Shown here in pieces: positions 1-38,841 of a stretch of 38,841 bases of DNA. Position 1 is the stretch's first letter; each line of letters opens with the position of its first letter. The position numbers and the translations under genes were made by a program. This DNA is from Candidatus Endomicrobiellum cubanum. GTDB lineage: Bacteria; Elusimicrobiota; Endomicrobiia; Endomicrobiales; Endomicrobiaceae. The DNA is taken from contig JAISYS010000015.1 in the NCBI GenBank assembly GCA_031269735.1, positions 1-38,841 on the forward strand, in the 5' to 3' direction. The notes below the pieces were generated by a model. That model ran no database searches. It was not told the origin of the DNA and saw only the letters and a program-made list of their open reading frames with translations.

Positions 1-112
1 GACTTGCACATCCAAAAGATATTACTAAATCTAAAACCACGCTACTATCTTCTGCCTTTTCAAAAAATTCCTTCGCTTCTTTACTCCATTTTACTAATCT
101 TTCTGTTGCCAT
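1..112 (-). CDS. Unknown protein, N-terminal 37 residues only
   Basis: This is the beginning of a minus-strand reading frame that leaves the window at its left edge. It starts at ATG 112-110 behind a good ribosome-binding site (GAGGG, seven bases upstream). The visible protein begins MATERLVKWSKEAKEFFEK and continues with a hydrophobic stretch (VVLDLVIS). I do not recognise the family from so little sequence. It lies 52 bases downstream of bioA on the same strand, so it could be the next gene of that operon, or it could have its own promoter in the AT-rich gap. No function is proposed. Confidence 0.55.
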   Translation of the reverse strand, partial: MATERLVKWSKEAKEFFEKAEDSSVVLDLVISFGCAS

Positions 113-164
113 AATTTCCCTCATAAATCTAAAAATTCTATTTGGATATCTCTAAATATATCTC

Positions 165-1568
165 TTAAAGATTGTCAAGTTCTATTTTGATTGCTTTAAT
201 TATTTTTGAAATCTCATATTTAGTAATTATAAACGGTAAAAATAAAACAAGTGTGTCTCCAAGATTTCTTATTATAATGCCTTGCTTTCTTATTCTACTA
301 CAAATTTTAGCGCCCATCTTAAGTTTACAATCATAAGGTTTGCCTGTTTTTTTATCTTCTACGATTTCTATTCCTACCATTACGCCACATTGTCTAATAT
401 TTCCTATTTTAATATGACTTGAAAGTTCTTTAAGCTCTGTTTCAAGATTCTTAATTATAATATCTACTTTTTGCAAAATATTATCTTCCTTTAGTATGTC
501 AATAACAGCATTTGCAGCTGCACAAGCTAATGGATTTGCAGTATAAGAATGCCCATGAAAAAATGTTTTAAATTCTTCATACTTGCCTAAAAAAGCATTG
601 TAAATTTTATTCGTTGTAGCTGTAACTGCTAAAGGTAAGTATCCACCTGTTATACCTTTTGACAAACATATAAAATCCGGATGCACATTTTCGTGTTCTA
701 CGGCAAACATTTTACCAGTTCTGCCAAAACCTGTAGCCACTTCATCACAAATTAAAAGAACACCATACTTTTTACAAAGTTTTGCGTATTCAGACAAGTA
801 TCCCTTTGGCGTTACTATCATACCTGAAGCAGCTTGGTTTAGCGGCTCTATTATTGAAGCTGCAATCTTCTTAGAATATTTACCCAAAATTTCATCAACT
901 TGTTTTATACACTCACCTTTACAACCAACTTGAAAATTATGGTTTTTAAAATTCTTTGCTGTTAAAGGGAAAGGTATGCTTTTTGTTCTAAATTTACATC
1001 TATAACAATATGGCGACATTGCAAAATAACTTTTAAAAAGTAAGGATCTAAACCTAGAGTGAAACAACTCTGTGCCGCCAACAGAAACTGCACCTATTGT
1101 ATCTCCATGGTATGCATTTTTTAAAGATAAAAACATTGTTCTCTTTTCTTTTTTAAACTGCCAATATTGATAGGCCATTTTTAGAGCAACTTCTACTGCC
1201 GTAGATCCGTTATCAGAGTAGAAAATTTTATTTAAATTTTTAGGTAGAATATTTAAAAGTTTTTCAGAAAGTTCTATTGCTGGCAAATGTGTAAGACCCA
1301 AAAAAGTACTGTGGGAAACTTTAGTTATTTGTTCTCTTATTGCATTGTCTATCAAAGAATTTTTGTGTCCTAGAATATTAACCCATAAAGATGAAATACC
1401 ATCAATATATTGCCTACCATCAACATCGTATAAATAAACGCCCTTTGCTTTGTCAATAATTAAAGGCTTGTTAGGATCGTCATTTATCCAATCTGCCATT
1501 TGAGTAAACGGATGCCAAATATTCTTTTTATCAAGTTTAATATACTTTTCTTTTAACCTATTATCCAC
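165..1568 (-). CDS. bioA: Adenosylmethionine-8-amino-7-oxononanoate aminotransferase
   Basis: BioA is the PLP-dependent aminotransferase that makes 7,8-diaminopelargonate (DAPA) from 7-keto-8-aminopelargonate, using SAM as amino donor, in cytoplasmic biotin synthesis. The 467-residue protein has the family opening (WHPFTQM at 18-24), the PLP-site DEVATGFGRTG at 275-285 and the Schiff-base lysine K304 in LSKGITGG. A cysteine cluster (C188, C191, C216, C220) matches the CxxC...CxxxC insert of one group of BioA enzymes, but the segment between the two pairs is longer than I would expect. The start is GTG 1568, seven bases after AAGGA. It overlaps the end of bioD by 16 bases, so translation of the two is probably coupled. 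bioB and bioF are not in the window. Confidence 0.95.
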   Translation of the reverse strand: MDNRLKEKYIKLDKKNIWHPFTQMADWINDDPNKPLIIDKAKGVYLYDVDGRQYIDGISSLWVNILGHKNSLIDNAIREQITKVSHSTFLGLTHLPAIELSEKLLNILPKNLNKIFYSDNGSTAVEVALKMAYQYWQFKKEKRTMFLSLKNAYHGDTIGAVSVGGTELFHSRFRSLLFKSYFAMSPYCYRCKFRTKSIPFPLTAKNFKNHNFQVGCKGECIKQVDEILGKYSKKIAASIIEPLNQAASGMIVTPKGYLSEYAKLCKKYGVLLICDEVATGFGRTGKMFAVEHENVHPDFICLSKGITGGYLPLAVTATTNKIYNAFLGKYEEFKTFFHGHSYTANPLACAAANAVIDILKEDNILQKVDIIIKNLETELKELSSHIKIGNIRQCGVMVGIEIVEDKKTGKPYDCKLKMGAKICSRIRKQGIIIRNLGDTLVLFLPFIITKYEISKIIKAIKIELDNL

Positions 1569-2191
1569 TTATTTTTCCTTAAATCTATTATTTCATTATA
1601 ACCTAAACTCAAAATATTTAGTTTTGTTATTTTTTTTATCAACATCGCATTTGTTTTGCACGATACATCTTCTTTATTTTTGTTCCTATTTAATATGATG
1701 CCTAATACTTTCTGATTACTTTTTTTTAAATGTTCTATTGTAAGAAGAGTATGATTAATAGTCCCTAAATTATGCCTTGCAACAACAATAACTGGCAAAT
1801 TAAACTTTTTTATTAAATCATTTACAAAAAAATTCTTTTTTATAGGGACAAGTATCCCTCCTACTCCTTCGACTATTGTAAACTTATACTTATCTAAAAA
1901 ATATTTAAAATGAGAATCAATTTTTTTTAAATCACAGGAATTGCCCTCAATTAAAGATGCTCCATAAGGCGACATAGGGTTTTTAAAAAATACAGGAGTA
2001 ACTTTTTCTGCTGATTCTTTTATTTGAGAAGACTTAATTAATTCTTTTGCATCGTTTCTGTCGCCAGTAGAAACTGGCTTAAAAACACCAGCATTTATAT
2101 TTAAACCTTTTATAGCTTCTGCTATTTTGCAAGAAACATATGTTTTTCCCACTTCGGTATCTGTCGCAGTTACAAATATACCATTATGCAT
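1553..2191 (-). CDS. bioD: Dethiobiotin synthetase
   Basis: BioD closes the ureido ring of dethiobiotin from 7,8-diaminopelargonate, CO2 and ATP, the step after BioA. The 212-residue protein shows the P-loop DTEVGKT at 11-17, the substrate lysine region KPVSTG at 38-43 and the EGVGG motif at 108-112, all in the expected order. Length is normal for the family. It starts at ATG 2191 with a strong site (GAGGGA, eight bases upstream) and precedes bioA with a 16-base overlap. The 45-base gap between mutS and bioD holds one copy of a short motif (GTCTGTCTAAA on the plus strand) that is also found ahead of rpoZ. Identification is firm; the pathway placement is established knowledge. Confidence 0.95.
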   Translation of the reverse strand: MHNGIFVTATDTEVGKTYVSCKIAEAIKGLNINAGVFKPVSTGDRNDAKELIKSSQIKESAEKVTPVFFKNPMSPYGASLIEGNSCDLKKIDSHFKYFLDKYKFTIVEGVGGILVPIKKNFFVNDLIKKFNLPVIVVARHNLGTINHTLLTIEHLKKSNQKVLGIILNRNKNKEDVSCKTNAMLIKKITKLNILSLGYNEIIDLRKNKWIIG

Positions 2192-2236
2192 TAAAAACTT
2201 CCCTCATAATATAGAGTCTGTCTAAAACAAACTTAT

Positions 2237-4825
2237 TCAATTATATTTTTCTTTCCAATCAAGCAGTATTTTAAAAGCTTCTAATGGGGTTAAGGCATTA
2301 ATATCTATATTACGCAATTCCTGTAGAATATCAGAATCTTCTTGAGTTAAATTATTTTCATTAACTGAAAAAAGATCTAATTGATTATTTACATCAAATT
2401 TAGAGGTTATATGGCTTGATTCTAATTTATTTAAAACTTTGTATGCCCTACTTATAACCTTATTTGGAATACCTGCTATTTTTGCAACATGTATACCATA
2501 AGATTTATCCGCGCTGCCTTTAACTATTTTATGTAAAAATATAACATCACCATTCCACTCTTTAACACCAACATTGTAGTTTACTACGCCACTAAGTGTA
2601 TTTGCTAAATCCGTAAGTTCAAAATAATGTGTTGCAAAAAGTACTTTTATACCATTATTGGCTTTTATTTTAGCATCTGCAAAAAACTCTATTATAGACC
2701 AAGCTATGGACATACCATCATACGTTGAAGTTCCTCTCCCAACTTCATCTAAAATAATTAAACTCTTTTGAGTATACTGGTTCAATATAGTTGCAGTCTC
2801 AGACATTTCTACCATAAACGTAGACTCGCCTCCTGCTAGATTGTCGCCCGCGCCTATTCTCGTAAAAATCCTATCTACCACACCAATTTTGGCTTGCGAT
2901 GCTGGGACAAAACAACCAATTTGTGCCATTATAATAATAAGCGCTGTTTGCCTTAAATATGTAGATTTACCTGCCATGTTAGGACCTGTGATAATAATTA
3001 CTTTTGAGTTTTCGTCAAAAGCAATATCATTAGAAATGAATTCGCCATTTTTTAAAATTCGTTCAACTACTGGATGTCTACCATCTTTAATATAAAGTTC
3101 TTGCGAATCTACTATTGCAGGACAAACATAATTATATTCTAAAGCGTCTTTTGCAAAACCAGAAAAAATATCTATTTCAGAAATAATCTGCGAAGTTTTT
3201 AAAATATCTCGCAAATACAAAGCAATCTCTAATCTTAAATTATTAAAAATCTTGTTTTCTAATATTAAAATTTTCTCCTGTGAATATAAAATCTTTTCTT
3301 CTAAAACCTTTAGCTCTTCAGTTATATAACGTTCTGCGTTTGCAAGTGTTTGTTTTCTAACATAATGTTTTGGAGCTAAATGTATATTAGCTTTGCTAAT
3401 TTCTATATAATAGCCAAATACCGACGTATAGCCTACTTTAAGGCTATTAATACCTGTTGATTGTTTTTCCTTAGATTCTACGTCAGATATATACATTTTG
3501 ACATCTGTAGATAATTTTCTCAATTCATCTAATTTGTCATCTACTCCATTTTTGATTACACCGCCATCTTTTAAAGATATTGGAGGTTCGTCAACAATAA
3601 CATTAAAAATTTTATCAATAATTTGATCGTTTTTTGGAATTTCAAGATGTAGGGAAGGACCAGGTACAGAATTTATAATTTCGCATACTTTATTTATTGC
3701 TTTCAAAGAATCTTTTAATGCTATTAAATCTTTAGGTCCTGCAGTTAAAGAAGAAATTCTTGCAGCTATCCTCTCTATGTCTGAAACCCTTTTAAGGTTT
3801 TCTATAACACTTTTACGTACATTAGAATTATCTATAAAAAACTTAACAATGTTTTGGCGATTTTTGATTTTTTCAATATCTAAAAGCGGGTGTATAATCC
3901 AATTGCGTAAAGTTCTTGCACCCATAACTGTTTTTGTAGAATCTACTACCCAAAGAAGAGAATTTTCAAGTTTCCCAGTATGCATACAAGACAAAATTTC
4001 AAGATTTTTTATCGCAACAGTATCTAAATACATAAAATCTGAATTTTTAATATATCTTATATTAGAAAAAATACCAACACTTTGCGGTTGAATTTCTCTT
4101 ATATAAGAAAGTAAAGCGCCGCAAACACAAAGTGCTCCTTTTTTATTTAAACTAAACTTTTTTATAGCATTAAAAGCAAATAGGTCTTCTATAGTTTTTT
4201 TTGCGCTTTCATATTTAAAAAAACTATCATCTATATTTGAAATAGGCACTTTTATATTAGAAATAAGATTTTCTGTAAACTCATTTTTGACATTGCTTGA
4301 AGATACAAGAAGCTCACTAATAGGATGCCTTGATATCTCTGTACTGATTGCTTTTAGTGTTGTTTCTAATGTAAAAAATTCGCCGGTAGATATATCAGCA
4401 AACGCAACAAACAAAGAATCATTTACATTTTCAAAGTATAGTGCCATTAAAAAATTATTTGTTTTAGAATCTAAAAGAACATCTTCTAAAACAGTCCCTG
4501 GAGTTATAACTTTAGTCACTCCTCGTTTTACTATACCTTTTGAAACTCCTGCCTCTTCAAGCTGGTCGCAAATAACTACTTTTAGACCGCTTGATATAAG
4601 TTTTCTAATATAAAAATTCACTGAATGGTGTGGCACTCCGCACATGGGAGTACCTGTACGTTTGGTTAAAACAACATCTAAAACAGGGGCTGCTTGTATC
4701 GCATCATCTCCAAACATTTCGTAAAAATCGCCTAGTCTAAAAAATAAAATCATCCCAGGATATTTAGATTTTATATCCCAATATTGTTGCATTAAAGGTG
4801 TTAATTTATCAGAAGGTTTATTTAT
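2237..4825 (-). CDS. mutS: DNA mismatch repair ATPase MutS
   Basis: MutS recognises base mismatches and small loops and starts repair by an ATP-driven clamp mechanism. The mismatch-reading FYEM motif is at 23-26 counted from the ATG at 4792, and the Walker A motif GPNMAGKS is at 603-610, followed by the DEVGRGTS Walker B region. The C-terminal domain is present, so the gene looks whole. The start needs care. The family-conserved opening LTPxMQQY continues in frame upstream of ATG 4792, which has no ribosome-binding site. Upstream in frame there is no ATG, GTG or TTG before the stop; an ATA at 4825 lies seven bases after GGAG and overlaps the end of the transglycosylase gene. I chose ATA 4825 (862 residues). 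mutL is not in the window. Confidence 0.93.
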   Translation of the reverse strand: MNKPSDKLTPLMQQYWDIKSKYPGMILFFRLGDFYEMFGDDAIQAAPVLDVVLTKRTGTPMCGVPHHSVNFYIRKLISSGLKVVICDQLEEAGVSKGIVKRGVTKVITPGTVLEDVLLDSKTNNFLMALYFENVNDSLFVAFADISTGEFFTLETTLKAISTEISRHPISELLVSSSNVKNEFTENLISNIKVPISNIDDSFFKYESAKKTIEDLFAFNAIKKFSLNKKGALCVCGALLSYIREIQPQSVGIFSNIRYIKNSDFMYLDTVAIKNLEILSCMHTGKLENSLLWVVDSTKTVMGARTLRNWIIHPLLDIEKIKNRQNIVKFFIDNSNVRKSVIENLKRVSDIERIAARISSLTAGPKDLIALKDSLKAINKVCEIINSVPGPSLHLEIPKNDQIIDKIFNVIVDEPPISLKDGGVIKNGVDDKLDELRKLSTDVKMYISDVESKEKQSTGINSLKVGYTSVFGYYIEISKANIHLAPKHYVRKQTLANAERYITEELKVLEEKILYSQEKILILENKIFNNLRLEIALYLRDILKTSQIISEIDIFSGFAKDALEYNYVCPAIVDSQELYIKDGRHPVVERILKNGEFISNDIAFDENSKVIIITGPNMAGKSTYLRQTALIIIMAQIGCFVPASQAKIGVVDRIFTRIGAGDNLAGGESTFMVEMSETATILNQYTQKSLIILDEVGRGTSTYDGMSIAWSIIEFFADAKIKANNGIKVLFATHYFELTDLANTLSGVVNYNVGVKEWNGDVIFLHKIVKGSADKSYGIHVAKIAGIPNKVISRAYKVLNKLESSHITSKFDVNNQLDLFSVNENNLTQEDSDILQELRNIDINALTPLEAFKILLDWKEKYN

Positions 4826-5381
4826 TGTTGTTCTCCATTAAAGAAATAAATTTAAAAAACTTATATACTTTGTATGTAAATATAATTGATTTTACATAAT
4901 ATTTTGTCTCATTAAATGGTATATCTTTGATCCTTAAATCTATATTTTTATTTTGTTTGTTTTGCCATTTATCAACATTACCTATTCCTGCATTATATGC
5001 AGATAAAACTAAAACTAAGTTATTATTATAATAGTTTAAAAGCTTAGACACATAGTAAACACCAAACATTATATTTATTTCCGGATCTTTTAAAGAATTA
5101 TTAGAAAAATTTGAAACTTTTAATTGATTTGATATTTCTTGAGCAGTTTTTGGCATTATTTGCATCAAACCAACCGCTCCTCTAGTAGACATTGCATCTA
5201 CATTTAAGTTAGACTCCTTTTTCATAATAGCTTTTATTAACATAGGGTCTACATTAAAGCTATTAGAATATCGATATATATAGTAGTCATAAGGATTTTT
5301 CTCAAATAAACCTACAATTTGCAAAACACTAAAAATTCCAACTACAAGTAAAATAAGTACTGTATAGACAATTTTTTTCAT
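4818..5381 (-). CDS. Membrane-anchored lytic transglycosylase (SLT domain)
   Basis: This enzyme would cut the glycan strands of peptidoglycan from the outer face of the inner membrane. Residues 5-24 form one hydrophobic segment, either an uncleaved anchor or a signal peptide; no lipobox cysteine is seen. The rest is a minimal Slt-type catalytic domain, with the catalytic glutamate E56 in KKES, the GLMQIMP motif at 71-77 and the SAYNAGIGNVDKW motif in the C-terminal half. At 187 residues it is a short single-domain form with no LysM or SPOR domain. It starts at ATG 5381, overlapping the miaB stop by four bases, and its last codons overlap the proposed start of mutS. Its place close to a division cluster fits cell-wall remodelling, but the exact role is not shown. 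Confidence 0.9.
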   Translation of the reverse strand: MKKIVYTVLILLVVGIFSVLQIVGLFEKNPYDYYIYRYSNSFNVDPMLIKAIMKKESNLNVDAMSTRGAVGLMQIMPKTAQEISNQLKVSNFSNNSLKDPEINIMFGVYYVSKLLNYYNNNLVLVLSAYNAGIGNVDKWQNKQNKNIDLRIKDIPFNETKYYVKSIIFTYKVYKFFKFISLMENNNK

Positions 5382-6637
5382 ACAATATTGCCAAAAAGCG
5401 AATTTATTTTAGACTCGCTGATATGGACATTAAAAACTTTACCAACATAATCTTTACTTGTACTTTTTATAAAAACCTTGCGCCCACCACCTGTTCTTCC
5501 CTCTAAAATATTAGACTTAAAATTCTCAACTAAAACTTCAAAAGTTTTACCAACCATGGATAAAACAATTTCTGAAGAAATTTTATTTGACTCATTTAAA
5601 ATAATAGAGTGCCGTCTTTTTTTTTCTTCTAAAGGTACATCATCAACCATTCTTGAAGCTCTTGTGTTAGGTCTTGACGAATATCTAAACACGTACAATC
5701 CATCAAAACAAATATCCTTTAGAGCTTTTAAGGTATTATTGAAATCTTTTTCTGTTTCACCAGGAAACCCAACTATAATGTCTGTTGTTATGCTTATATC
5801 AGCAATTTTACTCCTCAATTTATTTATAAGAGCTAAATAATATTCGTATGTATAATTTCTATTCATTTCTTTTAAAACTTTGTTAGAGCCTGACTGCATT
5901 GGTAAATGAACATGATGACAAACCTTTTTTTCAGTAGCAATAAGGTTTATTAAGTCATCACTTAAATTTTTAGGATGGTTTGTCATAAACCTTAATCTTT
6001 CTAGTCCGTCAATCTTACAAATATCTCTAACTAAAGATACAAAATCTACCGTACCATGCTTATAAGAATTTACATTTTGACCTAAAAGCATTATTTCTTT
6101 TGCCCCACTTTTTACCATTTCTTCACATTCACTGATTATAATTTTGTTATCTAAACTAACTTCTTGACCTCTTACAAAAGGCACAACACAATACGAACAA
6201 AAATTATTGCACCCCCTTATAATTGTAATACATCTTCCAACTTCTGTAGATTTCTTAGATAAGATATTATCATCTATTTTAGCTAAATTGTATAAATTCA
6301 CAATTTTTAAGGCAAAATTATTTATATTTTTTGAACCAATTACTAAATCTACACTTTTAAAACGTTTCCTAATCTTTATACCTAATCTTTCTGCCATACA
6401 ACCAATAACAATAATTTTGACATTGGGTTTTTGTTTTTTAAGTTCTTCTACTCTGCCAATATAAGAAAATGCTTTTTGTTCCGCTTGAGCTCTTACCGAA
6501 CACGTATTTAGTATAATTACATCTGCATCTACTATATTATGTACTTGCAACATCCCGTAATTTGAAAGCATGTTAGAAAGTGCATCTGATTCACACACAT
6601 TCATTTGGCACCCAATTGTCTCAATCAAATACTTCAA
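5378..6637 (-). CDS. miaB: tRNA-2-methylthio-N6-isopentenyladenosine synthase MiaB
   Basis: MiaB adds a methylthio group to isopentenyl-A37 of tRNAs reading UNN codons. It is a radical-SAM methylthiotransferase with two 4Fe-4S clusters. The N-terminal UPF0004 cysteines are C10, C46 and C80, and the radical-SAM triad CxxxCxxC is C143, C147 and C150. A TRAM domain follows from about residue 360 to the end. Length (419) is normal. The start is TTG 6637, preceded by GAGG eight bases upstream; the next in-frame ATG would lose the conserved GCQMN motif. It overlaps the transglycosylase gene by four bases. MtaB or RimO are the alternatives within the superfamily, but the GCQMN opening and domain order favour MiaB. 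Confidence 0.93.
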   Translation of the reverse strand: MKYLIETIGCQMNVCESDALSNMLSNYGMLQVHNIVDADVIILNTCSVRAQAEQKAFSYIGRVEELKKQKPNVKIIVIGCMAERLGIKIRKRFKSVDLVIGSKNINNFALKIVNLYNLAKIDDNILSKKSTEVGRCITIIRGCNNFCSYCVVPFVRGQEVSLDNKIIISECEEMVKSGAKEIMLLGQNVNSYKHGTVDFVSLVRDICKIDGLERLRFMTNHPKNLSDDLINLIATEKKVCHHVHLPMQSGSNKVLKEMNRNYTYEYYLALINKLRSKIADISITTDIIVGFPGETEKDFNNTLKALKDICFDGLYVFRYSSRPNTRASRMVDDVPLEEKKRRHSIILNESNKISSEIVLSMVGKTFEVLVENFKSNILEGRTGGGRKVFIKSTSKDYVGKVFNVHISESKINSLFGNIV

Positions 6638-6686
6638 AAATTTAACCTCACTTATTTTTTAGATTATGTTTTAGGGGACCCTCTAG

Positions 6687-7340
6687 TTAAGCAAGCAGAG
6701 ATAAAATTCTATCGGATGTTTTATTTCGCCTATAAGAAAAAAAATAGTTATTTTGGCAACAAGTGCATAGATTCATATCAAAAATATTAACAATCCCTAA
6801 TTTTTTTAATTTACTAAAAACAACCTCTGATAAATCTAATCTATTATTTTTTAACTTTAGGTTAAAAATATTTTCAAAATCCCTACTAACTTCATAACAA
6901 CAAGAATGAATATGAGGCCCAACGTAAACTTCAATATCTTTAGGATTTATAGAAAATTTATTGTTCAAAATTCCAACTGCATTTTCTATTATTCCTGAAT
7001 GAATACCTCTCCAACCAGCATGAATTGCAGTTTTAACTATTCCATTTGTCATAAGTAAAGGAACACAATCTGCCGTAAAAATACCTAATATTATAGACTT
7101 ATCAGTAGTAATTAAACCATCACAATTATCAATGAAATTACCACAATTATATTTTTCAACAATTTTAACATCAGAGCTATGTACCTGATTTACGAGCACC
7201 AAATTAGCTGGATTTAAGTTTTGTGAAATTAAAAAATTGTCTCGTAGTGTCTTATCTTTTAAATTGCCAGCTAAAATAGTACTAGTAAAATGTCTATACT
7301 TAAAATTTTTATGAAATATAAACTTTTCTCTTGTATTCAT
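6687..7340 (-). CDS. pgeF: PgeF/YfiH family peptidoglycan editing factor
   Basis: The protein belongs to the PgeF/YfiH (formerly laccase-like, DUF152) family. Members have been linked to purine nucleoside phosphorylase/deaminase activity and, in E. coli, to correcting L-Ser misincorporated into peptidoglycan precursors. The metal-site motifs are all present: QVHSSD with H54, ADCVP with C92 and HAGWRG at 107-112. Length (217) is slightly short but covers the whole domain. It starts at ATG 7340, overlapping the ftsZ stop by four bases (ATGA). A gene of this family directly after ftsZ is a common arrangement and agrees with a cell-wall role. The 49-base gap to miaB holds only the miaB ribosome-binding site. 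Confidence 0.92.
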   Translation of the reverse strand: MNTREKFIFHKNFKYRHFTSTILAGNLKDKTLRDNFLISQNLNPANLVLVNQVHSSDVKIVEKYNCGNFIDNCDGLITTDKSIILGIFTADCVPLLMTNGIVKTAIHAGWRGIHSGIIENAVGILNNKFSINPKDIEVYVGPHIHSCCYEVSRDFENIFNLKLKNNRLDLSEVVFSKLKKLGIVNIFDMNLCTCCQNNYFFSYRRNKTSDRILSLLA

Positions 7341-8431
7341 TTTAAAAATTTAGGTTTCCAGTATGTATAGGCAGGTTTTGAAGGTTCTATATCTTCTGTT
7401 TTAAATTTCTGATCCAGAAATAATTCCTGTTGTGTAGTTGCCGAAAAATTATTAGGCAACTCATCACTAGCAAATCCTGTAGCAATAATAGTAACTTTAA
7501 TTTTATCATCAAGCCTATTATCTATTGTATGACCAAAAAATACATGTCCGTTAATACCATAATTTTTTATATCATTAAATATGTCTTGTAATGTAAAAGC
7601 TGTCACATTAGAATTTGTGGTTATATTAACCAAAGCTTTTTGGGCTTTGGAAACATCGTAGTTATCAAGAAGTGGGCTTGTTAAAGCTTTTTTTACAGCC
7701 TCTTTAGCATCATCACTTGTACTTTCTCCAATACCTATTAAAGCAGTACCTGCATTAGATAAAATGTTTCTCACATCCGCAAAATCTCTATTAATTTCTC
7801 CTGTTACTGTTATAACATCTGTAATAGCTTGAATACTTTGCCTTAAAACATCGTCTATAATTTGATAAAAAGCATCTAAGGCTATTCTCTCATTTATAAC
7901 ATTAAAAACCCTTTCATTTGGGATAACAATTAGAGCATCTGTAAAACTTTTAAGATTTTTAATCCCTTCTTCTGCTTGCGCCATTCTAACTTTACCTTCA
8001 TGCTCAAATGGTTTTGTAACAACACCTATAGTTAAAATCCCTGCCTCTTTTGCAAGTTTAGCTACAAGAGGGGCTGCTCCCGTCCCAGTGCCTCCACCCA
8101 TTCCAGCTGTAATAAATACCATATCTACACCAATTAAACGACCTCTTATTTCTTCTAAACTTTCCTCTGCAGATTGTCTCCCCATCTCTGGATTACCACC
8201 AACTCCAAGCCCTTTAGTTATTTTTTCGCCTATTTGTAAAACGTCAGGAGCTGCGGATTTAAGCAAAGCTTGAGCATCTGTGTTAATTGCTACAAATTCT
8301 ACATTTCCTACATTTGCAGCAATCATTCTATTTACAGCGTTACATCCACCACCGCCAACACCTAAAATTTTTATTTTAGCGAACTGCCCTAAACTCACCT
8401 CTTCTTGAGGTAAAACTATTTTCATACTCAT
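7337..8431 (-). CDS. ftsZ: Cell division GTPase FtsZ
   Basis: FtsZ is the tubulin-like GTPase that forms the cytokinetic ring. The 364-residue protein has the nucleotide-binding GVGGGGCNAVN region at 24-34, the tubulin signature GGGTGTG at 112-118 and the T7 synergy loop NRDFADV at 214-220. After the folded domain (about 320) there is only a short linker and a C-terminal tail ending PKFLK; this replaces the usual membrane-tether-binding peptide and is short and basic. The start is ATG 8431, immediately after the ftsA stop, with GAGGA inside the end of ftsA. It overlaps pgeF by four bases. Direct linkage to ftsA, its usual membrane anchor, is standard. Confidence 0.98.
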   Translation of the reverse strand: MSMKIVLPQEEVSLGQFAKIKILGVGGGGCNAVNRMIAANVGNVEFVAINTDAQALLKSAAPDVLQIGEKITKGLGVGGNPEMGRQSAEESLEEIRGRLIGVDMVFITAGMGGGTGTGAAPLVAKLAKEAGILTIGVVTKPFEHEGKVRMAQAEEGIKNLKSFTDALIVIPNERVFNVINERIALDAFYQIIDDVLRQSIQAITDVITVTGEINRDFADVRNILSNAGTALIGIGESTSDDAKEAVKKALTSPLLDNYDVSKAQKALVNITTNSNVTAFTLQDIFNDIKNYGINGHVFFGHTIDNRLDDKIKVTIIATGFASDELPNNFSATTQQELFLDQKFKTEDIEPSKPAYTYWKPKFLK

Positions 8432-9670
8432 TTAAAAAATTTCCTCAAACCATTTTGATATTTTTGACACCATTCCATTACGAGAACTTTTTCTTTTAAA
8501 ATATTTAATATTTGAAAAACTTGAAACTATAGCTCCTATAGCTGTAGTATAAGACGGATTCATAAGTATCTCGTTTGGCCCGATAACTTTTTCTGAGTTT
8601 GGTACTCCAGTTCTTACTGAACAATTAAAAGCTTTTTCAAAAGCTTCGGTAAGTCCAGCAAGATTGCTTCCTCCACCTGTCAGGATTATACCTCCAGACA
8701 AAAATTCATCCCCATAATTATTTTTATTTATAATTTCCTTTACTTCATACAAAATCCTATCTATTCTTGGAGTAATTATTCCATTTGCAAGCTCTAACTT
8801 ATCACATTTTTTTATACTTCTACCATCTGCAGATTTATATTCAAACTCTTCATTTTTAAAATCAGTATACACAAATGCCGCACCGTACTTTTCTTTAATA
8901 TCTCTTGAAATAGAATAAGTTGCTCTCAATTTATGACCTATATCTCTTGTAATATAATCTGACCCGTCAGGAAGTTCATCAGTATGCCTTATAATACCAT
9001 CTAAATAATGTACAAGTCCTGTAGTAAGGCCTCCAAAATCAACAACAAGACAACTTAACTCTTTTTCTTCTCTTGTAACTAATATATCACTTGCAGATAA
9101 ATAACCATAAACTCTATCATCACAATTTACACCAATAGAGCTCATAGATTTGGCAATGTTGCCTATATTACTACTAGAAGCAACAAAAGCATGAACATCA
9201 ACCTCTATGTAAGTTCCTTCCATACCAATAGGATTTTGTATACCTCTTTGTTGATTTAATATGTACTCTCTAGGTATTATTTGAATTATTTCTTGATCCG
9301 GCTCTAATCTTATTTGCTTTTTTGCGCTCTCTAAGGCATTATCAACTGTTTCTTGAGAAATTTCTCTATTTGAATAGCTTATATTTGCAACGCCTTTTGA
9401 ATCCTTAGATTTAATAAAACTGCCTCTCATAGCAGTGATTACACTACCTATTTGCGCTCCCACTACTTTTTCTGTTTCTTCAAAAGTCTTACCAATAGCT
9501 AAAGCTGTTTCTTGTATATTTATAACAGCTCCAGCCTTTATACCATCACAGGGCACACAAACAGCGCCTAGTATTTTTACTATCCTTGTATCTTCATCAC
9601 GTATTCCAGCTGCACAACATACTTTGTTGCTACCAATATCAAGACCTGCTATAAGAGATTTTTTTGACAT
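8432..9670 (-). CDS. ftsA: Cell division actin-like protein FtsA
   Basis: FtsA is the actin-fold ATPase that ties FtsZ filaments to the inner membrane and recruits later division proteins. The phosphate-1 motif LDIGS lies at 10-14, the SHS2/1C region follows, and a second ATP-binding GGGSNL motif is near residue 335. The protein ends in a likely amphipathic helix (SKISKWFEEIF), the expected membrane-targeting sequence. I start it at ATG 9670 (412 residues). A GTG six bases further upstream is in frame, but the ribosome-binding site AGAGG overlaps that codon and is correctly spaced for the ATG. The stop codon abuts the ftsZ start, so the two are probably made in a fixed ratio. Confidence 0.96.
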   Translation of the reverse strand: MSKKSLIAGLDIGSNKVCCAAGIRDEDTRIVKILGAVCVPCDGIKAGAVINIQETALAIGKTFEETEKVVGAQIGSVITAMRGSFIKSKDSKGVANISYSNREISQETVDNALESAKKQIRLEPDQEIIQIIPREYILNQQRGIQNPIGMEGTYIEVDVHAFVASSSNIGNIAKSMSSIGVNCDDRVYGYLSASDILVTREEKELSCLVVDFGGLTTGLVHYLDGIIRHTDELPDGSDYITRDIGHKLRATYSISRDIKEKYGAAFVYTDFKNEEFEYKSADGRSIKKCDKLELANGIITPRIDRILYEVKEIINKNNYGDEFLSGGIILTGGGSNLAGLTEAFEKAFNCSVRTGVPNSEKVIGPNEILMNPSYTTAIGAIVSSFSNIKYFKRKSSRNGMVSKISKWFEEIF

Positions 9671-9683
9671 TTTCACCTCTAAC

Positions 9684-10481
9684 TTAAACTGGTTTTACAA
9701 TAGCTCTGCCTAAAGAATACAAAGTCATATCGATATATTCTATATTTTTATATCTAGACATTGCATCAACATAAATTTTTTTAAATTTGTTAAATTTACA
9801 GTATAGATGTTCGGGCATTTCATCTCCCCAAAAAACTACTGTATTTGAGTTAATTATAAAGATAATATCTCCCGTACTACTCATTTTAATCTCTAAAATA
9901 TTACTCAAGAAGTCTTCACAAACATCTCTAAATCTTTTGATAAAATCTAGTAATTGTTTTCTTTCTTTATCTGTGTTATAAAAAAGCTTAGGAACTTTCA
10001 TTGCACTCATAAAACCACGCAGTGGAAACGGCATATCGTCAAAGTCAACTCCTAACAATTCATCATTAATGACGATAAACGCTTCGGGAATTCTTTCGTA
10101 AAGCTTAACTTGAACTTTATGCCACGATCTATGTATAACAATATTTTTTAATTCTGGTTTCAATTTTTTTATTTCTTTTTCTGCTTGAGAAGGATTAATT
10201 CTTAAAAGATTATCACCTATATTAAATGGTAAAAGTTCTCGTATTTCTGTCTTTGTTACGTTTTTAGACCCCATTATCTTTATATCTTTTATAGTCATTT
10301 TATCAGAGCTATATGCAATATCAAGCAACTTTTTATAAGCAATATAAATTGTAACCATAATTGCTACACAAAGCATTATAAACAAAAAATTTCTAAAAAA
10401 TCTTTTTCCTTTTTTCCCTGATTTACTAATATTGCTACTAGTGTAAACTGACTTATAAACATAACGCTTTTTTTTAGGCAT
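9684..10481 (-). CDS. ftsQ: Cell division protein FtsQ/DivIB
   Basis: FtsQ is a bitopic inner-membrane protein that links early and late divisome parts. The 265-residue protein has a basic cytoplasmic tail (1-30), one transmembrane helix (about 31-49), a POTRA domain (about 62-131, with IKIMGSKNVTKTEI) and a β-rich FtsQ domain to the end. Sequence identity within this family is always low, so the call rests on domain order and on its place between ddl and ftsA, which is the classic division-cluster order. It starts at ATG 10481 and overlaps the end of ddl by eight bases. Nothing appears truncated. Confidence 0.92.
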   Translation of the reverse strand: MPKKKRYVYKSVYTSSNISKSGKKGKRFFRNFLFIMLCVAIMVTIYIAYKKLLDIAYSSDKMTIKDIKIMGSKNVTKTEIRELLPFNIGDNLLRINPSQAEKEIKKLKPELKNIVIHRSWHKVQVKLYERIPEAFIVINDELLGVDFDDMPFPLRGFMSAMKVPKLFYNTDKERKQLLDFIKRFRDVCEDFLSNILEIKMSSTGDIIFIINSNTVVFWGDEMPEHLYCKFNKFKKIYVDAMSRYKNIEYIDMTLYSLGRAIVKPV

Positions 10482-11406
10482 TTCTTATAGAACTCTCTAT
10501 AATTTTTAAAACTAAACTTTCAAAATTATATCCTGCAGCAGAACCTGCATCTGGAAGAAGGGAAGTTTCTGTCATACCGGGTATAGTATTATTTTCTAAT
10601 ACCCATACTTTGTCGCTTTTATCTACAATCATGTCAACTCTACAAACAGCCCTACATTTAAAAAATTTATAAATCTTTTCAGCATAATTCTGAGCTGTAC
10701 TATAAGACTTTTTGCTTATCTCTGCAGGTATTATATGTTTAGAACACCCCTTTTGATATTTTGATTTAAAATCATAAAATTTACCCTCAGGTACTATTTC
10801 TATAACTGGTAAAGCTTTGCCATCTAAAACACCGACAGTTATCTCTTTACCCATTATAAATTGTTCTATAATAATTTCCTGCCCATATTCAAAAGCTTTT
10901 TTTGCAGCTTTAACAAATTCTTCAAAATTCTTTACAATTGTAATACCCAAAGCAGAACCGCATGACACAGGCTTTACAACAACAGGATAATGTTTTATGT
11001 CTGGCAAATTTTCAAATTTTTTTAAAACACTCCAGTCTGGAGTCGCTATGTTCGCAAGTTTAAAAAGACTTTTTGCCATATTCTTTTCCATGCAAACAGA
11101 AGATGCAAAAACATTACAACCAGTATAAGGTATGCCTAAGATTTCGAGCATGCCCTGAATTGTTCCATCTTCTCCAAATGGCCCATGTAAAGCAATATAA
11201 GCAATGTCAATTTTTTCCTTTTTTATCTTTTCAATGATATTTTTGTCCACATCTATACCACAAACATCCAGTTTCATCTTTTTTAAAGCTTTCAAAACCG
11301 CCTTGCCAGATAAAATAGCTATTTCTCTTTCACTAGACATACCACCATATAAAACACCTATTTTTTTGTTTTCTAATTGTTTTATAATTTCGCTGCTATT
11401 TATCAT
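10474..11406 (-). CDS. ddl: D-alanine--D-alanine ligase
   Basis: Ddl joins two D-alanines with ATP to make the dipeptide ending the peptidoglycan stem. The ATP-grasp enzyme shows YGGMSSEREIA at 20-30, the HGPFGEDG substrate-binding motif at 74-81 and the metal-binding ENNTIPGMT motif near 271-280. At 310 residues it is of the short DdlB type. Ribosome-binding site and ATG 11406 lie inside the end of murB (11-base overlap), and its end overlaps ftsQ. Order murC-murB-ddl-ftsQ-ftsA-ftsZ is a well-known division-cluster arrangement. A tyrosine (Y212 in SKYQKG) is present where D-Ala-D-Ala, rather than D-Ala-D-Lac, ligases usually have one; I infer normal D-Ala-D-Ala specificity. Confidence 0.96.
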   Translation of the reverse strand: MINSSEIIKQLENKKIGVLYGGMSSEREIAILSGKAVLKALKKMKLDVCGIDVDKNIIEKIKKEKIDIAYIALHGPFGEDGTIQGMLEILGIPYTGCNVFASSVCMEKNMAKSLFKLANIATPDWSVLKKFENLPDIKHYPVVVKPVSCGSALGITIVKNFEEFVKAAKKAFEYGQEIIIEQFIMGKEITVGVLDGKALPVIEIVPEGKFYDFKSKYQKGCSKHIIPAEISKKSYSTAQNYAEKIYKFFKCRAVCRVDMIVDKSDKVWVLENNTIPGMTETSLLPDAGSAAGYNFESLVLKIIESSIRNA

Positions 11407-12310
11407 TTATTATTTTTACCTCTGTCTCAAGAGTTATATTAAATTTTAATTTTATTTTTTCTTTTATTAAATTTATTAAAGCTAATACATCTTTTGAAGT
11501 TGCTTGTCCTGTATTTACTATAAAATTTCCATGTTTATTAGAAATTTTTGCTCCGCCTATTTGAAACCCTTTCAAATTAGATTCTTCTATAAGCTTTCCA
11601 ACACTATATCCTGTAGGGTTCTTAAATATACTACCTGCATTAGGCATATCCAAAGGCTGAATTAACACTCGGTTATGAATATTTTCATTAACCATGTTTA
11701 AACTATCATTTTTTGTATCCTTTTTCAATAAAAATTTAACCTTTGTAATGACATATTCTTCTTCTAAGTTACTTTTCCTATAACTAAAACTTATTTGATC
11801 TTTACTTAAACATTTCTTTTTAGCATCCTTATACACTTCAATATTATCTACAAAAGTGCCTATCCATTCATCTCGCTTTCCAACATTTCCATAAACAGCA
11901 GCACCTACAGTACCAGGAATACCAGCGACAGATTCCAATCCTACTAAATTGTTTTTTAAAGCATTATTTAAAACTTGTTGTAATGATGCTCCTGCACCTG
12001 CTACTATTACTTCTTGTAAAGTTTTAATATTTCTAAACTCACCTATTAATCTAATTATAATACCTCTATACCCATTGTCTGAAAACAAAACATTAGTTCC
12101 ATCGCCCAAAATCATGTATCTATAAGTAGAAATATTCTCTAAGCAGAATAGGAGAGCTTTTTCGTTTGGGATTTCAAGCAAAAAATCTGCATTCCCTCCT
12201 ATTTTAAAAGACGAATATTTATATAAAGGTGCTCCTTCTAAAACTTTACAACCCAAAAAAGATAATTCTTTTACTAGATCAGCGTTAATAACTCTTCTCC
12301 TTTTTTCCAA
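11396..12310 (-). CDS. murB: UDP-N-acetylenolpyruvoylglucosamine reductase
   Basis: MurB reduces UDP-GlcNAc-enolpyruvate to UDP-MurNAc with NADPH and FAD. Visible are the FAD-binding FKIGG motif at 35-39, GDGTNVLFSD at 69-78, AGIPGTVGAAVYGNVG around 130-145 and NAGSIFKNP, which carries the catalytic serine, near 225. It is the short type II form. The start is uncertain. The TTG used here (12310) is possible, but the clear ribosome-binding site AGGAG lies seven bases ahead of an ATT codon at 12289, which would be a rare start. There is no ATG before the conserved region. The gene overlaps murC by about 16-37 bases depending on start, and ddl by 11. Confidence 0.93.
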   Translation of the reverse strand: MEKRRRVINADLVKELSFLGCKVLEGAPLYKYSSFKIGGNADFLLEIPNEKALLFCLENISTYRYMILGDGTNVLFSDNGYRGIIIRLIGEFRNIKTLQEVIVAGAGASLQQVLNNALKNNLVGLESVAGIPGTVGAAVYGNVGKRDEWIGTFVDNIEVYKDAKKKCLSKDQISFSYRKSNLEEEYVITKVKFLLKKDTKNDSLNMVNENIHNRVLIQPLDMPNAGSIFKNPTGYSVGKLIEESNLKGFQIGGAKISNKHGNFIVNTGQATSKDVLALINLIKEKIKLKFNITLETEVKIINDK

Positions 12311-13626
12311 ACATCGCCTGCACCTAAGGTAAGTACTATATCTCCAAAAGAAAGATTTTTTGATAGCATTTTTAGATCAACGAATTTATCGGCATTAGAT
12401 TTGCTTTTTAAAAGATTATTTAAAATTAGCTCAGAATTTACACCACTTATAGACTTTTCTCCAGCAGCATAAATATCTAAGATTTTAACTTCATCTGCAT
12501 ATTTAAAGCTTTTTGCAAATTCGTCAAAAAGATTTTTCGTTCTTGTATATCTATGAGGTTGAAATAATACAATCAGCTTTCTATTGGGCCAAAAATCTTT
12601 AATGGCCTTTAGTGTAGCTTTGATCTCTGTAGGATGGTGTCCGTAATCATCAATAACTGTAATACCATTTTTTTCACCTTTTATTTCTAAACGCCTTCCC
12701 ACACCATTAAAACTATTTATAGCTTTTGAGATTAAACCAAAAGGTATACCCAACCAAATGCCTGTGCCTATTGCAGCTAAAGAATTTAATACATTGTGTT
12801 TACCAGGAACTTTTATACCTACATTACCAAGTTTTTTCTTCATATAAAAGACGTCAAAACTTGTACAAGTTTCTAAAACCTTTATATTTATAGCTTTAAT
12901 GTCAGGACATCCTTTGAGACCATAAGTAATATATTTCCTTTTCACTTTATTCATTATTTCTCTTATAACAACATCATCAGAACATATAATTGCAGCCCCA
13001 TAAAAAGGAATAGAATTAAGATGACTAATAAAAGCTTCCTTTAAAGCATCCATATTCCCATAGAAATCTAAGTGGTCATTGTCTATGTTTGTTACTACTG
13101 TAATTACCGGAGAAAGCTTTAAAAAAGATCCGTCAGATTCATCTGCTTCTACAACAATATAAGGCCCTTTACCAAGTCTAGCACTAGTATTAAGATTTTT
13201 AAGCCTTCCACCAACAACTATTGTAGGATCTAATCCACCTTCAGCTAGCACAAGAGATGTAAGCGATGTTGTAGTTGTTTTTCCATGAGTACCAGCTACA
13301 GTTACTGTATTTTTTAATCTTGCTAGTTCAGCAAGCATTTCTATACGAGGTATAACAGGAATTTTTTTTCTTAATGCTGCCTTAACTTCTACATTATTAC
13401 TGTTTATTGCAGTAGATGTAACTACAACATCAATTCCTGCTACATTTTTGGCATCATGCCCAATATAGATTCTGGCTCCAATTTCTTTAAGATGGTTTGT
13501 AACATCTGTTCTTTTTAAATCTGAACCTGAAACAGTATGTCCTAAGTTTATAAGAACTTCAGCAATGCCTGACATCCCAGAACCACCAATGCCAACAAAA
13601 TGTATTTTATAATACTTTTTTAACAT
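12274..13626 (-). CDS. murC: UDP-N-acetylmuramate--L-alanine ligase
   Basis: MurC adds the first stem-peptide residue, L-alanine, to UDP-MurNAc. It has the N-terminal Rossmann UDP-binding motif GIGGSGMSGIAE at 12-23, the P-loop GTHGKTTTT at 112-120, and the DDYGHHPTEI motif of the C-terminal part. Length (450) is normal. It starts at ATG 13626 behind AAGGAAG. murG, which often precedes murC, is absent: the gene upstream is queF, 58 bases away. That gap contains a 14-base motif (TCTCTAAAAACCTT, plus strand) identical to one ahead of mnmA. The division cluster in this genome is therefore split, with mraY/murG/ftsW presumably elsewhere (inference). Confidence 0.97.
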   Translation of the reverse strand: MLKKYYKIHFVGIGGSGMSGIAEVLINLGHTVSGSDLKRTDVTNHLKEIGARIYIGHDAKNVAGIDVVVTSTAINSNNVEVKAALRKKIPVIPRIEMLAELARLKNTVTVAGTHGKTTTTSLTSLVLAEGGLDPTIVVGGRLKNLNTSARLGKGPYIVVEADESDGSFLKLSPVITVVTNIDNDHLDFYGNMDALKEAFISHLNSIPFYGAAIICSDDVVIREIMNKVKRKYITYGLKGCPDIKAINIKVLETCTSFDVFYMKKKLGNVGIKVPGKHNVLNSLAAIGTGIWLGIPFGLISKAINSFNGVGRRLEIKGEKNGITVIDDYGHHPTEIKATLKAIKDFWPNRKLIVLFQPHRYTRTKNLFDEFAKSFKYADEVKILDIYAAGEKSISGVNSELILNNLLKSKSNADKFVDLKMLSKNLSFGDIVLTLGAGDVWKKGEELLTLI

Positions 13627-13653
13627 TTATTCTTCCTTAAACCTAATTGAGTA

Positions 13654-13667
13654 TCTCTAAAAACCTT
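13654..13667. repeat. Short intergenic motif ahead of murC
   Basis: TCTCTAAAAACCTT, the exact partner of the motif at 35257-35270. It is in the 58-base queF-murC gap, about 30 bases from the murC start. Confidence 0.4.
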
Positions 13668-13684
13668 AATAATAAAAATAAAAA

Positions 13685-14062
13685 CTATTTTTGTATATAT
13701 TCTGCACTAACAGTTGTAGTAATTCCACCTCTTATTCCAAATTCTATGTCTATAGACATTTGTTTAGGTTTTAAGGCATTGACCAAATCATTTAAAACAT
13801 TATTTACAACACTTTCGTGTACTATTCCAACCATTCTATAAGACTGTAAATACATTTTTAAAGACTTAAGTTCAACAACACTCTTGCCAGGAATATAATT
13901 TATAACTATATATGCAAAATCAGGAAGACCAGTCCAAGGGCAAAGACAAGTAAATTCTTCAGTTTCTATACAAACATTGATGTCTTTCCCAACAAATTCA
14001 TATGGCATAGCTTCAAGTAAAGATGGTGTAACTTTTTCAAAAATTGGTGACTTATTTCCCAT
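13685..14062 (-). CDS. queF: NADPH-dependent 7-cyano-7-deazaguanine reductase QueF
   Basis: QueF reduces preQ0 to preQ1 on the way to queuosine in tRNA. The 125-residue protein is the short, single-domain type. It keeps the thioimide-forming cysteine C41 and the acid D48 in LCPWTGLPD, the QueF signature ELKSLKMY at 64-71, and the H82-E83 pair. The stretch usually written as (S/F)FRNHG(D/I)FHE is SYRMVGIVHE here, so the family Asn-His pair is replaced by Met-Val. This may alter activity, or may be tolerated; the other catalytic residues are intact. It starts at ATG 14062 behind GGGGG. QueC, QueD and QueE are not in the window, and I saw no preQ1 riboswitch in front. Confidence 0.92.
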   Translation of the reverse strand: MGNKSPIFEKVTPSLLEAMPYEFVGKDINVCIETEEFTCLCPWTGLPDFAYIVINYIPGKSVVELKSLKMYLQSYRMVGIVHESVVNNVLNDLVNALKPKQMSIDIEFGIRGGITTTVSAEYIQK

Positions 14063-14093
14063 ATTAATAGACCCCCTTTAGATCAACCTACCC

Positions 14094-14702
14094 TCATAAA
14101 TACTTAAATGCTAAAAAACATAATATAAGTAAAAGCAAAAATATTAATGATAAAATATTGAAATATTTTTCTATAGTATTTTGGACTTTTTTGCCAAAAA
14201 ATTTTAAAGCAAAGGCAACGATAAAAAATCTGCCCCCTCTACCAAGAACTGATGCAAAAAACAAAGTGTACAATGAAATATCAAACATTCCAGCTGTTAT
14301 AGTAATTGCCTTATATGGAATGGGAGTAAATGCTCCAGCCCAAATACTTAAAAAAGCATTTTGAGCATACTTAATTTTTACGATATTTACAGCATTTTCA
14401 ATATTATAAAAATTAATCAGAAAGGAACCCACTGTATCATAAATAGTCTTCCCTATAAAGTACCCTAAAAAAGCTCCCAATACAGAACCTATTGTACATA
14501 TCAATGCTTTTCTCCACCATTTTTGAGGTTCAGCTATAACTAACGGTATTAGCAACACATCAGGAGGTACAGGGAAAAAAGAACTTTCTATAAAAGCTAT
14601 AAAAAATAAAGCATAGCTAGAATTTTTTGATTTTGCCCAATGTAAAGTCCAGTCATACATACTACGAACAAATTTAAAAAAAGATAAACTGCCTACTTTC
14701 AT
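14094..14702 (-). CDS. DedA/YqaA-family inner-membrane protein (SNARE-associated/VTT domain)
   Basis: The 202-residue protein is a polytopic inner-membrane protein of the DedA/VTT group, several members of which act in lipid-carrier (undecaprenyl phosphate, phospholipid) movement and envelope homeostasis. Family hallmarks are E39 followed by FFPVPPD at 42-48, the re-entrant FTPIPYK motif at 125-131 and the arginine motif GRGGR at 154-158. Hydrophobic segments lie at about 30-58, 65-85, 110-140, 145-170 and 183-201. It resembles the YqaA branch. ATG 14702 has GGAG nine bases upstream. The position just upstream of queF and the mur/fts genes is compatible with an envelope role, but its substrate is not shown by the sequence. 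Confidence 0.85.
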   Translation of the reverse strand: MKVGSLSFFKFVRSMYDWTLHWAKSKNSSYALFFIAFIESSFFPVPPDVLLIPLVIAEPQKWWRKALICTIGSVLGAFLGYFIGKTIYDTVGSFLINFYNIENAVNIVKIKYAQNAFLSIWAGAFTPIPYKAITITAGMFDISLYTLFFASVLGRGGRFFIVAFALKFFGKKVQNTIEKYFNILSLIFLLLLILCFLAFKYL

Positions 14703-14802
14703 AATAAATAACTCCGTTTATTTATTGACTCCATAATGCATATTTTTATTGTGTCTTTCTGAGCATTGCTACATTAAAACATCTTTGTTAAAAACTGCTG
14801 TG

Positions 14803-15969
14803 TTACAAAACTTGTGCTAGTCCTGCGTTTTGCCTTTCCTTGTCAAAATATTCACTGTAATTATACGCATTAGGATCTTTTAAAGATCCTTTTTGTAAAA
14901 AAGTCAAAAGTTTCTGAGCTTGATTTCTTAAAAAAACTGTTTTTGCTTTCATTAATGCTCTTTGAGCATATTCTTTTGCTTCGTTAACATGACCTAATTT
15001 ATACGAAAATTCTGCTCGTAAAATATTTAGTGCACAACAAGAAGAATTTATCTTATAGGCAAGTCCTAGCATGTGATTGGATAAAGATCTTTCTCCCAGT
15101 AAATTATAAACATTTGCAAGATATAAACAAACCTTAAAGTTATCCTTATGATTTTCATATAAATTTAAAAATAACTCTTTTGCTTTTAAGTTTTCAGTGT
15201 TTTCAATATACAACTGTCCTAAGAAAAATAACACTTCAAAAGATTTGTTATTTTTTGTATAGTCTTCCAAAATTTTTATAGCTTTATTGATTTCATTTAA
15301 ATTAGTATAAGAGTCAGCTATTTTTAATATTGTATTTTTATCAATATGGAAAAAATCTATTTGTTCATAATAGAAAATAGCTTTTTGATAATTGTTCTTT
15401 AAATAATATAAATTAGCTAAACCTTTTTTTGCATCAACAGATTTTTTGTTACTCTTTAAAACATTATTAAAAAAAATCTTTGCAGATTTATAAATATTAA
15501 TTTTTAAATACAAGTTGGCTATTTTTATGTTTATTTCTTCATTTTTTTTATACATTGATAAAGCTTTTTGATACATATGCATAGCAAAAACATAGTTATT
15601 TTTTAAACAATATATATCACCTAAACTCATATAATAACTAAATTCTTTTTTTTTACTATTTTTTTTAAAAGATAATAATTTATTATACGCACACAAACTT
15701 AAATCATATTGATTATTATTATAAGCATTTAGTGCAAAAGCTTCTAACTCTTTTATTTTTTCTTTTTGACTTTTGCAATGTTTAATAGCGCTATCTACTT
15801 GCACTTCTTCTTTAGAAATCGTAACAATACGTTCAAAAGAAAAAACTAAATCTAGAAATATAAAAAGGCATAAAAAAGATATTAGGGTCTTTTTAAAGAT
15901 TCTGATGCGTACATTCTTTGGGACTGCTGGGTTAAAGTTTTTAAAGGGACACTTTAATAATTTATTCAA
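14803..15969 (-). CDS. TPR-repeat protein with N-terminal membrane anchor
   Basis: A 388-residue protein with a single hydrophobic helix (about 27-46) followed by roughly seven tetratricopeptide-like repeats (about 75-360). Motifs such as YMSLGDIYCLKNNYVFAM and KGLANLYYLKNNYQKAI show the alternating W/L/G/Y/A pattern. TPR domains are protein-binding scaffolds, so this is probably a periplasm-facing adaptor, with the N-terminal 26 residues cytoplasmic. The start is TTG 15969, ten bases after GAGGAG, inside the end of the patatin-like gene (8-base overlap). It is the last of the argH-TolC-patatin group; a 100-base gap follows. I do not recognise a specific family and propose no enzyme function. 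Confidence 0.8.
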   Translation of the reverse strand: MNKLLKCPFKNFNPAVPKNVRIRIFKKTLISFLCLFIFLDLVFSFERIVTISKEEVQVDSAIKHCKSQKEKIKELEAFALNAYNNNQYDLSLCAYNKLLSFKKNSKKKEFSYYMSLGDIYCLKNNYVFAMHMYQKALSMYKKNEEINIKIANLYLKINIYKSAKIFFNNVLKSNKKSVDAKKGLANLYYLKNNYQKAIFYYEQIDFFHIDKNTILKIADSYTNLNEINKAIKILEDYTKNNKSFEVLFFLGQLYIENTENLKAKELFLNLYENHKDNFKVCLYLANVYNLLGERSLSNHMLGLAYKINSSCCALNILRAEFSYKLGHVNEAKEYAQRALMKAKTVFLRNQAQKLLTFLQKGSLKDPNAYNYSEYFDKERQNAGLAQVL

Positions 15970-16927
15970 GCAAATACTTCTCCTCTGTCTTATTTATTAT
16001 TATTTTTTTTATGTCTTTAATTACTCTTTTTGCAGCAATAAAACCCTTATTTATACAACAGCTGGCATTTTTAAAATCTAAAACTGACAAGTAACCAACT
16101 TCTGGACGTATTACAATATCTGCTAAATCTAGATTATATTCATCAAACATCCTCCCCTGAATATATATAGCTTGCATTAATATTTCAATCGGAGTGGAAA
16201 TATTGTTTTTTGTTATATCTGCAGCAACAGAAACCGCTATAATAACATCGCAATTAAAAATCTTGGCCACGCTTACAGGAATATTTTCAGTTAATCCACC
16301 ATCTATTAAATAACGTTGCTTATATTCTACAGGTTTAAAAATACCTGGTATTGTAGAGCTGGCTCTTGCGGCAAAAGCAACACTCCCCTCTCTAAGTAAA
16401 ATTTTTTCTCCTGTATTTAAATCCGTAGCAACGCAAATAAGAGGAATTTTTAATTCTTCAAATCCTATATTTCCAATAATATCATTCATATATTTTTCAA
16501 GCTTTTGATTTGAGAAAAGGTTATCCATAAAAAGCATATCAAACATAGAAATATAATTAATATTTGAAAATGTACCAATAGTGAATTGTTCTGCAAGATT
16601 ACACACCTTTTCAATAGGAACTTGAGCACAATAAAAAGCTCCTACTAAAGAGCCTACACTTGTACCTACAACTAAGTCTACAGGTATACACTCTTTAGAG
16701 ATTGCTCTTAACACTCCTATGTGAGCAATACCTCTCGCCCCTCCGCCACCTAAAACTAAAGCAACTTTAGGTCTTTTACCTGAATCTAATTTTTCAATTT
16801 TGCGCCATAAAATGTCTATTAAAAAATCTTCTTCATTAAAATCTACTCCAGAGTCAAAAGAAAATAAAGGCGTAAAAAAAAACAAAAAAATTATAGAAAC
16901 AGTGATAGTTTTTTTAATATGAATCAA
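15962..16927 (-). CDS. Patatin-like phospholipase (RssA/NTE type)
   Basis: This is a serine-aspartate dyad lipid hydrolase. The oxyanion loop GGGGARG lies at 60-66, the nucleophile S90 in GTSVG at 88-92 and the catalytic D209 in DGG at 209-211. An N-terminal hydrophobic segment (about 8-24, ending FSFDSG) looks like a signal peptide, so the enzyme is probably periplasmic or exported. No β-barrel domain follows the catalytic domain (321 residues). The start is TTG 16927, about seven bases after AGGGG; the start overlaps the TolC-like gene by 14 bases. Being placed between an outer-membrane channel and a TPR protein suggests a role in envelope lipid turnover, but this is inference from location. 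Confidence 0.9.
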   Translation of the reverse strand: MIHIKKTITVSIIFLFFFTPLFSFDSGVDFNEEDFLIDILWRKIEKLDSGKRPKVALVLGGGGARGIAHIGVLRAISKECIPVDLVVGTSVGSLVGAFYCAQVPIEKVCNLAEQFTIGTFSNINYISMFDMLFMDNLFSNQKLEKYMNDIIGNIGFEELKIPLICVATDLNTGEKILLREGSVAFAARASSTIPGIFKPVEYKQRYLIDGGLTENIPVSVAKIFNCDVIIAVSVAADITKNNISTPIEILMQAIYIQGRMFDEYNLDLADIVIRPEVGYLSVLDFKNASCCINKGFIAAKRVIKDIKKIIINKTEEKYLLE

Positions 16928-18065
16928 GCTCTACCCCTATTGCAAGCTCAAGATTATAATAGCTTTTATTTAAATTGCGAATTAGTTCTATATCACTTTC
17001 ATTATATTTCCCATTTTTTTCTAAAAGTTTTGCATTTATTACTTGATCTTTAAAAAAGCTATACTCTAAAAATGTTTGCATAATTTCAAGCTTAATATCA
17101 TTTTCTAGTTTTGCTCTTTTTATTATAGATTCTCTATACTTTATTTTTCCTTGTTTAATTCTTGCAAAAATACTTCCTCCATCAAAAATAGGCATATTGA
17201 CGTTAACTGTACAATACCAGTTAGTATCATCCCCAACTATTTTATCACCTACCCACTCTTGAGCAGCACCAAGCAAAATATTAGGGTATTTTTGCATAGA
17301 CAATAAATTTAATATCAAACTATCTAAATTCTGTTGTTCTTGTGTAGCTTTAAACTCTGATTTAAACTCATATGCAAGTAGCAAGCATTTCCCTAAATCA
17401 ATTTCTTTCATTTTTGGGATAAAATCACCTGCTATTAAAACAATTGTATTTAAATCCAAGCCTATAGCATTTAACAAATTTAAAATTTCTTGATTATATC
17501 TTAAAACTTCTAAGTTTTGTTTATTCTTTAAAATTGTATTATTTGATATTTTAGATTGTGCACTATAAAAGTCTATTAACGCTCTATGGTATAAACACTC
17601 ATTAAATATCAACTTAATATTATTTATTACCCTTGAGTTAATAATATTTTCTTCTGCTTTAACTTTGTTAAGATTTACATGAGAAAGTTTATTAGTTGCC
17701 CTTATAATACCACCTGTATACACACTCTGCCAAATAGATAATTGTGTAGAATAATACAAGTCCTTTTTGCCCTCCGGAAGATATATTAACTTTTGAGAAT
17801 TTTCTCCAGAAATCAAAATAGGTTTGGTATTGTTAAACCTCGATAGATTTAAGTTAACACCTACAACTGGAAAATACAATGAGAAAGCTTCTCTCGCTCT
17901 CTGTTTAGCATATTCTAAATTCTGAACACATTCTAATATGTCTGGATTTATACTAAGCGCAGCTTGAATACTTGACCTTTCAGTTAAGATACGTTCATAG
18001 TTTTTAGCAAACAAAGTAGTTACTACTAAAAAAAACAAAACAAACATTAATGTAATTTTTTTCAT
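16914..18065 (-). CDS. TolC-like outer membrane factor, short form
   Basis: The protein has a cleavable signal peptide (1-20, ending LFAKN) and two related halves typical of outer membrane efflux channels. Each half has a strand-forming region (for example LYYSTQLSIWQSVYTGG and WYCTVNVNMPIFDGGS) followed by a helical hairpin. At 383 residues it is clearly shorter than the usual 430-480. The missing part is in the helices: each hairpin from the helix start to the closing AIG motif is only about 53-54 residues against roughly 80-85 in typical members, in both halves. It overlaps argH by four bases at its start and the lipase at its end. No membrane-fusion or pump gene is adjacent, so its partner is unknown. 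Confidence 0.85.
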   Translation of the reverse strand: MKKITLMFVLFFLVVTTLFAKNYERILTERSSIQAALSINPDILECVQNLEYAKQRAREAFSLYFPVVGVNLNLSRFNNTKPILISGENSQKLIYLPEGKKDLYYSTQLSIWQSVYTGGIIRATNKLSHVNLNKVKAEENIINSRVINNIKLIFNECLYHRALIDFYSAQSKISNNTILKNKQNLEVLRYNQEILNLLNAIGLDLNTIVLIAGDFIPKMKEIDLGKCLLLAYEFKSEFKATQEQQNLDSLILNLLSMQKYPNILLGAAQEWVGDKIVGDDTNWYCTVNVNMPIFDGGSIFARIKQGKIKYRESIIKRAKLENDIKLEIMQTFLEYSFFKDQVINAKLLEKNGKYNESDIELIRNLNKSYYNLELAIGVELDSY

Positions 18066-19390
18066 TTTAAAGTTCTTTTAATATTTTGTATTTGCAAAGT
18101 AATAGATTTTTTAGATGTTGCTCCATAAGAAGTTTTCATATTAGCAATATTGCCAGCATCTAAATACTCAAAGATATCTTGCCTAAATAGACAAGAAAAT
18201 TTATTGTATTCTTCAAAAGAAAGATTGTTCAATGTTTTGTTATTTTTCTGACAATATAAAACTATATTTTTTACTATGCCATGGGCAGTTCTAAATGGCA
18301 TACCTTGCTTTGTAAGGTAATCTGCAATTTCAGTTGCAGCTATAAACCCTTTTTCTGTACTTTTCCGAGTGTTTTCCTTTACAAATTTTAGACTCTCTAC
18401 CATTTCAACAATAACTTCTAAGGATATTCTCATGCTATCAAATGCGTCAAAAACAGGAGATTTATCTTCTTGTAGATCTCTATTATATGCTAAAGGAAGT
18501 GACTTGACAACAGTAAGAAGCGCTATTAAATCCCCAAAAACTCTTCCTGATTTTCCTCTTATAACTTCTGCACAATCTGGGTTTCTCTTTTGAGGCATTA
18601 TAGATGACCCGGATGTAAACTTATCATCCAAAGTTATATAAGCAAACTCTGGATTCATCCATAAAATTATCTCTTCGCAGAATCTAGTCAAATGTAATGC
18701 TATCATAGACATACAAAAAACAAATTCTATAGCAAAATCTCTATCTGAAACAGCATCTAAAGAGTTTTCAGTAACGCTTTCAAAACCGAGAAGTTTTGCT
18801 GTAAAATTTCTATCTATAGGAAAAGATGTCCCAGCTAAAGCAGCACTTCCCAAAGGTAAAACATTTGTTCTTTTATAGCAATCCAATAATCTTTGTTTAT
18901 CTCTATCCAGCATCCAAGCATACGCCAAAAGATAGTGAGCTGCCAAAATAGGCTGAGCTGGCTGTAAATGAGTAAAACCTGGCATTACAACATCTATATT
19001 TTCTTCTGCTTTTCTTACTAATATTTTTTGAAATTTGTTAATAATACTTTCTATTGTATTTATTTCTTGTTTTACATACATCCTTAAATCCGTAGCAACT
19101 TGGTCATTTCTGCTTCTTGCAGTATGCATTCTGCCACCAACTTCACCAATTCTACGTATTAACTCCTTTTCAAGCGCGTAATGAATATCCTCTTCCTCTG
19201 GTAAAGACCAACCTGTTTGCAAGTCTTTTAAGATAGAATTTAATCCAAAAATTATTTTATCCCCATCATTTGTATTTATAATGCTGGTTTCCATCAACAT
19301 TTTTGTATGTGCTATAGAAGCAATAATATCAACCTCTCCTAATCTTTTATCAAAAGAAAAAGAGCCTATAAATTGTTCAAAATTTTGCAT
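18062..19390 (-). CDS. argH: Argininosuccinate lyase
   Basis: ArgH cleaves argininosuccinate to arginine and fumarate, the last step of arginine synthesis. The family signature GSSIMPQKRNPD is at 261-272, and MHTARSRNDQ at 88-97 and TSFPIDR at 188-194 are further conserved parts. The N-terminus is short: the usual opening WGGRF is missing and the protein begins at the next conserved segment (SFSFDKRL). ATG 19390 has AGGAG six bases upstream, so I keep it. An inverted repeat (arms GCTATAATT/AATTATAGC) lies just ahead of the ribosome-binding site. It sits after tamB and before a TolC-like gene; no other arginine gene is present here. Confidence 0.95.
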   Translation of the reverse strand: MQNFEQFIGSFSFDKRLGEVDIIASIAHTKMLMETSIINTNDGDKIIFGLNSILKDLQTGWSLPEEEDIHYALEKELIRRIGEVGGRMHTARSRNDQVATDLRMYVKQEINTIESIINKFQKILVRKAEENIDVVMPGFTHLQPAQPILAAHYLLAYAWMLDRDKQRLLDCYKRTNVLPLGSAALAGTSFPIDRNFTAKLLGFESVTENSLDAVSDRDFAIEFVFCMSMIALHLTRFCEEIILWMNPEFAYITLDDKFTSGSSIMPQKRNPDCAEVIRGKSGRVFGDLIALLTVVKSLPLAYNRDLQEDKSPVFDAFDSMRISLEVIVEMVESLKFVKENTRKSTEKGFIAATEIADYLTKQGMPFRTAHGIVKNIVLYCQKNNKTLNNLSFEEYNKFSCLFRQDIFEYLDAGNIANMKTSYGATSKKSITLQIQNIKRTLK

Positions 19391-19403
19391 CTTATCTCCT
19401 GTA

Positions 19404-19430
19404 GCTATAATTTATCATCATAATTATAGC
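19404..19430. promoter_or_regulatory. Inverted repeat ahead of argH
   Basis: Two perfect nine-base arms, GCTATAATT (19404-19412) and AATTATAGC (19422-19430), are separated by nine bases. The repeat fills most of the 49-base gap between the tamB stop and argH and ends a few bases before the argH ribosome-binding site. It could form an RNA hairpin that affects argH translation, or be an operator. There is no U-run after it in the direction of transcription, so it is not a classical terminator. Confidence 0.45.
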
Positions 19431-19439
19431 AAACTAAAT

Positions 19440-22400
19440 TTATTTATTATGTTTTTTAGAAGAAGCACCAAATTTTATTTGATGCTGAACCATAACGCTT
19501 TTATCTGCTTGATAATAATCGTCTTTATTCTCCAAACCATAATCACCACTTATATATAAATTATCAGTAAGCTTATAAAGTATCTCTAAAGAATGTTTTA
19601 AGTTTATCTTTTGGTTAAATTCATCAAAAGTTATTGAATAGCCTAAAAGTGCTTGATTTGTAATATTTTTTTCTAAAGAATACTTAGTACCTAGCATTAA
19701 ATTTGTTAATGTTGCTTTAGACTTATTGTCATTTATATCTAATGATTTAGTATCTGTATATGAAACTTTAAAGTTGTCAATTAGTCCTGTTTTTCTAAGC
19801 ATCCCTTTTGCAAAAGGAATAGCAGCTGTTTGATTAAGTAGATGAACTATTTGCTGTCCTAAAATGTATGAAACTTCCAATGATGCATCTTGGTTTGTAT
19901 CTAATCCTAATATTTTTTGAAAATCAATATTAGTATTATCTTTAGAAACCAACTTAACAGAACCAGGTTGGGATAAACCAGAAAGTTCACGTCTATCTAC
20001 AACTAATCTTATTGTATCAGAAGGCTCTCCAGTCGTTGACGGTAAAGAAGTCTCACATGTAAGAGTTAAATATATACTTTTGTCATTTAATATTTCTAAT
20101 TTTGCATTTGAAATATTAAATGACATACCTAAATAATCAATAGTGCCACGAGAACTGTCAATTATACCCTCTGCTTTAAGATTTTTAGGATATCCTTCTA
20201 AATGTAGTGTCCCATTTATTAAAGCAGAAACATAAGAATTTTCAAATCTTGTATTTTTTGTAGTAATAAAATCTAAATTGATATACGTAGAATCAGGAAA
20301 TATTGACTCTTTATTATTTTCAGAAATTCCAGGATAAGTAAACCTTGTATTCTCTAAAATTATCTTCCCAGAAATTCTTAGGCTTGTAGGATTACCTTCT
20401 ATTTTTATATCAAAACTAGGCTCTCCAAAAGAATAATCCTTTAGAAAATATTTTGAACCAATAAAACTAGTTAAAGGTAATTGTGGAATTTTTATAGGTA
20501 TTCCTTTTTGAGTCGTAATAAATCTTATATCAAAATAATCTACATTAAAATTTTTTAACTTTATATTTCCATAAACATTAAGCTTACCAGAACCAGATTT
20601 TAAATTAAAATTATCAATACTAAGCAAATTATCAACAAGTGTTATATCAACATACATATTTTTAACTTTATTTAAATATTCTTTTAATTCAAAAGACGCT
20701 CCGCTTATAGAAAGCTTAGCATTAGAATTAATTTTATCTAGACTCCCCGTAAAAGATCCTTTCAAAAACATTTTCCCTGAAAAAGGTCTAATAAAATCCA
20801 AAGACATATACTTTAAAATATTTAACTTGTAATCATTTATCTCATAAAAAATATTTACCGAACTTTGTTTATCAGTAAGATCTCTTTTTAGATAAAAAGG
20901 GAAATCTCCGTTTATAGATACTTGAAGTTCATTCCGTTTAAAAATATTAGCTTTATTTATGTAAACCCTATTATTTTCTAAATTAAGCATTACATTTAAG
21001 TTATCATATGGAGCTCCAATAAAAAAGCCATTTTTCGAATCTATTTGTAAGCTTCCTTTCGGTTTTTTTATATCTCCTAACAAATTTAAATTTATATTTG
21101 ATTTACCAAATACTAAATCTCTCAAATTAAAAATATCTGTTAAAATTTTTGATTCCAGATTTGTACTTGCAAGACTTAAATTTATAAAATCTTTTGAGAT
21201 ATCAGTAGACAAATTGAAAGATGCATCATTCCTTAAGATATTTAATTTTCTAATAGATAAAACATCTCCAAATATAGCTAAAGCAGAAATTTTTAAAGCA
21301 TCTTTTTTATCATCATGCTGCTGGTATAATTCTAGTGTTTTATTTTTTATATGATAATTTAACTTCAAAGAGTCTAACTTATATTTACTTATCCAAAAGT
21401 TATTTAAATTAGCAGAACCTGTATATTTATAACTATTCTCATCTTTTACCATCCTCCCTAAAAGATTAATGCTTCCTAAAAAATCAAAAATACCCGTCCT
21501 AACATTAACTAAAAACAAATCTAACCCGTAAGTTTTATCTTTAAGGTTAAAAAAGCCCTTATCTGCTTTTACCTGACTATCAGAAATATTGCAACTAGCG
21601 CTACTTAAATAAATATTTGAATTTTTTATTTCAAAATTACATTTAACATCGTTTAATTTGAATTTTTTTATATAAGCAGTTTTAGAATGTAAAAACAGTT
21701 TGGAATCCAACTTGTTGTCTTTTATAAAAATATTGCCTGTACCAGTAAAATTAATATTTAAAGGTGTCCTAAAACCAACAAAAGCATTAATAATTTTTTC
21801 ATCTAAATTATTAACTCCTACATCTATACTACCATTGTTTGTATAACTTCCACTTAAACTTATATTTGTTTTATTTGATAGCAACTTTACCTTATCGAGT
21901 ATTAAAACTTTATCTTTTAATTTTATTTCAGAAAATAAAGAAAATGGCAAAGTAAAATATCTACCATTTGTAACACTTGCACAAAAGCTTATTTCAGGAT
22001 TAGATAAATTGCCTGATATATCTACCAAAAAAGTTAAAAAACCAGAAAATCTTTTATACAGACCTTTAATATCTAAATTTTTACATTCTAGGTTGACACG
22101 CACTTTATTTTCTTTAAAATTGATAAGTCCAGTAGCACCTATATCTTGGCTCGACTTTAAGTTATAAATCTTTATTTCTTTATTTGACATTTTTATTTCA
22201 GCAGAAATATCATCTAAATTAGCTCCAGAAAAATTTATACTGGAAATTTTCAATAAACCATTCATAACTTTTTTTTCATCTAAAAAGCCTTTAAATTCTG
22301 CATATGATGTCAAATTTACAAAACTTATTTTAAAATTCTTTATACTTGCCACAAGAAAAGATTCTATTTGTTTACTAAAACCTAAAATAGCCCTTATATC

Positions 22401-24029
22401 AAACAACTCTTTATCAGAATAATCAACCATTTTACAGTGTTCTACATTAAATTCATTTGAGTTTATATTCCCTTTCACATCAAATTTTTTGAAATTATTA
22501 CCATATAAATAACCATCAAAAATCTTTAAGTTAAATTCCAAAAATGCATTTTTCTGGTACTTAATACGCCCTGTGGCAATACCAGAAAATTTATCTAAAT
22601 CATAACCTAAAATATCAAATAGTTTAAAAGTATCTATTTTTATAAATTTAAAATCTGAAGAAAGAATATCTCCTTTTTCAACAACAGTATTAAATAAAAG
22701 AGTCTCATTTACATTAGAAAAATTAAATACATAAATATCATTATTTCTTGTAATAGTGCCTATAACTTTTTTATTATTTGACAAATCATATAAAGAAAAA
22801 TCAATTTGACCAGCAACTTCATCAATTTGACCATAAAAATTGATTATTCCATATACTTTTTTACCTAAAAAATCTTTTAGAGGTAAATCTAGCAATCTTA
22901 CATTTTTTATGTTAGTTTTAATTGTTCCTTTTTTAATATTACCAATAACACTGCCAAGTTCTTTACCGTTTACTATTATCCTTTTCTCGTAACTTCCATC
23001 TTTAGAAACCACAAGATCAACTTTCTTGTTTTCTCCATATATACAACACCCTATATAATTATCTTTTTCATTTTTTGTTATATTAAAATCAAAATTACCA
23101 TTTCCTAAATTAAAAATAGATAAATTTTTAATACTTAAATTAATTTTTTCAACATTATCTTTTAGGATAATTTTTGAATTAACATCCCCAATTACATTTT
23201 TATTTATTTTTGATAAAGATAAATAAGACTCTATGTTAAAATTTTTATTTTTTAAATAAAATTTAAAATTACCGGACGCTCCTGATATATTTAAACTTAC
23301 AATATCAGAATTTTTAGAAATAACTCCTTCAAAAGATCTAAAGTTTAACCCTTTATACTTTAACTTTGTAACTTTAATATTTTGATACAAGTTTAAATCT
23401 GAATCAAAAGTTCCGTCAAAAATAATATCTGCAACAATTTTATTTTTTGAAATTATAGTTGTTAAAGTGTTAAACTCTTTCTCATTTTTTCGTTCTAGCT
23501 TAGAATTAATATCAAAAATAAACCCATTTATATCTAAAGCAGCAATAAAGTTAATATCACCCTTATCGAACTTTAAAGAAATATTTTTGAAATTTACGTT
23601 TTCATATTTATTTTTCAACAAAATTTCATCTACTGAAATATCAAAATTAAAACTACCTGAATCAATGTGTAAAGGTTTATTAATACTCTTACCTTTTATT
23701 GTAGAGTTCTCTTTATTTAACATAATCTCTACATTTGATACTTTAACTTTTCTAATAGCTTTTATTGGGGTTTTAATGTTACAGATAAGCTTAATAGGTC
23801 GAAAATCAAAAGAAATTTTTTTAACTAAAAAGGTATCTTTTACTTTTAAATTAGTAAAAGTTAATGAAATTGGTGAAATATAAAATTTTTCAAAGTCTAT
23901 TTCTTTTTCTACTTTAGATGATAAGTATTTTTTTATACTGGGAGCAAATAAAGGTGCTCTTAGAAAATAAACAATAACAATGATAATTAAAAGAATGATT
24001 ATATATTTTGTATATTTAAAAAGAGTCAT
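19440..24029 (-). CDS. tamB: TamB-like translocation and assembly / lipid-transport protein
   Basis: The 1529-residue protein has an N-terminal transmembrane helix (about 8-26) and then a very long chain of β-strand repeats of the AsmA/TamB kind, ending in a C-terminal TamB (DUF490) domain from about residue 1150. Such proteins span the periplasm as a hydrophobic groove and serve phospholipid delivery to, or protein assembly in, the outer membrane. The frame is uninterrupted across 4.6 kb, strong evidence that it is maintained. ATG 24029 is preceded by AAGG. The usual partner TamA, or another BamA-family protein, is not in the window. Context with lolC, lolD and a TolC-like channel makes this an outer-membrane biogenesis stretch. 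Repeat divergence means domain borders are approximate. Confidence 0.9.
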   Translation of the reverse strand: MTLFKYTKYIIILLIIIVIVYFLRAPLFAPSIKKYLSSKVEKEIDFEKFYISPISLTFTNLKVKDTFLVKKISFDFRPIKLICNIKTPIKAIRKVKVSNVEIMLNKENSTIKGKSINKPLHIDSGSFNFDISVDEILLKNKYENVNFKNISLKFDKGDINFIAALDINGFIFDINSKLERKNEKEFNTLTTIISKNKIVADIIFDGTFDSDLNLYQNIKVTKLKYKGLNFRSFEGVISKNSDIVSLNISGASGNFKFYLKNKNFNIESYLSLSKINKNVIGDVNSKIILKDNVEKINLSIKNLSIFNLGNGNFDFNITKNEKDNYIGCCIYGENKKVDLVVSKDGSYEKRIIVNGKELGSVIGNIKKGTIKTNIKNVRLLDLPLKDFLGKKVYGIINFYGQIDEVAGQIDFSLYDLSNNKKVIGTITRNNDIYVFNFSNVNETLLFNTVVEKGDILSSDFKFIKIDTFKLFDILGYDLDKFSGIATGRIKYQKNAFLEFNLKIFDGYLYGNNFKKFDVKGNINSNEFNVEHCKMVDYSDKELFDIRAILGFSKQIESFLVASIKNFKISFVNLTSYAEFKGFLDEKKVMNGLLKISSINFSGANLDDISAEIKMSNKEIKIYNLKSSQDIGATGLINFKENKVRVNLECKNLDIKGLYKRFSGFLTFLVDISGNLSNPEISFCASVTNGRYFTLPFSLFSEIKLKDKVLILDKVKLLSNKTNISLSGSYTNNGSIDVGVNNLDEKIINAFVGFRTPLNINFTGTGNIFIKDNKLDSKLFLHSKTAYIKKFKLNDVKCNFEIKNSNIYLSSASCNISDSQVKADKGFFNLKDKTYGLDLFLVNVRTGIFDFLGSINLLGRMVKDENSYKYTGSANLNNFWISKYKLDSLKLNYHIKNKTLELYQQHDDKKDALKISALAIFGDVLSIRKLNILRNDASFNLSTDISKDFINLSLASTNLESKILTDIFNLRDLVFGKSNINLNLLGDIKKPKGSLQIDSKNGFFIGAPYDNLNVMLNLENNRVYINKANIFKRNELQVSINGDFPFYLKRDLTDKQSSVNIFYEINDYKLNILKYMSLDFIRPFSGKMFLKGSFTGSLDKINSNAKLSISGASFELKEYLNKVKNMYVDITLVDNLLSIDNFNLKSGSGKLNVYGNIKLKNFNVDYFDIRFITTQKGIPIKIPQLPLTSFIGSKYFLKDYSFGEPSFDIKIEGNPTSLRISGKIILENTRFTYPGISENNKESIFPDSTYINLDFITTKNTRFENSYVSALINGTLHLEGYPKNLKAEGIIDSSRGTIDYLGMSFNISNAKLEILNDKSIYLTLTCETSLPSTTGEPSDTIRLVVDRRELSGLSQPGSVKLVSKDNTNIDFQKILGLDTNQDASLEVSYILGQQIVHLLNQTAAIPFAKGMLRKTGLIDNFKVSYTDTKSLDINDNKSKATLTNLMLGTKYSLEKNITNQALLGYSITFDEFNQKINLKHSLEILYKLTDNLYISGDYGLENKDDYYQADKSVMVQHQIKFGASSKKHNK

Positions 24030-24059
24030 ACTTACATACCTTAACTTATAACTAAAAAT

Positions 24060-24935
24060 CTATTTTATAGGTATACCTGTTAACCTAGTAAGACTTTTAA
24101 ATTCTTTTATCAATTTTAATGTTATTTCACCTGGTTTACCAGCTGCAATTTGTCTTGAATCTACATTCACTACAGGCATAACTTCAGCAGCAGTACCTGT
24201 CAAAAAACATTCGTCTGCAGTGTAAACATCATAAAGAGTAATACGCTCTTGTTTGACAGGGATTTTTAACTTGTTTTTTGCAAGCTCTATAATTGCCTCT
24301 CTACTAATTCCTATTAATGCACCTTCTGAACTTGGAGGGGTTAACAGATTATCATTTTTTACAATAAAAATATTGTCCCCTGTACATTCAGCAATATAAC
24401 CTTGTGAATTTAACATTATAGCTTCCACGGCACCGCTTCTTGTAGCCTGCATTTTTGCTAAAATATTATTTAAATAATTTAATGATTTTATATTTGGACT
24501 TAGAGAGTCTTGCGTTACTCTTCTTGTAGCCACTGTAACAACTTCAATGCCTTTTTCATATAGTTCTTTTGGATACAAAGAAATGTTATCAGTTACTATA
24601 ATTATAGAAGGTAAGGTGGTACACTTGTTAGGGTCCAGCCCCAAATCACCACAACCTCTTGTAATAATAAGTCTAATATAAGCGTCAGAAAGTTTGTTTA
24701 CTAAAAGAGTTTTAATAACAGCTTTCTCCATTTCTTTTTGTGTTATAGGAATAGTCAAATTAATGGCTTTTGCAGATGACCATAATCTTTCAAGGTGCTC
24801 TTTAAGTCTAAAAACTCTATTATTGTAAGCCCTTATACCTTCAAAAATTCCATCTCCATATAATAAACCGTGGTCAAAAACTGAAATTTTAGCCTCTTCT
24901 TTTTTTACAAATTCTCCATCAAGATAAACTTTCAT
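24060..24935 (-). CDS. ilvE: Branched-chain amino acid aminotransferase
   Basis: IlvE transfers amino groups between glutamate and the keto-acids of Leu, Ile and Val. It is a fold-type IV PLP enzyme: [10 protein letters not shown] at 26-35, the PLP lysine K150 in NIKSLNYL, and GDNIF/GTAAEV motifs in the C-terminal half are visible. Length (291) is normal. ATG 24935 has GGGGAG eight bases upstream. A perfect inverted repeat (GGTTTC/GAAACC, 24953-24968) sits directly before this site. D-amino acid aminotransferase and aminodeoxychorismate lyase are related alternatives; the EGIR motif and GTAAEV fit IlvE better. Confidence 0.93.
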
Positions 24936-24952
24936 CTTAAAACTCCCCTATT

Positions 24953-24968
24953 GGTTTCTCTAGAAACC
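24953..24968. repeat. Short perfect inverted repeat ahead of ilvE
   Basis: GGTTTCTCTAGAAACC has arms GGTTTC and GAAACC around a four-base loop. It lies in the lolD-ilvE gap, right before the ilvE ribosome-binding site. Closely related sequences occur at 28498-28513, 13654-13667, 35257-35270, 33368-33383 and 2214-2228, nearly all in intergenic gaps, so it looks like one member of a small repeat family. Confidence 0.5.
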
Positions 24969-25000
24969 CTATAACGAATGTCTTCTTTTACAGTTTTACG

Positions 25001-25660
25001 CTATACCATTCTTCCATCAATTATATTTATAACTCTATCAGTCCTACAAGCAAGTTCTTGATTATGCGTTACTAAAACAAGAGTTGCCTGTGAATTTTTA
25101 GAAAAATCAAAAAGTAAATTTTCTATTTCTACACCTATGGTTCTATCTAAATTCCCTGTGGGCTCATCAGCGAAAATTATTTTTGGATTATTTATTAAAG
25201 CTCTTGCTAAAGCTGTCCTCTGTTGCTGTCCACCAGAAAGTTCATTTGGCAAACAATTCACTTTAGAAGTTAATCCAACTTGGTCTAGAATCTCTAATGC
25301 TCTTTTTTCCTTATTTACTTTATCTTTCCATACAGGAATTAAAATATTTTCCAAAACTGTAAAATCTGGTAAAAGATAATGAAACTGAAAAATAAAACCT
25401 ATATTTTTTCTTCTCATATCGCACAGGTCATTATCATCCATTAAAGAACAGTCAATATCATTTATAAATACTTTGCCCGATGTAGGACTATCCATTAAGC
25501 CTACTATATGTATCAATGTACTTTTACCAGCGCCAGAAGGCCCTATTAAAGCTACCTTTTCTCCTGAAGATATATTTAAATTAATATCTTTTAATACTTT
25601 TAGAGTAGGTCCTTTTTCTTGTATATAATCTTTGTTTAAATTCTTAATCTGTATGTTCAT
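25001..25660 (-). CDS. lolD: Lipoprotein-releasing ABC transporter ATPase LolD
   Basis: LolD powers release of outer-membrane lipoproteins from the inner membrane to the periplasmic carrier LolA. The ATPase shows Walker A GPSGAGKST at 40-48, the signature LSGGQQQR at 141-148 and Walker B IIFADEP at 161-167. The FQFHYLLPDFTVLEN segment is very like that of LolD and other MacB-type ATPases. I start it at ATG 25660 (219 residues): GGAT lies about eight bases upstream, while a TTG 15 bases earlier lacks a site. It follows lolC directly; only one permease gene is present, so a LolC homodimer-type (LolFD-like) complex is possible (inference). The gap to ilvE (24936-25000) holds the inverted repeat at 24953. 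Confidence 0.92.
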   Translation of the reverse strand: MNIQIKNLNKDYIQEKGPTLKVLKDINLNISSGEKVALIGPSGAGKSTLIHIVGLMDSPTSGKVFINDIDCSLMDDNDLCDMRRKNIGFIFQFHYLLPDFTVLENILIPVWKDKVNKEKRALEILDQVGLTSKVNCLPNELSGGQQQRTALARALINNPKIIFADEPTGNLDRTIGVEIENLLFDFSKNSQATLVLVTHNQELACRTDRVINIIDGRMV

Positions 25661-25667
25661 TATTTTA

Positions 25668-26894
25668 CTATCCAAATCTTATAGCTTCTAGAGGATCTAA
25701 TTTAGAGACCCTGTATGAAGGATAAATACCTGCCAAAACAGTTATCATAAATGCGCTTAAAGCAACAAATATTACATCTTGCCACATCACGCATACTGGT
25801 AACTTATCTACATAATAAACCGCTTTAGGAAGATTAAATATGTTCAAATACTTTAAAGAAAAACTTATACCCAGACCAAAAATAATACCCAAAAATGTAC
25901 CTATTAAACCTACAGTAATACCTTCGTAAAAAAAAATTTTTGAAATAGAAAACTTACAAAAACCAACAGCAGACATTATTCCTATTTCTTTAGCCTTTTG
26001 CACACTCAAAAGCAAAAGATTAGAAACTATATTAAATGCTGCCACTAAAATTATAAGTCCTAAAATTAAAAACATCATTATTTTTTCTAATCTTAAAGCA
26101 TAAAAAAGATTTTTGTTCATATCTATCCAAGATTTAGCTCTATAAGGATATGTTAAACTTTTTTGTATTAATGACGTTACTTGATCAGTTTTATCTAAAC
26201 TTTTTATATGGACATCTAACCCTGTAACAGCATTCTCTATATCAAACAAATCTTGCCCCTCTTGTAAGTCTATAAAACCTAAAGAAGAATCAAAGTCGTA
26301 AATACCAGATTTAATAACTCCAGCTACTTTAAACTTGTACATTTTTGGCAAACTTGTAAAACTCTCCGGGAACATTAAAACGACATCATCTCCAGAACTC
26401 ACAAAAATATTTCGTGCAAGTTCCTGACCTACTATTATTGAACGTTTTCCTATTGTACTAGAATTAAAATGTACATCTGAAGACACTATTTGCTTTGATA
26501 ACCCAAGAATACTATCTTCTTGCTTATAGTCTATAGCTTTTACTATTATACCTGAATAAGAAGCATTTTGCCCTCTAATAACGCCTTGTTTGTATATAAA
26601 AGGCAACACACTTGTAACAAACTTATTCTTTTTTACTATATTTTCAATACTTTTATAATTTTTAAAAATATCACCATCTACTCTACTAACAACTATATGA
26701 GGTTGAATACCTAAAATCTTATCTTTAATATCCCTTTGAAATCCACTCATAACTGCTAAAGTTATAACCAAAGCTGCAACTCCAAGAGAAGTACCACCAA
26801 TAGCAATTAGAGTAGTAGTAAAAGAAAACAAACTCTTTTTTCTTGCTTTCAAGTATCTTAACGCTATAAAAAGTTCTACAGGTATTACACTCAT
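25668..26894 (-). CDS. lolC: Lipoprotein-releasing ABC transporter permease (LolC/LolE family)
   Basis: The 408-residue protein has the MacB/LolC plan: a first transmembrane helix (about 24-50) after the cytoplasmic opening ELFIALRYLKARKK, a large periplasmic domain (about 51-270), and three further helices (about 275-300, 320-348, 375-397) ending with DPLEAIRFG. The opening and the motif LAVMSGFQ are characteristic of LolC/LolE. It works with LolD, encoded immediately downstream. Because only one permease gene is present, it cannot be assigned to LolC or LolE specifically; a single fused-type LolF is possible. ATG 26894 lies five bases after the lysS stop. Confidence 0.92.
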   Translation of the reverse strand: MSVIPVELFIALRYLKARKKSLFSFTTTLIAIGGTSLGVAALVITLAVMSGFQRDIKDKILGIQPHIVVSRVDGDIFKNYKSIENIVKKNKFVTSVLPFIYKQGVIRGQNASYSGIIVKAIDYKQEDSILGLSKQIVSSDVHFNSSTIGKRSIIVGQELARNIFVSSGDDVVLMFPESFTSLPKMYKFKVAGVIKSGIYDFDSSLGFIDLQEGQDLFDIENAVTGLDVHIKSLDKTDQVTSLIQKSLTYPYRAKSWIDMNKNLFYALRLEKIMMFLILGLIILVAAFNIVSNLLLLSVQKAKEIGIMSAVGFCKFSISKIFFYEGITVGLIGTFLGIIFGLGISFSLKYLNIFNLPKAVYYVDKLPVCVMWQDVIFVALSAFMITVLAGIYPSYRVSKLDPLEAIRFG

Positions 26895-26899
26895 AAAGA

Positions 26900-28369
26900 T
26901 TATTCAGGCCTCATTGCAGGAAACGTTATTACTTCTCTGATTGATTCTAGGCCTGTTAAAACCATAACAAGCCTATCTATTCCTATACCAAGCCCACCGG
27001 TAGGAGGAAGCCCTTGCTCCAAAGCAAAAATAAAATCATTGTCATAAGGCATAACTTCATCATCACCTTTCTTTTTTGCTTCCATCTGCTGAACAAATCT
27101 CACTTTTTGAAGCTCTGGATCATTGAGTTCAGAATAAGCATTTCCTATTTCCATACCATTTATGTAAAGTTCAAACCTTTCAGCTATTTCAGGTTGATCA
27201 AATTTTACTTTTGAAAGAGGAGAATAAACTGCAGGATAATCTGTAACAAAAGTAGGAGTATTTAAATTAGGAATAACTTTTTGATCAAAAACTTCATCTA
27301 ATATTTTTTTATCTATAACATCTTTAGGAAGATCAAGGTTTAAATGTTTTACTTGTTCAAACATCTTTCCACTTTCAACATATGGAAGTAAATCTAGTCC
27401 TGTATATTCCTTTATCAAGTCAAACATTTTTGCTCTTCTAAAGTTTAAATTGATCTTAGAGTCAATTTTTTCAGCTGCTGTTTTAATTAAGGCTTCTGTC
27501 AAGTCCATCATGTCATTATAATCTGCATAGGCTTGATAAAGTTCCATCATGGTAAATTCTGGATTATGATTTTTATCTATCCCTTCATTTCTAAAATTCC
27601 TGCCCATTTCAAAAACTCTATCCATTCCTCCAACAACCAAACGTTTTAAAAAAAGTTCAGGTGCTATTCTTAAAAAAAGATCTATATCTAAAGCATTATG
27701 GTGGGTTACAAAAGGTTTTGCATTGGCTCCTCCAGCAAGAGATTGAAGAATAGGAGTTTGGACCTCTATAAAGCCTAAATCCTCTAATTTATGCCTTATA
27801 GCCGATATTATAAGACCTCTCTTTACAAATATCTCTTTTACATCCATATTTGCAATTAAATCAAGATATCTTTGTCTATACCTTGTTTCTGTATCTTTAA
27901 GGCCATGCCATTTTTCTGGAAGGGGTCTAAACGCCTTAGTAAGCATTGTCCACTTTTTAACCATTATACTAAGTTCATTGGTTTTAGTTCTAAAAGGAGT
28001 TCCCTCCACCGCAATAAAATCAGATAAGTCCACCATATCTTTAAATAACTTGTATTCCTCTTGACCTACTTGATCAGACCTAATATATATCTGAATTTTA
28101 GCATGACCATCTCTGATATCTAAAAAAGCTGCCTTACCCATATTTCTGTAAGTCATTACTCTTCCAGCAGCTTTAACGTTAACATCTGAAACTTGACCTG
28201 TTTGTAAAGAAGAAAACTCCTTTTGTAAATCTAAATTATTTTTATCTAAAACATATTTTGCTGGGTAAGGGTTTATCCCAACTTTAACAAGATCTTTTGC
28301 TTTCTGCTTTCTTTGTTCTATTATTTGTTCAATAGGAGGCATTTGTTGAAGTTGTTCTTTTTTTTCCAT
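26900..28369 (-). CDS. lysS: Lysyl-tRNA synthetase (class II)
   Basis: LysS charges tRNA-Lys. It has an N-terminal OB-fold anticodon-binding domain ([21 protein letters not shown]) and class II catalytic motifs: motif 2 in [10 protein letters not shown] and [15 protein letters not shown], and motif 3 GLGIGIDRL near the end. Length from ATG 28369 is 489 residues, as usual. A longer open frame reaches 28642, but the extra 91 residues are hydrophobic, unrelated to the family and overlap the promoter at 28440-28468, so I reject them. AAGGA lies about ten bases upstream of the ATG. The gene appears to open the long minus-strand block. Confidence 0.96.
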
Positions 28370-28439
28370 TTGAAATGTTTTCCTTAAGCTAAAAAATTTG
28401 TTATTATTTCTATTTAAAAACAGTAAATAACGATTCTTG

Positions 28440-28468
28440 ATTTTACCATTTTTTATAAATACGGTCAA
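28440..28468 (-). promoter_or_regulatory. Sigma-70-type promoter of lysS
   Basis: Read on the minus strand there is TTGACC (28468-28463), a 17-base spacer and TAAAAT (28445-28440). Each hexamer matches five of six consensus bases with the ideal spacing. Transcription would start near 28433 and leave a leader of about 64 bases with the lysS ribosome-binding site. This is the best promoter seen at the head of the long minus-strand block. Confidence 0.7.
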
Positions 28469-28497
28469 AAAGTATAAATATAAAATAAAGACAATAA

Positions 28498-28513
28498 TTT
28501 CTCTAAACCCTAT
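28498..28513. repeat. Copy of short intergenic motif upstream of lysS
   Basis: TTTCTCTAAACCCTAT matches, with a two-base gap, TTTCTCTAGAAACCCTAT found ahead of ilvE at 24955-24972. It lies upstream of the lysS promoter. Short length means that only the recurrence makes it notable. Confidence 0.35.
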
Positions 28514-28596
28514 GCATATAATGTTGTAAATTTTTTGACAAATTAAGGTAAGAACCGCAGGGTTTATTGTATATAAATACAAGTTTTTAACGCAGC

Positions 28597-28613
28597 AGTG
28601 CCAAAAGGGCACA
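28597..28613. repeat. Small inverted repeat between lysS and the kinase remnant
   Basis: Arms of five to six bases (GTGCC and GGCAC) surround AAAAG. There is no T-run on either side, so a terminator is not supported. The rest of the roughly 280-base stretch between lysS and the kinase remnant (28370-28650) holds the lysS leader and promoter; I recognise nothing else in it. Confidence 0.3.
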
Positions 28614-28650
28614 CTAAAAATATACTCATGTAACTCCAACAAGCCTCAAG

Positions 28651-29154
28651 GACACTAAAATATCTGTTGGGAAAATCATTATGATTTGCGGACGTATAGG
28701 TTCTGGAAAACTACTTACGCAAAAAAACTGATGTCATAAAATTTGTATCTCAACTTCTCACAGGACGAATTGATGCTTTATGTTTTTGGTAAAGATTATT
28801 ATCAAGAACAGCCAAAGTTGTATGAAAAACATTGTAATAAAATTACAGAATACACTCAAAAAAAAAGCGGCAAAGTTGGCTTTATTAGGTATAAATGTGA
28901 TTATCGAGAATAGTTTTTGGTCGAAGATAGAACGAAAAGAATATAAAGCATTTTATGGATCAAAAGGTATTCCGTCTGAATTACATTATATTGATACACC
29001 ACAGGAACAACGAACAAAAAATATCAAAAAGAGGAACAAAGAAATTGCAAATGGCTTGAATTTCTTTCTTGTGCAAGAAGAAAGTGACATCAATCATTTT
29101 TTTGAAGAACCTAGCAAGAAAGAGGCTGATGTTTGGGTAAAATGGCTATGCTAA
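28651..29154 (+). pseudogene. Degraded P-loop kinase (AAA_33 / zeta-toxin-like ATPase)
   Basis: Three frames together rebuild one protein. The first gives KIIMICGRIGSGK (P-loop) from about 28660. After a one-base loss at an A-run (about 28707-28710) a second frame gives TTYAKKLM, then a stop (TAA 28737-28739), then DELMLYVFGKDYY and onward. A second slip at a nine-A run (28858-28866) leads to a third frame with INVIIENSFWSK, ELHYIDTP, IKKRNKEI and FEEPSKKEADVW, ending at 29154. The pattern is that of small predicted ATP-dependent kinases of the AAA_33 family (COG0645-like). Two frameshifts plus a nonsense codon make it a dead gene, though the last 100 codons are still well preserved, so decay looks recent. 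Confidence 0.85.
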
Positions 29155-29221
29155 TCGATCTAACCAAAACTAATTTTTTATTAGTAAGTCCTCATAAAAT
29201 TGACAAGTTAAGCAGTAATAG

Positions 29222-31210
29222 TCAAATTAATTCTGATGGCATTATTTCTGTTATAACAGAAGTTCCTGGAGATTGTTTTATGTCTTCTATAGATTTTGCA
29301 AGATTTAATATATTATCTTTTTTGCCTTTAATTATTATATGTTTTCTAAAAAAATTATTTACTTTAACAATATATGCTGGCACTGGCCCTAAAAAAGTTA
29401 AATCTAATTTATACTTTTCATTTAAATCTTTAAATAAGTAAAACAGTTTTTGAGAATCCTCATCTACCTTTTTCTCGCTTTTATTTTTAATAGAGATCTT
29501 TGCAATGTAACAATATGGAGGATAATTTAATTTCCTTCTTTGCTCTATTTCTGTATTATAAAAAGATATATAATCATTTTTTTTTGCATATTCTATTGCA
29601 TAATGAGAACCATGATTTGTTTGCACTATAACACTACCTTTTATATCACCTCTCCCACTACGTCCAGAAACTTGTGTTATAAGTTGAAATGTTTTTTCTA
29701 CAGACTTAAACCCTGGTAAATATAAAGATGTATCTGCATCTACAATACAAACTAAACTCACCTTAGGAAAGTCAAATCCTTTTGCAATCATCTGCGTGCC
29801 AATCAACATATCAAACTCTAAATTTTTTATCCCGTTATAAGCTATTTCATAGTTTTTTTTTGATGTAGCTGTATCCCCATCAAGCCTAAAAATTTTTGCT
29901 GTAGGGAAAAGTTTTTTTAACTCATCTTCAACTTTTTGAGTGCCAGTTCCAAACACCATTATATCTTTACTTTTACATGTAGGACACGTTACTGGCAAAC
30001 TTTTAGTTTCTCCACAATAATGACATCTTAAAATATCAGGATTTTTATGAAAGACCATGGATATGGAACATTTAGAACATTGATAAACATTGCCACATTT
30101 TCTACACATTATAGTAGAAGAATAGCCTCTGCGATTCAAAAAGATCATTGCTTGTTCTTTTTTAGCAATTGTATTTGATATTGCTTGGACAGTTTCAGAA
30201 ATAAATAAACTGGATTTAAATCTATTGTTTAAAGGCACAATTTTTAACTCTGGAAAACTTTTATTACCTATACGTTCTTTCATTTCTATCAAAGTAATTT
30301 TATTTTCTAGAGCATCTTTATAGGTTTCCAAAGACGGCGTAGCTGAACCAAATATTACTACACCATTATTATAGTTAGCTCTCCATTTGGCTACTTCTCT
30401 AGCATCATAAGATGGTTTTTGTTCTTGTTTATATGTATGTTCGTGCTCTTCATCAACAATGATAAGTCCTAAATTTTTAAAGGGAGCAAAAATTGCAGAC
30501 CTTGCTCCAATCATAATTTTTATTTCAGCGTTTTGCGCTTTTAAAAATAGTTGATATTTTACAGTATTACTAATATTACTATGCCAAACACCTAAAATTT
30601 CCCCAAATCTTTGCGCCATAATATTAACAAATTGAGTTGTAAGAGAAATTTCTGGTATAAGCATTATGGCACTTTTCCCTATTTCTAAAACTTTTTCTAT
30701 AGATTTTATATATACTTCTGTTTTTCCAGAAGCTGTCACTCCATGAATTAAAAAACAAGAATTTATATTTTTTTCTAGTGAAGAGTTTATTAAAGATACT
30801 GCATTTGCTTGCCAAGAATTTAAAACATGTTCTTCTTTAACGTCTTTCTTTCGTAAATTTTTAGATTTTAACATTCTTTTCGGAACTTTCATGGAGATAG
30901 GAACAGCAGATGCTAACGCTTCGCCAAACGAACAGACATAATTATTTGCAATATAATTGCTTAACATAATAGTTTCTTGTGTAATAAGAGAGACGTCATC
31001 TACAACATCAACAATTTTTTTAAGCTTTAATTTTGATGTATCTTCTAAATTTATATCTTTTAAATCAATTACATATCCAATCAAAATTCTATTTGCGAAA
31101 GGAACTTTTATCCTTTTTCCGAGAAAACTTTGAGAGTTTATATTTTCTAAAGGTAAATAATAAAAAGTTTTATTTAAAGGTATGGGAAGAGCGACTTCTA
31201 AAACAATCAT
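29222..31210 (-). CDS. priA: Primosomal protein N' (replication restart helicase PriA)
   Basis: PriA reloads the replisome at stalled forks. The 662-residue protein has an N-terminal DNA-binding region (1-110), Walker A GVTASGKT at 157-164, the DEEH box at 253-256 and eight zinc-binding cysteines (C369, C372, C378, C381, C396, C399, C409, C412) within the helicase core, then the second helicase lobe with GTQMIAKGFDFP and QVSGRSGRG. It is somewhat shorter than E. coli PriA (732) but all domains are present. ATG 31210 overlaps the glycosylase gene by four bases. The gene is last in the gmk operon and faces the kinase remnant, 67 bases away. Confidence 0.96.
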   Translation of the reverse strand: MIVLEVALPIPLNKTFYYLPLENINSQSFLGKRIKVPFANRILIGYVIDLKDINLEDTSKLKLKKIVDVVDDVSLITQETIMLSNYIANNYVCSFGEALASAVPISMKVPKRMLKSKNLRKKDVKEEHVLNSWQANAVSLINSSLEKNINSCFLIHGVTASGKTEVYIKSIEKVLEIGKSAIMLIPEISLTTQFVNIMAQRFGEILGVWHSNISNTVKYQLFLKAQNAEIKIMIGARSAIFAPFKNLGLIIVDEEHEHTYKQEQKPSYDAREVAKWRANYNNGVVIFGSATPSLETYKDALENKITLIEMKERIGNKSFPELKIVPLNNRFKSSLFISETVQAISNTIAKKEQAMIFLNRRGYSSTIMCRKCGNVYQCSKCSISMVFHKNPDILRCHYCGETKSLPVTCPTCKSKDIMVFGTGTQKVEDELKKLFPTAKIFRLDGDTATSKKNYEIAYNGIKNLEFDMLIGTQMIAKGFDFPKVSLVCIVDADTSLYLPGFKSVEKTFQLITQVSGRSGRGDIKGSVIVQTNHGSHYAIEYAKKNDYISFYNTEIEQRRKLNYPPYCYIAKISIKNKSEKKVDEDSQKLFYLFKDLNEKYKLDLTFLGPVPAYIVKVNNFFRKHIIIKGKKDNILNLAKSIEDIKQSPGTSVITEIMPSELI

Positions 31211-31959
31211 ATTTCACCAGTATTTAAAAAATGCATTACTTTTTTCATATCTTCCCAAACAAACTTTTTTAAACTAGAGTTGCGAAGCAATGCTGAAGGA
31301 TGATATGTGGGCACAAGTTTAACGCCATTATATTCTTGAATTGTACCCCTTATTCTGCTTATAGGTTCTTCTCTATTTAAAAGACCTTTGGTAGAAGACG
31401 CCCCTAAAGTAACAATAATCTTAGGTTGTATAATATTTATTTGCATATCTAAATATTTTTTGCAAACTTGCATTTCTAAAGGTGTTGGAGGTCTATCATT
31501 TTCCCGTTTTTCTGGGTTTGAAGGATCTATCATAGGATGACATTTAACAATATTTGCTATATATACAGTATCCCTGGTTTTACCCATAGCCTCAATAATT
31601 TTAGTTAAAAGTTGACCTGCTCTTCCGATAAATGGTTCCCCTTTATGATCTTCATCATATCCTGGTCCCTCTCCAATAAACATCAAGTCTGCATTTGCAA
31701 AACCATGTCCAAAAACAGCTTTCAACCGTGTTGTCCCTAAAGAGCACTCCTTACAATTATCTACTTGCTTTCTTAAAGATTCCAACTGTTCTTTAGATGT
31801 TAGAGGTTTTTTAGTAAAAATTTTCTGTTGTTTTTCTGGAATCGTTTTATTGCTAGGTTTTTGACTAGTTTTATAAATTTCTGTTTCACCCCAATTATCA
31901 TAATCTTCAAGAGTTGACTTTGCAAGATTTAATATTTTTAAATACTCTGATTGTTTCAT
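31207..31959 (-). CDS. Uracil-DNA glycosylase, family 4 (4Fe-4S)
   Basis: The enzyme removes uracil from DNA. It has the family-4 pattern: iron-sulfur ligands C69, C72, C140 and C166, motif A GEGPGYDEDHKGEPFIGRAGQ at 97-116 and motif B HPSALLR at 220-226. The similarity is also annotated in older work as SPO1 DNA polymerase-related. The N-terminal 55 residues are variable and lysine-rich. ATG 31959 lies inside coaB, giving an unusually long 53-base overlap; the upstream site is weak (GAGAA). It overlaps priA by four bases. A later start would be possible but none with a better site was found. Confidence 0.92.
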   Translation of the reverse strand: MKQSEYLKILNLAKSTLEDYDNWGETEIYKTSQKPSNKTIPEKQQKIFTKKPLTSKEQLESLRKQVDNCKECSLGTTRLKAVFGHGFANADLMFIGEGPGYDEDHKGEPFIGRAGQLLTKIIEAMGKTRDTVYIANIVKCHPMIDPSNPEKRENDRPPTPLEMQVCKKYLDMQINIIQPKIIVTLGASSTKGLLNREEPISRIRGTIQEYNGVKLVPTYHPSALLRNSSLKKFVWEDMKKVMHFLNTGEI

Positions 31960-32566
31960 TGATAATTTTCTCAGCTATAATATTTTTACTTCTATTTTTT
32001 ATTTCTAAAATACTATTTGAAGTAATTATACTTACAGTACTATTTTTAGAATTAAAAGTGCCTATACCATTAGCTACAATTAAATCCAACTTTTTATTTT
32101 TTAACTTTAGTAAAGCATTTTTTATTAAATCTTTTGTTTCTAAGGCAAAACCTACAACAACTTGGTTATGCTTATTTTCCCCACAATATTTTATTATATC
32201 AGGGTTTTGTTTAAGTTTTATTGTCATCACAGAAGTCGTACAGTTTTTTTTTATTTTATGTTTACTTATTTTTGTAGGCCTATAATCTGCAACTGCTGCC
32301 GCATTTATAACAATATCTGCTTTTTTAAAGTTAAGTTGTGCAGCTTTAAACATGTCTAAAGCTGTTATAACATCTATAATCTTTACGTATTTTGGCAATA
32401 CTTTTGCCGGACCAGAAATAAATATAACATCATAACCTTTTTTAACTGCAGCTTCTGCTAAAGCACTGCCCATTTGTCCAGAAGATTCATTACTTATATA
32501 TCTTACAGGATCAATGTGCTCTTTGGTTGGGCCAGATAGAATAAGAAACGTAATTTTTTTACTCAT
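31907..32566 (-). CDS. coaB: Phosphopantothenate--cysteine ligase (CoaB, stand-alone)
   Basis: CoaB joins cysteine to 4'-phosphopantothenate in coenzyme A synthesis. The signature GPTKEHIDPVRYISNESSG is at 12-30, the nucleotide-binding AAAVADYRP near 90-98 and the KQNPDI motif near 120-125. In many bacteria CoaB is the C-terminal half of a CoaBC fusion; here it is its own 219-residue gene. ATG 32566 overlaps the coaC stop by eight bases (ATGAGTAA), so coupling replaces fusion. The nucleotide cofactor (CTP or ATP) cannot be told from sequence alone. Its end overlaps the glycosylase gene by 53 bases. Confidence 0.93.
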   Translation of the reverse strand: MSKKITFLILSGPTKEHIDPVRYISNESSGQMGSALAEAAVKKGYDVIFISGPAKVLPKYVKIIDVITALDMFKAAQLNFKKADIVINAAAVADYRPTKISKHKIKKNCTTSVMTIKLKQNPDIIKYCGENKHNQVVVGFALETKDLIKNALLKLKNKKLDLIVANGIGTFNSKNSTVSIITSNSILEIKNRSKNIIAEKIINETIRVFKNIKSCKVNS

Positions 32567-33110
32567 TAATCAACATTTCCTCAACACTAGAAACTATGAC
32601 CTCTACCTTAGCAAGACGACCATTGCCACAATCTCCACAAGCAAGTTCTCCACTTTCTGGCATAATAAAATTGTATCCATAACTTTTCAAAGTTTCAATA
32701 TTATTGCAAACTGCCTTATGATTAAACATATTACAATTCATAGCTGGACATATTAAAATCTTTGCATTAGTAGCAAGAACTATACTAGAAAGCAAATCCT
32801 CGGCTCTGCCAACAGCAAGTCTTGCAATTACATCTGCAGTGGCTGGCGCTATAACAATAATGTCTGCTTTCTTTGATAAAGAAATATGGTTAACATCATA
32901 ATTTTCAACCTCTTCAAAGAGATCCTGATGGACCTTATTCCCTGACAAAGTTTGTAAAGTAAGTGGCGTTATAAAGTTAGATCCATTCTTTGTTAAAATG
33001 CATTCTACATTAGCTTTTAATTTCACAAGCTGTCTTATAATATCACAAGATTTATAGGCTGCAATACCACCACAAATCCCCAAGATAATATTTTTATTTT
33101 TTAAAGACAT
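32559..33110 (-). CDS. coaC: Phosphopantothenoylcysteine decarboxylase (CoaC, stand-alone)
   Basis: CoaC is a flavoprotein that decarboxylates phosphopantothenoylcysteine to phosphopantetheine. Family residues are complete: GGIAAYK at 14-20, the catalytic H75, APATAD at 88-93, PAMN at 122-125 and the C158 proton donor in ACGDCGNGR. It is the N-terminal half of the usual CoaBC fusion, encoded separately. It follows rpoZ by two bases; the ribosome-binding site is weak, so translation probably depends on rpoZ. Confidence 0.95.
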   Translation of the reverse strand: MSLKNKNIILGICGGIAAYKSCDIIRQLVKLKANVECILTKNGSNFITPLTLQTLSGNKVHQDLFEEVENYDVNHISLSKKADIIVIAPATADVIARLAVGRAEDLLSSIVLATNAKILICPAMNCNMFNHKAVCNNIETLKSYGYNFIMPESGELACGDCGNGRLAKVEVIVSSVEEMLINE

Positions 33111-33112
33111 TT

Positions 33113-33343
33113 TTAATTTTCTTTTATTTTTTTGCGTAACTCTTCAATTTTCTCTAAAGTTGCTACACCAGTTATAACATCATTTAAAGTTTTGTTAATC
33201 AGCTCTGTTTGAGGCAATTTCTTAAACTCTTCGTTATATTTATTTACTAAAATCCAATTTAATGCCATTTTAACTATTTCGTATCTTCCGAGACTAGATG
33301 ATGAAACTGCCTCTCTTAATTGAGTATCTGTTAATTGCGCCAT
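33113..33343 (-). CDS. rpoZ: RNA polymerase omega subunit
   Basis: Omega helps fold and hold the β' subunit of RNA polymerase. The 76-residue protein carries the family motif GRYEIVKMALNW at 19-30. I start it at ATG 33343. A longer in-frame ATG at 33385 would add 14 residues with no family match, and these codons cover the inverted repeat at 33368-33383. GGGGA lies about ten bases upstream of the chosen start. It stands between gmk and coaC, the classic place for rpoZ. Confidence 0.88.
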   Translation of the reverse strand: MAQLTDTQLREAVSSSSLGRYEIVKMALNWILVNKYNEEFKKLPQTELINKTLNDVITGVATLEKIEELRKKIKEN

Positions 33344-33367
33344 TCTTTTTGTTCCCCTTTTATTAAA

Positions 33368-33383
33368 GGTCTGTCTAAAGACC
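33368..33383. repeat. Inverted repeat between gmk and rpoZ
   Basis: GGTCTGTCTAAAGACC has five-base arms (GGTCT/AGACC). Its core GTCTGTCTAAA is identical over 11 bases to 2216-2226 ahead of bioD. Both copies lie shortly before a ribosome-binding site. Confidence 0.4.
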
Positions 33384-33388
33384 ATAAA

Positions 33389-33976
33389 TTAATCAAAATA
33401 TTTTTGATTTTTTAGTATTTTATATTTTAACGATTTTATAATAGTCTTCACAGAGTCTATAGCTTTTTCTAGATTATCATTTACAACAAGGTACTCATAC
33501 TTTTTTAAGTATTGTATTTCTTTTTTGGCATTATTAAAACGCACATTTATTGTTTCCATGCAATCTTTATTTCTTAAAATTAGACGCTTCTTTAAAACAT
33601 TAATACTTTTAGTCATAACAAAAATCATGCAAGCATGCGGATATTGTTTTTTTATTTTTAGTCCGCCTTGAACATCAATTTCTAAAAGAACATTTTTTCC
33701 AAAATTTAATATCTTATCCACAAGTTCTGTTGAAGTACCATAATAATTATTGTGTACTTTAGCATATTCAACAAACTTTTTTTCTTTAATCATTTGTTTA
33801 AATTCAGTCTCTTGTACAAAAAAGTATTCTCTAGAATTTTTCTCCCCACTACGTGGGAATCTAGTTGTATAAGATACAGAACGCACTATATTTTTGTCGC
33901 TTTTTACAATAGCATCGCATATAGTTGTTTTACCTGCTCCTGAAGGAGCAGAAATTACAATAATATTGCCTATCAT
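33389..33976 (-). CDS. gmk: Guanylate kinase
   Basis: Gmk phosphorylates GMP to GDP. The P-loop SAPSGAGKTT is at 9-18 and the GMP-binding region with TTRFPRSGE and REYFFV follows. The length from ATG 33976 (195 residues) is normal. A TTG further upstream is in frame, but GAGGA, the ribosome-binding site, overlaps that codon and serves the ATG. The gene is first in the gmk-rpoZ-coaC-coaB-udg-priA operon. The 215-base divergent gap toward hydE must carry its promoter; I see no convincing -35/-10 pair for it. Confidence 0.96.
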   Translation of the reverse strand: MIGNIIVISAPSGAGKTTICDAIVKSDKNIVRSVSYTTRFPRSGEKNSREYFFVQETEFKQMIKEKKFVEYAKVHNNYYGTSTELVDKILNFGKNVLLEIDVQGGLKIKKQYPHACMIFVMTKSINVLKKRLILRNKDCMETINVRFNNAKKEIQYLKKYEYLVVNDNLEKAIDSVKTIIKSLKYKILKNQKYFD

Positions 33977-34058
33977 ATCAAAATTTATCCTCAATTATTA
34001 AATAAACCATTTAAAATATGTAAACTACTGTAACATTCTACATATTTTAAAAGTTTTT

Positions 34059-34076
34059 TGCACGCAATAGCGTGTA
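34059..34076. repeat. Small inverted repeat in the gmk-hydE divergent gap
   Basis: CACGC-AATA-GCGTG (34061-34074) can be extended by a T-A and a G-T pair. It lies about 85 bases upstream of gmk. No T-run follows in the gmk direction. It may be an operator or part of the gmk leader; evidence is limited to the symmetry. Confidence 0.35.
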
Positions 34077-34145
34077 AATGACTACCATAAGATTTTGTGA
34101 TTTATGTGTTTAGCACCTAACTTGACCGGTTTTTGAGGAAATTAG

Positions 34146-34174
34146 AAATGAACCATCTCCTTTATTGTTCATTT
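34146..34174 (+). promoter_or_regulatory. Inverted repeat at the hydE promoter (possible operator)
   Basis: Perfect eight-base arms AAATGAAC (34146-34153) and GTTCATTT (34167-34174) with a 13-base spacer lie immediately upstream of the proposed -10 element (34179-34184). The arms would cover the -35 region, a natural place for a regulator of hydE. The binding protein is unknown. Confidence 0.45.
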
Positions 34175-34175
34175 T

Positions 34176-34184
34176 TGATACAAT
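34176..34184 (+). promoter_or_regulatory. Extended -10 element of hydE; probable leaderless transcript
   Basis: TGATACAAT ends seven bases before the hydE ATG (34192). No ribosome-binding site is present in front of the ATG. A start of transcription about seven bases after the -10 would fall at the ATG itself, giving a leaderless mRNA. The sensor gene at 36738 has the same arrangement. Confidence 0.5.
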
Positions 34185-34191
34185 AACGTAA

Positions 34192-35247
34192 ATGAAAAAC
34201 AATATAAACTACATATTGCAAAAATCTATAAATTCTCATAATTTAGATGAGAAAGAAATACTACTTCTATTAAAAACCAAGAGTATCAAAAAACTTACTT
34301 CTTCTGCAGATATGATAAGAAAGAAATATTTAGGAGATGAAGTACATTTAAGAGCATTAATAGAATTTTCAAATTATTGCAAACAAAATTGTCTTTACTG
34401 TGGACTACAAAAAACTAACTTAAAATTAGATAGATATCGTATAAAAGAACAGGATATAATCAATTTAGCAAAGCAAGCTAAAAATTATGGATATAAAACT
34501 GTAGTTTTACAGTCTGGAGAAGACCCCTATTATACTATAAAAAAAATGGTATACATAATATCTGAAATAAAAAAGTTAGACCTTGCAATAACTTTAAGTA
34601 TTGGTGAAAAAACTTTTAATGAGTATAAATCATATAGGCAAGCAGGTGCTGATAGATATTTGCTTAGAATAGAAACTACAGACGAAAAGCTTTACAATAA
34701 ACTTAACCCTGGTATGAATTTAAAAAATAGAATGCAGTGTCTTGAAAATATTAAAAAATCTGGGTTTGAAGTAGGGTCTGGAATAATGGTTGGACTTCCA
34801 GGGCAAACACTTGAAAGTATTGCAAAAGATATTATATATTTAAAGTCTATACCAGTAGCTATGGCAGGCATAGGTCCTTTTATTTATAACCCAGATACGT
34901 CCATATCACATCTTGAAAAAATAAACAAGAATAATCATTTTGATTTATCTCTTAAAGTGATGGCTATTTTGCGTTTAATCATGCCAGACATTAATATACC
35001 AGCTACAACTGCTATGGAAACTTTAAACCACAATGGAAGACTTATAGCTTTGCAAAGTGGTGCAAATGTAGTTATGCCAAACGCTACAGAAACTATTTAC
35101 AGAAAAAAGTATGAAATATATCCAGGAAAAATCTGTTTAAATGATTCTCCTGAACATTGTAGAACTTGTATAGAAAGCAAAATCAAATCTATAGGTAGGT
35201 TTATCTCTAAAAGCAAAGGATTTCACAATTCTAATGTTGCAATATAG
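34192..35247 (+). CDS. hydE: [FeFe]-hydrogenase maturase HydE (radical SAM)
   Basis: HydE is one of three maturases (HydE, HydF, HydG) that build the 2Fe subcluster of [FeFe]-hydrogenase. The radical-SAM triad is C63, C67, C70 (CKQNCLYC), followed by LQSGEDPYY at 107-114, VGLPGQT at 200-206 and IGPFIYNPDT. The optional second-cluster cysteines C315, C323 and C326 near the C-terminus are also kept. Length (351) and start match known HydE proteins, so the ATG without a ribosome-binding site is likely real. BioB and PylB are paralogous alternatives; the SGEDPYY and distal cysteines favour HydE. It implies an [FeFe]-hydrogenase elsewhere in the genome (inference). mnmA follows by 47 bases. Confidence 0.92.
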   Translation: MKNNINYILQKSINSHNLDEKEILLLLKTKSIKKLTSSADMIRKKYLGDEVHLRALIEFSNYCKQNCLYCGLQKTNLKLDRYRIKEQDIINLAKQAKNYGYKTVVLQSGEDPYYTIKKMVYIISEIKKLDLAITLSIGEKTFNEYKSYRQAGADRYLLRIETTDEKLYNKLNPGMNLKNRMQCLENIKKSGFEVGSGIMVGLPGQTLESIAKDIIYLKSIPVAMAGIGPFIYNPDTSISHLEKINKNNHFDLSLKVMAILRLIMPDINIPATTAMETLNHNGRLIALQSGANVVMPNATETIYRKKYEIYPGKICLNDSPEHCRTCIESKIKSIGRFISKSKGFHNSNVAI

Positions 35248-35256
35248 TTTGGGGCG

Positions 35257-35270
35257 TCTCTAAAAACCTT
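35257..35270. repeat. Short intergenic motif ahead of mnmA
   Basis: TCTCTAAAAACCTT is identical over 14 bases to 13654-13667 in the queF-murC gap. Relative to the downstream gene the two copies have opposite orientation. A variant with two extra bases lies at 36401-36426 on the minus strand. Confidence 0.4.
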
Positions 35271-35294
35271 CAGTTAAATTACGGAGATTTCAGT

Positions 35295-36368
35295 ATGAAA
35301 AAAATTTTAGTTGGTTTAAGTGGCGGCGTGGACTCTGCTGTTGCTGCTTACTTATTAAAAAAGCAAGGTTTTGATATAACAGGAGCTATGATGTCTATTT
35401 GGGATAATTCTTATCCAAAACCTAAAAATAAAAGGATTGATGCTTGCCTTGGTCCAGAAGAGGAAGATATTGAATCTGTAAAAAAAATTGCAGATTTTCT
35501 AGAAATACCCTTGTATATATTAGATTGTAGAGAAGAATATAAAAAAGTTGTTATAGAAAATTTTAGAAATGAGTATAAACAAGGACGTACTCCAAATCCT
35601 TGTATATGGTGCAATACTTACATAAAGTTTGGAGTTTTACCAACCGCAGCAAAAAAGAATGGTCTTATCTTTGACAAGTTTGCTACAGGTCATTATGCAA
35701 ACATAAAATTTGACAATTCTACAAATATGTATCACCTCTGTAGAGCATTTGACGAAACTAAAGATCAGACTTACTTTTTGTATAGATTAAATCAAAAAAT
35801 TCTATCTGAAACAATATTCCCACTAGGAGAACTAAAAAAAGAAGATGTAAGAGATATTGCAAAAGAGATTGGGCTTTCTGTAGCGCAAAAACCGGACAGT
35901 CAAGATTTTTATTGCGGAGATTATAATGATATACTGCAATTTCCTGTAAGTTCTGGAGATATTATAAACAAAAACGGAGAAGTGCTTGGTAAACAGAACG
36001 GGATTTGGAACTACACTATAGGTAAACGTAAAGGACTAGGTTTATCTGGCGGAACAAAAGAACCTCTGTATGTAATAAATATCTTAGCCAAGCAAAATGC
36101 TATAGTAGTTGGTACTAAAAAAGACTTATATTCAAAGTCTTTAGTTGTCACAAAAGTTTGTTGGGGATCCATATTAGCACCTACAGAAACAATGCAAGCA
36201 ACTGTAAAAATTAGACAACAACATAAGCCTGCAAAAGCTAACATTACTCCTATTGACAACGTTTCTGCCAAAATTGAGTTTGAAGAAGAGCAAATGTCTG
36301 TCACATCTGGACAAAGCACAGTCTTTTATAAAGACGATATAGTTTTAGGTGGTGGTATTATTTGTTGA
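35295..36368 (+). CDS. mnmA: tRNA-specific 2-thiouridylase MnmA
   Basis: MnmA thiolates U34 of tRNAs for Lys, Glu and Gln. It has the ATP-pyrophosphatase P-loop GLSGGVDSA at 7-15, the first catalytic cysteine C103 in NPCIWCN and the second, C207, in DSQDFYCGD. The usual ICFI context of the second cysteine is replaced by FYCG, so the cysteine is kept in an altered setting. Length (357) is normal. ATG 35295 has GGAG about eight bases upstream. It is 47 bases after hydE and probably co-transcribed. No cysteine desulfurase or Tus relay gene is adjacent. Confidence 0.95.
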   Translation: MKKILVGLSGGVDSAVAAYLLKKQGFDITGAMMSIWDNSYPKPKNKRIDACLGPEEEDIESVKKIADFLEIPLYILDCREEYKKVVIENFRNEYKQGRTPNPCIWCNTYIKFGVLPTAAKKNGLIFDKFATGHYANIKFDNSTNMYHLCRAFDETKDQTYFLYRLNQKILSETIFPLGELKKEDVRDIAKEIGLSVAQKPDSQDFYCGDYNDILQFPVSSGDIINKNGEVLGKQNGIWNYTIGKRKGLGLSGGTKEPLYVINILAKQNAIVVGTKKDLYSKSLVVTKVCWGSILAPTETMQATVKIRQQHKPAKANITPIDNVSAKIEFEEEQMSVTSGQSTVFYKDDIVLGGGIIC

Positions 36369-36415
36369 TCTAATTTTCGAAGATTTCATTATATGTAAAC
36401 TATTATTAAGGTTTT

Positions 36416-36715
36416 TTATAGAGACTCATTAATCATAATATCTTTAAGATCTACTATATTTGATGGAATTTCAAGAATAGAAAATGAATTTTTTACTGGA
36501 AGTATGATTCTGAAAGGTCTAATATTTTTAACAATTTTAACAACTTTATTTTCTTTATCTAAAAAAATTATATCCAAATTAAATCTCATAAAAAAAGTGT
36601 GTATTGATTTACAATTTTTAAACAATAATGCATAATTTGCATCTTTTTTAAACATAAAACCTAAAAATTTACTAAAAAATGTTTTTGCAACTTTTATTTC
36701 AATATTAATTTCCAT
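36416..36715 (-). CDS. DUF192 family protein
   Basis: The 99-residue protein is a single DUF192 domain, with the family core KSIHTFFMRFNLDIIFLD and a closing ILEIPSN. The biochemical function of the family is not established. Many members carry an export signal, which is not seen here. I start it at ATG 36715; an upstream in-frame start would add 12 residues reaching into the divergent sensor gene. There is no ribosome-binding site, but TATCAT lies six bases before the ATG, compatible with a leaderless transcript. The gene converges on mnmA, with 47 bases between the stops. Confidence 0.8.
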   Translation of the reverse strand: MEINIEIKVAKTFFSKFLGFMFKKDANYALLFKNCKSIHTFFMRFNLDIIFLDKENKVVKIVKNIRPFRIILPVKNSFSILEIPSNIVDLKDIMINESL

Positions 36716-36721
36716 TCTTTT

Positions 36722-36731
36722 ATGATATAAT
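36722..36731. promoter_or_regulatory. Overlapping divergent -10 elements
   Basis: On the plus strand TGATATAAT (36723-36731) is an extended -10 that ends six bases before the sensor ATG at 36738. On the minus strand TATCAT (36727-36722) ends six bases before the DUF192 ATG at 36715. The two overlap by two bases, and neither gene has a ribosome-binding site at the right distance. Confidence 0.45.
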
Positions 36732-36737
36732 CCCCTG

Positions 36738-37757
36738 ATGAAGAAAAACATTATATTTTTATCATTTTTCTTACTTATAATTTTGAGCGGAGTTTTTTAT
36801 ATATTAACTAATTTACTCTCAAAAAACAAGGCAAAAGAATTAGAGTTTTTAGCCACTGAAAGAGTAAAAGCACAAATAACTATATTACTACCTTATTTTA
36901 ACAAATCACTCGAAACTTCAGATGATATAAATCTTCTTACAAACATTGAAAATCTTTCAAAATCACAAAATATTTCATCTTGTTTTATCCTAGATTCAAA
37001 AAACAAAGTGCTTATTCATAACAATACGAACCAGTGGAATGTGGAAAAAAATTCCCAAATTTATACCATAGCTACAACACATAAAACATATACTGTTCAA
37101 AAAACAAGCAATCCAGAAATTCTATTAATATCACATCCATTGGCTTTCAATCATACATTATGTTGTATTGTTTCTATAAAAAAAACCTTAGAAAATGCAA
37201 ACTATTGGCAAATAAAATATTTTACCATAGCAATAAGCAGTACTATCTTAATACTTACGTTATTCTATTTTCTTGCAAAGCTAATAATACTTTTGCCATT
37301 TAACAGGATAAAAAAATCTTTAGAACGCCAGTATTTAAAAAATCATACCGATAATGATTATAATGAAATTACAGATATTTTTATAAAGCAAAAAGATAAA
37401 GAATCACAAAAAATACAAAGGCTTTTACAAGAAAACCAAAGTTTAAATAAAATTATTGAATATGTCCAAAATGAGCATAAACAAAATAATCTAGCTTTAA
37501 TAATCTTAAACTCATTTAAACAAATTGTGTATGCCTATGATGACACTAAGATCTTCTTAAAAGAAAACTTTAAAATAAATAATCATATTTTTGAAAGCTC
37601 AACAAATATAACTCTTATAAATATGGTTTCTTTTTTAAACCAAAATTTAAATGATAAAGTTATAGAGCATTTCCAAAATTTTACAGTCATAGCTCAAACT
37701 ATTAAGGATAACCATACACTTTTTGGAATTATCATAAAAATTACAAATATTTTATAG
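36738..37757 (+). CDS. Two-helix membrane sensor-like protein without output domain
   Basis: The protein has a transmembrane helix at 5-26, a periplasmic domain of about 130 residues (27-157) with a Cache-like look (CFILDSKNKVLIHN at 82-95), a second helix at 161-187, a likely coiled coil at 215-250 and a C-terminal PAS-like domain at 251-339 (LALIILNSFKQIVYAYDD). This is the input half of a chemoreceptor or histidine kinase. However, no kinase, cyclase or methyl-accepting domain follows, and the stop is followed by the protease gene after 14 bases. It could be a complete sensor that works through partners, or a truncated one. Domain calls are by pattern only; no known family is claimed. Confidence 0.7.
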   Translation: MKKNIIFLSFFLLIILSGVFYILTNLLSKNKAKELEFLATERVKAQITILLPYFNKSLETSDDINLLTNIENLSKSQNISSCFILDSKNKVLIHNNTNQWNVEKNSQIYTIATTHKTYTVQKTSNPEILLISHPLAFNHTLCCIVSIKKTLENANYWQIKYFTIAISSTILILTLFYFLAKLIILLPFNRIKKSLERQYLKNHTDNDYNEITDIFIKQKDKESQKIQRLLQENQSLNKIIEYVQNEHKQNNLALIILNSFKQIVYAYDDTKIFLKENFKINNHIFESSTNITLINMVSFLNQNLNDKVIEHFQNFTVIAQTIKDNHTLFGIIIKITNIL

Positions 37758-37771
37758 AAAAAGGTAATGAT

Positions 37772-38841
37772 TTGAAAATAATGACCTTGTTAAAAACTGT
37801 TAAAAATTTTACCATTTATAGTTTATTAATTCTGTACGTATTTATTTCGTTTTCTTTTGCAAGCGAAATGACGGATTTAATAAATGTTACAAAATACCAC
37901 AAGCTAGGTTTTAAAGGGCAGGGCGTTAAATATATTGTTCTTGATGGTGACTTTAGCGGATGGTGTAATTTAAGAGCCCAAGGTGTTAATATTCAGAGTG
38001 ACGGCAATGTATCTGATAGTGATACTGGGGGGGGGGCATGGCACTTCTATGGCTGCAGCTTTTTACGAAATAGCACCTGAAGCTGAAATTTATATATCAA
38101 ACAATGGATACGCTCCCGGCCCTCTGTCCGTGCTATTCATAAATTGGTTACAAACGGAAGGCATTACTCTAGTTTCCCAATCACGAGATGAGAACAGCTA
38201 TTACCCTGGGAACTCCTTTTTAGAACCACTTACAGATCTTGAGGACTGCGTAAATGCGGGTATAACAGTTTGTACAATAGCTGGAAACAACGCTCAAAGG
38301 ACCGTAGGATTTCATTTAACAAAAGAATCTGGCAGCAATAGAATGTTGTTCCCGAATGGAACGAATCATTTAGATTTTACTTCTTCACGAAAAGATACTT
38401 CATTCCGTATAGATTTTGTAAGATCAGGCAGCCAAAGAATTCACTCAGTATATACTTGTACAATCACTAATACGCGCACTGGAACGATAGTAACAAGTAA
38501 TACGATCGTGAGGACACATTATGGTGGTGACTTACTTAGAGATACAAAAGAAGTAGGAGATAAGTATAAGTTGGAAATAACACAAGTTACCGATACAAGT
38601 GACTCCTTAGATGTTTTGATGCTAGTATCTTCTTCAGCATTTAGTTTTCCTTTTCCAGACATAAATGAAGATTATATGAAGTACAGCGCAAATAGAATAG
38701 GTCTATCTACAAAAATAATTGAAGTAGGAGCAATATTAGTTTCAGATTATAATAAAAGGGACGTGGTATCAAGTGTAAGTGGATGGGGACCTATACCAGA
38801 AGATGTTGGTGATTTAGGGAATGTAGTAGTACCTTATACAA
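37772..38841 (+). CDS. Secreted subtilisin-like (S8) protease, off-frame at a G10 tract, cut by window end
   Basis: It begins at TTG 37772, seven bases after AAGG. A signal peptide (1-30, ending SFSFA) is followed by the catalytic Asp region IVLDGDF (D58). At 38027-38036 ten G disturb the frame: the present frame reads GGGAWHF and stops at 38078-38080. With nine (or twelve) G it continues as GGGHGTSMAAAF, the S8 histidine motif, then TIAGNNAQ (the oxyanion asparagine motif), a β-rich insert of about 110 residues and VGAILVSDY...SVSGWGP. That frame is open for 268 codons to the window end, before the expected serine motif. It resembles the S8 branch with HGT followed by an APxAE segment. Local GC is visibly higher than in neighbours, a possible sign of transfer. 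Confidence 0.8.
38027..38036 (+). repeat. Homopolymer G10 tract in the protease gene
   Basis: Ten consecutive G, in an AT-rich window where I noticed no other G or C run longer than five. It sits between the Asp and His catalytic motifs of the S8 protease. Nine or twelve G would put the two parts in frame. Tracts of this kind are known slip-strand mutation sites in phase-variable genes of other bacteria. Confidence 0.85.

Follow-up and report, generated by a model that had tools for sequence, protein, structure and literature searches.

The run of ten G at positions 38027-38036 (forward strand) of the window, the whole 38,841-bp stretch of DNA analysed here, is probably a contingency (phase-variation) site of an exported S8 protease. 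The source genome belongs to Candidatus Endomicrobiellum within the Endomicrobia, symbionts of cellulose-digesting termite-gut flagellates (PMC11257099), which confirms the gut symbiont supposed in the initial annotation of this DNA. At the level of sequence comparison, a genome-wide excess of long G and C runs, together with tracts of varied site, length and phase in the protease family, makes slipped-strand phase variation more likely than a lone sequencing error or plain decay of the gene. The same comparison suggests that about a dozen slippery runs, the protease tract among them, act as switches for surface and signalling genes.

In the proposed mechanism, slipped-strand mispairing at replication would shift the G count by one or two. 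A count that is a multiple of three would yield the whole exported S8 protease, while any other count would leave a truncated product that lacks the His and Ser parts; the assembled, and probably majority, state would be off. The protease tract would belong to a poly-G set that switches other surface, glycan-modifying and signalling genes of the symbiont. We infer the slippage itself, its rate and reversibility, the variation in length between cells and the benefit, which may lie in a variable envelope or in variable proteolysis where the symbiont meets its flagellate host or the other symbionts of that host.

Tract and reading frames of the protease gene

The window corresponds to the entire contig C12 of a genome of 1.33 Mb in 60 contigs (95% complete). 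The 5' part of the protease gene (37772-38026, forward strand), starting at TTG 37772 or ATG 37781, encodes a signal peptide and an N-terminal Asp-motif segment (VKYIVLDGDFSGW); the Asp motif in this frame is VKYIVLDGD, and positions 37799-37987 align to positions 7-69 of the protease-family model. The G10 tract (38027-38036) follows, out of frame as assembled, and the frames join only at lengths divisible by three. The 3' part (38037-38840, forward strand), which reaches the contig end, contains the GHGTSMAAA His motif, the GN oxyanion region and 268 open codons. Read at ten G, the upstream frame continues into an out-of-frame tail (38037-38080, forward strand) ending WHFYGCSFLRNST and terminating at the stop 38078-38080, which gives 102 amino acids counted from TTG 37772. 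Both the placement of the run between the signal peptide with the Asp motif and HGTSMAAA, in mismatched frames, and the 102-residue product with read-through at nine or twelve G thus hold as the initial annotation had described them. An alternative start, GTG 37983, lies in the downstream frame, and its product, without signal peptide and Asp, is presumably inactive. Upstream of the protease lie mnmA, a DUF192 gene and a membrane protein of unknown type.

The most serious competing explanation takes the protease gene for a recent pseudogene of a symbiont genome under reduction: G-runs in the genus would grow through biased slippage, with no benefit, and this one would have destroyed the gene permanently. 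We regard this as unlikely, although the genus is under genome reduction (PMC11257099). A stretch of 268 stop-free codons has a chance of 1.6e-9 at the local composition, and the claim that the frame remains open stands; a recently broken gene would be equally open downstream, and therefore these codons alone do not separate decay from switching. What speaks against decay at this locus is that, the G10 aside, no second lesion occurs across 353 codons of the gene. A dN/dS ratio of ~0.2-0.5 indicates constraint in both halves; dS is near saturation, so that a recent loss of constraint would stay hidden.

Identity of the protease family

Relatives in the family are ~550 amino acids long and combine a Peptidase_S8 domain with a Por/FlgD-like C-terminal domain. 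Four of the six family members gave a PF00082 match, the best at 8.5e-15, and the family profile searched against the PDB matched subtilisins with a best E of 9.7e-8; the window pieces on their own gave no Pfam match. From the catalytic triad, the Asp (VLDGD) and His (GHGTSM) motifs are present in the window, and the Ser region, ATSPTAP in relatives, falls past the contig end. An AlphaFold2 model of one relative had a mean pLDDT of 43.5, too low for use. Three of the six relatives matched the T9SS sorting domain Por_Secre_tail (PF18962), the best at 3.3e-8; the window copy is cut before its C-terminus, and a search of the source genome remained below threshold. When SprA was searched for as a test of a T9SS, the controls themselves remained without a match.

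Because contig C12 ends inside the protease gene, the catalytic Ser region and the C-terminus lie outside the assembled sequence. A search of the source genome with the contig tail, aimed at the continuation of the gene, found no second copy. Three other contigs of the source genome (C26, C19 and C42; L246, L247 and L248) end in 116-119 identical bp encoding the protease-type C-terminal domain. The genome thus probably holds at least three genes with this domain that were collapsed by assembly, and the missing 3' end of the window protease is probably located on one of these contigs; the contig probably breaks here because the domain is repeated. The protease gene of several species is flanked by ligA and a pseudouridine synthase gene (named by eye), while the window copy is sited elsewhere.

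Long G and C runs as a separate class

The initial annotation considered the G-run out of place in AT-rich DNA, and it is indeed the sole G or C run of at least six in a window of 29% GC. Under a first-order Markov model built from 430 kb of the source genome, G or C runs of at least ten are expected 0.0016 times per window and 0.05 times per genome. The whole genome contains seven such internal runs against the 0.05 expected, and 11 internal runs of at least nine against 0.31; runs of G14 and C17 within 110 bp of contig ends (C35 and C36) were excluded from these counts as possible artefacts. In the 430-kb sample the run lengths are bimodal: those of 3-6 fit the null model, lengths 7-9 are missing, and then G10 and C11 appear. 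Long G/C runs, mostly 9-11 in length, hence form a class of their own, contrary to the base bias, and do not simply extend a continuous range of lengths. A/T runs of at least ten are rarer in the same sample than the null model expects, and this depletion argues against a general growth of runs, as decay by biased slippage would have it.

The excess also bears on the possibility of an assembly or sequencing error, in which the real tract is in frame in all cells and the gene is always on. Homopolymers are error-prone, and the G14 and C17 runs may themselves be artefacts. Nevertheless, whichever in-frame length near ten were correct, a tract of at least nine would still be there, and the seven internal tracts of at least ten, in both phases, together with tracts elsewhere in other species, cannot all be errors. 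The k119 names on contigs of related MAGs suggest short-read k-mer assembly, in which case the length would be read-supported. We therefore consider an error improbable; a misread homopolymer at one site, which the initial annotation held to be the main alternative, cannot explain tracts at other places in other species.

Other tracts in the same genome

Six of the 11 internal tracts interrupt genes whose coding sequence is open before and after the run; the frame is kept in three of these genes and lost in the other three. The in-frame cases are an autotransporter (PF03797), a radical SAM enzyme and a lipoprotein (the last named by eye); the tract is out of frame in a methyltransferase, a sensor-like protein (named by eye) and the S8 protease of the window. 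Two further tracts lie in leaders, ahead of a MoxR-type ATPase and a glycosyltransferase, and a third is found directly 5' of a ferredoxin start.

The autotransporter gene (L044, contig C7) carries two runs (2984-2992 and 3175-3182), a G8 in the leader directly ahead of the start and a G9 in frame near the N-terminus. At the ferredoxin (L047, 5695-5704) and the MoxR-type ATPase (L048, 5277-5285) the poly-G occupies the ribosome-binding position, where a change in length could tune translation; similar runs occur 5' of the starts of recA and tpiA in the related genome G001 (L276, L275). Poly-C tracts are located closely ahead of, or inside, related PAS-type histidine kinases, as a C17 in the source genome (L049, 8650-8666, contig C36) and a C10 in G004 (L254, contig C44); the C17 lies 94 bp from a contig end and is possibly an artefact.

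Tracts in related species

The initial annotation had proposed a search for further G-runs in S8-like genes, and G or C tracts exist in the same protease family of the relatives G004 and G022. Three protease paralogs of G004 share one homologous site in the signal peptide, which reads G9 in frame (contig C19), G11 out of frame (C16) and an interrupted G6AG4 (C4); the orthologous site in G046 reads GGAAGAG. In G022 (C15) the Pro linker contains a poly-C9 that disrupts the frame ahead of the C-terminal domain, and the position of the window's own tract is tract-free in the relatives found. Altogether the 16 kb of the family contain four tracts where 0.09 would be expected (P 2e-6; 8e-5 without the window copy), a density ~45x that of the carrier genomes, with the small numbers and the choice of the family via one tract-bearing member to be kept in mind. 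The enrichment of the family and the existence of a paralog with an in-frame tract are difficult to reconcile with a protease that is simply decaying.

Across the sampled species, the source included, the gene-splitting tracts number 25. Of these, 11 keep the frame and 14 break it, and in 20 the coding strand carries the G. The genes concerned include radical SAM, MBOAT, GDSL and sensor kinase genes (some named by eye). Past the tract, the 14 out-of-frame genes are still open, with 3,944 stop-free codons, which again argues against pseudogenes. Slipped-strand phase variation fits the tract lengths of 9-11, the coding-strand G and the mixture of phases, and likewise the repeated independent origin in the protease family and the frames that stay open past the tract. 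The phase-variable exported protease put forward in the initial annotation is thus supported by comparison, namely by the class of tracts in the genome, the lengths and phases in paralogs and the frames open beyond the tract.

Not all tracts of the relatives follow the pattern of a switch: they also occur in the recA and tpiA leaders (G001), in deoB and, in frame, in yidC (G057), all named by eye. A clearly decayed subtilase gene of G019 (C21) contains a G13, and 21 of the 30 sampled tracts of G057 lie in no obvious gene, both as expected if tracts accompany decay. In the same vein, the protease gene of G042 (C28) lost its C-terminal domain through an ordinary frameshift and was rejected as a tract case. 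Housekeeping leaders and decayed genes that carry tracts show that non-adaptive tract growth contributes.

Two observations concern sequence exchange. One leader (gaaaaaaatgaaaaataaagtccttttaatac) occurs three times in G009 (contigs C13, C25 and C10; L259, L261 and L265), ending in poly-C of 9, 12 and 9, respectively; in C25 the sequence after the tract differs from the other two copies, a possible rearrangement at the tract. Further, two protease paralogs of G004 (C19 and C33; L059 and L060) have near-identical middles up to the same contig-end point and unlike N-terminal parts, a pattern that suggests recombination or gene conversion between copies.

Mismatch repair

The window encodes an intact MutS with domains I-V (2237-4792, reverse strand), and the source genome is therefore no MutS-null mutator. 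This counts against the switch, although slippage at long G/C tracts is known in Neisseria that have MutS. Many tracts are present in G048, G049, G013 and G010, where a MutS domain was not detected, and equally in G057 and G045, which have MutS. We rejected a loss of mismatch repair as an explanation of the tracts, given the intact MutS of the window and a tract number in the genus that is not clearly tied to MutS.

Relation to known systems and significance

Known cases of transcriptional or ribosomal slippage involve mostly A/T runs, whereas the tract here is G, and its position and length vary within the family, unlike a programmed site. That RNA polymerase or the ribosome slips to yield some full-length protein from a permanently out-of-frame gene is accordingly very improbable, even though long homopolymers can slip at transcription, as in the Buchnera poly-A case recounted in PMC2831843. 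Buchnera provides a parallel insofar as its genome, likewise that of a symbiont and reduced, has homopolymers, in its case poly-A, within coding genes (PMC2831843); in Candidatus Endomicrobiellum, in contrast, the runs are G/C and go against the base bias, with long A/T runs depleted.

The closest counterpart of the protease is NalP (AspA) of Neisseria meningitidis, an exported subtilisin-like serine protease that is phase-variable via slippage at an intragenic G/C homopolymer (PMC5472700). Like NalP, the window protease is predicted to be exported, is subtilisin-like and carries a G homopolymer inside the coding region. NalP is a lipid-anchored autotransporter of Proteobacteria, while the family studied here, in which an autotransporter barrel was not found, starts with a signal peptide, to which the relatives add a Por/FlgD-like C-terminal domain, and belongs to flagellate-associated Elusimicrobiota. 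The poly-G phasome of Campylobacter comprises many tracts with a length peak at 9-10, G mostly on the coding strand and many tracts in ORFs (PMC6321876). The tracts described here resemble it in their lengths of 9-11 and their coding-strand G; they differ in number, about a dozen of 9-11 (longer in relatives), in the intact MutS and in the phylum, Elusimicrobiota instead of Campylobacterota.

The mechanism is thus of a known kind and the host group is new. The novelty expected in the initial annotation applies to the host group and not to a phase-variable subtilisin-like protease as such, for which NalP is the precedent. In the searchable literature, Endomicrobium was not linked with phase variation; the terms Elusimicrobi and phase variation do co-occur, one such paper naming the phylum in a table only, and Mies 2024 mentions neither homopolymers nor pseudogenes, slippage or phase.

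Weighing the evidence for switching together with the tracts in the recA and tpiA leaders, deoB, yidC and decayed genes, we hold a switch in the window protease to be the probable reading and are more reserved about an adaptive one for the genus. It is conceivable, and somewhat short of an even bet, that these reduced-genome symbionts maintain a poly-G phasome across the whole genus, by which exported proteases, autotransporters, glycan-modifying enzymes and sensors are varied, with tracts in ribosome-binding regions that could tune translation, although the flagellate host has no adaptive immunity. Phase variation by simple repeats has mostly been described from pathogens that face host immunity. 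If the finding is true, it raises the question which variable pressure flagellate symbionts with reduced genomes meet, be it recognition by the host cell, phage or competing symbionts. In addition, some genes counted as lost in the genus may in fact only be in the off state.
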